Below, piece by piece: positions 1 through 43,501 of a stretch of DNA of 43,501 bases (position 1 is its first letter; each line of letters begins with the position of its first letter). The notes below the pieces were generated by a model, which was not told the origin of the DNA, made no database searches, and saw only the letters and a list, made by a program, of their open reading frames with translations. The translations under genes and the position numbers were made by a program. The stretch is taken from positions 1 through 43,501 of the IMG/VR virus record IMGVR_UViG_3300010373_000018; one strand, written 5' to 3'. The DNA comes from a virus.

Positions 1-123
1 CCAACTTTTGCAATTTTAACTGGGATTGTTTCACCAGACTTCGCTAAATCAAAAAGCGCTTTAAAACTAGCTTCGCTTGGTAGTAAGCCTGAATCAATTG
101 CATTCCCGTCACCGTTCATTGTC
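1..123. repeat. Terminal direct repeat, left copy (circular overlap)
   Basis: These 123 bases recur exactly at 43379-43501. The repeat lies inside one reading frame, and joining the two window ends restores a continuous tail tube gene. The simplest reading is the overlap left when a circular or circularly permuted genome is assembled, giving a unique length of about 43,378 bp. A true short terminal redundancy cannot be excluded from sequence alone. Confidence 0.95.
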
Positions 124-299
124 GAACTTTTGTTTCCTGCAGCACCTCCGCCCCATCCATCTGAACACTTTGAATTTCCATCAATTGCATCAGTAGAAAT
201 TTCAAACCCATTTGTTGTAATACATGCTACCGTCAACCAAGTTGTTGCTGGTTTAATAAATAAAAGGTAGTCCTTCCCGTTCTCAAATCTGTCTGCCAT
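1..299 (-). CDS. Major tail tube protein, N-terminal part (gene crosses the circle junction)
   Basis: The frame starts at ATG 297-299 (MADRFENG...) and runs off the left edge. It continues in frame at 43378 down to a stop at 43246, for about 143 residues in all. A purine-rich AAAGAGGT precedes the start. The protein resembles the product of 1187-1687 in its N-terminal part (a block ending LTVACITTNGF here and MTVACLTTNDL there) and in its C-terminal FSVTFQG/FNVTFRG block. That pattern, and the position after the tail terminator and before the chaperones, fits a TP901-1/phiE125-type major tail protein that polymerises into the tail tube. Function is inferred from synteny and fold-like pattern, not from a catalytic motif. 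Confidence 0.75.
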   Translation of the reverse strand, partial: MADRFENGKDYLLFIKPATTWLTVACITTNGFEISTDAIDGNSKCSDGWGGGAAGNKSSTMNGDGNAIDSGLLPSEASFKALFDLAKSGETIPVKIAKV

Positions 300-322
300 C
301 TTTTTACCTCTTTAAATTGTTA

Positions 323-760
323 TTAAATACTATTTATATTATGCTGAAAAGTTAAAATCTTTGTAATTATCCTCTGATCAGCTGTTTCATCTATCAATGT
401 TTTGTTCATAATTAATCTAGTTTTCCAGATATGGAATCCGTTTACAATGATGCCTGTTTCTCCATTTTCTGGATAAACAATATCTAGGACCATATTTGCG
501 ATGTCTTCACCGACCTTTTTAGTTCCAACTCCTTTCGGGAATGTTGTTACTATATTTAAACTTATTGCGTTGTCAGTGGCAAAAGAACACTTTAAACTCT
601 CTTCAGTGAATGTTTGTCCTGAGATGATAATGTAGTTAGTTGAAATATCTTTCGAATCTCTGATTTCATCGAAAACGGGAACCGGAATTGATTTGTAGAC
701 CAAATTATCCAGTGCTTCAACATATCCTACTCTAATTTCATAACTTGGATCTAACCTCAT
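323..760 (-). CDS. Tail terminator/completion protein (DUF3168-like)
   Basis: 145 residues. It lies between the gp10-like gene (4-nt overlap) and the major tail tube gene, the position of the tail terminator in HK97-like phages. That protein caps the growing tube and joins it to the head. The sequence shows an N-terminal segment on a short interval (YVEALDN), a central IPVPVFDE stretch and beta-rich segments ending in ITKILTFQHN, like DUF3168/gp17-type terminators that begin with alpha helix and then pair beta strands. There is no catalytic motif. The assignment rests mostly on gene order. Confidence 0.6.
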   Translation of the reverse strand: MRLDPSYEIRVGYVEALDNLVYKSIPVPVFDEIRDSKDISTNYIIISGQTFTEESLKCSFATDNAISLNIVTTFPKGVGTKKVGEDIANMVLDIVYPENGETGIIVNGFHIWKTRLIMNKTLIDETADQRIITKILTFQHNINSI

Positions 761-1197
761 CTCTGCAATGCCTTTCTTACATTAAGTACAAAACTATTTG
801 TTTGAGATATCCACGCTGGTACCAAATAACTATGCTCTTTGGTCTTGCCTTTCTTATTCTCTATAAAACTCTCTGCAACGTCTTGCCATTCCTTTGGCAA
901 AGTTGGTACGTAATCTGCTGCATAAATACCAGTACCAAATTCAAGATAAACAGGTATATTTCTCATTAATCGGTTTTCCGATGGCAAACCTTTAACTAAA
1001 ATAATGTACCCGTACCCATTTTGATTAGATACTATCTCACCACTTATGAGTTTATCGATCATCTGAGGTGCATTTAGCTTAGCTACAAACACAACATTGC
1101 TTCCTGTAGTTCTAACAACCTCTCTTACGCCATTTCTGTAAAGCTTTGCTTTTCCTTTTAACATGGCCTGCGTTTGCTTTAATCCTTTAATCGCCAT
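757..1197 (-). CDS. HK97 gp10-like tail component
   Basis: About 146 residues from the ATG at 1195-1197 (MAIKGLKQTQAML). A start 12 nt upstream is possible but overlaps the previous gene more. Features match the HK97 gp10 family: an N-terminal amphipathic helix, a hydrophobic VVFVAKLNAP segment, a central VYLEFGTGIYAADY motif (the family's EFGT) and a C-terminal VRKAL helix. gp10-like proteins act at the head-tail joint or tail neck. It overlaps the downstream terminator gene by 4 nt and the upstream tube paralogue by about 11 nt, so translation is probably coupled. Confidence 0.7.
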   Translation of the reverse strand: MAIKGLKQTQAMLKGKAKLYRNGVREVVRTTGSNVVFVAKLNAPQMIDKLISGEIVSNQNGYGYIILVKGLPSENRLMRNIPVYLEFGTGIYAADYVPTLPKEWQDVAESFIENKKGKTKEHSYLVPAWISQTNSFVLNVRKALQR

Positions 1198-1687
1198 GAA
1201 CTTCAACAACTATCTTTTCCCCTGTATTTGGAACTATATATTTACCGAATGTATCCGCTAAGTACTTATAAAACCCTCCATTGATCTTACCTTTTCCTCT
1301 GAATGTTACATTGAAAGAAAAAGCTTGATTCATTGTCTGATTCTCGTTATAATCCGTAATGGTAACCACCCCCTGACGGACATATAAAGAACCTAACTTA
1401 GCAATCTTAATATTAAATGGCTCACCAGTTACAGATAGCTTAAATAATGCTTCGTGGCTAACTTGAGACTCTTCTAAGCTGTCACTTATTGCATAGCCAC
1501 TTGCCGAAATTGTAAAAGAACGTTTTGTATTTCTATGATTAGCCCAATCTCCATCACATCCACTGGATGTTTCTATGATATCAGACTGCACTTGCAAATC
1601 ATTCGTAGTTAAACAGGCGACGGTCATCCAATTTGTATCAGCTGATCTTTTAATAAAAACAAAATATTCGCTCCCGTTCTCTATCAT
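1187..1687 (-). CDS. Second tail tube-like protein (paralogue of the tube gene at the circle junction)
   Basis: 166 residues. The start (MIENGSEYFVFIK) and the block MTVACLTTNDLQVQSD align with the tail tube protein encoded across the window ends, as do the KLGSLYVRQGVVTI region and the FSFNVTFRGKG tail. It has an extra C-terminal segment of about 30 residues (FYKYLADTFG...). The gene overlaps its upstream neighbour by 1 nt. Two tube-like proteins in one operon suggests duplication, with one forming the main tube and the other a neck or minor tail ring. Which is the major one is not certain; the junction gene sits where the major tail protein usually lies. Confidence 0.65.
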   Translation of the reverse strand: MIENGSEYFVFIKRSADTNWMTVACLTTNDLQVQSDIIETSSGCDGDWANHRNTKRSFTISASGYAISDSLEESQVSHEALFKLSVTGEPFNIKIAKLGSLYVRQGVVTITDYNENQTMNQAFSFNVTFRGKGKINGGFYKYLADTFGKYIVPNTGEKIVVEVHGD

Positions 1688-2025
1688 TATACTTTACTTG
1701 CTACTGCTATGATCTCTAAATGTGTGTTAGCATCCTCTATATTGTCAATTCCGTCTATTGCGTAATCTTTACCCTTAATGATAATTCTCATATCACTAGT
1801 GACAGTTTTATCAGATCGGTATCTAACCTTTAAAGCAAAAACCTTTTTCAATCTATCCTGATAGTTTTCAGCAACTCTGGTTGCTCTGATCTCCCTTACC
1901 TCTGCCCATGTTTCCCAGTACTTCACAAAGCTTGACTCTGTTCCGCCTCCTGGATCCTTTACTACCTCAAGACGGTTGATTGTGATCATTACATCTCGTC
2001 GACCAATTGATTTATTTAAAGACAT
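1687..2025 (-). CDS. Head closure / head-tail adaptor protein
   Basis: 112 residues. The pattern IGRRDVMITI...DPGGGTESSFVKYWETWAEVREI...FALKVRYRSD...MRIIIKGKDYAIDGIDNIEDANTHLEIIAV is typical of the SPP1 gp16-like/HK97 gp7-like head closure family: an all-beta protein with W-A-V-R near the middle and an I-x-G-x-x-Y turn before the last strands. It would close the capsid after packaging and form part of the connector. It overlaps the upstream connector gene by 10 nt and the downstream gene by 1 nt. Confidence 0.75.
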   Translation of the reverse strand: MSLNKSIGRRDVMITINRLEVVKDPGGGTESSFVKYWETWAEVREIRATRVAENYQDRLKKVFALKVRYRSDKTVTSDMRIIIKGKDYAIDGIDNIEDANTHLEIIAVASKV

Positions 2026-2540
2026 AGGTTCCGATTATAGGGTCTAACCAAGTTCTTGGTGCTGTTAGATAAATTACTCGCAGATTGAACCTGATTGTTG
2101 CCGTTTACAATAAAGTTTTCTCTGTTATCGTAATCAGTTGCAATCTGCTTAAGCACTGCTAACTTAATATCTGGGGGCAATGGTTGAAAACCTGCTTTAT
2201 AGGTGATGTAGTAATCTCCACTATACTTAAAAGTGATTTTATTCTTGACCTTTGGATCAAAAGGAAGATTATTACCATCAGCATCCACAGCACTTTCAAT
2301 CTCTATAACAGGAGATCTTGGAAGCCATAAGGTTTTGTCAGTATCAGAATAAACCTGTATTCTTTTTTCAACTATAGAGATGTTGGCCCACATTTCAATA
2401 GATGATCGAGCAGAACTAATGATGTCGGTTAATATTGCATCTTCTCCTGTGTAATCACCATCAATCTTACAGTAAGCCTTTGCTTCTGCTAGGGTTACCG
2501 GTTCGGGGCCTATAATTTCTAATACTTGAATATCTAACAT
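2016..2540 (-). CDS. Head-tail connector protein (phiE125 gp8 / HK97 gp6-like)
   Basis: 174 residues. The N-terminus (EPVTLAEAKAYCKIDGDYTGEDAILTDIISSARSSIEMW) is the signature of phiE125 gp8/HK97 gp6-like connectors: a V-T-L-x-E-A-K helix, an acidic loop and a second helix ending in a tryptophan. The middle (PRSPVIEIESAVDADG) and YKAGFQPLPPDIKLAVLKQI match the rest of the family. It forms the ring beneath the portal. It shares 1 nt with the upstream small gene and overlaps the head closure gene by 10 nt. Confidence 0.8.
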   Translation of the reverse strand: MLDIQVLEIIGPEPVTLAEAKAYCKIDGDYTGEDAILTDIISSARSSIEMWANISIVEKRIQVYSDTDKTLWLPRSPVIEIESAVDADGNNLPFDPKVKNKITFKYSGDYYITYKAGFQPLPPDIKLAVLKQIATDYDNRENFIVNGNNQVQSASNLSNSTKNLVRPYNRNLCL

Positions 2541-2749
2541 TATGCCTTGAATTCTTTTGTTTTTCTAACCTGTTTTTCCTCCTTTTGAGCAACTGTCGGA
2601 TATTGCAAAACCTCAACCCAATTCTTCTCAATGTATCGCTTAGCTTTTGTTTCGCTTGATTCATCAAACACATCACCAGGATGATAAAACCCTCCACAAT
2701 TGCATGTAGGTTTTTTACTGATTAATACTAATGCTTTAAATTTGTACAT
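2540..2749 (-). CDS. Small head-operon protein, unknown function
   Basis: 69 residues from the ATG at 2747-2749 (MYKFKALVLI). The longer frame extending to 2857 would run through a tRNA-like element and into the preceding gene, so the internal start is preferred. The sequence has a CNCGGFYHPGDVFDESSETKAKR segment, in which the pair of cysteines and GDVFD could form a small beta domain. The lysine/glutamate-rich C-terminus looks disordered. No family is recognised. Its place between capsid and connector genes suggests a head accessory role, which is inference. Confidence 0.6.
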   Translation of the reverse strand: MYKFKALVLISKKPTCNCGGFYHPGDVFDESSETKAKRYIEKNWVEVLQYPTVAQKEEKQVRKTKEFKA

Positions 2750-2763
2750 ATCCTTTAAATTTG

Positions 2764-2807
2764 TAGCAGTTAGAGGAATCGAACCTCTAACTTGTACCAT
2801 ACTGCTA
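2764..2807 (-). ncRNA. tRNA-like element 3 (acceptor-like stem plus T-arm, no anticodon arm)
   Basis: On the minus strand, TAGCAGT (2807-2801) pairs perfectly with ACTGCTA (2770-2764). Between them is an 11-nt linker containing GG, then TAGAGG, a canonical T-loop TTCGATT (2783-2777) and CCTCTA. The two helices abut, as acceptor and T stems do in tRNA. There is no room for anticodon or D stems. The element begins on the TAG stop codon of the 2805-2963 gene and ends 15 nt before the next start. It resembles the minimal RNase P substrate and the tRNA-like domain of tmRNA. Role unknown. Confidence 0.5.
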
Positions 2808-2963
2808 AGGTTTTTTAATAAATCCTTTTGAAAGTAGGTTGTCAACTTGTAGTACACCTACTTTTAGCTTTTTACCTTCCTTTTCATAAGGATGTTCTTT
2901 TGTTGCAATTACTTCAACTCTTTTCTGAGCATCAATGATTTTAATTTCCTTTTTATCTGCCAT
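2805..2963 (-). CDS. Small basic protein after the capsid gene, unknown function
   Basis: 52 residues: starts MADKKEIKIIDAQKRVEVIA and ends SKGFIKKP, with its TAG stop at 2807-2805. It fills the gap between the capsid gene stop (3023) and the tRNA-like element. Lysine and glutamate are abundant, with alternating hydrophobics (IKIIDA, VEVIA, VGVLQVDNLL) that suggest a small beta-strand fold with a final helix. Small proteins like this are common beside capsid genes. A role as head decoration or assembly factor would be a guess. Confidence 0.65.
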   Translation of the reverse strand: MADKKEIKIIDAQKRVEVIATKEHPYEKEGKKLKVGVLQVDNLLSKGFIKKP

Positions 2964-3022
2964 GACTTTTACAAATTTTACTTTAATACTACTAAAAATG
3001 TAGGGGTAGTTCCCCCTGCATA

Positions 3023-4246
3023 CTATGGTGTTGGAACTTCTTTGATAGCGGCCTTTACATTTGAGAATGTATCATGAACAAATGCATTACGATCGTGACG
3101 TTTTACATAAGCATGCATGAATTTCTCTAAGACAACTGTCCGTAAATTTCTACGTAAGTCGTCGTTTTCAACCCCGATTTCCATTGTTAATCCACCAACA
3201 GGACGAACGCGAAATTTAGTGAAATCACCTACGATAAACTCTCCTGGTCCCACTTCATCACTTACTACTAATCGTACATTACCGATGAATGTACCATCTT
3301 TAGTATTGAATAAAGGCAGTACATAATGACCATCCTCACCTTTAGTCAAAACCAAATTAAGATGATCCACTGATGGAACTAATGCAATATTTGGATTATG
3401 TCCTGTTTGTGAAACTTGCAGAGCAGCTGCAGCAATTGCATCATAATTGTTTGGATCTACGACACTTAAACCGGTTACATTGAATGGTGATGTAAACTTT
3501 AATAAGCCATCGATCTCTTTTGGAGTAACAGATGAATCTCCACTAATAAGTTTAATGTCGATTTCATCCTCTATCGCTTGAATACCGTCTACACGCAATT
3601 CTGATTCAAATTGATCAACAAATTTCAAAGTCTCAGTTGTAACTTTAAACACTACAGCTACTTTTTTAACTTTCGATTCATCATCTACGAATTCAAAAGA
3701 ACGCAGTGGCTTCAATGCTCCCTCAGCAGTGAACTCAGCTGTACCTTCCTCGTTCACTTTAGAAACATATGTGATCAAACCGGCATCAGTTGCCTGTGTA
3801 TTTACCAATTCGGAAATGCGAGGATATACACGTGGAGCACGGCTAATATTTCGATCAACCTCTGTCCTGTACATACTAGGAGAATTACCCGCAACAGTAA
3901 CTGTAGTCATTGGACTTGCAACAGCTTTGATCTCAAATTTTTGTCCTTTAGTTGATGTCGATGACTCAGCAATTGCTTTGAATGCTTCTTCATGATCTTT
4001 CAATTCCTCAGACAATGATTTTACCTTTTCTTGTTGGACACCACCCTGTAATCTAACATCAAGATCATCCAAATGCTTTTGCATGACTTTAGCGTTATCT
4101 TCCGACTCTTTAAGTTTCGTTTCTAAGTCAGATGCTTTCTTTTCAGCTGCATCGGCTTTCGTTTGGGCATCTTTGACTGCTTTTTCATTTGCGTCAAGTT
4201 GATTTTTAAACCCTTTTACTTTTTCTTCTACTTCGTTTTCTTCCAT
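3023..4246 (-). CDS. Major capsid protein, HK97 fold
   Basis: 407 residues. Residues 1-100 are charged and heptad-like (KDAQTKADAAEKKASDLETKL), matching the coiled-coil delta domain that acts as internal scaffold and is cut off by the protease. The remainder carries HK97-fold hallmarks: an N-arm, ISELVNTQATDAG and YVSKVNEEGTAEFTAEG (the E-loop region), KKVAVVFKVTTETLKFVDQ (spine helix), IDIKLISGD, ALVPSVDHLNLV, and the P-domain/C-terminal block VVSDEVGPGEFIVGDF...KRHDRNAFV. The prohead protease lies immediately upstream in transcription, as expected. Maturation cleavage probably falls near residues 95-110; the exact site cannot be read. Confidence 0.9.
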   Translation of the reverse strand: MEENEVEEKVKGFKNQLDANEKAVKDAQTKADAAEKKASDLETKLKESEDNAKVMQKHLDDLDVRLQGGVQQEKVKSLSEELKDHEEAFKAIAESSTSTKGQKFEIKAVASPMTTVTVAGNSPSMYRTEVDRNISRAPRVYPRISELVNTQATDAGLITYVSKVNEEGTAEFTAEGALKPLRSFEFVDDESKVKKVAVVFKVTTETLKFVDQFESELRVDGIQAIEDEIDIKLISGDSSVTPKEIDGLLKFTSPFNVTGLSVVDPNNYDAIAAAALQVSQTGHNPNIALVPSVDHLNLVLTKGEDGHYVLPLFNTKDGTFIGNVRLVVSDEVGPGEFIVGDFTKFRVRPVGGLTMEIGVENDDLRRNLRTVVLEKFMHAYVKRHDRNAFVHDTFSNVKAAIKEVPTP

Positions 4247-4279
4247 CTCACTTATCCTTCTACGGTGAAAAAATTGTTT

Positions 4280-4954
4280 TTATAAATATTTCAATACAGA
4301 TTTGGTGTAGACCGTCGGCTTAGTCTCATCCGAAGTGCCCGAAGACGGCTTAAGAGAGTCGTAAAGTGACTTGATACGTTCTGTTAATTGAATGAATGTC
4401 TCATCTGTATACTTGCCGTTTCTCACGGCCTTTTCTAGCATGGTAATCGTCGCTATGATATCTTCAGCAGATTTAATACCTACAATAGGTGTGTTTGAGT
4501 TAGCACCCCAAAATTGAAGGCTCGAACCCTCTAACAAAGCATTCTCGTAAATGTAATTAGCATCTGATTTTTGTTGTTCTTTTAACGTGATGTAACCGTG
4601 CGAGTGCTCGGTAATAATCCCATCTTCAACTTGCAGTAAAAAGTCACGACCTGCAGCATGTCTTCCTGCCTTTGACTCATAATATAAACCGAAATTATCT
4701 TCCTTTAGCTCTAAAATCAATGCGACAGCATTTTTCTTATTGTGGTCAAGTAAGTGTTTGATCCTAGGATTTGCTGACTTAGGACCATTTTCTCGTATAG
4801 ACTTAGCAAATGCCCCCTGCACAATGATATCTCCATCACTATCTTTTGATCCAAAATGAGCAAAATAGCCAGTAACAATACCTTGCTTTACATCTACGTC
4901 CTTAAATCCCTGACTTATTCCTTTTGTTAACATCCCCAGCATAATCACCCTCAC
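4280..4954 (-). CDS. Prohead protease, HK97 family (peptidase U35-like)
   Basis: 224 residues; starts 12 or 21 nt further in are also possible. The sequence matches the HK97 protease: VTGYFAHFGSKDSDGDII near the N-terminus, histidines in RIKHLLDHNKK (H67/H71) and the serine in ITEHSHGY (S118), which by position are the catalytic His and Ser. The C-terminal 60 residues (KYTDETFIQLTERIKSL...) are a charged tail. It would cleave the delta domain of the capsid protein during maturation. It is transcribed just upstream of the capsid gene and separated from the portal gene by an unusual 200-bp non-coding stretch. Confidence 0.85.
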   Translation of the reverse strand: MRVIMLGMLTKGISQGFKDVDVKQGIVTGYFAHFGSKDSDGDIIVQGAFAKSIRENGPKSANPRIKHLLDHNKKNAVALILELKEDNFGLYYESKAGRHAAGRDFLLQVEDGIITEHSHGYITLKEQQKSDANYIYENALLEGSSLQFWGANSNTPIVGIKSAEDIIATITMLEKAVRNGKYTDETFIQLTERIKSLYDSLKPSSGTSDETKPTVYTKSVLKYL

Positions 4955-4962
4955 TTAAATAT

Positions 4963-5028
4963 AAAAAGGGCAGAAAATAGAATCACCAACACATAATCAA
5001 ACTGCACTACTCTATCTCTGCCCTTTTT
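4963..5028 (-). terminator. Perfect 12-bp inverted repeat with 42-nt loop between portal and protease genes
   Basis: AAAAAGGGCAGA (4963-4974) is the exact reverse complement of TCTGCCCTTTTT (5017-5028). Read on the minus strand, the second arm ends AGGGC..TTTTT, so the hairpin could act as a partial terminator or an RNA processing/stability element inside the late transcript. The 42-nt loop is much longer than in ordinary intrinsic terminators. It would set the ratio of packaging to capsid gene expression; that is inference. Confidence 0.45.
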
Positions 5029-5088
5029 ATTGTCAATCCCCTGACCACAAATCACCTTCACTATTCTAACTCAATGAACTATTATATC

Positions 5089-5158
5089 GCTAAGATAATT
5101 AGCTAAAATGACTTTAGCAAATTTTTATGCTAAAATAGTTAGAATTTTAGCAAATTAG
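5089..5158. promoter_or_regulatory. Cluster of GCTAAA/TTTAGC boxes (upstream of protease/capsid genes)
   Basis: Within 70 bp occur GCTAAAAT (5102-5109 and 5129-5136), TTTAGCAAAT (5113-5122) and a second TTTTAGCAAAT near 5145-5155, plus a GCTAAG near 5090. The boxes alternate in orientation. The same hexamer recurs at 9350-9387 and 10341-10360, each time upstream of a minus-strand unit. They may be binding sites for a phage or host regulator. No Bacteroidetes -7 box is clear in the stretch. The rest of 4955-5154 holds only the inverted repeat listed separately. Confidence 0.45.
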
Positions 5159-7074
5159 ATAATAGTCTTTACTTTATTACTGTCTGAATACTTCAAAATG
5201 CCAGTATTTAAGTCTTTTAATCCAAAATTATTGAGATCAATATCTAATCCATCATAGCTTAATCCAGTTCCATTTTTGGTGTACGCAATAGTCATGTGAG
5301 GCTTGTAAACTGGGTAATCATTCTGATAATCGAATTTTTCTTTCATCAGTCTGTTTAACCTGGTTAGGTTTCCGTTTAAATCTTGGATATCGATCTTGAT
5401 CACATCATTAACATTTGAAAATACACCTATCTTTCCTGCCTTAATTGAAATAGGATTGGTAGAGATAAATTCATTAACAACATACTTCAGCTTACCCATG
5501 TTTATCTTAGTATCATCAAAACCATAAAGGACAGTTAAGTGTGGTTCAAACTCATACTCCTCCACAATACTTTCCGGAACAAGCTTCATGATGTTAGTTA
5601 CCCATTCATTAATGTCGATATCGGGATAGAACATTAAGCAGCCTTTTAACATTTCCTGCTGTTCTTTGACCGCTTTGTTGCTCTGAACGTTATTGTTTAA
5701 TGGAACAACCTGTTTGCTTTCTGATTGTTGCTTCAATAAATCTGCACTGACAATCTTTACATTTGTTGGATGCAACATCATATCCGAAACAGGATCGGGG
5801 TGTTTATCCCAACCAATAACCGATCTAAATTCATTGTCTGTAAAGTGTCCATTGCCGTACACCTCACGCATTAACTTTACATCGGGCTGTAATTCGGGAT
5901 AAAATGCACTATCAGGCTCTAATACTAATTTTCGCCCTTTATCCTTGGTAAACATTGGAACTAACCATACATTGAAAGCCTCAGTAAGATCATTATGTTG
6001 CGGCATTACAACTTGAGTAACTAAAGCCTTAAATGCTCCATCCTGATTATCATACTTTGCACCTTCTTTTAATCCAACCAATATACCATCAACATTAAAG
6101 ATTGCACATGTCTTTCTTAAGTCTTCCTTATCGGCCTCGATCAATTTCATATCAGCTACACTATCCCCAATATTATGAACCTTTACAGATGCACTAGTAG
6201 CTTGGATGTTCATGTAGTTCTCAGGCCCCTGCAATTTATCTTTAATCCTATCGTTAAGATTGTCCAATTGCTCCTGCGTCATGGATTCTTCGTCAGGGTT
6301 TGGCTTTTCAGCACTTATGAGATATGCACGCCCTCCATTGATATATGCCCTTGTCTGCGCCCTTTGATTTGCTTTCTCTCTATTTATTAAGCTCTGCGCT
6401 ACTTCGATAGGTGCTATAGCATGTAATCCTGCTCCACTATAGTTGTACAATGGATTCCATTTCTTTACATGCAAAATTCTATGTGGCTCAATCTCCATTG
6501 GCTTACCATCAAAATAAAATATGTAACTTTTGATAGGGTTTCTAAAGTCGTTAGAGTAAATAGGCTCTACCAGATGAGGAGGTAATGAGTACAGTGCAAC
6601 AGGCTTGCCGGCATTCAATCCATTCACAGGCATGTCAGCATAAATAAAACACTCTCCTAATGTATTGTAAAATCCCAATAGATCCTCAAGAAATGACATC
6701 CTTGTTTGATAACTATTTGGTTTGTTTAACAGGTCAAGTATTGGACTGCTTTCAACCTCTTTTAATGCCTTAACCTTAAACTCATTTGCTTTGTGAAGGA
6801 ATTCTGCCTTTTGCCTGTAGTTCAAATAATATGCATGCTTTTGTTCATTGGTCACCTCATATAATAACCAAGGACAAGGCTTTGCTTTATCAACGATAAC
6901 TCTTACCACCGAAAAGATGTTGACTGAATTAAACATTGATTCTTCCAGTAATCCGCCCCTACCGCCTTTCAAAAGATCAACAATATCCTTACCTATGCTG
7001 ATCACTGGTGTAAACACTCCATATCCACTGGGTGTATAACTCTTTTTCTTAAATAATCTATCCCACATTCCCAT
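5155..7074 (-). CDS. Portal protein with C-terminal 2H phosphoesterase (LigT-like) domain
   Basis: 639 residues. Residues 1-440 are an HK97-type portal (NIFSVVRVIVDKAK near the start, LGECFIYADMPVNG, YNYSGAGLHAIAP, NVDGILVGLKEGAKYDNQDGAFKAL, HFTDNEFRSVIGWD). After a Gln/Asn/Lys-rich linker, about 445-477, comes a separate domain with two H-x-T motifs, PHLTVLYG (H512, T514) and PHMTIAY (H593, T595), 81 residues apart. This is the signature of the 2H phosphoesterase/2'-5' RNA ligase superfamily. The portal forms the dodecameric DNA gate; the extra domain would be carried on the capsid. Its substrate is unknown. Family members include RNA cyclic phosphodiesterases and the anti-CBASS nuclease Acb1. 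The frame is continuous with no stop between domains. Confidence 0.85.
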   Translation of the reverse strand: MGMWDRLFKKKSYTPSGYGVFTPVISIGKDIVDLLKGGRGGLLEESMFNSVNIFSVVRVIVDKAKPCPWLLYEVTNEQKHAYYLNYRQKAEFLHKANEFKVKALKEVESSPILDLLNKPNSYQTRMSFLEDLLGFYNTLGECFIYADMPVNGLNAGKPVALYSLPPHLVEPIYSNDFRNPIKSYIFYFDGKPMEIEPHRILHVKKWNPLYNYSGAGLHAIAPIEVAQSLINREKANQRAQTRAYINGGRAYLISAEKPNPDEESMTQEQLDNLNDRIKDKLQGPENYMNIQATSASVKVHNIGDSVADMKLIEADKEDLRKTCAIFNVDGILVGLKEGAKYDNQDGAFKALVTQVVMPQHNDLTEAFNVWLVPMFTKDKGRKLVLEPDSAFYPELQPDVKLMREVYGNGHFTDNEFRSVIGWDKHPDPVSDMMLHPTNVKIVSADLLKQQSESKQVVPLNNNVQSNKAVKEQQEMLKGCLMFYPDIDINEWVTNIMKLVPESIVEEYEFEPHLTVLYGFDDTKINMGKLKYVVNEFISTNPISIKAGKIGVFSNVNDVIKIDIQDLNGNLTRLNRLMKEKFDYQNDYPVYKPHMTIAYTKNGTGLSYDGLDIDLNNFGLKDLNTGILKYSDSNKVKTII

Positions 7075-7089
7075 ACCGCACTTATTATT

Positions 7090-8532
7090 TTAATTGTTAT
7101 GAATTTCCCTCTTACGCTTGTTGTTAATGAAATGCCTATTAATTGCCTGTACTAATGCATCATTTAAATCATTATGGCTATTATTGGGGAACTTTAAAAT
7201 ACCCTGTCTTTCATCATTATAGATAGCATCAGCAATAGATTCTCTAATCAATATCATTCCACTTTCACCATAAGGAGTTGCTAATCTCGTTCTAGCTACC
7301 TTATCCCCTTCCGAACCGCTCACTTTTACTTCAATAGCTGGTATCTCTGATTTTTTTAATGTTTGCTTAGCACTCTTACCACTAGCTTTCGCCTCAATAT
7401 AATGTGGTGCCTCTTTACTTTTCATGTAATTGATCAGTTCAGGAAACTCCAACCACTTGAAGCCAATATCATTAATGGCCATGTTCTCATTATACTTCCC
7501 TGATTCAACATAAGCACAGGCAGAGTTACTTTCCTTTTCTGTATATGCCAAATCCCAATCAGAACCCCTATTTACTAAATTTGGCAGGATATCCTTTTCC
7601 CATAGATAGTCAGGAATTATCTTAAACCATTTCTTCCAGATACCCCCATCCTCAGGAGCAGGTATTTGTTGTATTTGTCCAGCGAAACCATATGAGCCTA
7701 AATCTTCCTTTTGCTCGTCCATTACTTCCATGGATAAACGGACAGGATCTAACATCCCATCTATATATCTTTCTCGTAATTCAATTGGTTTAACATCTTT
7801 GGATAGCCTACCAGGTAAACACACATGCTTAATCTTCTTCTTCTTTTTCTTAAGCCAATTACCGGTTGGATCCTCCTCATGTAGCCTTTGCATAACAAGG
7901 ATAATTGGCGTAACGGCTTTATTAACTTTACGTGTCGACAGCGTGGTATTCATGAACCCACTTGCGGACTCAAGCAAAACCTCAGATGATGCTCCCTTTG
8001 GATTTATTGGATCATCGACAATAATAATATGAGCGTGAAAGCCTGTTACAGTACCACCAACAGATGTGGCATACCGCTCACCACCTGCTGTATTTTTGTA
8101 ATGAGTCTTATTGTCTTGATCATTTTTGATGTTCACATCTGGAAACCATAACCTATACCGAGCGCATCTAATAATATCCCGACTCTTAACAGCGTGATCT
8201 GTGGATAGAGAGGCAGAATAAGAAGCTGTCATCACCCTAATGGATGCGTCTATAGTCCATATCCAAGCAGGGAACATTACCGTACATATTGTACTCTTTG
8301 AGGTTCCTGGAGGAATATTTATGATGAAATCAGCTTCTTTCGCTTCACGCCTGATAACTCGTTCCCCATATTCCTGTAGTTGATCGCATAGGTATTCTAT
8401 ATGCCAGTTGTATACAGGATCTTCTGCTATAATTTCACTCCAAAAACATTGAAGGAAATAAAAAAAGTTCTTCTTACACAACTGTGCATCAATATCATCC
8501 AATGATGCCAATACAAGTTCTTCCTTACTCAC
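7090..8532 (-). CDS. terL: Terminase large subunit (TerL)
   Basis: 480 residues. The packaging ATPase domain has Walker A IPPGTSKS (around residues 73-80) and Walker B AHIIIVDDP (D173, D174), with an adenine-region motif near FWSEI...NWHIEYLCDQLQ. The C-terminal nuclease domain (RNase H-like) begins NRGSDWDLAYTEKESNS, and its last acidic residues are in NNSHNDLNDALVQAI. It pumps DNA through the portal and cuts concatemers. It overlaps the small-subunit gene by 8 nt and is followed 16 nt later by the portal gene. A KKKKKK run lies in the linker region (GNWLKKKKKKIKH), encoded by an A-rich tract. Confidence 0.95.
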   Translation of the reverse strand: MSKEELVLASLDDIDAQLCKKNFFYFLQCFWSEIIAEDPVYNWHIEYLCDQLQEYGERVIRREAKEADFIINIPPGTSKSTICTVMFPAWIWTIDASIRVMTASYSASLSTDHAVKSRDIIRCARYRLWFPDVNIKNDQDNKTHYKNTAGGERYATSVGGTVTGFHAHIIIVDDPINPKGASSEVLLESASGFMNTTLSTRKVNKAVTPIILVMQRLHEEDPTGNWLKKKKKKIKHVCLPGRLSKDVKPIELRERYIDGMLDPVRLSMEVMDEQKEDLGSYGFAGQIQQIPAPEDGGIWKKWFKIIPDYLWEKDILPNLVNRGSDWDLAYTEKESNSACAYVESGKYNENMAINDIGFKWLEFPELINYMKSKEAPHYIEAKASGKSAKQTLKKSEIPAIEVKVSGSEGDKVARTRLATPYGESGMILIRESIADAIYNDERQGILKFPNNSHNDLNDALVQAINRHFINNKRKREIHNN

Positions 8533-9034
8533 TTATCTTTTCCACTATTGACCTGTAGGCCTTAAGCTCTTCTACTGTTAATTTACTTAAATCCTTGGGC
8601 TGAGTTGCCATCGATCCATCAGTTGACTTGTGATCGATCTCTTGTTTATCTGACCAACCCATATTCTTTAAAGCGAATATATGAGCTGTGGGCAACTTCG
8701 CATACTGCGCAGCCTTCTCATAATGATTCTCTACTTGTAACCTAGCCCTTTTTATAGTGTAAGAAAACCCGTCACGCTTTTCGTAATCATAAAAGCTTTG
8801 TCTACTTTCAAAACCCAAATGAAGACAAAGACCAGTAATTGTTATTGGCTCTGGAGATCTATCCCAAACCTTTACATCATGCTCTTTGCCTTCATCATCC
8901 GTTTCTGTTTCCCAATGATATTCACCTTTAACGTAAATAAAGTAATCATCAATCTGGGTCTGTAACTTTTCTGCTGTTTCGTAATGTGCTGGCCTTCCCC
9001 CTACATCTATATCCTTACCCTCTGACACTTGCAT
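8525..9034 (-). CDS. terS: Terminase small subunit (TerS)
   Basis: 169 residues. It opens GKDIDVGGRPAHYETAEKLQTQIDDYF, a pattern seen in small terminase subunits of Bacteroidetes phages. A helix-turn-helix region follows around PITITGLCLHLGFESRQSFYDYEKRDGFSYTIKRA, and FALKNMGWSDKQEID is the family's typical segment before the oligomerisation part. It recognises packaging DNA and activates TerL. The start is preceded directly by AAAGGAGGAGG, a strong Shine-Dalgarno unusual for this host group. It overlaps terL by 8 nt. Confidence 0.85.
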   Translation of the reverse strand: MQVSEGKDIDVGGRPAHYETAEKLQTQIDDYFIYVKGEYHWETETDDEGKEHDVKVWDRSPEPITITGLCLHLGFESRQSFYDYEKRDGFSYTIKRARLQVENHYEKAAQYAKLPTAHIFALKNMGWSDKQEIDHKSTDGSMATQPKDLSKLTVEELKAYRSIVEKISE

Positions 9035-9046
9035 CCTCCTCCTTTA

Positions 9047-9325
9047 TTATCCTACCGTATAAACAAAATTGATATCATACTTAGTTACTGCCAAAGGATC
9101 TTTATCATACTCCCATTCTTTATAATATTCATAAATTACCTCTGGTAATTCAACAACTTTTAATTCCAAGCCATTACTAAAGGAGATATTACTAAAAAAT
9201 TTATTCCCATGACCGTCAAGCTCCTTTGTGATGCTAACAATAGAATTAACATCATAAATACCTACTGTCTCACTTTCACCTGTGTCTCCTGAATCCTTCT
9301 GGATCACTACTAATACTTTATTCAT
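9047..9325 (-). CDS. First gene of the late unit, unknown function
   Basis: 92 residues, acidic, with no membrane segment and no recognised family. It begins MNKVLVVIQKD and has alternating strand-like segments (SIVSITKEL, NISFSNGLELKVVELPEVI), suggesting an all-beta domain. It lies 12 nt before the terminase small subunit gene and just downstream (on the minus strand) of a 20-bp palindrome and GCTAAA boxes. It is therefore probably the first gene of the late operon. Candidate roles include packaging accessory or late regulator; neither is supported by a motif. Confidence 0.65.
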   Translation of the reverse strand: MNKVLVVIQKDSGDTGESETVGIYDVNSIVSITKELDGHGNKFFSNISFSNGLELKVVELPEVIYEYYKEWEYDKDPLAVTKYDINFVYTVG

Positions 9326-9346
9326 ATAATTTTGATTATGTGTAAT

Positions 9347-9390
9347 AATGCTAAATATTTAGCATTCATTTGCTAAAATAAGCTAAAATA
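9347..9390. promoter_or_regulatory. 20-bp perfect palindrome plus two GCTAAAATA repeats, upstream of the late operon
   Basis: AATGCTAAATATTTAGCATT (9347-9366) is a perfect palindrome. It is followed by ATTTGCTAAAATA (9368-9380) and AGCTAAAATA (9381-9390), whose GCTAAA cores start 22 and 32 bp after the first. On the minus strand these lie 22-65 bp upstream of the first late gene. This is the layout of an operator or activator site for the late promoter. The binding protein is not identified. Confidence 0.55.
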
Positions 9391-9423
9391 ATATTATTAT
9401 CAAAAATTGAAAGAAATGAACAT

Positions 9424-9454
9424 AAAAAAGTCCCAACCATTTAAGGCTAGGACT
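9424..9454 (-). terminator. Intrinsic terminator of the 9475-10191 gene
   Basis: On the minus strand, AGTCCTAGCC (9454-9445) pairs with GGTTGGGACT (9438-9429) over 10 bp with two G-U pairs and a 6-nt loop, then runs into TTTTTT. It follows the stop codon of the gene at 9475 by about 20 nt and insulates that gene from the late operon. Confidence 0.8.
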
Positions 9455-9474
9455 CATCTAAAAAAATTAATAAT

Positions 9475-10191
9475 CTAGGATTGTTTGCGGCTATAAAAAG
9501 ATACAACCTGAGCTCTCATCGGTTCAATTGGATCTCCACCTCTATTTTCAAAAAAGTTTTTGTACAGGTCTTCATATATCTTTTCATTTGGGATATTAGG
9601 ATATTGTTGCTTTGCAGAATTGAAATAACCACATACCGCATACTCCTCTTTTGAGATTTTTTTGTAATCGTATTTATCTATAAAGTTATTGATCTTAGAA
9701 AAATGATAATTATGATGTATATTAAAAATATTTGCTTCAACTACGATATATTTTCGATAAAAATCAATTAATTCAGCATCCGTAGATACATTCATAACCT
9801 TAAGAGCTTGTTTTCTCACAACAAATAATCTGTCCTTTAATTTATTATAATACTGACTGTAAGAGAAAACTTTTATAAATGAGTTATATACATCAAGTTC
9901 ATTTTTATTGAAAATATCTGTTAACACTTCCCCCCAAACATCTTTCACATACTCATAATTATATTGGTCATTTTTAAGGTCTTCCAAGTTCTTTACTGCA
10001 TCAAAAGAATTTGCGAGTCCCTCTATATTAATATCAAACTCCTTTTCTTTTTTCCAAATACTGAGAGCTTCCTTACCGACAAATAGTGTGGCACTAGCAA
10101 TTATTAATCCCACTATAGCAACAGCTCCTGTAAATATTCCGCCAAATAAACTTGCGATTTCAAAAAAGTTTGATGGTTCAAGTACTTCCAT
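9475..10191 (-). CDS. Single-unit membrane protein next to attP, unknown function
   Basis: 238 residues from the ATG at 10189-10191 (MEVLEPSNFF). The frame could start at 10269, but that would translate through a strong terminator hairpin. One or two hydrophobic helices span residues 12-42 (IASLFGGIFTGAVAIVGLIIASATLFVG). A cytoplasmic, mostly helical, tyrosine- and lysine-rich domain of about 190 residues follows. The gene has its own promoter, upstream terminator and downstream terminator, and lies at one prophage end. This independent expression suits a lysogenic conversion or superinfection-exclusion gene; that is inference. No family is recognised. Confidence 0.7.
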   Translation of the reverse strand: MEVLEPSNFFEIASLFGGIFTGAVAIVGLIIASATLFVGKEALSIWKKEKEFDINIEGLANSFDAVKNLEDLKNDQYNYEYVKDVWGEVLTDIFNKNELDVYNSFIKVFSYSQYYNKLKDRLFVVRKQALKVMNVSTDAELIDFYRKYIVVEANIFNIHHNYHFSKINNFIDKYDYKKISKEEYAVCGYFNSAKQQYPNIPNEKIYEDLYKNFFENRGGDPIEPMRAQVVSFYSRKQS

Positions 10192-10225
10192 ATAATTAAA
10201 AATAGGTTTATAAAGTACAATATAA

Positions 10226-10258
10226 TAAAAAAGCCCGACACTTGGGAGGTGTCGGGCT
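10226..10258 (-). terminator. Strong terminator hairpin in the leader of the membrane protein gene
   Basis: On the minus strand, AGCCCGACAC (10258-10249) pairs with GTGTCGGGCT (10241-10232) over 10 perfect bp with a 7-nt loop, followed by TTTTTT. It lies downstream of the 10308-10337 promoter and upstream of the gene start at 10191. It therefore either ends a short RNA of about 70 nt or attenuates the gene. Confidence 0.75.
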
Positions 10259-10307
10259 ATACTAACCAATTATAAACCTAAATTATGAAAAGACTTGTTT
10301 GTTGATT

Positions 10308-10337
10308 CAAATATACTAAACTTTTTAGAATAACAAA
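10308..10337 (-). promoter_or_regulatory. Bacteroidetes-type promoter (minus strand)
   Basis: On the minus strand TTTG (10337-10334) is followed after 18 bases by TATATTTG (10315-10308), matching the -33 TTTG / -7 TAnnTTTG consensus known for Bacteroidetes. The predicted start is near 10300, about 40 nt before a terminator hairpin and 110 nt before the start codon of the 10191 gene. Confidence 0.6.
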
Positions 10338-10340
10338 TTA

Positions 10341-10363
10341 TTTTAGCTATAAATTTTAGCTAA
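10341..10363. promoter_or_regulatory. Two TTTTAGCTA repeats upstream of the minus-strand promoter
   Basis: TTTTAGCTAT (10341-10350) and TTTTAGCTAA (10354-10363) are spaced 13 bp apart. They are the same GCTAAA core (on the minus strand) found upstream of the late operon and of the protease gene. Here they lie just upstream of the -33 box of a minus-strand promoter, a position suited to an activator or repressor. Confidence 0.4.
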
Positions 10364-10479
10364 TTTAAAATCATGATGAAACTGTTTGCTTAGTTCTATG
10401 AAACGTATTCTGTTACAAATTTCATATATTTATAAATTATTTTTAAATGATATCTGCTTGGGTATTGTTGAAACACAAA

Positions 10480-10497
10480 CTTTACAGTTGCTTTACA
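10480..10497 (+). repeat. Integrase arm-type sites, left arm (two CTTTACA)
   Basis: CTTTACA occurs at 10480-10486 and 10491-10497, 11 bp apart, one helical turn. The same heptamer in the same orientation recurs three times on the other side of the core. Phased direct repeats on both sides of a core site are typical of arm-type binding sites of lambda-like integrases. Confidence 0.65.
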
Positions 10498-10556
10498 ATG
10501 AATATTACCCAGAACCATAATAGACTGACTACAAGAATATAACATCAATATTGATT

Positions 10557-10603
10557 TCGGTTTTCTAAACCGACGGTCTCAGGTTCGAATCCTGATGGGC
10601 GTA
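10557..10603 (+). other. attP: attP core: 3' part of a tRNA-Arg(UCU)
   Basis: The bases fold as the 3' half of a tRNA: anticodon arm TCGGT/ACCGA with loop TTTCTAA (anticodon TCT, Arg), 5-nt variable loop, T-arm TCAGG-TTCGAAT-CCTGA, acceptor strand TGGGCGT and discriminator A. The 5' half is absent, so this is not a functional tRNA gene. Phages that integrate into tRNA genes carry exactly such a 3' fragment so that the gene is restored. The integrase gene starts 139 bp downstream. The true crossover limits need the host sequence. Confidence 0.9.
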
Positions 10604-10612
10604 CAACCTTTT

Positions 10613-10645
10613 AAGCCCCTTATCACACGATAAGGGGCTTTTTTA
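10613..10645 (+). terminator. Intrinsic terminator after the tRNA fragment
   Basis: AAGCCCCTTATC (10613-10624) and GATAAGGGGCTT (10629-10640) form a perfect 12-bp stem with a 4-nt loop and a T run to 10645. It follows the tRNA fragment by 10 nt. After integration it would end transcription of the restored host tRNA-Arg and shield the integrase gene from it. It may be a captured copy of the host's own tRNA terminator. Confidence 0.85.
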
Positions 10646-10709
10646 TTGCTTATACGATTATTCCTTATTAACTTTAGTCTCACTTTAAAGGTTAAATTTC
10701 ACTACAGAA

Positions 10710-10737
10710 CTTTACAAAAGCTTTACAGAACTTTACA
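10710..10737 (+). repeat. Integrase arm-type sites, right arm (three CTTTACA)
   Basis: CTTTACA occurs at 10710-10716, 10721-10727 and 10731-10737, spaced 11 and 10 bp, in the same orientation as the two left-arm copies. The last copy ends 4 bp before the integrase start codon, so integrase bound here could also repress its own gene. Confidence 0.65.
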
Positions 10738-10741
10738 ATAA

Positions 10742-11998
10742 ATGGCAACAGTAAACTATTCCATATTCGAACATCATCGGAAACAGGACGGCACAACAAA
10801 TGTTAAAATCAAAATAACTCACAATAGTATTACCAAATATATTGCAAGTAGATTCTATGTTGTCGATAAACAGATCAAGAAAACAACAGAATTGAAGAAT
10901 GGCAAAGAGTCAATCAAATTAACCATCAAAGACAAAAAGGTACTTGATGAAGTTAATACTGACTTAAAGGCGTACCGTAACAAAATTGAAGATATGGGGC
11001 CAGCTGTACAATACATGTCCTTAGAGGAGTTAAAAGATGCTTTAGTTGAAAGTGATAGACCTGTAGTTATAGACTCTGTTGATTTTATAGCTTTCTGTGG
11101 TGAGTTCCTGGACAATTTGACTGCACAGGGTAAGACCGGAACACGCAGATCCATGAGTCCGCCTGTAAACCATCTCAAAGACTTCTCCCCTACCATCAAC
11201 GCCAATGATGTTGATTCGGTATTCCTAAAAGGATTTGAGGCGCATCTAAGAAAGGAAAAAACAATCAAAAGAAGTAACTCAGATAAACAGGCACATAATA
11301 TTACATCTTCTTTGGATGATGCCGGTGTTTTTAAAGTAATGCAGGGAATCCGGAACCTACATAACAAATGCAAAGAAAAGTATAATAACGAAAGAGTACA
11401 GATCATAACCTCTGATCCATTCAAATATTATAAGATGCCTAAGTATAAGATGACACGAAAAGATATGGATAAAAATCTTGTCGATCGAATTATCGAATAC
11501 AGAGCAATGGATCTGGTAGGATTAAAAGAATTATCCCGGGATATATTCATGCTATCTCTTTACCTATGTGGAATGAATGCAAAAGACATGTATGATGGAA
11601 ACTATAAAATCGTTGATGGGCGCATAGAATATGAAAGAGCTAAGACTGCAGGAAGAAGAGCAGACAGCGCTTTTATTAGCGTACTGATACCGGAGGATGC
11701 AAAAGTATTATTAGAAAAATACAACGCCACGTATCTTAGAAAAAGATATTCTAAACACGAAGGATTTACAAACGCACTAAGCTCTGGACATAAAGGATCA
11801 GGATTTACTTTTTACGAGGCTAGAGACTCTTTCGCTTCAATAGCTGTAAATATATGTGGCTTTAGTCATGATGCCGTAGAAACAGCTTTAAATCACTTTG
11901 ACGAGTCAAGGGTTATAAACAGATATGCAGCTCGGGACTGGTCTGTTATTGATAAGGTTCAGGCAGGAGTATTAAAAGAAATAAACAGAGAGCGCTAA
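10742..11998 (+). CDS. int: Tyrosine-type integrase, Bacteroidetes subgroup
   Basis: 418 residues. An N-terminal arm-binding domain (YSIFEHHRKQDGTTNVKIKITHNS...RFYV) is followed by a core-binding SAM-like domain (about 90-230) and a catalytic domain. The nucleophile is Y395 (VINRYAARDW); R361 lies in FYEARDSFASIA and H385 in ALNHFD. The first catalytic Arg region reads LYLCGMNAKDM with no Arg, a substitution known in Bacteroidetes integrases such as IntDOT. The box II His is replaced by Tyr (YEAR instead of H-x-x-R). It catalyses integration at the tRNA-Arg site. The gene is adjacent to attP, and its start is overlain by arm-type repeats. Confidence 0.9.
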   Translation: MATVNYSIFEHHRKQDGTTNVKIKITHNSITKYIASRFYVVDKQIKKTTELKNGKESIKLTIKDKKVLDEVNTDLKAYRNKIEDMGPAVQYMSLEELKDALVESDRPVVIDSVDFIAFCGEFLDNLTAQGKTGTRRSMSPPVNHLKDFSPTINANDVDSVFLKGFEAHLRKEKTIKRSNSDKQAHNITSSLDDAGVFKVMQGIRNLHNKCKEKYNNERVQIITSDPFKYYKMPKYKMTRKDMDKNLVDRIIEYRAMDLVGLKELSRDIFMLSLYLCGMNAKDMYDGNYKIVDGRIEYERAKTAGRRADSAFISVLIPEDAKVLLEKYNATYLRKRYSKHEGFTNALSSGHKGSGFTFYEARDSFASIAVNICGFSHDAVETALNHFDESRVINRYAARDWSVIDKVQAGVLKEINRER

Positions 11999-12018
11999 AC
12001 CTCTGTTTATCTAAACAC

Positions 12019-12369
12019 TTATTTTCTTTTATATTTATAATCCTTTGGAGTAGCCCCCTCCAGCCCTCCGAGCAGATATAAGTTATTATTACCTTTGAAA
12101 CTAACTTGGTAAACAAAATTCCCTTTCGCATTACCAAGAATTAATTTAGTGCCATCATATCCATATGTTCCTGTAAAACCTGCAGGGGTATCTTTATCCA
12201 AAATAAGAACATAGTGTCTATCAGATTGTATAGTCAATTTTGGAAACTCTTTCCCATCAGAATCAATCCACTCTCCAACTATATTATTTACTTCAGGTTC
12301 AGAATCCTTATCCTTGCTACATGATAAAAGTAACACAGGCAAAAACAACATTATTAAAATTCTTTTCAT
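12019..12369 (-). CDS. Lipoprotein, lysogeny region
   Basis: 116 residues. A type II signal peptide (MKRILIMLFLPVLLLSC) places the lipid cysteine at residue 17. The following SKDKDSEPE resembles the S-K/D-D/E lipoprotein export signal that sends Bacteroidetes lipoproteins to the cell surface. The mature part has strand-rich G-E-W-x-x-S-D-G-K-x-F/GTYGYDGTKL motifs like lipocalin-type small lipoproteins. It is the last gene of the minus-strand unit headed by the repressor, so it should be made in the lysogen. A surface superinfection-exclusion role is an inference. Confidence 0.75.
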   Translation of the reverse strand: MKRILIMLFLPVLLLSCSKDKDSEPEVNNIVGEWIDSDGKEFPKLTIQSDRHYVLILDKDTPAGFTGTYGYDGTKLILGNAKGNFVYQVSFKGNNNLYLLGGLEGATPKDYKYKRK

Positions 12370-12370
12370 A

Positions 12371-12916
12371 TTATATTAATTTAGATAAATCATAATAATT
12401 TTCGAACGAATTCGCAGAGAGATTCAAGCTAATTCCTGAAAAAAAAGCACTTTTTTTTGATACAGTTACTTTAAATTCATTTTTATCATAAACTAAAACA
12501 CATGCATTTGCTTTATTAATGGGCACATTATATTTAACTCCATTCCCTTCTAATTCTATTGATAATTCCCTGCCTTTTGAATCAAAAAAAAATAGATATA
12601 CCTTACCTGCATCAAAATCATCTAACCGTTTTTTCTCCTTTAGAAACTTTTCATTATTTATCGCTCCAGAATCATGTAAGGTTTTTAACTTAAACATTTC
12701 ATCAACATAACTTAATTCTGGTTTATAGCTAACTTTGTCTAAAATAGATTTTTCAAATAATAAGGTATCCTTTCTTTTTGATAATAGAATAACAATTAAC
12801 CCAATAACTGGAGAAAATAAAATTGATATTACAAATGCCCAAAAAGAACCTATATTACGTTTACTACCTAAAAATGACATTATACAGGACAATATAAACC
12901 AAGCGACAAACAACAT
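12371..12916 (-). CDS. SHOCT-like membrane protein, lysogeny region
   Basis: 181 residues. Two N-terminal membrane helices (about 1-18 and 24-46, MLFVAWFILSCIMSF and SFWAFVISILFSPVIGLIVILL) precede a short helical hairpin DEMFKLKTLHDSGAINNEKF, which matches the SHOCT pattern (L-x-x-L-x-x-x-G-x-I-x-x-x-E-F). A C-terminal beta-rich domain follows. It lies 1 nt upstream of the lipoprotein gene and downstream of the repressor gene. SHOCT proteins often act at membranes as oligomerisation modules. Function here is unknown; prophage-encoded exclusion is plausible. Confidence 0.7.
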   Translation of the reverse strand: MLFVAWFILSCIMSFLGSKRNIGSFWAFVISILFSPVIGLIVILLSKRKDTLLFEKSILDKVSYKPELSYVDEMFKLKTLHDSGAINNEKFLKEKKRLDDFDAGKVYLFFFDSKGRELSIELEGNGVKYNVPINKANACVLVYDKNEFKVTVSKKSAFFSGISLNLSANSFENYYDLSKLI

Positions 12917-12978
12917 AATTTATAAATACTTAAATTTCATTAAAAATAGGTATTAAAATTATAAATGATATCTTTAAA

Positions 12979-13668
12979 TTAATTTATTTCTCCAATATCT
13001 GGGATAGAGGGCCTTATTGACACAACTTTCCTATAAATAAATACCTGAAAAATATCTTTAGTATCTATTTTAAAATCTTTATATCTTTTATTGTATGAAT
13101 GACATTTGACATATCCTTGATCAAGATTATGCTCAGTAATCTGTTTGAATACATTCCCTTCTCTTGAACAAATAACGAAAAGATTATTTCTAATTGGCAA
13201 GCTCTCCCCTGGTTCTAATTGATATTCTTTAACTAAAATTTCTGACCCATCTGGAATAGATATATCAGTACCGTCTACCATACTGTCTCCATTAACCCTA
13301 ATAACCAAATAATTTCCACGGTCAAATTCTTTAGGGATTAATCTCTTTTTAGTATCTGGCAACTTATCTACATTTACCGCTCCTAGTTGTCCAGCTTCAG
13401 CTGATAAATCAACGTATTCTACCATCATATAATCATCATGAGGCATTGCTGTCACTTCATTCTTTAATTCCACATCATCACTTAACAGCCACTCAATATC
13501 TAAATTGAATTTTTCCGCTAATATTTCTGCTTTTTCTTTAGATAAAGATGACACACCTTTCTCTACTGCTGTTATAAATGGTTGTTTCACATCTAGCAAC
13601 AAAGCCATTTCTGCTTGGGTTAATCTATTATTTTTTCTAACAGATTTAAACTTATCATTTTTTCGCAC
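12979..13668 (-). CDS. CI/LexA-like phage repressor (HTH plus S24 autopeptidase)
   Basis: 229 residues. An XRE-type helix-turn-helix spans about 10-55 (RLTQAEMALLLDVKQPFITAVEKG). The S24 peptidase domain has the self-cleavage site EAGQ (Ala92-Gly93), the nucleophile Ser129 in VNGDSMVDG and the general-base Lys175 in NVFKQI. It should hold the prophage silent by binding the divergent operator region and be inactivated through RecA-stimulated autocleavage after DNA damage. It is transcribed leftward, opposite the early operon, and heads the unit that includes the SHOCT and lipoprotein genes. Confidence 0.92.
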   Translation of the reverse strand: MRKNDKFKSVRKNNRLTQAEMALLLDVKQPFITAVEKGVSSLSKEKAEILAEKFNLDIEWLLSDDVELKNEVTAMPHDDYMMVEYVDLSAEAGQLGAVNVDKLPDTKKRLIPKEFDRGNYLVIRVNGDSMVDGTDISIPDGSEILVKEYQLEPGESLPIRNNLFVICSREGNVFKQITEHNLDQGYVKCHSYNKRYKDFKIDTKDIFQVFIYRKVVSIRPSIPDIGEIN

Positions 13669-13685
13669 TGAATATCAATGTATTA

Positions 13686-13830
13686 CAAAATATAAGTAAA
13701 ATATAACCCACAATAATTTGAGGTTACTTATATTTAACTTATATTTGTAGTGGTTAATAACTACTTTATATTTTAGAACACTGCAAAGGTAGTTATATAT
13801 AACCATATTAACAATACTTATAACTAAAAA
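13686..13830. promoter_or_regulatory. Divergent lysis-lysogeny control region with early promoter and operator repeats
   Basis: On the plus strand TTTG (13717-13720), 19 bases, then TATATTTG (13740-13747) is a consensus Bacteroidetes promoter for the early operon. Between and around these boxes AAATATAAGT-type repeats occur three times: plus strand near 13689-13699 and two inverted copies in 13725-13746. A GTTATATATAAC palindrome lies near 13792-13803 and a GTAG-N10-CTAC pair near 13747-13764. On the minus strand, TATATTTTG (13694-13686) may be the repressor's own -7 box. Repressor binding to the repeats would block the early promoter. Confidence 0.7.
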
Positions 13831-13831
13831 T

Positions 13832-14035
13832 ATGCAAAAAAATATTAATAGCAATTTATCTGCTACGAAACTATTCGAAAGTCTAGATATAGGGTCTAGG
13901 ATTGAGGATACTAGAACTATTAATTATTTACGAAGGGAACAAGCTGTTTTTAAGCGAATTTTTCCTGAAAGACACATTGTAGTCATGAAATCAAAATTTA
14001 AAGACGGAATATCTATAATAATGAGGGCTGAATAA
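13832..14035 (+). CDS. First early gene, small basic protein of unknown function
   Basis: 67 residues, positively charged (RRE, KR, RH, KSKFKDG). It is the first gene after the early promoter and overlaps the antirepressor start by 1 nt (TAATG). Its position is that of a Cro-like or CII-like regulator, but no clear helix-turn-helix can be seen. The C-terminus (RHIVVMKSKFKDGISIIMRAE) looks like two strands. Unknown function. Confidence 0.6.
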   Translation: MQKNINSNLSATKLFESLDIGSRIEDTRTINYLRREQAVFKRIFPERHIVVMKSKFKDGISIIMRAE

Positions 14036-14859
14036 TGAATCAACTAACCAAACTATTTTCTTATCAAGGTAACCAGGTTACTTTTAGAAACGCAGAAGGA
14101 ACAGCATACGTAAATGCTACTCAAATGGCTAAATCTTTCAACAAAAGACCTGCTAAGTATTTAGAACTTCCATCAACAAAAGAATTAATTGAAGCATGTA
14201 TCCGAAAATCGGACACATCAGAAAATCAATTTATTGTTACAAAAATGGGTAGCTCAGAAAATGGCGGTGGCACCTGGTTACATGAAACAATTGCATTAGA
14301 TTTCGCACAATGGCTATCAGTAGATTTCAAATTATGGTGCAATGATCGAATCAAAGAGCTTTTAACAGTTGGAATGACAGCAACTCCTCAGACTATTGAA
14401 AACTTATTGGATAATCCTGACATGATTATTCAAATGGCAACACAGCTTAAAGAGTTAAGATCTGCTAACGACATCGCAAAGGCTCAGGTTGAAGAACAAA
14501 AAAAGAAAATTGAACAGAAAGATCAAGCTTTAATTGAGTCAAGAGAAATTATTGCTAAAGCCATGCCTAAAGTGGCCTACTGCGAAGCTGTTCTACAATC
14601 AAAAACAAATATTACAACTAATATAATTGCTCAAGAATTAGGAATAACAGCGATAAGACTTAATCAGATACTTAAAGAAAAGGGAATACATTATAAACAA
14701 GGTAGTAAATGGCTCCTAGTATCAAAGCTAAGAAGCAAAGGCTATACTGAGACTTATACGCATACCTACTTAAAGTCTAGTGGTGAAAAAGGAACAGATA
14801 TCCAAACACGGTGGACAGAGTTAGGCCGAGCATTCATTCATCACCTTTTTAAAAACTAA
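14035..14859 (+). CDS. KilA-N / KilAC antirepressor-like protein
   Basis: 274 residues. The N-terminal KilA-N domain (about 1-120) shows YVNATQMAKSFNKRPAKYL, the tryptophan motif GGGTWLHETIALDFAQWLS and FKLWCNDRI. A coiled-coil linker (IAKAQVEEQKKKIEQKDQAL, about 140-170) leads to a KilAC DNA-binding domain (AQELGITAIRLNQILKEKGIHYKQGSKWLL, then Y-T-H-T-Y and TRWTELGRAFIHHL). This pairing is standard for phage antirepressors that lift repression during induction. It is the second gene of the early operon, so it likely acts at the CI/operator switch. Confidence 0.88.
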   Translation: MNQLTKLFSYQGNQVTFRNAEGTAYVNATQMAKSFNKRPAKYLELPSTKELIEACIRKSDTSENQFIVTKMGSSENGGGTWLHETIALDFAQWLSVDFKLWCNDRIKELLTVGMTATPQTIENLLDNPDMIIQMATQLKELRSANDIAKAQVEEQKKKIEQKDQALIESREIIAKAMPKVAYCEAVLQSKTNITTNIIAQELGITAIRLNQILKEKGIHYKQGSKWLLVSKLRSKGYTETYTHTYLKSSGEKGTDIQTRWTELGRAFIHHLFKN

Positions 14860-14863
14860 TATT

Positions 14864-15115
14864 ATGAACAAATTTTCAAGAAGATTCAAGGAAGAAATCG
14901 AAAACATGGGAGTAGTCAGATTACTTGATCTATATGACAAATTAAAGGAAAACTACCCATTCCTTTCAGCCACAGTTTTAGAGAGACTGAACGAAATGGA
15001 TAGTGGAGCTAAAGAATCATTTACAGCTTCCCATAATCTAAAGGTTTGTCATCCTCAACAGGAATCTCAAAATCTGGATTATGCTCAAGCTCCAATTCTA
15101 GAAAAGCATCCCTAA
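14864..15115 (+). CDS. Small early protein, unknown function
   Basis: 83 residues. The first 55 are helical and charged (FSRRFKEEIENMGVVRLLDLYDKLKENYPFLSATVLERLNEMD). The last 30 look low-complexity because they run antisense to the better-looking minus-strand gene at 15021-15263. It lies 4 nt after the antirepressor. It may be a real short protein with a poorly constrained tail. No family recognised. Confidence 0.45.
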   Translation: MNKFSRRFKEEIENMGVVRLLDLYDKLKENYPFLSATVLERLNEMDSGAKESFTASHNLKVCHPQQESQNLDYAQAPILEKHP

Positions 15116-15263
15116 GTATTGATCCGTCAGGGTTTGTATATCGACAGTCATAAGTTTGACCAGATCCATGCAAATCATAGTTTACGGTTATCACTTGAAG
15201 AGATGTAGTTGGGTTAATGATTAATCTAACCATTTGACCCTTTTTAAATTTATTATTTCTCAT
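15021..15263 (-). CDS. DUF2158/YodC-like small protein on the opposite strand
   Basis: 80 residues from the ATG at 15261-15263; an alternative start is at 15281. The pattern FKKGQMVRLIINPTTSLQVI, then an aromatic/Cys strand (TYDCRY), G-S-I-L-R-D-A-F and ELELE fits the small DUF2158/YodC-type beta-barrel fold (K-x-G-D-x-V-x-L...C.W...F...L). It is encoded against the early operon and overlaps the 14864-15115 frame tail to tail by 95 nt. Function unknown; expression in the lysogen is possible because it points away from the early promoter. Confidence 0.55.
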   Translation of the reverse strand: MRNNKFKKGQMVRLIINPTTSLQVITVNYDLHGSGQTYDCRYTNPDGSILRDAFLELELEHNPDFEIPVEDDKPLDYGKL

Positions 15264-15297
15264 TAAATCAGGATTAAACACAAATCTAATAACAATA

Positions 15298-15597
15298 ATG
15301 AAAACCTACATCATAGATTCGATTAGTCTGCACAAGCTTCTTAAAAACGCTGGACAGATAGCAGCTACGCAAGCATTGATTGATGCAGGTGTAGTAAATC
15401 CAACAATAGGTATTAATGCAGCCTTTGCAAAGCACGGCAAGAACAATGTTCTTTTATGGGAGAAGATGAAGCTCATAACACGCATTCAGAAAGGTATGGG
15501 GGCAAAACAATATTTCTCAGTAGCCGAATTGAACCAAGCTGAACTCCATGAAAAGAGGTATGACTACCTAACAGTCGAAGAAAGAAATTCACAATAA
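15298..15597 (+). CDS. Small early protein, unknown function
   Basis: 99 residues. Hydrophobic/helical segments (SLHKLLKNAGQIAATQALIDAGVVNPTIG) are followed by KLITRIQKGMGAKQYFSVAELNQAEL. The N-terminal part could form a helix-turn-helix-like fold resembling small phage DNA-binding or excisionase-type proteins, but the match is not firm. It is the last gene before the gene-free structured RNA stretch. Confidence 0.6.
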   Translation: MKTYIIDSISLHKLLKNAGQIAATQALIDAGVVNPTIGINAAFAKHGKNNVLLWEKMKLITRIQKGMGAKQYFSVAELNQAELHEKRYDYLTVEERNSQ

Positions 15598-15674
15598 ATA
15601 ACATCTAGTAATCAATTAATTACAGGTTTTCAAAACACCTGTCAGGCGATAGCTATGCCTAAATTTTAGCAAAA

Positions 15675-15719
15675 CGGGGTGAGACAATTGGCTTTATCAG
15701 TTCGAATCTGAACACTCCG
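15675..15719 (+). ncRNA. tRNA-like element 1 (acceptor stem plus T-arm only)
   Basis: CGGGGTG (15675-15681) pairs with CACTCCG (15713-15719), 7 bp with one G-U. A 15-nt linker contains TTGG. The T-arm is TCAG-TTCGAAT-CTGA (15697-15711) with a canonical T-loop. There is no anticodon arm. The 3' sequence is CAA, not CCA. The total of 11-12 stacked bp and the T-loop resemble a minimal RNase P substrate. Confidence 0.5.
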
Positions 15720-15964
15720 CAAGAGCGACAACGGTCGCAAATAGTTCTTTGACATTTTGTACTTCCATGTTCCCGAAAGGGACAAAATTCTATGTTGGAT
15801 AGATTGTTAATGTAGCAGTAAATGTGAAAGCCGTCGATTCCAAACTTGACACCTAAGTGAATAGTGGTAAGGTGTACGGAAATCAATTTGGCTAGATGTG
15901 CGGTTGGCGACACTCTAATACTTACACGTCCAGTAAGTCCTAGCAATTGAATTTCCTGTGTAAA

Positions 15965-16014
15965 CATCATGTCCGATAGGTTCGGTATGTCGGGTTCGAT
16001 CCCCGAACATGGTG
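15965..16014 (+). ncRNA. tRNA-like element 2 (acceptor stem, short D-like hairpin, T-arm)
   Basis: CATCATGT (15965-15972) pairs with ACATGGTG (16007-16014), 8 bp with one G-U. CCGA-TAGGT-TCGG (15973-15985) forms a D-arm-like hairpin with GG in its loop. A 4-nt linker TATG replaces the anticodon and variable region. TCGGG-TTCGATC-CCCGA (15990-16006) is a perfect T-arm. All helices abut as in tRNA. An alternative longer hairpin GTTCGG/CCGAAC is possible. This is the best formed of the three elements. Confidence 0.6.
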
Positions 16015-16034
16015 CTAAACCTTAAAAATTAATT

Positions 16035-16313
16035 ATGGAAACTTTATTCAACATCAAAAACCTATTCCAGTTACGTCCTTTTTTGAATAGTGATCACCAC
16101 TTAGTAAATGATGGTGGTGTTTTATTATCTGTAAGAGAATGGGCTTACTGGTCAGATAAAAATGGTATACCTAATAGATGCCCTGAATTATGCACTCCTA
16201 TTGATGAAGAAATTGACACAGACAATGGAAGGATTATTTATCCTTTAGGAGAACCTGTAGGATCTACTACAACCGGTGAGGACGCTTATCTCATCAATCA
16301 ACTTTTTAATTAA
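16035..16313 (+). CDS. Small early protein, unknown function
   Basis: 92 residues. Notable are two segments, LLSVREWAYWSDKNGIPNRCPEL and GRIIYPLGEPVGSTTTGEDAYLIN. Aromatic residues and a central acidic stretch suggest a small globular domain. It starts 20 nt after tRNA-like element 2, so its mRNA 5' end could be set by processing at that element. No family recognised. Confidence 0.6.
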   Translation: METLFNIKNLFQLRPFLNSDHHLVNDGGVLLSVREWAYWSDKNGIPNRCPELCTPIDEEIDTDNGRIIYPLGEPVGSTTTGEDAYLINQLFN

Positions 16314-16324
16314 ATCCATACAAT

Positions 16325-16462
16325 ATGAGAAAACTAAAACAGAACTATTTCAAGGGCCAGGATCCTCGGGATAAAAAAAATCAGATCAAGTGGTTTAGTA
16401 TATCATTTGCTCTGCTACTAATTATTTTTTATGCATGCTTAATACTAGAAGGTCATGGGTAA
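16325..16462 (+). CDS. Small single-pass membrane protein
   Basis: 45 residues starting MRKLKQNYFKGQDPRDKKNQ, with one membrane helix (WFSISFALLLIIFYACLIL) near the C-terminus. The strongly basic N-terminus predicts N-in topology. Its last 8 nt overlap the start of the next gene (ATG at 16455), which supports its reality by coupling. Function unknown. Confidence 0.55.
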   Translation: MRKLKQNYFKGQDPRDKKNQIKWFSISFALLLIIFYACLILEGHG

Positions 16463-16706
16463 AGATTTAAGAACAACAGTATGCAGTATTCAAACAGTAT
16501 TCTTTGATGTCGCATACCTATACTATCCTGCTACTGAATTTGAATCGGTAGAAGTGGATATCCAGGAGATTAAGATCGGAGGAGTTGAAGTCTATAAACA
16601 TATAGATGTGTATGACCAGATCATTTCGGATGAATGTTTAAATGCGCTCGCAAAGCAGATTATTAAACAGGAAGAGTTAAAAAACGAAACCTATGTCAAT
16701 TCATAA
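16455..16706 (+). CDS. Small early protein, unknown function
   Basis: 83 residues, acidic, with an N-terminal strand-rich part (TTVCSIQTVFFDVAYLYYPATEFESVEVDIQEI) and a C-terminal helix (SDECLNALAKQIIKQEEL). It overlaps the upstream membrane gene by 8 nt and the Erf gene by 14 nt, so it belongs to the same translation unit. No family recognised. Confidence 0.6.
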   Translation: MGKDLRTTVCSIQTVFFDVAYLYYPATEFESVEVDIQEIKIGGVEVYKHIDVYDQIISDECLNALAKQIIKQEELKNETYVNS

Positions 16707-17238
16707 GAAACTGTTTGAGATCCAAAAGAATATTGGAAAACTTACAAAGGACACCAGCAATCCTTTTTACAAGTCAAAATATGCTGATATCAATCAGTTG
16801 ATTGAATTAACAAATCCACTCCTTCACGAAGTAGGTTTAATGGTACTTCAACCTATAACTGGCAATACATTAAAAACACAAATTTTTGATGTAGAAACCA
16901 ATGAACTTATCGAAAGTAGCCTTGATCTTCCACAAGGTAACGACCCTCAAAAAATTGGTTCAGCTATCACATACTACCGCCGATATACTTTAAAAGCACT
17001 TCTTAATCTTCAAGAAGAAGATGACGACGGTAATAAAGGAGCAAGCAAGCCAACAAACGAACCTATGGAACCTGAAGATAAAAAGCCATGGATGACTGAA
17101 ACACAATTTAACACCTATCTAGCCCTGATAAACAAAGGTGAAAAATGGATGGTAAGGCTGAATAAAAAGCTAAACATGAAAAAAGTGTATCGAGAAACTC
17201 TCCAAAAAGCAGAGACAAATTATAAACCAAAAACGTAG
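16693..17238 (+). CDS. erf: Erf-family single-strand annealing recombinase
   Basis: 181 residues. The family block GNDPQKIGSAITYYRRYTLKALLNLQEEDDDGN (about 90-120) is diagnostic for ERF: a G-S-x-x-T-Y-x-R-R-Y motif followed by an acidic stretch. The N-terminal KLTKDTSNPFYKSKYADINQLIELTNPLL is also typical. It would anneal single strands in phage recombination and concatemer formation. The C-terminal region (WMTETQFNTYLALINKGEKW) probably contacts an SSB or partner. It is followed by a Rad50-like ATPase and later RusA, making a recombination cassette. Confidence 0.9.
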   Translation: MSIHKKLFEIQKNIGKLTKDTSNPFYKSKYADINQLIELTNPLLHEVGLMVLQPITGNTLKTQIFDVETNELIESSLDLPQGNDPQKIGSAITYYRRYTLKALLNLQEEDDDGNKGASKPTNEPMEPEDKKPWMTETQFNTYLALINKGEKWMVRLNKKLNMKKVYRETLQKAETNYKPKT

Positions 17239-17240
17239 GT

Positions 17241-17717
17241 ATGGAAAATCAAAAAAATAGTTTAGAACTATCCTCCTCCTCGATTTTAAATATAACAAAG
17301 TCCGACATCAGTACAATGGTTTCGGACTTTGTCATTCAACTAAGGGAAGGTGAAGAGGATCCTGTTAAAGCATTGATTGCCGTTAAGAAGGGTTTAGAAT
17401 TTTTCAAACAGCTTGATCAATCAGTTAGACAGGTGGTTAATGGTAAAATAAAACTTCAAAAAGGTGAAGAATTAAGCATGTATAATGCTTCAATAACCGA
17501 AAAAGAAAGTGGTGTTAAATATGATTTCAGCTACTGCAAAGATTCTGAATGGGATTATCTGACCTCATTAATAGATCCTCTTATTGAAAAGAGGAAAGAA
17601 CGAGAAAACTTTCTCAAGAACATTCGCAAAGAGCTGATCGATGAAGATACTGGCGAAATAATCCAACCACCATTACGTACCGGAGCATTAGGATATCAAA
17701 TTTCAATCAAAAAATAA
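17241..17717 (+). CDS. Recombination-cassette protein, unknown function
   Basis: 158 residues, helical and charged. It opens with a serine-rich stretch, then TKSDISTMVSDFVIQLREGEEDPVKALIAVKKGLEFFKQLDQSVRQVV and ends TGALGYQISIKK. A C-terminal coiled coil covers LIDPLIEKRKERENFLKNI. It sits between the Erf gene and the ATPase with 2- and 6-nt gaps, so a recombination or nuclease partner role is likely. A perfect 10-bp inverted repeat lies in its 5' coding region (17296-17305 with 17322-17331). Confidence 0.65.
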   Translation: MENQKNSLELSSSSILNITKSDISTMVSDFVIQLREGEEDPVKALIAVKKGLEFFKQLDQSVRQVVNGKIKLQKGEELSMYNASITEKESGVKYDFSYCKDSEWDYLTSLIDPLIEKRKERENFLKNIRKELIDEDTGEIIQPPLRTGALGYQISIKK

Positions 17718-17723
17718 CCAATT

Positions 17724-18992
17724 ATGAGTAAAGTAAAGAAAATAACCGTTTCAAATTTAAAAGCAATTTCCGACCTAACAGCAGACTTTAACGGTTGCAC
17801 TGCTATCGTCACAGGAGGAAATAACAAAGGTAAGTCTTCCTTCTTAAAATCGCTACCTGATAGATTAAAATCTATTAAGCCTGATGTCATCCTAAAGGAA
17901 GGCGCTACAGAAGGTTTTACAGAATGGGAACTCACAACAGGTGAAAAATTAATTTGGCAGTTTGACAAAACAACCAAAAAGGGCGAAAAACTTATTTTGA
18001 TCACCAAAGAAAATATCAAGACAGCGATAACCAGTGAATTGGCAGCTCGTTATTTCCCAAAAGGATTTGACATTGATCAGTTTCTTAATGATGGCCCTAA
18101 AAAACAAAGGGAAACACTTCAAAAGATTGTCGGTCTTGACTTCTCAGATATTGATTCTAGATATAAGCAGGCTTATGAAAATAGGACTTTTGCTAATCGT
18201 GACCTCGAAACAGCAAGAGGCAAACTAGTTCCTGTAAATGAAGATATTGACACAGAACCAATAGATATCATTGAGATACAAAAGCAAATAGCGGCAATTG
18301 ATGGACATAATGAACGATATACTCATGTAACATCTGGCTTAGACGAAAAATCAGCTGCTCAGGCAGAATGCCAAACGGAAATTGTTCGTTTAAAATCTGA
18401 GATTGAAAGGCTTGAATCACTTATACAAGATCAAACAAATAAGATTAGCTCTCTTCAAGTTGATATCGATAAAGGTAATGACTGGCTACAGGTTGAAGCT
18501 AACAAACCTAAAAGTGAAGACTTCAAGAAGGATCTTAACGATAAACTTATCGAGACCCAAAAGACCAATAAACAAATTGAAGAAAACAACAATGCCAAAT
18601 TACTTCAAAAAGCATTCAAAGAAGCTGAAAAATTGGCTCAAGATGCTGATAAGTTAGTTAAGGAAATCGAGACAGAGAAAACAGATTTGATTAAATCAGC
18701 TGAGCTTCCTGTCGGTTTTGGTTTTACTGATGACGGTATTACCTACTTGGGTCACGCATTTACAAAAGATCAACTTAGTAGCTCCGCTATTTACATAGCT
18801 GCTTTAAAACTTGCTTCACTTAATATTGGAGAAGTTAAAACACTTCACTTTGACGCTTCTTACCTCGATAAGAACTCGCTTTCAGAAATTGAAACCTGGG
18901 CACATATGAACGACCTTCAACTATTGATTGAGAGACCAGATTTTGAAGGCGGAGAAATAGAGTATCATTTAATCGAGAATGTTATCTCCTAA
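17724..18992 (+). CDS. Rad50/SMC-like ABC ATPase
   Basis: 422 residues. Walker A is GGNNKGKSS (31-39) after VSNLKAI. A coiled coil of about 150 residues follows (EIVRLKSEIERLESLIQDQ... to AEKLAQDADKLVKEIE). The ABC signature DQLSSSAIYIAALK is at about 349-362 and Walker B TLHFDASYLD at about 373-382. Short for an SMC/Rad50 protein, it would process DNA ends with a nuclease, but no SbcD-type partner gene is adjacent. The residue after the Walker B Asp is Ala, not the usual catalytic Glu. It lies in the recombination cassette and overlaps the next gene by 14 nt. Confidence 0.85.
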   Translation: MSKVKKITVSNLKAISDLTADFNGCTAIVTGGNNKGKSSFLKSLPDRLKSIKPDVILKEGATEGFTEWELTTGEKLIWQFDKTTKKGEKLILITKENIKTAITSELAARYFPKGFDIDQFLNDGPKKQRETLQKIVGLDFSDIDSRYKQAYENRTFANRDLETARGKLVPVNEDIDTEPIDIIEIQKQIAAIDGHNERYTHVTSGLDEKSAAQAECQTEIVRLKSEIERLESLIQDQTNKISSLQVDIDKGNDWLQVEANKPKSEDFKKDLNDKLIETQKTNKQIEENNNAKLLQKAFKEAEKLAQDADKLVKEIETEKTDLIKSAELPVGFGFTDDGITYLGHAFTKDQLSSSAIYIAALKLASLNIGEVKTLHFDASYLDKNSLSEIETWAHMNDLQLLIERPDFEGGEIEYHLIENVIS

Positions 18993-19320
18993 GCTCTTAA
19001 AATACTACATGTGTACAATTGTACCTATTGTTCAACAATGCTTAATCGATATTGGAATACCTCAATCAGAGGTCAAGACAAAGGAAATTGTACACATGTA
19101 TCTGCGTGAAAGATTTTGTCCTCCTATCGAGGTATGGAGTGATGAGAAGCAAAAATTTATTATTCAACCTGCATCGGTTAATTCACTAACAAATACCCAA
19201 TTTTTCTTGTACAAAGAAGATATCCAAAGATGGGCCAGAACATTTTTAGGGGTTTATATCCCAGATCCAAAAGAGGATATCAAATCTTGGGTTTTATTCC
19301 CAGAAAATAATGAAGACTAA
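18979..19320 (+). CDS. Early protein, unknown function
   Basis: 113 residues, overlapping the ATPase gene by 14 nt and the next gene by 11 nt. A helical start (IVPIVQQCLIDIGIPQSEVKTKEIVHMYLRERF) leads to a WSDEKQKFIIQPASVNSLTNTQFFLYKEDIQRWARTFLGVYIPDP region that resembles small phage proteins beside replication genes. No catalytic motif is visible. Function unknown. Confidence 0.65.
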   Translation: MLSPKLLKYYMCTIVPIVQQCLIDIGIPQSEVKTKEIVHMYLRERFCPPIEVWSDEKQKFIIQPASVNSLTNTQFFLYKEDIQRWARTFLGVYIPDPKEDIKSWVLFPENNED

Positions 19321-19543
19321 AGATATAGACGCAGAATTAGCGTTAAAAAACAAGCAGACACCATATAAGATTGTCTGTCCAAAACACAGCTTATCCCCTC
19401 TCAGATTTGATAATTTACCATCTGCAATGGAAGAATTAAATCATATTAAAAATATGGGCATTCAGGCTATTTTAACATTTAACAAAGGCACACCAGTAAC
19501 AGTAAAATGTTGCTACAGGAAAAGTAAAGAAAGGAGGATTTAG
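19310..19543 (+). CDS. Small early protein, unknown function
   Basis: 77 residues, basic at its C-terminus (VTVKCCYRKSKERR). Cysteines at CPKH and VKCC could bind metal but form no clear finger. It overlaps its upstream neighbour by 11 nt and ends 1 nt before the replication gene. The Shine-Dalgarno AAGGAGG of that gene lies inside its last codons. Confidence 0.55.
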   Translation: MKTKDIDAELALKNKQTPYKIVCPKHSLSPLRFDNLPSAMEELNHIKNMGIQAILTFNKGTPVTVKCCYRKSKERRI

Positions 19544-19544
19544 C

Positions 19545-20261
19545 ATGGCAGATGGCAAAAAATCATTCGTTGCTTATGCTGACTGGAAGGAAGTTTTTGA
19601 AAGCCTACCAAACGAACAAGCTGGCAAACTTATCAAGCACATTTTTGCCTATGTAAATGATGAAAACCCAACAACTGACGACTTCATTGTCAACGCCTTA
19701 TTTATTCAAATCAAGTCAACATTAAAACGTGATTTAGGTAAATGGGAAAAACAAAAAGAACAACGAAAGTTGGCTGGTCAAAAATCAGCAGAAATGAGAA
19801 AAGCAAAAACGGAAGTTGAACGAAATCCAACGACCGTTGACGACCGTTCAATCTCGTTGAACGAAAAGACACGAAATTCAACTGTAAGTGTAAATGATAG
19901 TGTAAGTGTTAGTGTTAATGTAAGTGATAAAGAGTATATACAGTTTGATAGTGTCGAAGAAACTTCGACCACACCCAAAATAAAATCTATTTCTGATCGA
20001 AAAGAAACTTTTAAAAATCTGTTATCTCCTTTTGAAAATTTATACGGCAAAAATTTGCTAGATGATTTTATAGCATACTGGACCGAGCATGGCGTCAATG
20101 ATAAAAAAATGCGATTCGAAAAAGAAAAATCTTTTGACGTTGGTCGCAGACTTGGCACCTGGAAAAAAAACGAAAAAAATTTTAACAAAGGCAATTTCAA
20201 TGTTCCAAAAAAAACAGCAATGGAAATAGCCTTGGAAGTAATGCACGACAAACATGGATAA
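19545..20261 (+). CDS. DUF6291-like replication protein, lambda-O-like layout
   Basis: 238 residues. The N-terminal domain (FVAYADWKEVFESLPNEQAGKLIKHIFAYVNDENP...NALFIQIKSTLKRDLGKWE) is the DUF6291-type domain common in phage replication genes of Firmicutes and Bacteroidetes. A low-complexity linker (about 90-140, with STVSVNDSVSVSVNVSDK) joins a C-terminal helical part (LLDDFIAYWTEHGV...FDVGRRLGTWKKNEKNF), like the C-terminal domain of DnaD/O-type initiators. A strong AAGGAGG lies 7 nt before the ATG. The linker is encoded by iteron-like repeats that may be the origin. Confidence 0.75.
   Translation: MADGKKSFVAYADWKEVFESLPNEQAGKLIKHIFAYVNDENPTTDDFIVNALFIQIKSTLKRDLGKWEKQKEQRKLAGQKSAEMRKAKTEVERNPTTVDDRSISLNEKTRNSTVSVNDSVSVSVNVSDKEYIQFDSVEETSTTPKIKSISDRKETFKNLLSPFENLYGKNLLDDFIAYWTEHGVNDKKMRFEKEKSFDVGRRLGTWKKNEKNFNKGNFNVPKKTAMEIALEVMHDKHG
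19811..19932 (+). other. Iteron-like repeat cluster within the replication gene (candidate origin)
   Basis: The linker DNA of the replication gene holds GTTGAACGAAA twice (19815-19825, 19856-19866), CGACCGTT(G/C)A twice in tandem (19831-19850), an inverted CGTTCAA (19845-19851) facing TTGAACG (19857-19863), and then GTAAGTG/GTTAGTG/GTAAATG-type units across 19882-19930. AT-rich DNA follows. Phages such as lambda place their origin inside the O gene with this arrangement. It could also be simple low-complexity coding DNA. Confidence 0.5.
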
Positions 20262-21102
20262 CGGATTAACAAAAATCGAAAAATACACTGCGATCCAAAA
20301 ATTGGAAATGTGTATTGAAATATTCGATACCCCAATGGTTAGGGATGTTGATGACAAAACATTGAATGCTGTTCTTCTTGCATCCATCGTAAAAGCAAAT
20401 GATGACCTAGGTTTTAATGCTGACCCAAAAAAATTGAATCATCTTTTTTCAGGGATATGTGAGGAAGTAAAAAGATCATCGCCTAACATTAGAATTGGAG
20501 AAATACCTATCGCAATAAACAAAGGAGTTTTAGGGGAGTATGGCGACTTTATGGGATTATCTATAGTAACAGTTGTAAAATTCTTAAAAGCTCACTACGT
20601 AAGCTTAAAACGATCAGAAATCGCAAAGCAGATCGCTCCTAAGGAAGAAGAAAAGCCAATACCAACAAAAGAACAACAATTGGAACTAGCAAAGCAGCAC
20701 CTGCTGGACAGCTTTAGGCGCTTCAAAGAATTAGGGGACATTGGTTATTCAGCAGTTTACTTATACCGATATCTCAATGAAGATTTTAAGGTGATTTCTT
20801 TCACAAATGAAATCAAGTGGCAGATTTATTACCGAGCTATTCTAGGAGTGAAAAACCAAAGGGATTTAGGAACTATCAAAACAGTTATTAACAGCATTCC
20901 AAAAAAGGATTTCACATTGCTGAATGAGTTTATCAAAACCTATCCTGATGAAATAGAATGCGCGAAACAGGTTGCCGGAACTATTAAGAAAAAAGAACTA
21001 CTTGTTGCAATTAAAAATGAATCTGAAAGACTTGCTTTAATAAGGTTTTACAGTGATTTAGTTGAGATAGGAACAGAATTAAGTGAATTATTAAACGAAT
21101 AA
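20254..21102 (+). CDS. Replication-cassette protein, possible helicase loader
   Basis: 282 residues, mostly helical, with no Walker motif. The N-terminal half (LTKIEKYTAIQKLEMCIEIFDTPMVRDVDDKTLNAVLLASIVKAN...IRIGEIPIAINKGVLGEYGDFMGLSIVTVVKFLKAHYVSLKR) resembles proteins found beside DnaB-type loaders in Bacteroidetes phages. It overlaps the O-like gene by 8 nt, the position of lambda P. The loader role is inference from synteny. Confidence 0.6.
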   Translation: MDNGLTKIEKYTAIQKLEMCIEIFDTPMVRDVDDKTLNAVLLASIVKANDDLGFNADPKKLNHLFSGICEEVKRSSPNIRIGEIPIAINKGVLGEYGDFMGLSIVTVVKFLKAHYVSLKRSEIAKQIAPKEEEKPIPTKEQQLELAKQHLLDSFRRFKELGDIGYSAVYLYRYLNEDFKVISFTNEIKWQIYYRAILGVKNQRDLGTIKTVINSIPKKDFTLLNEFIKTYPDEIECAKQVAGTIKKKELLVAIKNESERLALIRFYSDLVEIGTELSELLNE

Positions 21103-21103
21103 C

Positions 21104-21553
21104 ATGAAACAGAATTTAGAAAATGTACACGTGATAATATATTCACGTAAAATGCTTAATAGAGCAGTATCATTGCTTAAAAGCGAAGGCCAAACAGTTA
21201 GTCATGACATAATTGAAAGCTATTACAAAGGTTTAAACATATTACAGTATTTAGATTTCAAAGGTGGCACTCCCCATTTCGATCTGTATCGAACGGTTTT
21301 TGACGATAATGAAAGTCAAGAAATTACTTTGACTCAACTTATTGAAATGGTTATTTCTTTGGAGGACAAGCCAACTGTAATGATTGGCGATTGGCTTTAT
21401 GTTGAGTTAATCAAACATCCTGAAAATGGTTTTTCGGTAATGAAGGTTGAACATCAGTACACAGCTGATTCCTTTAACAGTATTGATAGTCCTCACAAGG
21501 TTAAAATAATTGATTCTAACCTTGTAGAAGAATTAAGAAAAGGATTCTTATGA
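21104..21553 (+). CDS. Early protein, unknown function
   Basis: 149 residues with a helical N-terminus (SRKMLNRAVSLLKSEGQTVSHDIIESYYKGLNILQYL) and a strand-rich C-terminus (VMIGDWLYVELIKHPENGFSVMKVEHQY). It overlaps the RusA gene by 4 nt (ATGA), suggesting coupled translation. No recognised family. Confidence 0.65.
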   Translation: MKQNLENVHVIIYSRKMLNRAVSLLKSEGQTVSHDIIESYYKGLNILQYLDFKGGTPHFDLYRTVFDDNESQEITLTQLIEMVISLEDKPTVMIGDWLYVELIKHPENGFSVMKVEHQYTADSFNSIDSPHKVKIIDSNLVEELRKGFL

Positions 21554-21873
21554 TAATCATCCCGATTAAGCCACTATCAGTTAATGAATGTTGGCAGGGC
21601 CAACGCTTTAAAACACCAAAATACAAAGCATACGAAAAATATGTGCTTTTATCATTACCTCCTCTTAAACTACCATCACCACCACTTAAAATTTCCTTTG
21701 AATTCGGTTTATCCTCTTCTCTTTCAGACTGGGACAACCCAGTAAAGCCTTTACAGGATATTCTTCAAAAAAAATACGGTTTTGATGACAAGCACATAAT
21801 CAGAGCTGAGGTTGATAAGATCAAAGTGAGCAAAGGAAAAGAATATTTCAAATTTAAAATAGAATCAATATGA
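21550..21873 (+). CDS. rusA: RusA-like Holliday junction resolvase
   Basis: 107 residues. The family signature SDWDNPVKPLQD...YGFDDKHI gives acidic residues D60, D62, D70 and D79/D80 and a lysine K66, matching RusA's D70, D72, K76 and D91 pattern in order. The N-terminal PIKPLSVNECWQGQRFKTPKYKAYEKY is also typical. It would cut Holliday junctions made by Erf-driven recombination before packaging. Confidence 0.9.
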   Translation: MIIIPIKPLSVNECWQGQRFKTPKYKAYEKYVLLSLPPLKLPSPPLKISFEFGLSSSLSDWDNPVKPLQDILQKKYGFDDKHIIRAEVDKIKVSKGKEYFKFKIESI

Positions 21874-22034
21874 AAGCACCGGAAGTTATTTTAATTGTCC
21901 TTTGGACTTTAAGTTTATGCATAAACTTTATTAAGCACGGAGACCCTAAAGATGGGGAATACAATTTTTGGATTGAATTAATTAGTGTTTTCATTGCTTA
22001 CTTATTTTTTAGATGGGCAGGCTTATTCATTTAG
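21870..22034 (+). CDS. Small two-helix membrane protein
   Basis: 54 residues beginning MKAPEVILIVLWTLSLCINF, then a polar loop with KHGDPKDGEYNFW and a second helix IELISVFIAYLFFRWAGLFI. It overlaps the rusA stop by 4 nt (ATGA) and ends 1 nt before the next gene. Small membrane proteins with such a KHG-x-P-K-x-G-x-YNFW loop recur in Bacteroidetes phages, but their function is unknown. Confidence 0.65.
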   Translation: MKAPEVILIVLWTLSLCINFIKHGDPKDGEYNFWIELISVFIAYLFFRWAGLFI

Positions 22035-22035
22035 C

Positions 22036-22434
22036 ATGATAAAACGCAAAACATCTAAATGTATATCCTGCGGAAATACTCGGCAGATATATGCTAAAAA
22101 GATGTGTGGCTACTGTTATCAAAACCAATCAAAGAAAACTCCATTAAAAAAGCCTACCAAGCCGATCGCTAAATTATCAAAAAAGTCATTAGACAACCTC
22201 AGGCGATATCGCACACTTCGAGACATCTTCTTAAAAGAAAATCCAATCTGCATGTATCCAGGATGCAAATGCAGAGAAGTAACGCTTCATCACTCACGAG
22301 GACGAATCGGAAGCTTTTTAACAGACAAAAGGTACTTCAAATCTCTTTGCTGGCCACACCATCAGTACATCGAACAAAACCCAGACCTAGCCAAAAAGTT
22401 AGGTCTTTCTTATTTCAGATTAAAAACAATTTAA
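22036..22434 (+). CDS. Zinc-binding HNH-like nuclease protein
   Basis: About 132 residues from the ATG at 22036. Two CxxC pairs at the N-terminus (KCISCG and MCGYC) suggest a zinc ribbon. A second block CMYPGCKCREVTLHHSRGRIGSFL...KSLCWPHHQYIEQNP has the C-x-C, His-His and C-x-x-H-H pattern of an HNH/NinG-type nuclease. Its location after RusA suggests a recombination or junction-processing nuclease. A fraction of HNH residues are displaced from consensus, so activity is not certain. Confidence 0.7.
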   Translation: MIKRKTSKCISCGNTRQIYAKKMCGYCYQNQSKKTPLKKPTKPIAKLSKKSLDNLRRYRTLRDIFLKENPICMYPGCKCREVTLHHSRGRIGSFLTDKRYFKSLCWPHHQYIEQNPDLAKKLGLSYFRLKTI

Positions 22435-22493
22435 ATCATAAAAAATGAAAACAACAAACTAAATTTCATTTATAGTGAAATACAATAAATTAC

Positions 22494-22682
22494 TTATAAA
22501 CTTTTAAAAATTGAATAAAGAATAAGTAGGGCGAATACAACACCCTGTATAATAAAATAAAACGATTTGATTTTAAAGGTAATTGACATATCATTTCTAA
22601 TATCAGATTTAAGGGATCTATAACCCAGATAAGCAAAAAATAAAAAGATAATTACAAAACCTATGCGCTCTAAAATATACAT
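22494..22682 (-). CDS. Small two-helix membrane protein, opposite strand (A)
   Basis: 62 residues with a first helix (RIGFVIIFLFFAYLGY), a charged loop (RSLKSDIRND) and a second helix (YFIIQGVVFALLILYSIF). It is transcribed against the surrounding early operon. It shares the helix-charged loop-helix plan with genes B and C (24284-24478 and 24097-24267). Function unknown; possibly lysogen-expressed. Confidence 0.55.
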   Translation of the reverse strand: MYILERIGFVIIFLFFAYLGYRSLKSDIRNDMSITFKIKSFYFIIQGVVFALLILYSIFKSL

Positions 22683-22708
22683 GGGGCAATTTAATAAAAA
22701 AACAGATT

Positions 22709-23158
22709 ATGAATACTAAACAAGTAAACAAAGACAATTTCTTCGTGGCAACAACCGCGTTGTTTTCGAAAGTTGATGGAATAATAGAGCGTGAAGCTGA
22801 TCATGTTTCCTTTGCTAATGCTATTCGCAGCCATACCGTTATACAATACATTTCGGAAAGTAAAATAGCTGAAATTAGAGAGATAGACACTGATGGTAGC
22901 TACTATAGTCAAGAATACCCAATTGTAGCTTTTTGGAAAAACAAAGAGGGTGGTGTAAACTTTCTTCTGCAAACTGATAAGATATCATCTCGCTACTGGT
23001 ATGACGAAAGTGGTGTTTATCGTGAGTCCGATCACTGGGGGAATGTTCGTCATTGCCAGTGGGAATTACCTGATCATGTAGAAGGTGAAACCGTGATTGG
23101 TTTTTGTAAGTGGGAAGATTTTAAGATGGTTGAGGAAAGCGAGGTAACTAATGGATAA
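22709..23158 (+). CDS. Early protein, unknown function (member 1 of a junction-repeat group)
   Basis: 149 residues, ending ESEVTNG. The sequence has aromatic-rich strands (YYSQEYPIVAFWKNKEGGVNFLLQTDKISSRYWYDESGVYRESDHW) and a final HVEGETVIGFCKWEDFKMVEESEVTNG. It overlaps the next gene by 8 nt. The junction contains GAAAGCGAGGT followed by ATG, a sequence repeated at the next junction. No recognised family. Confidence 0.65.
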   Translation: MNTKQVNKDNFFVATTALFSKVDGIIEREADHVSFANAIRSHTVIQYISESKIAEIREIDTDGSYYSQEYPIVAFWKNKEGGVNFLLQTDKISSRYWYDESGVYRESDHWGNVRHCQWELPDHVEGETVIGFCKWEDFKMVEESEVTNG

Positions 23159-23525
23159 GCTAACAATTCCCCAAGCCTTAGAACAAGGCTATACCCACTA
23201 CAACGTTTATCAGGAAGAAGAAGTTGGAAAGCTCGAGCATCTTGTTGAAAATGGCGTTGAAGAATACAACCGAGGTAAAAAGGTTGTTTTGATGTCCAAG
23301 ACTACAATAACATTCAGCATAAGTGCTGATACTATCCAGCAATTACTCACTGACTACATAAGCGGTCAAGAAGATTTCGCAATGGAAGACGATACTCTTT
23401 ATGATGAGCTTGATGTTGCTGACTTCGATAAGATTGCAGAAATGGTTAACGTGGGCTTCAAAACAGGTTTTATGTTTCCTACAGATATCGAACTGATTTT
23501 AGAAAGCGAGGTTACTAATGACTAA
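23151..23525 (+). CDS. Early protein, unknown function (member 2 of a junction-repeat group)
   Basis: 124 residues beginning MDKLTIPQALEQGYTHYNVYQEEEVGKLEHLVENG, ending ESEVTND. It is very acidic in the middle (EDFAMEDDTLYDELDVADFDKI). The start lies inside the same repeated junction as the end. It overlaps both neighbours by 8 nt. No recognised family, but the plan of short coupled genes suggests a small accessory block. Confidence 0.6.
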   Translation: MDKLTIPQALEQGYTHYNVYQEEEVGKLEHLVENGVEEYNRGKKVVLMSKTTITFSISADTIQQLLTDYISGQEDFAMEDDTLYDELDVADFDKIAEMVNVGFKTGFMFPTDIELILESEVTND

Positions 23526-24135
23526 GCTAACTAATTTTCGATTACTGGGTACTGATGTAATCCTTCAAGACTACGAAGACGGAAAGGGTAAGATCATATT
23601 ATCGAATGATGATTATGATTACAATCTATCATACTACTGGGGATCAATGGGACAAGGATATGACTTAAAGAAGTTCCTATTAAAAACGGATGACAGTTAC
23701 TTGATTAATAAGCTTGGTCAACGTTCTAACGATGGCCCTATTAATATCAAAAAGACAATGGTTGCTGTTCGAAAATATATTAAGACTGATACTTATTGGC
23801 GGTTCTATATGAATTTAGAAGCTGACAAAGAGCTGAGAGATGCTTTAAATAATGTGCAAAGGTTCTCAGGTTGTCAAAATGAATTTGTACACATGATGCA
23901 GAATCTTGATGTTGATTTTCCAAAAAATGGACGATATCATGAGTATGAAAGTGATTTTAAGGATATGACTAAATCTATATCCTGTGAACCTTGGTATTTC
24001 ATTGTAAATGATGAACCTGCTGTAAATATTTGGCTAGGTAAGTTCTTACCCAAGCTAAGAAAATATTTAAGAAAGGAAAGTGAGGTACAAGATGAATTAT
24101 TTAAATCCGACAAAGGCGTCAAAAATGATCAATAG
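23518..24135 (+). CDS. Early protein, unknown function (member 3 of a junction-repeat group)
   Basis: 205 residues, acidic and aromatic. It begins MTKLTNFRLLGTDVI and has an internal KTMVAVRKYIKTDTYWRFYMNLEADKELRDALNN helix pair. Its 3' end again holds GAAAGTGAGGTACAAGATG, a partial third copy of the junction repeat. The last 39 nt overlap a minus-strand membrane gene tail to tail. No recognised family. Confidence 0.6.
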   Translation: MTKLTNFRLLGTDVILQDYEDGKGKIILSNDDYDYNLSYYWGSMGQGYDLKKFLLKTDDSYLINKLGQRSNDGPINIKKTMVAVRKYIKTDTYWRFYMNLEADKELRDALNNVQRFSGCQNEFVHMMQNLDVDFPKNGRYHEYESDFKDMTKSISCEPWYFIVNDEPAVNIWLGKFLPKLRKYLRKESEVQDELFKSDKGVKNDQ

Positions 24136-24267
24136 AATGACAAAGACACCTAGAGCAATAGGCCTAGTATACCAATAGGATGGTTCACCCATTCTTTTCA
24201 TAATGTAGCCAACTACTATACAAAAAACTGAAATTACTAATCCAGAAACATGGTCATCGGTCATCAT
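24097..24267 (-). CDS. Small two-helix membrane protein, opposite strand (C)
   Basis: 56 residues beginning MMTDDHVSGLVISVFCIVV, with a first helix (GLVISVFCIVVGY), a loop (KRMGEPSYWYTRP) and a second helix (IALGVFVILLIIFDAFVGF). It lies 16 nt after gene B on the same strand, so the two may form a unit. It overlaps the 3' end of the 24135 gene by 39 nt. Same plan as gene A. Confidence 0.55.
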   Translation of the reverse strand: MMTDDHVSGLVISVFCIVVGYIMKRMGEPSYWYTRPIALGVFVILLIIFDAFVGFK

Positions 24268-24283
24268 GAAAGATAAAATAGAA

Positions 24284-24478
24284 TTAAATAAGATAAGATT
24301 TCATGAAGTAAGCTAGTGCAATTAATATGCAGATTGAACTCCATAGAAAGAGGATGAAATAATTAGTTCTATAGGCAATGTGCTCTACTTTCTTTTTAGG
24401 ATTTTTTAAATCATTGATTGACAATCCTAATCCGAAAAGGCCGACAACAATTAAAAATATATAAAATTCAATATCCAT
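24284..24478 (-). CDS. Small two-helix membrane protein, opposite strand (B)
   Basis: 64 residues from the ATG at 24476-24478. A first helix (FYIFLIVVGLFGLGL), a lysine-rich loop (NDLKNPKKKVEH) and a second helix (NYFILFLWSSICILIALAYF) give the same plan as genes A and C. A TTG start 6 nt upstream is possible. It starts 5 nt from the divergent 24484 gene, so promoters, if present, lie inside coding DNA. Confidence 0.55.
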   Translation of the reverse strand: MDIEFYIFLIVVGLFGLGLSINDLKNPKKKVEHIAYRTNYFILFLWSSICILIALAYFMKSYLI

Positions 24479-24483
24479 TTCCA

Positions 24484-24732
24484 ATGGATAAATATAGTAA
24501 ACAAATGGAAAATAAACTATACAGAGAGGTAAGCGTAACTGATCGCTTGCCTCCTACATCTGGATATTTCCTTACAGATAAAGGTAAAAGAGCTTTTAAT
24601 AAATACGTCGAAGTATGGCAAAATAATGCCAATGAAGACGGTGTTAAGTATTGGCTTGAAGAAATAGATCTCGAAATAAGCGACAATCCGGATCTAAATC
24701 AACCAAGGCCACAATTAAAGTTGGGCATATAA
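24484..24732 (+). CDS. Small early protein, unknown function
   Basis: 82 residues from the ATG at 24484; a start at 24505 is also possible. The segment YREVSVTDRLPPTSGYFLTDKGKRAFNK resembles the DUF551-like W-x-x-V-x-x-R-L-P pattern common in phage accessory proteins. The C-terminus is acidic then proline/glutamine-rich. Function unknown. Confidence 0.55.
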   Translation: MDKYSKQMENKLYREVSVTDRLPPTSGYFLTDKGKRAFNKYVEVWQNNANEDGVKYWLEEIDLEISDNPDLNQPRPQLKLGI

Positions 24733-24742
24733 ATCAAATAAT

Positions 24743-24922
24743 ATGAGCTACAAAATAAGAGATAAAGCATTAGCCATACAGTTGTTGTGCGCTGGCATTC
24801 CTCAAAACAGAGTAGCTCGGATAGTAAACTGTAGCCCTCAATCAATAAACTACTGGTTTAGTCAGTATAGAGGCTACAGAGGTGACAACATAGAATTAAT
24901 AATCAAACAAAGTAAAGTATGA
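24743..24922 (+). CDS. Small helix-turn-helix protein coupled to the methyltransferase gene
   Basis: 59 residues. A helix-turn-helix of the transposase/Trp-repressor type is visible: DKALAIQLLCAGIPQNRVAR then IVNCSPQSINYWFSQYRGYRG. It overlaps the methyltransferase start by 4 nt (ATGA), so the pair is probably co-translated. It may control the methyltransferase gene, like the small C proteins of restriction-modification systems, or direct replication or packaging DNA contacts. No restriction enzyme is adjacent. Confidence 0.6.
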   Translation: MSYKIRDKALAIQLLCAGIPQNRVARIVNCSPQSINYWFSQYRGYRGDNIELIIKQSKV

Positions 24923-26364
24923 TAAAGATAGGATCAGATTTTAGCGGTGTAGGTGCATTCAATCAAGCGCTGCTAAGTCTAAATATAGAATATAAAGAAG
25001 TTTATGCCTGTGACATGGATAAGTACGCGCGTCAAACTTATGTCCACAACTATGGATCACCAGAATATTATCCTGAAAATGTATATGATCGAGTTATTCC
25101 GCAAGAACCATTAGATATTTACATGACATCACCACCATGTCAATCATTCAGTTTAGCAGGAAAACGTAAAGGTGAAGATGATAAAAGAGGTGTTCTGTTC
25201 TATAACTCTCACGAGTTCATAATGAAAAATCAACCTCGATATTTCATTTTTGAAAATGTCAAAGGACTATTAAGTGATGATAATGGAAATACTTTTAATA
25301 AATGGGTCCAGTATTTAGGAGGAAAATCCGTTAATGGACTTCCTACATTATTTCCTCATCCTGAATCAGTGCACTATCATCTTTACTGGAAAGTTTTAAA
25401 TGCAAAAAATTACGACATACCACAAAACAGGGAACGTGTATTTCTAATAGGCATTCGCGATGATTCAGATAACAATTTCTCATTCCCAAAAGAAGTTTTT
25501 TTATCAAAAAGGTTAAGAGATATTCTTGAACAAAATGTAGATGAAAAGTATTATTTAAGCGATTTAATGACTAAAGGATTGATGTCTAATGGCAATAATA
25601 CATTCATTAATCAAAATACTCAAGCATCACAAGTTTTTACAGATAATTCAATTTTTCAAACGTTATGTTCAGGTACACATGGATATGCCAATGGATATGT
25701 TAACATAAAATCTGCTACTAAAATAGGATTTGAAACTGCAGAAATTGGAGAAGATTCTATCAACATTTCTGATCTATGGTCTGAAACAATTAGAGGTAAG
25801 GTAGGTAAAAAGTGTGCACAGACTATTAAAACACATCCAAGTCAAGGTATTGCAATTGGAGCAATTAGAGGAAGAAATCCTAATAAGCCAAAATCACGAA
25901 TAACTGGTGCCGAAACCGTACAAATGTTAGAGGTTAACAATAATGGAACTTCAAATACCTTAACAACAGTTCAAAAGGACAATGTAGTAATTGAACAAAT
26001 ATCAAGTACAAATAAGAAAGGTTATATGCATCAGATAGGTTCACTATACCAAAACAACAGTGATGCAGGCAGGATTTATTCGGACAATGGTATAAGTTGC
26101 ACAATAAAATCAGAAGGTGGTGGATTAGGCGCAAAAACAGGATTATACAAAATCGGTTTTCGCATTCGCAGATTAACCCCCAGGGAATGCTTTAGACTAA
26201 TGGACTTCCCTGATTCATTCACATGGACGGTATCGGATAGTCAAGCATATAAACAAGCAGGAAATACAATATGTAAAGGCGTTTTGGCTGCTATAATTTC
26301 AAAGTTAAATCTAAAACAAATTAAAAACAGAACACATGCTATTAACATTTTTGAAAAACGGTGA
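24919..26364 (+). CDS. DNA (cytosine-5) methyltransferase
   Basis: 481 residues. Motif I GSDFSGVGAF (5-14), motif IV SPPCQSFSLAG with the catalytic Cys74, motif VI ENVK (E112), motif VIII PQNRERVFLIG, motif IX RLTPRECFRLMDFPDSF and motif X YKQAGNTICKGVL are all present. The target recognition region (about 215-410) is large and contains the repeats GAIRGRNPNKPKSRITGAETVQML and NGTSNTLTTVQKDNVVI seen in phage-borne methyltransferases. It would protect phage DNA from host restriction. There is no cognate endonuclease nearby. Specificity cannot be read from sequence. Confidence 0.93.
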   Translation: MIKIGSDFSGVGAFNQALLSLNIEYKEVYACDMDKYARQTYVHNYGSPEYYPENVYDRVIPQEPLDIYMTSPPCQSFSLAGKRKGEDDKRGVLFYNSHEFIMKNQPRYFIFENVKGLLSDDNGNTFNKWVQYLGGKSVNGLPTLFPHPESVHYHLYWKVLNAKNYDIPQNRERVFLIGIRDDSDNNFSFPKEVFLSKRLRDILEQNVDEKYYLSDLMTKGLMSNGNNTFINQNTQASQVFTDNSIFQTLCSGTHGYANGYVNIKSATKIGFETAEIGEDSINISDLWSETIRGKVGKKCAQTIKTHPSQGIAIGAIRGRNPNKPKSRITGAETVQMLEVNNNGTSNTLTTVQKDNVVIEQISSTNKKGYMHQIGSLYQNNSDAGRIYSDNGISCTIKSEGGGLGAKTGLYKIGFRIRRLTPRECFRLMDFPDSFTWTVSDSQAYKQAGNTICKGVLAAIISKLNLKQIKNRTHAINIFEKR

Positions 26365-26599
26365 TTACATTCCTGTTGCTTATACTCAGAATGTAACTAA
26401 CAAGATTAGGCTCGGATCAGAACTAACGATATGCGTACATGAAAAGTACGCTTACCTCGATTTGTTCACAAAAGATGAAATAAAAATAAACTACGACCTA
26501 GCTAGAGCCTATGTTGAAATAGGCTTAGTTACGTGCACAGGCGGAAATATTGAAAATGGAGAGAGACAATACGTACTTAATCAAATAACCATCAAATAA
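26336..26599 (+). CDS. Small early protein, unknown function
   Basis: 87 residues, overlapping the methyltransferase by 29 nt. It has a strand-rich pattern (TYNVTNKIRLGSELTIC is approximate; observed core IRLGSELTICVHEKYAYLDL) and a helix DLARAYVEIGLV. It may be a small beta domain. No recognised family. Confidence 0.5.
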   Translation: MLLTFLKNGDYIPVAYTQNVTNKIRLGSELTICVHEKYAYLDLFTKDEIKINYDLARAYVEIGLVTCTGGNIENGERQYVLNQITIK

Positions 26600-26603
26600 G
26601 ATT

Positions 26604-26924
26604 ATGAATCAAATGCTAAGCTCAAAAAAAGTAACCGCAAAGAAGTCGCATAGATGTGACTTCTGCGGTATGCCTGTAGATATCGGTCAACAATACAATC
26701 GATCATTCAACGTAGGTGACTCAGCGTTTACATGGAAGTCTCATTTACATTGCGATAAGCTAGTTGAAAAGATCGTCGTTTGGGATGATCTTGACGACGG
26801 TTGCTCTTCCGATGACTTCTGGCGACATGTAACAGCTGAATGGGAGAAAATAAACAATAAAAATTCAACAGGACAATCTTACAGGCAAATGCTTGAAGAT
26901 GTCCGAAAATATCATGAGATATGA
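26604..26924 (+). CDS. Small zinc-finger-like protein
   Basis: 106 residues. HRCDFCGMPVDIGQQYNRSF and a later SHLHCDKLVEK provide C-x2-C and H-x-C pairs that can hold one zinc ion, in the manner of treble-clef fingers. The rest is acidic and helical, with two tryptophans in VVWDDLDDGCSSDDFWRH. Possible DNA or protein contact role; unknown. Confidence 0.6.
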   Translation: MNQMLSSKKVTAKKSHRCDFCGMPVDIGQQYNRSFNVGDSAFTWKSHLHCDKLVEKIVVWDDLDDGCSSDDFWRHVTAEWEKINNKNSTGQSYRQMLEDVRKYHEI

Positions 26925-26944
26925 CAATAGACGATGGAAACAGC

Positions 26945-27217
26945 TTAGATCATCTTTTTTAATCTATAGTCTATTTCATATATAACTGAATCAATTTCGT
27001 CAATAATAAAGTTGTTATTATTTGAATGGTGTAGTTCAGAATCCCATCCTTCAGAAACAGTAGAAAAACATGAAATCACTTCTTTTTCTGCTTTCATGGT
27101 ATTATACATACGACTGTAAATCTGTCGGCTATTTAGTCCTTTAATTGAATCTAAATATTTAGTGAATCTTGACTTAATATCAAGCAATTCGCCCCTTGAA
27201 TTTTCCGAATATAACAT
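26945..27217 (-). CDS. Small protein on the opposite strand, unknown function
   Basis: 90 residues from the ATG at 27215-27217 (MLYSENSRGELLDIKSRF). It is hydrophilic and helical, with SRMYNTMKAEKEVISCFSTVSEG and a C-terminal IIDEIDSVIYEIDYRLKKM. It lies between the zinc-finger gene and the HNH gene and is divergent from the latter. Amino acid composition is consistent with a real protein. No recognised family. Confidence 0.5.
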   Translation of the reverse strand: MLYSENSRGELLDIKSRFTKYLDSIKGLNSRQIYSRMYNTMKAEKEVISCFSTVSEGWDSELHHSNNNNFIIDEIDSVIYEIDYRLKKMI

Positions 27218-27233
27218 ATACGAATTTACCAAT

Positions 27234-27599
27234 ATGAAACTAAACAAACAACAACGCGAACATCTAAAACAAAAATACGGGGGTCGCTGCGCATATTGCG
27301 GTGATCTCCTACCCGACCGCTGGCATGCCGATCATATCGAGCCTATCGTAAGGAATTGGACTAACGGAACTTGTGAGCGACCAGAAAACAATAGAATCGA
27401 CAACTTTAATCCATCCTGCTCTAGTTGCAATATTGTTAAGAATTCATTAAGCTTAGAAAGCTTTAGACAGCTGATCGGGGGTTTTATAAAATCTTTGAAC
27501 CGAGATAGTACACAATACAAGTTCGCAAAACGTTATGGATTAGTGTCGGAGGTTCCAACAGAAGTTCAATTCTTTTTTGAGACATACGGAAACCCGTAA
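27234..27599 (+). CDS. HNH endonuclease
   Basis: 121 residues from the ATG at 27234. The domain has a CAYCG zinc knuckle (19-22), WHADHIEPIVRNW (catalytic-type Asp33-His34), then NRIDNFNPSCSSCNIVKNSLSL with the Asn and second CxxC pair. This is a classic HNH nuclease with both zinc pairs. In many HK97-like phages an HNH protein helps terminase cut DNA, but there it lies next to terS. Here it ends the early operon, so it may instead be a free-standing homing-type nuclease. Confidence 0.88.
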   Translation: MKLNKQQREHLKQKYGGRCAYCGDLLPDRWHADHIEPIVRNWTNGTCERPENNRIDNFNPSCSSCNIVKNSLSLESFRQLIGGFIKSLNRDSTQYKFAKRYGLVSEVPTEVQFFFETYGNP

Positions 27600-27945
27600 A
27601 CTCATCACATTTTAATTACTTAAATTTCAAATTATGAAAATCACACTGCTAACAGCTGAGGCTGGGCAAGCAATTTTTAGACACTTCTAAGGACAATATG
27701 CTGGTTAAAGGCACATTTAACCTAAACATTTAAGTGATATGTGATTATACTATTGATTATATCCTTTCAATGTATAAGTTTATTAGATTCAATATTACTT
27801 GTTACAATGTAAAATACATTAAGAGAAAATATGCAATTAAGCAATCGATTGATAATTATTTTCATTTATAAAAATGAAAAAATTATTGAAGCAAAGAATT
27901 ATTATGTTTAACTTATTACTTAATTATAAACTTAATTCAAAATTT
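27600..27945. other. Non-coding stretch before the secreted protein gene
   Basis: About 345 AT-rich bases. They include an 18-codon frame at 27633 (MKITLLTAEAGQAIF...) that looks like a gene remnant or noise, and no clear -33/-7 promoter, stem-loop or tRNA-like signal. A frame joining upstream of the next gene extends to 27874 but adds only a hydrophilic start before the signal peptide. It marks the boundary between the early operon and the accessory block. Confidence 0.4.
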
Positions 27946-28422
27946 ATGAAAAAACTAATTTCAATTTTAACAATTGTCTTTATCTGTTTAATTTACAGTA
28001 AGGCAGATGCGCAAACTTTTGTTAGAGGTGCTTACACATTTGATTACATGCAACCAGATGCAAACTTGTTTACAATTCCTGACCCATTATCAAATAGAAC
28101 ATTATTAATTAGAGTCGAAGTTGGATATAAATTCGACAGCAAGTTTAATTATATTAATTATGGTAAAGTTTATGGAGTTGTAGGGGTTTTCTATACTGAC
28201 ACGTACACATTATATCCGCATAGCTTAAATTTCGATGTTGAAGTTTTGGCACTTAAAACAAGTTCTTCGAGCGGTACATATAACGATGTTGTAAACGGCC
28301 CTTCATCTGTAAATTGGACTGGTAGTTATCAAATTTTTAGTGAAAACTACACTAGTTATCAAGATCATTTACCTATATATTATGCTTTCCAGTGGGGAGG
28401 AAGTTCGAATATAACATTTTAA
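27946..28422 (+). CDS. Secreted protein with signal peptide, unknown function
   Basis: 158 residues from the ATG at 27946. A Sec signal peptide, MKKLISILTIVFICLIY followed by SKADAQ, ends in an AxA-type site before TFVRGAYTF. The mature part is strand-rich and tyrosine-rich (YKFDSKFNYINYGKVYGVVGVFYTDTYTLY), with no lipid cysteine and no membrane helix. It would be periplasmic or exported. It is followed by its own terminator. A prophage-expressed conversion factor is a reasonable guess, without direct support. Confidence 0.65.
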   Translation: MKKLISILTIVFICLIYSKADAQTFVRGAYTFDYMQPDANLFTIPDPLSNRTLLIRVEVGYKFDSKFNYINYGKVYGVVGVFYTDTYTLYPHSLNFDVEVLALKTSSSSGTYNDVVNGPSSVNWTGSYQIFSENYTSYQDHLPIYYAFQWGGSSNITF

Positions 28423-28430
28423 ACATACAA

Positions 28431-28458
28431 GTCTAGGGAGATATCCTAGGATTTTTTT
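28431..28458 (+). terminator. Terminator after the secreted protein gene
   Basis: CTAGG (28433-28437) pairs with CCTAG (28445-28449), 7-nt loop, then ATTTTTTT. It is followed directly by a second perfect 10-bp inverted repeat AAAGAGTAGG/CCTACTCTTT (28459-28485) at the end of the facing minus-strand gene. Together they separate the convergent genes. Confidence 0.65.
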
Positions 28459-28476
28459 AAAGAGTAGGTTTATAGC

Positions 28477-28779
28477 CTACTCTTTATAATCATCAAAAAT
28501 CTCATCAGGAGATTTCCTGTTAAAATCATGATTATGCACGCCAGTCTGATACTTAAGAATATTAAAAATTTCAACATCTTGTATTTCACCTTCTATAAAG
28601 TTAAAATGTACAAAATGCTGAAAGATTTCCCCTTCGTTCAGCGGTAAAGTATAACTCGCTTTATATTTGTAGTTATTACCTAATTTTTGGATCTTACCAA
28701 TTCTGAATTTTTGATCAACTTCATCACATTTATTTTTTAAATAATGAGTTAATGCCTGCCTTACTTTTTCTTCTGTCAT
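28477..28779 (-). CDS. Accessory protein, unknown function
   Basis: 100 residues from the ATG at 28777-28779 (MTEEKVRQALTHYLKNKC). An N-terminal helix is followed by strands (KYKASYTLPLNEGEIFQHFVHFNFIEGEIQDVEIF), a fold-like pattern seen in small phage or plasmid accessory proteins. Its stop codon falls inside the 28459-28485 hairpin. No recognised family. Confidence 0.55.
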   Translation of the reverse strand: MTEEKVRQALTHYLKNKCDEVDQKFRIGKIQKLGNNYKYKASYTLPLNEGEIFQHFVHFNFIEGEIQDVEIFNILKYQTGVHNHDFNRKSPDEIFDDYKE

Positions 28780-28845
28780 ATTATTTAGTGTTTTAATAAA
28801 ATGCAAGTATAAGCATAACAAACCGAGCTATTTGTGACCCCTTCC

Positions 28846-29076
28846 CTAAAACAAAACAGTGCCTTTCAAATCTTCCTCTTTTAATCCTAATAAGTCATCT
28901 ATCACTGCACTTCCCTCTTCCCCATCGAGAGTTTCCAAGAAACCCCATAAGTCAGATTTATACTCTGGAGTAAACTCCGGATCTTCATCTTCTACCGTTG
29001 ACTTTGTTAGTAGGATGTTAAAGCCGTCTTTCTTAAGCTCCTTAAGGACAGCATGTGTTAATTTAACGTATTCCAT
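28846..29076 (-). CDS. Small acidic accessory protein
   Basis: 76 residues from the ATG at 29074-29076. It begins MEYVKLTHAVLKELKKDGFNILL and is acidic later (EDEDPEFTPEYKSDLWGFLETLDGEEG). It lies 11 nt after the upstream minus-strand gene stop, and a TTG start at 29091 would overlap that gene by 4 nt. Very acidic small proteins can act as DNA mimics or inhibitors, but no family is recognised. Confidence 0.55.
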   Translation of the reverse strand: MEYVKLTHAVLKELKKDGFNILLTKSTVEDEDPEFTPEYKSDLWGFLETLDGEEGSAVIDDLLGLKEEDLKGTVLF

Positions 29077-29087
29077 GATATTTAAAA

Positions 29088-29558
29088 TCAATCTCTTTTA
29101 ACATTAATCCACTTTTTGTTAGGCATTTTAAGAAAATCCCTAGTTAACATTCTGTTATAAATAAAACCCTCCTCTTCGAGAACATACAACACCGGATCTT
29201 CATTGACAGGCACATCGACCATTTTAAAAATAGCATCAGGATCATCACAATTGATATCAGATTCGACAACTTTTATTTTATTATTTTCCACCCATTCAAA
29301 CAGCGCTTCATTCTCATAATTGCGGATATACTTAATTTCTTCATCGAAATTTTTTAATTCAGATGCAGCTTGTTCAGGAAAAAAAGCTTCAAGATAGTTT
29401 TTATAAATTTCCTTATCTCCTGTGCGCAATGAGTAGTTTTTGACAATAAGCCTATGGGGATTATAATGAAAGTTGAATTCATCTGGATTTTCAATAAACC
29501 CGTAATGCTCATTATAAGCGATAAGTCGGGTTTCCATATTTAATTTATCATCTTGCAT
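29088..29558 (-). CDS. Accessory protein, unknown function
   Basis: 156 residues from the ATG at 29556-29558 (MQDDKLNMETRLIAYNEHYG); an upstream ATG at 29588 is possible. Acidic and aromatic, with FHYNPHRLIVKNYSLRTGDKEIYKNYLEAFFPEQ in the middle and NRMLTRDFLKMPNKKW near the end. It is divergent from the SRAP gene 45 bp away. No recognised family. Confidence 0.55.
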   Translation of the reverse strand: MQDDKLNMETRLIAYNEHYGFIENPDEFNFHYNPHRLIVKNYSLRTGDKEIYKNYLEAFFPEQAASELKNFDEEIKYIRNYENEALFEWVENNKIKVVESDINCDDPDAIFKMVDVPVNEDPVLYVLEEEGFIYNRMLTRDFLKMPNKKWINVKRD

Positions 29559-29603
29559 AAACTTATAAGTTTTAAAATTGTTAAACACCTAAACTATTGT
29601 ATT

Positions 29604-30293
29604 ATGTGTTACCACGTTTCAACTCCTGACATTACATATCTTAAAAAAGCACGTCCTGAAAAAGAAGTGACTTTTGAACCTTCTGAAATTTATCACGTCT
29701 CTGGTTTCGCTCGTCCTTACTTGCCGGTAACTCTTAACAATCAAGATGATAAGATTGTTTCCGCACGATGGAAGTTAATCCCATTTTGGGTAAAAACAGA
29801 AGATGATGCAAAGAAATACGCAAATACTTTAAATGCTGATTCTGGTACCATATTCGAGAAAGCCTCATACAAAAACTACATTACTAAAAATCGGGGTCTA
29901 TTATACGTTAATGGCTTTTATGAGCCACATAAAGTTGCTGGTAAAAAAGACACCGAAAATTATTATATCTATACTCCTAGTAAAGAGATCTTCACTTTAG
30001 GAATTGTCTACAGCGATTTTAAGGATTACGAGACTGGAGAAACTTATCCTACATTCTCGATAATCACTACTGAAGCCAATCCCCTACTCGCTGAAATTCA
30101 CAATGAAAAGAAACGTATGCCTCTTATTATTGCAAAGCAAGATGAAGATGCCTGGTTACATGCCACCACCAAAGACGATATCGTTAAATTGATGAAGCCT
30201 TACGATGGTGAGTTATCTAGTCATCAAGTTGTACGTGTAACAGATCCTAAATTGACTGATACTAATCACCCTGATATTCAAAAAGCTATTTAG
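29604..30293 (+). CDS. SRAP-family (YedK/HMCES-like) DNA-protein crosslink repair protein
   Basis: 229 residues. The ATG at 29604 is chosen because SRAP proteins need Cys as residue 2 (MCYHVSTPD), exposed once Met is removed. Conserved elements are SARWKLIPFWV, the Asn in TLNADSGTIFEKASYK (N77, where most members have NARSE), VNGFYEPH (E107) and IHNEKKRMPLII (H166). These proteins form a protective thiazolidine crosslink at abasic sites in single-stranded DNA. It could shield phage DNA during replication or repair. It sits in the mixed-orientation accessory block. Confidence 0.9.
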   Translation: MCYHVSTPDITYLKKARPEKEVTFEPSEIYHVSGFARPYLPVTLNNQDDKIVSARWKLIPFWVKTEDDAKKYANTLNADSGTIFEKASYKNYITKNRGLLYVNGFYEPHKVAGKKDTENYYIYTPSKEIFTLGIVYSDFKDYETGETYPTFSIITTEANPLLAEIHNEKKRMPLIIAKQDEDAWLHATTKDDIVKLMKPYDGELSSHQVVRVTDPKLTDTNHPDIQKAI

Positions 30294-30606
30294 GCGGTTT
30301 GAATTGTATATCATAATCCTCAAGCTTTATTAATAAGGCTTGAAGCTCCTCACTTGCCCTTTTTATCCACCCTGCTCTTTGCTTAATAGCAGCGTACGGA
30401 CTTTTTACTACAAATTCTTTTATATTACTTAAGCCTGTATGTTCCTCTTTATATATCCGCTCCCATTTTTCCAAAAACTCCTCAGGTGTATAAAATATCC
30501 TAGAAACATCATGATAGATCCAGCAGTTATTCTGAATTGCAAAACGGTGCAAAGAAGTCACTTCAGCGGGAATTTCTTTTTTATCTTTTATTCTCCACGG
30601 TTCCAT
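30286..30606 (-). CDS. Accessory protein, unknown function
   Basis: 106 residues from the ATG at 30604-30606 (MEPWRIKDKKEIPAEVTSLHRF). Aromatic and charged, with DVSRIFYTPEEFLEKWERIYKEEHTG and a C-terminal helix AGWIKRASEELQALLIKLEDY. It overlaps the SRAP gene by 8 nt tail to tail. No recognised family. Confidence 0.55.
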   Translation of the reverse strand: MEPWRIKDKKEIPAEVTSLHRFAIQNNCWIYHDVSRIFYTPEEFLEKWERIYKEEHTGLSNIKEFVVKSPYAAIKQRAGWIKRASEELQALLIKLEDYDIQFKPPK

Positions 30607-30654
30607 AATTTTAATTTTATTCAAAATTATAGATATTTTACTAATTTTACGCTA

Positions 30655-30876
30655 ATGAGTCGGCTAAAAATTATAGTAAAACAAAAAGAGGTGGTAATAC
30701 CTTTTACAATCGAACGTAAATCAGGTTTGGTTAACTATATCATGCGTGGAAAGAACGGATCTGTGTTCTACTTTAGAAAATATGATGAAGGGGAAATTCA
30801 TCTTGCATATGGAAATATGAAGGACGATTTAGCACTGGCTATTATTTTGGCATTAAAGGAAATTCATGAGAATTAA
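30655..30876 (+). CDS. Small accessory protein, unknown function
   Basis: 73 residues from the ATG at 30655 (MSRLKIIVKQKEVVIPFTIE). A strand-rich start is followed by RGKNGSVFYFRKYDEGEIHLAYGN and a final helix DLALAIILALKEI. It is divergent from the 30606 gene with a 48-bp gap. No recognised family. Confidence 0.55.
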   Translation: MSRLKIIVKQKEVVIPFTIERKSGLVNYIMRGKNGSVFYFRKYDEGEIHLAYGNMKDDLALAIILALKEIHEN

Positions 30877-30931
30877 AATATGTATTTAATAAATATTAAA
30901 CCATTGATAAATTGAATATATTATTTTACAT

Positions 30932-31489
30932 TTGGATTTATTTTTAAACTTAACCAATTTAACCTTGGATTTTTTACTTTCACTTTTATCTGGTGTAATT
31001 TCAGGAGTTGTTGCATCTGGAGTTTTTTATCTTTATATGACTAGGTTAAGACCTAACATTTTTATCTGTGATCTTATAGCAAAATCATCAAATGATAAAG
31101 GAACTTTTTTTGCATTTAAAATTTATAATTCCTCAAATAGATTTGATATTTTAGATTTAAAAGCGGAATTGCTTTTAAAAACTCCATTTAATTCTGACGG
31201 TGGTCAAAATTTCAGAATAAGCAAAATAGATTTAGTAAGAGATAAGGTAATGATTCTTCCACGTTGTTCAAAAAAGAATAATAAAGAAGGTGATTTTGCG
31301 TTAATTCTTACAACACGTGAAGATATAGATCAATTATGGAATTCAGACAGCCAACATATAGAATTTCATATACAGGCTAAACATTCATTTTCGGGTGCCA
31401 CCAAGTCGTACACTAAAAAATTTTACACAAAAAGAACATCAATTAAGGAGGGAATGTTTACTTTTGGCAAAACAAATAGCGTAACATAG
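30932..31489 (+). CDS. Membrane-anchored accessory protein, unknown function
   Basis: 185 residues. No ATG precedes the hydrophobic N-terminus, so a TTG start at 30932 is chosen; an internal ATG would remove the membrane helix. One helix spans about 12-36 (LLSLLSGVISGVVASGVFYLYM). The remainder is a strand-rich soluble domain (NIFICDLIAKSSNDKGTFFAFKIYNSSNRFDILDLKAELLL...). Membrane-anchored beta-domain proteins like this occur in phage and defence islands, but no family is assigned. It is followed by a bidirectional terminator. Confidence 0.6.
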   Translation: MDLFLNLTNLTLDFLLSLLSGVISGVVASGVFYLYMTRLRPNIFICDLIAKSSNDKGTFFAFKIYNSSNRFDILDLKAELLLKTPFNSDGGQNFRISKIDLVRDKVMILPRCSKKNNKEGDFALILTTREDIDQLWNSDSQHIEFHIQAKHSFSGATKSYTKKFYTKRTSIKEGMFTFGKTNSVT

Positions 31490-31616
31490 TTGTTTATAAT
31501 AAAACAATCAGTATATTTAATTATCAAAAAAACCCTAACAATAATTCAATCAAAGAAAGGAAATCATTATGAAGATGGACACAATTTTAATTTAGAAACT
31601 ATTTATTGTTAATAAT

Positions 31617-31642
31617 AAAGGAGCTAAAATTTAGCTCCTTTT
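31617..31642. terminator. Bidirectional terminator at the end of the late operon
   Basis: AAAGGAGCTAA (31617-31627) pairs with TTAGCTCCTTT (31631-31641) over 11 perfect bp with a 3-nt loop; T runs follow in both directions. It separates the plus-strand accessory gene from the minus-strand lysis genes. Confidence 0.85.
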
Positions 31643-31646
31643 AATT

Positions 31647-32192
31647 TTAATTACTTTTTTTGACCCCAAAATACCACAATACACCGAAAACAATTATCAG
31701 AACACCAATAGCCCCATAAATTATACCTTTTCCACTTGACTCGCTTACCACCTCACTATCTTTTACCTTATCCTTTGTTTGCTCCTTCTTCCTACCTTTT
31801 GACTCCTCGGACGTGACCTTGGCGACATTCTTACTGTTAGTTGATTCAAAGGCTATATTTGATTCTATTTCGCTTTTGCCCCGATCCTTTGTGTGATTTG
31901 TAAGCTTAGCCCCTCCCTTTGCTGACACGTTGCCATTTTTATCGACAGTGATCTCGTCAGCTTCTATCGTTGTTTGAGAATCAAGATCGCGTTGATCCCT
32001 TTCGCTTGATGACTCATTTTCTTTTTTTCGAGAAGACTCAGAACTAACTTCGCTTTCCTTTTTACTGGATTCGCTGGCTTCCTGCTTTTTTACGACATGT
32101 TCAGAAGTATTTACATTCTTTGTCGTTTTGCGGAACAATCCGCACGAACTAATTAGCGTGCAGATTGTCAGTAGTAAGATCAGTTTTTTCAT
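31647..32192 (-). CDS. Spanin-type lipoprotein with C-terminal membrane helix
   Basis: 181 residues. A lipoprotein signal peptide ends in LISSCG (Cys17). A long hydrophilic, Ser/Glu/Lys-rich middle follows. A C-terminal membrane helix (GIIYGAIGVLIIVFGVLWYFGV, about 155-176) ends in KKSN. A lipid anchor at one end and an inner-membrane helix at the other is the topology of unimolecular spanins (u-spanins, T1 gp11 type), which fuse inner and outer membranes at lysis. The gene overlaps the upstream coiled-coil membrane gene by 44 nt, as Rz/Rz1 pairs do. It may therefore be a u-spanin or an Rz1 partner. Confidence 0.65.
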   Translation of the reverse strand: MKKLILLLTICTLISSCGLFRKTTKNVNTSEHVVKKQEASESSKKESEVSSESSRKKENESSSERDQRDLDSQTTIEADEITVDKNGNVSAKGGAKLTNHTKDRGKSEIESNIAFESTNSKNVAKVTSEESKGRKKEQTKDKVKDSEVVSESSGKGIIYGAIGVLIIVFGVLWYFGVKKSN

Positions 32193-32580
32193 TGTTTTCT
32201 ATTGTTATACGTAATAGCCTACATTCTTCTTTAAGGGCTTCAACTTCGATCCGTTGTTCATTAAATAACTTCTTGAAATTTGAATACTCCTCTTTTATAG
32301 CCTTTAATGCCTTCTTACATGTATTTTCACCCTCGATAGCTATTTGAAGTTTCTCCTTTAACGCAGTGATAATACCATCGGATGCTTCAAGTTGCTTTTC
32401 TAATCGATCAGTTATGCCCTCGGACATCTCCAATACCTTTTTCGCATTTTCAACAATTCCACCATCATTTTCAATTCTTTCTTTTGGCTTTGATCTCCAC
32501 CAAAGCCAAATAGCTCCAACAATTGCCGCTAAAGCTCCCCATAGATTGGGTAGTACATGTTCTTGTAAAAATTGCTCCAT
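32149..32580 (-). CDS. Holin or Rz-like membrane protein with coiled coil
   Basis: 143 residues. One N-terminal membrane helix (LPNLWGALAAIVGAIWLWW, about 10-28) is followed by a basic RSKPKER turn and a long coiled coil (VENAKKVLEMSEGITDRLEKQLE... to IRITIENN). This topology matches i-spanins (Rz). Holins of one helix exist too. Position between lysozyme and the lipoprotein gene, with a 44-nt overlap with the latter, fits a spanin pair. No separate multi-helix holin gene is evident. Confidence 0.6.
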   Translation of the reverse strand: MEQFLQEHVLPNLWGALAAIVGAIWLWWRSKPKERIENDGGIVENAKKVLEMSEGITDRLEKQLEASDGIITALKEKLQIAIEGENTCKKALKAIKEEYSNFKKLFNEQRIEVEALKEECRLLRITIENNEKTDLTTDNLHAN

Positions 32581-32581
32581 A

Positions 32582-33034
32582 CTACTTAGTAAAATATAAT
32601 TCTGCCTCAGCCTTTCTTCTTCGAATCAAACCACTGAAGGGCTTGCCTCCTGCATTAACCCACTTCATAAATTCAGTAGCTATTGATGGATCGTTAGGAT
32701 TTTTGTTCACTTTCTTCAATAGTGTTGATTGGCTAAGGTTAGTACCTCCAAGGTTATAAGTAAAGGAAACTAATGCATCAAACTGATTTTGCGTAAGTGG
32801 TTTTTTGACCATGCGCAAAACATCTTTTTCGTAGTTAGCTAGTATATCAATTAACATTACTGCACCCTCTTCTTTGCTCAATGGCTTATCCTTCAAAGTC
32901 ACTTTTGTACGACCAGGTAAATAATAAGTAAAACCATAACCAATAGTTGCAATACCTACCGGATCGAGGTATGGCTTACTATACCATCCCTCGAATTCTT
33001 TTATTAAGGCTAAGCCTTTTTGTCCTATTTTCAT
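32582..33034 (-). CDS. Endolysin, T4-type lysozyme (GH24)
   Basis: 150 residues from the ATG at 33032-33034; a start at 33055 would overlap the fibre gene. IKEFEGWYSKPYLDPVGIATIGYG contains E15, D24 and T30 with the same spacing (9 and 6) as the T4 lysozyme catalytic triad. ALVSFTYNLGGTNLSQSTLLKKVN and GLIRRRKAEAELY are also typical. It cuts peptidoglycan between MurNAc and GlcNAc. No signal peptide is present, so release needs a holin or membrane disruption. Confidence 0.92.
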   Translation of the reverse strand: MKIGQKGLALIKEFEGWYSKPYLDPVGIATIGYGFTYYLPGRTKVTLKDKPLSKEEGAVMLIDILANYEKDVLRMVKKPLTQNQFDALVSFTYNLGGTNLSQSTLLKKVNKNPNDPSIATEFMKWVNAGGKPFSGLIRRRKAEAELYFTK

Positions 33035-33044
33035 ATTATAATCT

Positions 33045-35852
33045 CTACTTTCCACATTTTACAATCATAAAGCAGGTTTCGCCTTCCACATAATTTGCTT
33101 TAACTATGAATCCCTGATTAAATACTTTTGATAGCAATACTGTATTCCTTGATTCAACAACTTCTATTTTTTTAGCACTTAATTCAGGTAAATTAATATT
33201 AAGCATGTCAACCATGCTGCCTGAATAGTCAATGAAAATGAAAGTTTCATTTTCTTCATGAACTATGAAATAGCTTAATCTGTTTCCTGTCCTGGTATTG
33301 GACAAATCTGTATAAGTTCTGTACAATTTAATCTCATAATAATCTCCAATAGATCTTGTTTCTCCTACTGCTCCACTATCTACTGGGTGTGGATATATTT
33401 TTTTGCTGCTACCTCTAATTTCAAATAGATTAACTGTTTTCGATAAATCATTAAATCCAGGAAGATAACCGATCATAAAACCCACATTCCCCGAATACTG
33501 AATGACCCTGATAGGCGGATTTAAAGGATCTAGATTATTTCTGTTAATAAAAATATCATTACTAAACACAGGTTGTACCGGTTTACGAAAATCTACAGGT
33601 CCAATTGGTGCTGAATTAGGAATGTAATAAAACGGGTTCCCTGAAATCTGAACGGCCTGGCTTACCATAATATCAGCAAATTTTACAGGTTGATTATAAT
33701 AAACACCTGTTGTTATAATACATGAAAAGTCTTTTTTGAAACTATATATATTTTTTACAGAACAAGCTGAATTGCCTTTCATGTCAGGATCCTGAGGTTG
33801 CCCTGATCTTGCCCTAAGATTGTTTAATACACTCGCAGGGTTGTAGATATCATACTCTTCAATTACCTTTAGATCTTTAGAACTACTTAGAGTGTTCAAT
33901 TGAACCTTATTATTATCTACAAATACATTTAAGTATTTCATACCGATAGAAGGGTAAAGTTGTTCAGTTGTACCCGCGATTACGGAAGTAATATTGTAAC
34001 TAATCCCATTATAAGTAATAGTTCCAGGAGTTAAAGCAGGCTTAAATAAAAAACTAAATTCAGTTCCTTCATATTCCGCTAAAAAAGCAATCTGATTTGT
34101 ACTTATTATACGGATGGGATAGTATTTGACACCTCCTTTATCCCATTCTGTACCGATGATCGTATTTGTGTATCCATGATTTGAAATGGTCGCAATCTGG
34201 TATCCTTTACCGTGATTTGCGCCAATTGTCAAGCCCATAATATGCTGTGGCGCAACATCATCAGCACTCCCAATAGTAATTGCATTAAATGAAGATGGAC
34301 TGAAATTAAACATATCATTTCCATTATATCCACGTTTATTTGCTACTTGTCCCTTGATACTATTACCGCTATTATCATATACTTCCAAATTACCAACTGA
34401 ATCAATTGAATAATTGAATCCATCAATACTTTTTGCACCAGCTAAATTTTTCACATCTTCAATTGTAGCAATATCAGAATCTGATTTTCTACCTGTTGAC
34501 AATTGCCCACTTAAAGAAACTTTATCATACTCAGCATACGGTTCAAAACTATCTGTATTAATGACAATACCTAATAGATTAAAGTCAGCACCCTCCGTTT
34601 TTAAAAAGGTGGCCCGAATGTATTTTGTATTTATTGGAGTTGTGAAGGACGTACTATTGACCGTAATTGCTCCAATTACAGTCAAATTAATATCAAAAAA
34701 TACTATTTGGCGCAATGTAAACGAGGTATTATTTGATTTTATAGACTTATAAATCTTACCTGCCTCTACTTGTGTAAAATCGATACCAAAATAAGATAAA
34801 CTAAAAACCCACTCCCCAGTTGTTACATTCAGTAACACATCAAATACTTTCGACGCTGGGCTCAATTTATTTTTAGAAATTACCTTTGAAGTTGTTAAAG
34901 GGAGTAATTTAATTTCATTTGCTGTTGATTTTGTTAAAGCTGTAGTAGCGCTAACAATTGTAGAACTCAAATTCTCAACTTCTGCGACGCCTACAATTCT
35001 TCTGAATTCTTCATATTGGGTAGCTACCTTACCATATTCTACCTGCGCCCAAGTAAATGAGTTTTCTGTAGGTGAATATGCATTGAAACCCATAAAATTA
35101 TCTCCAGCTTGTTTTTTAAGAATACCAGTGTTTACAGCTAAATATCTACCCGCAACTCCTTTACTGGGAAAAAAAGCTAACCCAGTTCTATTCTTATCTG
35201 ATGATAATGGCAAATCTCCACCTATAGGGATCATGCTAATATCAATATAGCCTGACCATGCCCAGCCAATAGCTCCGGCACCAGTACCAATAGTCCCTGC
35301 ATTAGTTATTAACTCATCTACTCTTAAATCTTTCGGATTAAAGAAATTCTTCCCATGAGTAAGTTTCACTGTCTTATCATCTACATATATTGCTGTAGCT
35401 TTTTCAGTTGGTATTCCGTCACCATTAGGATTAATAACAGGTACACCTTGAGGCATTGGCAAAGCCTGCATCTTGCTAATGCTCCAAGTAGGAGTTGTCG
35501 CAGTTCCGTTCCAATATAAAGTTCCATCATTTCCTTCAGGTATTCCATCAGTGCCAGTTGGATTCTTCAATACTACATTGTTGTATTTCCAATAACCCCA
35601 ACTAGCATCAAAAAATCTGTTTTGACCTGTTGGACCTGCAGGTAGTGCAACAGCTGCAGCAGGAGTAGTGCCACCTTGTATAGCAGGCATTGATTCTCCT
35701 GTAATTGAAAGATATTGTTTAGCCGTATCGAAATCTGCCGTTTTTGTGATGCCTGTATCTGCATCCGCCATTAGAAATTTATCTCCTCCTTTAATTGAAC
35801 TGGCTACCGTCATTCCCTGTGGGAATCTCACTTTTTCATCTTCACTTGCCAT
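33045..35852 (-). CDS. Tail fibre / receptor-binding protein
   Basis: 935 residues. The N-terminus (VRFPQGMTVASSIKGGDKFLMADADTGITKTADFDTAKQYL) is the conserved virion-anchoring part seen in Bacteroidetes phage tail fibres. Two related beta modules (about residues 165-285 and 325-455, each beginning with KN-x and ending in a tyrosine-rich AEYDKV/ATQYEEF-type strand) resemble carbohydrate-binding repeats. The C-terminal half is strand-rich with glycine/asparagine turns and no catalytic motif. It probably contacts surface polysaccharide or an outer-membrane receptor. It lies between the distal tail gene and lysozyme, as host-range genes usually do. Confidence 0.7.
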   Translation of the reverse strand: MASEDEKVRFPQGMTVASSIKGGDKFLMADADTGITKTADFDTAKQYLSITGESMPAIQGGTTPAAAVALPAGPTGQNRFFDASWGYWKYNNVVLKNPTGTDGIPEGNDGTLYWNGTATTPTWSISKMQALPMPQGVPVINPNGDGIPTEKATAIYVDDKTVKLTHGKNFFNPKDLRVDELITNAGTIGTGAGAIGWAWSGYIDISMIPIGGDLPLSSDKNRTGLAFFPSKGVAGRYLAVNTGILKKQAGDNFMGFNAYSPTENSFTWAQVEYGKVATQYEEFRRIVGVAEVENLSSTIVSATTALTKSTANEIKLLPLTTSKVISKNKLSPASKVFDVLLNVTTGEWVFSLSYFGIDFTQVEAGKIYKSIKSNNTSFTLRQIVFFDINLTVIGAITVNSTSFTTPINTKYIRATFLKTEGADFNLLGIVINTDSFEPYAEYDKVSLSGQLSTGRKSDSDIATIEDVKNLAGAKSIDGFNYSIDSVGNLEVYDNSGNSIKGQVANKRGYNGNDMFNFSPSSFNAITIGSADDVAPQHIMGLTIGANHGKGYQIATISNHGYTNTIIGTEWDKGGVKYYPIRIISTNQIAFLAEYEGTEFSFLFKPALTPGTITYNGISYNITSVIAGTTEQLYPSIGMKYLNVFVDNNKVQLNTLSSSKDLKVIEEYDIYNPASVLNNLRARSGQPQDPDMKGNSACSVKNIYSFKKDFSCIITTGVYYNQPVKFADIMVSQAVQISGNPFYYIPNSAPIGPVDFRKPVQPVFSNDIFINRNNLDPLNPPIRVIQYSGNVGFMIGYLPGFNDLSKTVNLFEIRGSSKKIYPHPVDSGAVGETRSIGDYYEIKLYRTYTDLSNTRTGNRLSYFIVHEENETFIFIDYSGSMVDMLNINLPELSAKKIEVVESRNTVLLSKVFNQGFIVKANYVEGETCFMIVKCGK

Positions 35853-35868
35853 AATTATATTTTAAATC

Positions 35869-38802
35869 TTACACACTTTCCACACTCACTAATACCCCTG
35901 ATTTAAAAGTCCAAATTTCGACTGTATCATCTTCTAGCTTGACATTCCTGGTTATTGTCAAACCTGTATCTCCGCCAACACTAACTGTAGTTAAATTTAC
36001 TTGGTTGAAGGTTGGACTATCTGAAGGCTTTAATCCCTGACCTATTTTATCATTATAAGTTTCTCCCTCCCATTTATCGGAATCACCTACTTTTGCTTTA
36101 TCATCATTGATAATCAGATAACCACTATCCCATCTTAAGTACTTTTCTCCAAACAACCTATCTTCCATCAAAGGAGGTACAGTTGGAACAGAAAGTAGTT
36201 CTCCATGCCTAACACCCCGAACAGTCATGATCATATTAGATTCACTACCTCTTTCCAAGGTCTTTTGCAATGTTGCATTTGCTGCGTTGATATAGTTTTG
36301 AGCTGAAACCCAACTTTGACTAGCGCCACTAACACCTGAAGATCCTCCGCCACTTCCGCCAGTTAAGGAGTTTGCGCCCATATCCTGACCTCCAAAGGGT
36401 AAATGATCTAATCCTATCTGCTGGACCGTACCGTTAAACAAATTATCTTTCGATGATACCTCACCCTGTCTGATATCGTAAATTACTCCTTCGTCATCTT
36501 CTAATATCAAAGAAGCATTTAACTGCATGTCAGGTATTCCAAATCCTCCGTCGATACACTTATTAGGTGAATAATATCGTCTCATTATCGACTTTGCGAG
36601 CATCATGCCCAAAGGCCCGATATCAAGACTATTATCTGTAGTCATCCATTTATCAGTAACAACATCATTAACTGTCATTTGGCTAATATGATCGACATTC
36701 TTTTCATCGCCTGTATAAACATTAATGTTTTCAATTGAATCAAAGTATTCTCCTCTTTGCTCATACCTATAGACACGACCTTTGCCTTGCTGAGAAGATG
36801 AAACACGGGTAATCATCACATCTGCAATCTGTACATAAGGATTCCATTGACCTTTATAGAATGTTACATTCTCAACTCTGTTAATATTATCCTGAATGTA
36901 ATTTATCTCCCCACTCCTATAGTATTCTTCCCAGTCTACAACATAGCTCCAAGCAATTTTATTTTTATCTTTTGAGGCATTTGAAGTTTTAAAAAGTAAT
37001 CGGGCTGAACCTACAAAATTTACCGTCAAAATTCCTGACTCTGGAATAGCTTCACATCTTACTTTTACCTTTCCCCACTCTGACAATGTACCGGGGATAT
37101 GACTAGGCGAATAATTACTATTAAAATGGAATACATTTCGGTCATGATCCATTTTTATCCATCTACCCATAGGATTTGGGGACATGTAATAGGGGTCATT
37201 CCAATTTTCCTGATCTCCTGAATTAACAAGATAATACACATCTCCTGTAGGAGTTTTCAGTTCACATATTACTGTATTATAAGAATTACTTGGAACATTA
37301 TCAAATATTTCATTTATCCTCTGATACCATTCTAAGAATAATTCATCGCTTTTAACCATATTTATGGTAATAGGTCTTAATCTGTTCTTGGAATTGAATT
37401 CGTCGGGTGTAGTTATTTCAATAGCTCTAGAAAATGGCTGTCCTGTTACTTCAAAATTAGTAATTCGCAAATCTATTGGACTACCTAAAACATCCCTAGT
37501 CCATCCTTGTGGGGTGTATACTGATGGTGGAGAAGGAATATAAGGAAATGAAAAATCACCATTGTAAATCAAGTTCACCAGTGGGTCACCTTCAACACGG
37601 TACCGATAATTGTAGTTGACACTTACTTTTTTTAATGTCTTATCAATATACCTTACATTACCGTCAATCTTGAATTTCAATAGATCTTCACAAGGAATCA
37701 CAATTGAATCTGCAATACTATCTCTTTCAATAAAATCACCTAAAGACTCGTACTTATAATACTGCTCTGCTATCCGTTCTTTATCTAGACTTTCAAGCAC
37801 CCACATGCCATTAGCCTGCGTAACTTTAAGATCCCATTGAACGGCTAAGTTCTCAAAGACATCCCATGACGACATAGCGATGTCTTTATAAGAATAGTAT
37901 GGCAAGTTTTTATTTCGTTCAAAATCCGATATTTCAGGATCCGTACTTAACCACGTTCTTAAATCATGCTTTGTTATCTGCAAAGGATTACCTTCTACAG
38001 TACTTAATGCTGCATCAAAGAACTGTGCAACGATAAATGTGTCCTGAGCCACAAAAAAAGGATTACTCAGCGTCAGACGGACTCCCGTTCCATTTGGGGC
38101 GACACTAAGTATCTTTGCCGTATATATTGTCCGGTCTCCATCATCTAATTGATAATAACTGATGTAATTACCAACAGCATATTCACTCGCTGGCATAGTT
38201 GGCCCAAAAGCAAATGTTCCATCATTAAAACCAAGAGCATCAATTACATATTCTTGAGTATTTACTAAAAGTGGCTTTCTGTCAGTTAAGGTTTTGAAGT
38301 CTAAAGTTAAACCTGTTTTTAAAAGACACTCTTTTATCACAAATAAGAAATCCCTCGAAAAAATTCCATCTGCAACACCATAGTTCTGACCATTAGAATC
38401 CACGAATGGAAGATCTTTTAATTTTGTCAATCCATCAAAACCCGTAATATTAAGATATCGGTTTCCCTGCGTATCTTCTTCCTCAAAGTTTTCCGGAGAC
38501 ATAAATCCGATCCAATCTATTTTATTATCAATTAAATGAACGATCTGGAAATCGGCATCTGATGCAGTAAAGATATCATCCATTCCGAAATCTTCATCAC
38601 CGATCAACTGAACGGTACAACTTGTAGGATATATACCGCCTATCTTATCTTCTTCGTTATTTAAAATTGCTTTGACAAAAGGAACAGGACCAGCATCCAC
38701 ATAGATTGCTGACCCTGTATAATTATACTTTCTGATCGAAACCCTAGCAGGTGTATCAGAATTATTAATACAATATTCGTGGAAATATATCTCTCCGTAC
38801 AT
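35869..38802 (-). CDS. Distal tail / tail-associated baseplate protein
   Basis: 977 residues from the ATG at 38800-38802 (MYGEIYFHEYCINNSDTPARVSIRKYNYTG). The N-terminal SIRKYNYTGSAIYVDAGPVPFVKAILNNEEDKIGGIYPTSCTVQLIGDEDF... is typical of the large protein that follows the tape measure gene in Bacteroidetes siphoviruses. The middle contains NLIYNGDFSFPYIPSPPSV...GWTRD, a jelly-roll-like start, and the end has a GGSGGGSSG linker before a short strand domain (GDTGLTITRNVKL). It would form the tail tip and hold the fibre. Enzymatic motifs are not seen. Confidence 0.7.
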   Translation of the reverse strand: MYGEIYFHEYCINNSDTPARVSIRKYNYTGSAIYVDAGPVPFVKAILNNEEDKIGGIYPTSCTVQLIGDEDFGMDDIFTASDADFQIVHLIDNKIDWIGFMSPENFEEEDTQGNRYLNITGFDGLTKLKDLPFVDSNGQNYGVADGIFSRDFLFVIKECLLKTGLTLDFKTLTDRKPLLVNTQEYVIDALGFNDGTFAFGPTMPASEYAVGNYISYYQLDDGDRTIYTAKILSVAPNGTGVRLTLSNPFFVAQDTFIVAQFFDAALSTVEGNPLQITKHDLRTWLSTDPEISDFERNKNLPYYSYKDIAMSSWDVFENLAVQWDLKVTQANGMWVLESLDKERIAEQYYKYESLGDFIERDSIADSIVIPCEDLLKFKIDGNVRYIDKTLKKVSVNYNYRYRVEGDPLVNLIYNGDFSFPYIPSPPSVYTPQGWTRDVLGSPIDLRITNFEVTGQPFSRAIEITTPDEFNSKNRLRPITINMVKSDELFLEWYQRINEIFDNVPSNSYNTVICELKTPTGDVYYLVNSGDQENWNDPYYMSPNPMGRWIKMDHDRNVFHFNSNYSPSHIPGTLSEWGKVKVRCEAIPESGILTVNFVGSARLLFKTSNASKDKNKIAWSYVVDWEEYYRSGEINYIQDNINRVENVTFYKGQWNPYVQIADVMITRVSSSQQGKGRVYRYEQRGEYFDSIENINVYTGDEKNVDHISQMTVNDVVTDKWMTTDNSLDIGPLGMMLAKSIMRRYYSPNKCIDGGFGIPDMQLNASLILEDDEGVIYDIRQGEVSSKDNLFNGTVQQIGLDHLPFGGQDMGANSLTGGSGGGSSGVSGASQSWVSAQNYINAANATLQKTLERGSESNMIMTVRGVRHGELLSVPTVPPLMEDRLFGEKYLRWDSGYLIINDDKAKVGDSDKWEGETYNDKIGQGLKPSDSPTFNQVNLTTVSVGGDTGLTITRNVKLEDDTVEIWTFKSGVLVSVESV

Positions 38803-38808
38803 CACTTA

Positions 38809-41800
38809 TCACCCTCTCCCTATTTTCCTTTCCCGACGTGTAGCCTTGTTGTTAGATAACTTTATTACGTTGTTTCTAACATCTCCGTCTACTTTAACGC
38901 TTAAAGATACATTATTTTTAGTATTCATAGCACCCAAAGATGGATTTTGGCTAATTTTATTAGCTAATTGAGGAGTAAAATCTTCTACAGACGGTATTTT
39001 ACCCGAATTTATGGATTCTAATAGTGGCCGGAATTGCTTTGTTGCCTGAGCATTAACTACATATTCCTGACCATGGACAACACCTGCCGGAGTATTAACA
39101 CCAACATTACCTGTATAACCACCGCTTGCAAAGCCTCCGAATAAACCTGAAAATATAGATCCAATTCCACCTGTTGCAATACCTCCTAAAATTTTAACAG
39201 CTGCTAGTTTTACCAACTGACTAATAATTGATGATACCATTGACCTAAAAACATCCTCCATCCCCTTTGCAAAACTTTCTCCTTTGATTAACATGTTTGC
39301 AAATGAACTACCTATTCCTTCTGTCAGCTGGTCATAAGCACCTTTAAGGGTGTTTAACGTTTCTTGTTGATTTAATAATGCTGTCTGATACTTTTGAAAC
39401 TCTTCAAGCTTACTTTTATATTCAGGATCCGACGCATTCACATCTTGCATTTTCCTTGTATTCTCATCCAAAAGAATATTTGTTTTTTCTAATGATTTAT
39501 TGAATATATTTCTACCATCTGTCATGTCTACACGCATTTTATTATCTAATGCATGTAACACTTCCATCTTCTTATAATACTCATCTTGTAGTGCTGACTC
39601 TCGAGAATTTACCCCATTACTTAAACCTGATTCTGCTTGAGACTTCAATTCCTTTTCAAGTATCTCAGACATCTTTTTATACTCAGCATTCAATTGGCGC
39701 AAGGATCTTTGCCCTGACGTCTCATCGAATTTCCGAGCAAAAACAAGATCAATGCTAATTGCATCAGCTGTTATTTTTTTCTTTGATTCTGCTAAATCCC
39801 GAGCTGACTTCAGTTCATCTTTTTTCTTCTTTTCTAAACTTTCTTTCATGATCTTATCTGTTGCCAGATAAGTTTCTTTTACCTTATTGATCTCAAGTTG
39901 TTTAATAGTTTCGGCAGCATCTCCGATAGTTTTGACAGACTCTCGTGCTTTTTTAATCCAGCCATTGTACTTTTCGTCTATTTCAAATCGTGTTTTTGCA
40001 ATTCCTTTTAGCTCAACTTTATTAACAGAATCTATTGAGGAAATCAAGATATCTTCCAAAGATTTTCTCTCCTTTTTTAATCTTTCAGGCTCATTATTTG
40101 TCTTAGTTTTTTTTGTTTTAGAACTTGATTCTATCTTAGTTTGAGAATTGGCAACATCTTTAGCTACCTCTTTTATTGCATCTGCATTTTTTTTACTAGT
40201 TTTCGAAGATTTATTAAATCCATCTAACCAGCTTTGCTGTTGTTTAGATAATTCTACACCTGCTTGTTTTAATGCTTCTATATCCTGTAGAGCAGATAAA
40301 TTTTTTTGAGCTGAAATAGTTTTACTAGATTTATCCTGACCCGTAAAACTCTCCCACATTGTAGCATTGCCATTTGCTATCCTTTGAAACTTTTTCTGCG
40401 CCTCTTCAGCTTGTTTAACGTTGCTCTCCCATGATTTTCCAATTTTCTCTATTGCTTCACTATTAGCCTCTCTAATTAATTTTCGATGTGCATCTGTTAA
40501 TTGATTTACTTTACCGATATTAACATCTAAAGCCATCCCATAGTTATCCCATTGCGTAACTGCACCTGGCATAATCTCACCCAATTGTTGAATAACACCC
40601 CGCAAATCTTCATGAGCATCTTTATTGCTTAAAGATTTTGGCAACAAATCTTTGTATCGAGCAACCAGATCATTGACAGCACCATTGTACTCAGTAAGAC
40701 TACTTTTATTTTCATTTACCTCATAAGCCAATAGTTTGGAGGTATTTATTAGATCAAAGGTCTGAGCCAACCATGTAGCTAACGACTGTGATCTTTCTGA
40801 ATCAATAAATGCTTCTTTAATTGACCGGCCTAATTGATCAGTAACACCAGCTAGGTTTAAGTTTCTAATTGCAGCCTGCTCTGCTGCTTTAGAGCCATTC
40901 TCATATTCTTTAGTACCCAGAGCAGTTAATTCATTTAATCTTTCCTGATTATTAGCAATAGCTAAAATTGCATTGGTGTATCTTTCAGATTTAATACCTG
41001 CCCCCGCTAAAATATCGTAAAAAGAAGTTAGTGTACTACCTCCACTTTTTAGCCCAACGAAAAACTTGTTCAATGCTTTCTCTGCATCAGTATTAATTAG
41101 ATTTGTAAATTTTTCTAAGGTTAATGAAGCATCACCAATCTGAGCAACAGCAAAGAAGTCTTCTCTTTTCTTAGCGAGTTCCCCAATTAGTTTACCTACC
41201 GCAGTACCTGCAACCTCCGCACTGATACCCGCCTCTTCTAATGTAGCACCATATGCTAAAATAGATGGTAACGCAATTTTTGCAATACTAGCAGATCCCC
41301 CAACACGTTGAGTAAAATCAACTAAGAATCCACCAGTAGCTAAACCAGCCTGCCCTAATGCAAGAATTGCAGAACCGGTTTTCTGCATTGCTTCGCCAGC
41401 TGTTATGCCTTCTTTCTGAGCAATCTTAAAAACTCCATTAACTTTACCTAGTGATTCCGCTATGGCTTCTGCTCCCCCTGGTATTTCTTTAGCTAATGCA
41501 ACCCCAAGAAAATCTAATGCTTGAATAAACCCGACAAGTTCACCTTTCGCAATTCCTAATTGCCCCCCTATGGTGCCAATATCAATCAGATCTTTCAATC
41601 CTGTTCTGGTAGGAAGTGCTTTTAATGCATCTACCAATTCATAAGATTCTTTTTTTGTCAGTTCAGCAGTTCTCTGAAGATCAGATAATGAATCACTAAT
41701 TTCTAGATTCCCTGAAACTATTGCCTGTGATGCCGCAGTGAATGAAAGAGCCATTGGTAAAAATAAACTTGCAACTCCCTGCATTGCTCCTGTTGCTGAT

Positions 41801-42531
41801 GCAATACCATTAGAAGCGGAGTTTACACCTTTTCCCAGTGCGCCAAATAAACCATAATTACCGACACTTCGTTGATAATTACCCATTGCCGCATCATACT
41901 GCTTAAGTTTTGAATTTAATGCACTGTATTCTGCAATTTGCTTGCGTATAGCTTTATTATTAAGATCAAACCCTCCCTCACTTTCTCGCAATGCCTTTCC
42001 CAAAGCAGTCAATCTTTGCTGTGATTCTCTATAGGATCCAGAAGCCGCTTGTGTTTCCTTTTTATTTTGAGCTTGAGCTAACCTCAACTTAGAAATAGCC
42101 TCTGCATTCTTCGCAACTTCTTCTCTGTGCTTTTGAGTTGCTTTTTTACTATCTTCAGTCTTTAATCTCGAATCTGCAATTGCTTTATTATTAGATTCTA
42201 ACTGATTTTTTAGATCTTGGTGAGCAGATTTTAATTCTATTATTTTTGATTTCCATTTTTCAGCTTCAGCCTTTGATGCCTCAATAGCCTCTCCACTTTT
42301 ATAGGTACTAGAAATAAACTTATCAAGGGATATTCCTCCAAATGAAGATTTAATATTTTCGGCAATCTCTTTGGTTGATTTACCAAGATTTTGAAACCTT
42401 TGTTCGATAACAGAAATATGCCTATCACCTTTATTAACAAAATCTTCTATACTTTTCTCTGCAGTGCCCAACCCTTTTGACAGCTGGTCCAACTTAGCCC
42501 TTACCTCTACACTTAATACTGCATCTGCCAT
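38809..42531 (-). CDS. Tape measure protein
   Basis: 1240 residues. Long coiled coils at both ends (DQLSKGLGTAEKSIEDF, KKATQKHREEVAKNAEAISKLRLAQAQ; later KESLEKKKKDELKSARDLAESKKK) flank a TP901-like core with hydrophobic segments (GVASLFLPMALSFTAASQAI; GEAMQKTGSAILALGQAGLATGG; LPSILAYGATLEEAGISAEV). The C-terminal region (SSIISQLVKLAAVKILGGIATGGIGSIFSGLFGGFASGGYTG) can cross membranes. It fixes tail length (about 1.5 A per residue gives near 190 nm) and delivers DNA. A strong AGGAGG precedes the ATG. Confidence 0.92.
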   Translation of the reverse strand: MADAVLSVEVRAKLDQLSKGLGTAEKSIEDFVNKGDRHISVIEQRFQNLGKSTKEIAENIKSSFGGISLDKFISSTYKSGEAIEASKAEAEKWKSKIIELKSAHQDLKNQLESNNKAIADSRLKTEDSKKATQKHREEVAKNAEAISKLRLAQAQNKKETQAASGSYRESQQRLTALGKALRESEGGFDLNNKAIRKQIAEYSALNSKLKQYDAAMGNYQRSVGNYGLFGALGKGVNSASNGIASATGAMQGVASLFLPMALSFTAASQAIVSGNLEISDSLSDLQRTAELTKKESYELVDALKALPTRTGLKDLIDIGTIGGQLGIAKGELVGFIQALDFLGVALAKEIPGGAEAIAESLGKVNGVFKIAQKEGITAGEAMQKTGSAILALGQAGLATGGFLVDFTQRVGGSASIAKIALPSILAYGATLEEAGISAEVAGTAVGKLIGELAKKREDFFAVAQIGDASLTLEKFTNLINTDAEKALNKFFVGLKSGGSTLTSFYDILAGAGIKSERYTNAILAIANNQERLNELTALGTKEYENGSKAAEQAAIRNLNLAGVTDQLGRSIKEAFIDSERSQSLATWLAQTFDLINTSKLLAYEVNENKSSLTEYNGAVNDLVARYKDLLPKSLSNKDAHEDLRGVIQQLGEIMPGAVTQWDNYGMALDVNIGKVNQLTDAHRKLIREANSEAIEKIGKSWESNVKQAEEAQKKFQRIANGNATMWESFTGQDKSSKTISAQKNLSALQDIEALKQAGVELSKQQQSWLDGFNKSSKTSKKNADAIKEVAKDVANSQTKIESSSKTKKTKTNNEPERLKKERKSLEDILISSIDSVNKVELKGIAKTRFEIDEKYNGWIKKARESVKTIGDAAETIKQLEINKVKETYLATDKIMKESLEKKKKDELKSARDLAESKKKITADAISIDLVFARKFDETSGQRSLRQLNAEYKKMSEILEKELKSQAESGLSNGVNSRESALQDEYYKKMEVLHALDNKMRVDMTDGRNIFNKSLEKTNILLDENTRKMQDVNASDPEYKSKLEEFQKYQTALLNQQETLNTLKGAYDQLTEGIGSSFANMLIKGESFAKGMEDVFRSMVSSIISQLVKLAAVKILGGIATGGIGSIFSGLFGGFASGGYTGNVGVNTPAGVVHGQEYVVNAQATKQFRPLLESINSGKIPSVEDFTPQLANKISQNPSLGAMNTKNNVSLSVKVDGDVRNNVIKLSNNKATRRERKIGRG

Positions 42532-42532
42532 A

Positions 42533-42826
42533 TTATCCTCCTGTCATCTTTTTAATCAAATCCTCAGCTTGCTTACGTTTTTCATCACTCCATTCTGATG
42601 GATTTGCCGTATATGCTTTGGAAGCTTCTTTCTCATCATCATCTATCGGCCACCACTGCTCAAGTGATTTTGGCATTTCTTTCGGATCGGCGTACCCCTT
42701 AACAATAGTCCATAATAAAAGGCGTAAGTCTTTTTTCTTCAGAACTTCGCCTTTCATATAACCAAAATATTTTATTGAAAACTGGTTAGGCGTAAGTCTT
42801 GAGTACTGCTCTGGACTTAAACCCAT
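42533..42826 (-). CDS. Tail assembly chaperone T part (expressed by -1 frameshift from the upstream gene)
   Basis: 97 residues if started at its own ATG (MGLSPEQYSRLTPNQF). It has no convincing ribosome site. Upstream its frame is open for a further 16 codons (NAYQAIKEIAYGQ before MGLSPEQ), back to the slippery A_AAA_AAG of the preceding gene, in the -1 frame relative to it. The G-T fusion would be about 233 residues. gpT-type domains have this L-S-P-x-Q-Y/F-x-R-L-T-P pattern and bind the tape measure protein. Confidence 0.8.
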   Translation of the reverse strand: MGLSPEQYSRLTPNQFSIKYFGYMKGEVLKKKDLRLLLWTIVKGYADPKEMPKSLEQWWPIDDDEKEASKAYTANPSEWSDEKRKQAEDLIKKMTGG

Positions 42827-42837
42827 TTGCCCATAAG

Positions 42838-43233
42838 CTATTTCTTTGATTGCTTGGTAGGCATTTTCTTCATCTTTTTTTTTAGATCTTCGCCTACCTT
42901 TTCAATAATTTCTACAGCTTTATCTACTCTTTCAAATAGTTTTGCCCCTGCCTTGGATTGATCGAATGCAGAAAGAACTTCATTTAAATTGGTATCATCT
43001 TCATCATCACCAAAAAAGAATTCTTCAAACTTTAAATAGATCATTTGATGGGTAAATAATGGGAAATTGGACTCAACAGCACAATGGTTTAAATAACCTG
43101 ACCAAACAACATCAACAGCAAACTTATTGGAGCCAACGTATCCAGTACCTAATAATTTCTGCATTTCCTCAAAGGCAACCATTCCGAAATAAAGGGGGAT
43201 TATTTCACCCCCAATTCTAAAGTCTATTTTCAT
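42838..43233 (-). CDS. Tail assembly chaperone G part
   Basis: 131 residues. The pattern IDFRIGGEIIPLYFGMVAFEEMQKLLGTGY...VVWSGYLNHCAVESNFPLFTHQMIYLKFEEFFFGDDEDDTNL...FDQ is typical of gpG-like chaperones in Bacteroidetes phages. The C-terminal KKKMKKMPTKQSKK tail is encoded by the slippery region. A small fraction of ribosomes would shift into the T frame. A strong AGGAGG lies 5 nt before the ATG. It lies between the tail tube and tape measure genes, the invariant position. Confidence 0.85.
   Translation of the reverse strand: MKIDFRIGGEIIPLYFGMVAFEEMQKLLGTGYVGSNKFAVDVVWSGYLNHCAVESNFPLFTHQMIYLKFEEFFFGDDEDDTNLNEVLSAFDQSKAGAKLFERVDKAVEIIEKVGEDLKKKMKKMPTKQSKK
42874..42883 (-). other. Programmed -1 ribosomal frameshift site (slippery A tract)
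   Basis: Nine consecutive As then G on the minus strand, with zero-frame codons CTA AAA AAA AAG. The heptamer A_AAA_AAG is the most efficient -1 slip site known in bacteria (as in dnaX). After the shift the frame stays open into the T part, with GAT GAA GAA AAT GCC as the first codons, and joins the next gene in frame. No obvious stimulatory pseudoknot was worked out. Confidence 0.85.
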
Positions 43234-43245
43234 ACTTGCCTCCTG

Positions 43246-43501
43246 TTATGGTGTTGGCTCTTCGTCAGCTGGCTCACCCACTCCCTGGAAAGTAACACTA
43301 AAAGTGAATGGTTCGTTATTACCTTGCGTTTCATTGTAACTTGAAATATAGGCTGTTCCATAACGTGTGTAAGTAGATCCAACTTTTGCAATTTTAACTG
43401 GGATTGTTTCACCAGACTTCGCTAAATCAAAAAGCGCTTTAAAACTAGCTTCGCTTGGTAGTAAGCCTGAATCAATTGCATTCCCGTCACCGTTCATTGT
43501 C
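43246..43501 (-). CDS. Major tail tube protein, C-terminal part (continues from 299-1)
   Basis: This is the same gene as 1-299. Bases 43379-43501 repeat 1-123, and 43246-43378 carry the last 44 codons and the TAA stop. The C-terminal block AKVGSTYTRYGTAYISSYNETQGNNEPFTFSVTFQG matches the paralogue at 1187-1687. The protein ends GEPADEEPTP, an acidic tail. A frame starting at the internal ATG 43497 is an artefact of the cut. Confidence 0.8.
   Translation of the reverse strand, partial: TMNGDGNAIDSGLLPSEASFKALFDLAKSGETIPVKIAKVGSTYTRYGTAYISSYNETQGNNEPFTFSVTFQGVGEPADEEPTP
43379..43501. repeat. Terminal direct repeat, right copy (circular overlap)
   Basis: Identical over 123 bases to 1-123; see the left copy. 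The match continues exactly to the last base of the window, the mark of an assembly overlap rather than a biological repeat with variable flanks. Confidence 0.95.

Follow-up and report, generated by a model that had tools for sequence, protein, structure and literature searches.

The window, as we call the whole 43,501-nucleotide stretch of viral DNA analysed here, carries between an antirepressor gene and replication genes what appears to be a noncoding RNA cassette of a phage early operon. Two tRNA-like elements without anticodon arms bracket an untranslated core RNA led by a boxA and, judging from sequence, they probably act as tRNA-type punctuation that would excise a boxA-protected early noncoding RNA. 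The elements and their covariation, the fixed position and order of the cassette, the identity of its boxA and the replacement of the elements by other makers of RNA ends can be read in the sequences; from these we infer the cleavage, the enzymes and the antitermination. The features concerned are:

14035 to 14859, plus strand: KilA-N/KilAC antirepressor gene, the conserved neighbour upstream of the cassette (Pfam, synteny)
15622 to 15642, plus strand: hairpin ACAGGT-TTTCAAAAC-ACCTGT, directly upstream of the conserved motif
15642 to 15660, plus strand: conserved motif TCAGGCGATAGCTATGCCT (TCAGGCGNNAGCYRTGYYT), then TAAATTTT; start of the cassette
15675 to 15719, plus strand: tRNA-like minihelix 1 (acceptor, GG linker and T-arm, without an anticodon arm)
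15725 to 15738, plus strand: hairpin GCGAC-AACG-GTCGC between element 1 and boxA, by direct reading
15743 to 15754, plus strand: boxA AGTTCTTTGACA, matching the sequence behind tRNA-Ile/tRNA-Ala in Sphingobacterium rRNA operons
15755 to 15964, plus strand: structured untranslated RNA core of type B, shared with the related locus L155 (blastn, compensatory changes)
15965 to 16014, plus strand: tRNA-like minihelix 2 (8-bp acceptor, D-like mini hairpin with AGGT and T-arm, without an anticodon arm)
16693 to 17238, plus strand: ERF recombinase gene, the conserved neighbour downstream (Pfam, synteny)
2764 to 2807, minus strand: third tRNA-like minihelix, behind the major capsid gene in the gap between two small late genes (descriptor and covariance model)

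A sequence-only reading had described elements 1 and 2, and direct reading of the letters confirmed both at these coordinates, with acceptor, GG and T-arm. Element 1 has the acceptor CGGGGTG/CACTCCG, a 14-15 nt linker with TTGG, and the T-arm TCAG-TTCGAAT-CTGA, whose fifth pair is an A.A mismatch. Element 2 has the acceptor CATCATGT/ACATGGTG, the D-like mini hairpin CCGA-TAGGT-TCGG and the T-arm TCGGG-TTCGATC-CCCGA. At 45-50 nt neither leaves room for an anticodon arm. Their covariance model scores are 42.4 and 34.7 bits, respectively, both elements belonging to the training set.

With tRNA (RF00005) the elements share a 12-bp acceptor/T-arm stack, a TTCGA-type loop and its GG partner, but not the full cloverleaf with anticodon arm, measured at the Rfam gathering score. 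ARAGORN calls no tRNA in the window, and there is no Rfam tRNA match at 15675-16014 even at E 5. An Rfam tRNA match does lie elsewhere, just before the integrase gene (10542-10603, plus strand; 62 nt, 32 bits, anticodon loop TTTCTAA); it lacks a matching 5' acceptor strand and probably represents the 3' half of a tRNA-Arg belonging to the phage attachment site. tmRNA (SsrA) also has a tRNA-like domain without an anticodon arm, in which an acceptor stem and T-arm go with a reduced D-arm. That domain, however, is made by both ends of one RNA, whereas each window element is closed within 45-50 nt, with no pseudoknots, tag reading frame or alanine G3-U70 pair; ARAGORN called no tmRNA in the window. 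The L010 contig contains a tmRNA gene (L149, 17669-18035, minus strand), possibly an integration site or host flank. The earlier statement that no described family fits holds for Rfam, where no noncoding-RNA family match describes the cassette, and for the open-access literature, to which the search for a description was confined (subscription journals were outside its scope).

The cassette is present as 14 distinct modules in related phages and prophages (sampling was centred on Sphingobacteriaceae); the carriers are a group of temperate phages of Sphingobacteriaceae bacteria. A search with the downstream ERF gene led to L002 and L003, which have the same arrangement in other sequences. Patterns from these two led to L010 and to the same prophage in Sphingobacterium cellulitidis (L122), and L127, L155, L167, L189-L191, L199, L200, L204 and L205 were found after that. 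The order is a covarying hairpin with the motif TCAGGCG..AGC.ATG, element 1, usually a hairpin and boxA, the untranslated core, and an end element. Almost every module is preceded by a gene of antirepressor type (KilA-N/KilAC or similar; none was seen in the short L189 locus), and downstream come a small gene of helix-turn-helix-like kind, one for a small membrane-type protein, and ERF; Pfam annotation covers the window, and neighbour genes in relatives were assigned from similarity of sequence. Searches at the protein level from the two small flanking ORFs turned up no relatives, the 422-aa protein found nothing in genome contigs, and nucleotide searches of phages and plasmids gave no matches. 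A boxA follows a T-loop in 111 contigs; leaving aside the L002 phage, the ones inspected proved to be ordinary tRNA contexts or coincidences. Pattern matches in Paenibacillus and L009 were also due to chance. The type C core (see below) was absent from 335 genomes in a class-wide search, so that, as far as this sampling goes, the cassette seems restricted to phages of Sphingobacteriaceae.

The three window elements are far above chance. A descriptor consisting of a 7-bp acceptor, a GG linker and a T-arm with a TTCGA-type loop matches the window exactly three times (scores 20, 23 and 23); in 40 dinucleotide-shuffled copies of the window taken together, four matches reached 20 or more and none 23. 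Across 319 kb comprising this phage and its relatives, 15 matches scored 22 or more, versus one in five shuffled copies. A covariance-model search of related phages, which the sequence-only reading had proposed, recovered further elements. Model R1, whose three source sequences were nearly identical, proved too narrow. R2, with element 1 and two elements of other phages as its training set, found the third minihelix, which is not among these (27.2 bits, E 5.5e-4 in 357 kb), and its weak matches in L155, L190 and L191 fall exactly at the place of element 1 (slot 1). R3 recovered the held-out element 1 of L003 (27.5 bits) and an element of L006 (28.3 bits), and missed element 1 of L199 and the second elements of L002 and L003. 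Most of the examined R3 genome matches of 21-25 bits were 3' halves of ordinary tRNAs.

Conservation and covariation in related phages, on which the earlier proposal had been staked, are both present. In a model-based alignment of 14 elements 94.3% of cells are paired, 11 of 12 pairs show changes on both sides, and the covariation score is 0.874 (0.189 when shuffled, at most 0.184 with slid partners), figures that lean towards structure because the alignment was fitted to it and most elements were found by the pairing descriptor; independent tests therefore weigh more. (MAFFT misaligned the elements and was workable for subsets.) Aligned by sequence alone, element 2 of the window and that of L155 differ by three compensatory double changes: G-C to A-T in the acceptor, A-T to T-A in the mini D-hairpin and C-G to T-A in the T-stem. 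Element 2 shows three compensatory differences between L010 and L127 as well (AATGG/CCATT to AACCG/CGGTT, and T-A to A-T in the acceptor). Some elements have T-loops that are off consensus (CTCAAAA, ATCGTTA), element 1 of L155, L190 and L191 has only 5-6 acceptor pairs, and CCA is encoded in few elements.

Unremarked in the sequence-only reading were the boxA, the upstream motif with its hairpin, and the conservation of the RNA between the elements. The upstream hairpin has covarying stems in 14 of 14 modules, with compensating changes (ACAGGT/ACCTGT in the window, AGCAACT/GGTTGCT in L155, GCTATC/GATAGT in L191); of 21 control matches to the motif, most lack it or have it only weakly. L194-L196 carry the motif by chance. 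Candidate roles of the motif at 15642-15660 are a leader RNA hairpin or a promoter/operator.

Slot 1 begins about 5 to 20 bases after the motif TCAGGCGNNAGCYRTGYYT. In L189 it is filled by an ordinary cloverleaf tRNA (59 bits) and in L204 by a longer tRNA-like element. Slot 2, at the 3' end of the core, holds the second minihelix in the window, L002, L003, L010, L127 and L155. In six relatives (L189, L205, L167, L190, L199 and L004), with cores of types C and E, it holds a predicted type III hammerhead ribozyme with the CUGANGA core, GAAA, the NUH triplet and three stems. Two of these match RF00008 with the core residues present but below the Rfam gathering score of 48.5 (L189, 39.2 bits, E 3e-5; L205, 34.9 bits, E 5e-4), and a descriptor, which matches all six, added the other four, with a covarying stem I. 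The likeness to phage hammerheads (RF00008, type III) resides in these relatives, whereas the window has a tRNA-like element at that place, and neither Rfam nor the descriptor found a hammerhead in its cassette. In L200 (type C) the hammerhead is decayed, its core being mutated (TTGATAA), and a downstream minihelix is kept. Type D modules have in slot 2 a tRNA-like element with an insert in place of the anticodon region (L191) or a still longer one, recognized by eye (L204). Since tRNA, tRNA-like element and hammerhead all create RNA ends, their replacement of one another points to function, and since related phages have a real tRNA or a hammerhead in these slots, the elements most likely mark where RNA is cut out. 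The earlier proposal that they release the RNA between them thus stands as regards the bracketing of the same module in relatives, the covariation and the tRNA/hammerhead swap at the same positions; the processing itself we infer.

Insert-bearing tRNA-like elements were seen at five places: L190 685-833 (minus; further downstream, 149 nt with a 94-nt insert), L191 1238-1339 (minus), L199 1147-1258 (minus), L155 1276-1369 (minus) and L204 1538-1630 (plus). They have canonical D- and T-arms, with inserts of up to 94 nt replacing the normal anticodon arm, and are natural tRNA scaffolds for other RNA.

The window boxA is identical through ATATTG in L191 and L204, and the full boxA of these two, AGTTCTTTGACATATTG, occurs in host rRNA spacers, where it stands behind tRNA-Ile and tRNA-Ala in 8 of 10 Sphingobacterium loci examined. 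By the sequence seen in host rRNA operons, then, the cassette boxA would be the host's own rRNA-type antitermination signal. The hairpin at 15725-15738 has a boxB-like position, as in rRNA operons, and analogous but different hairpins are found in L002, L010, L155, L189, L190 and L204. Type C modules have a degenerate boxA or lack one (none was seen in L167); a boxA-like match in G001 (L125) lies at a gene start and is due to chance. The Sphingobacterium rRNA spacer (16S - tRNA-Ile - tRNA-Ala - boxA - 23S) resembles the cassette in combining tRNA, boxA AGTTCTTTGACATATTG and structured untranslated RNA, but the phage version lies in an early operon, has a miniature tRNA-like element, and carries a short variable RNA in place of rRNA.

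That the stretch between the elements is gene-free, as first described, is upheld by the relatives, which share no ORF there. That it is hairpin-rich is only weakly true: its folding energies are ordinary (z -1.06 and +0.37, within the shuffle range) and stability alone says little, but its helices are conserved by compensation in L155. The window core matches L155 (G185) with a blastn E of 1.1e-7, and five compensatory double changes were read by hand from the alignment. There are at least five unrelated core types: A (L002, L003, L010, L127), B (the window, L155), C (L167, L190, L199, L200, L205, with a tail in L004), D (L191, L204) and E (L189). Such diversity at one fixed site, lying between antirepressor and replication genes, suggests early control or immunity. 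GOLLD and ROOL are also phage noncoding RNAs near tRNA genes, but they are several hundred nucleotides long, and the cassette has no Rfam match.

We suggest the following scheme. The early transcript would read through the antirepressor gene or begin near the motif. boxA would load NusB-S10 and the rRNA-type antitermination complex on the polymerase, which could then pass through the untranslated region without being stopped by Rho; in some relatives it would also pass an intrinsic terminator. RNase P, for which acceptor-T minihelices are known to be minimal substrates, is expected to cut on the 5' side of the element acceptors; host tRNA 3' processing enzymes (RNase Z or exonucleases) would cut on the 3' side, and the RNA between the elements would be released and trimmed.

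An unlikely but serious alternative is that the cassette is a nut- or put-like antitermination leader, in which boxA and the folded core act directly on RNA polymerase to modify it and the elements merely shield or separate the leader. The succession of hairpin and boxA is of the rRNA type, the site behind the antirepressor and before the replication genes is comparable with lambda nutR, and there are intrinsic terminators downstream in L003, L010, L155 and L191. A cis-acting leader, however, needs no 3' ribozyme or tRNA, boxA is poor in type C modules, and no clear terminator was found behind the window cassette. Somewhat less probable again is a role of the released core in trans, as an immunity or control RNA that works by base pairing, like the P4 CI and P1/P7 c4 RNAs. 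These are small regulatory RNAs of phages whose precursors RNase P cleaves, and c4 lies beside an antirepressor, as does the phage cassette; several unrelated core types at one fixed site are also what an immunity determinant would be expected to show. Against this, exact pairing reveals no antisense target in the window itself, the longest complement to the core being 12 nt versus a shuffle mean of 11.95. We know of no boxA or tRNA-like bracketing in the P4 or P1/P7 RNAs.

Two further readings concern the elements alone. It is most improbable that they are decaying relics of real tRNAs that have lost the anticodon arm: phages often carry tRNA genes, L189 has a real tRNA in the slot and the insert-bearing forms could be intermediates, but stem pairing has been maintained through many double changes, the GG and T-loop are kept, and elements also stand at other intergenic sites, exactly at stop codons. 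The earlier suggestion that they are decoys for tRNA-binding enzymes such as host anticodon nucleases we would give hardly any credence. It is true that they offer tRNA elbow and acceptor features with no cleavable anticodon loop, but the anticodon arm, the target of anticodon nucleases, is missing here, and the elements are not free copies but have fixed places in a boxA transcript module. They are, moreover, replaceable by a hammerhead ribozyme, which cannot be a decoy for tRNA enzymes, so that the slot swap counts against this idea.

L010 (~5660-5750, minus), L155 (~1190-1260, minus), L191 and L200 have a conserved pseudoknot-like element (GGCAG..GACATTT..CTGCC..AAATGTC in L010); an intrinsic terminator comes next, still ahead of the genes that follow. 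Three modules have another RNA in common behind the cassette, enclosed by a long terminal helix (AAAAGAG..CTCTTTT): L003 (3061-3195), L155 (~1390-1500, minus) and L189 (behind the hammerhead).

Elements outside the cassette agree with punctuation between genes. In three cases the preceding gene's stop codon overlaps or adjoins the acceptor: the opening bases TAG of the minus-strand element at 2764-2807 are that stop codon, element 3 of L010 starts on the final base of one, and L227, which model R3 picked out between two genes for DNA methyltransferases, has one within its acceptor. A minihelix in L006 lies immediately before a start codon. In the tRNA punctuation of mitochondrial and some bacterial transcripts (RNase P/RNase Z) a tRNA-shaped element likewise stands between transcript units and can abut a stop codon; the phage elements differ in being dedicated, without anticodons, and exchanged with hammerhead ribozymes.

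More tentatively, and with more doubt than confidence, we propose a new class of phage early RNA systems in which interchangeable end-makers (anticodon-less minihelices, insert-bearing tRNA-like elements and hammerhead ribozymes) flank hypervariable trans-acting RNAs led by boxA, whose role would be to control lysogeny or to oppose host defences, the minihelices also serving as general gene punctuation. Should the punctuation reading hold, phages turn pared-down tRNA shapes into cutting marks of their transcripts, independently of translation. The natural swap of tRNA, tRNA-like element and hammerhead at one position is a ready-made experiment on what a processing signal needs, and bears on the minimal RNase P substrate in vivo and on phage borrowing of the ribosomal antitermination signal. 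At least five undescribed RNA families are also opened up, with a testable role in the lysis-lysogeny region.

Three observations lie apart from the cassette. The window portal protein (5155-7074, minus) has a C-terminal 2'-5' RNA ligase/2H phosphoesterase-like domain (PF13563, 30.7 bits; PHROG RNA ligase), an unusual fusion. In the L006 contig (L147) the minihelix is found beside an odd 78-nt 'tRNA-Phe(AAA)' upstream of a replication-like gene (1371-1418 and 1522-1599, minus). Finally, a high-scoring minihelix, AACTTAT..ATAAGTT, ends a long noncoding stretch in a larger, tRNA-rich phage (L033, 3907-3952, minus), and may indicate wider use of such elements.
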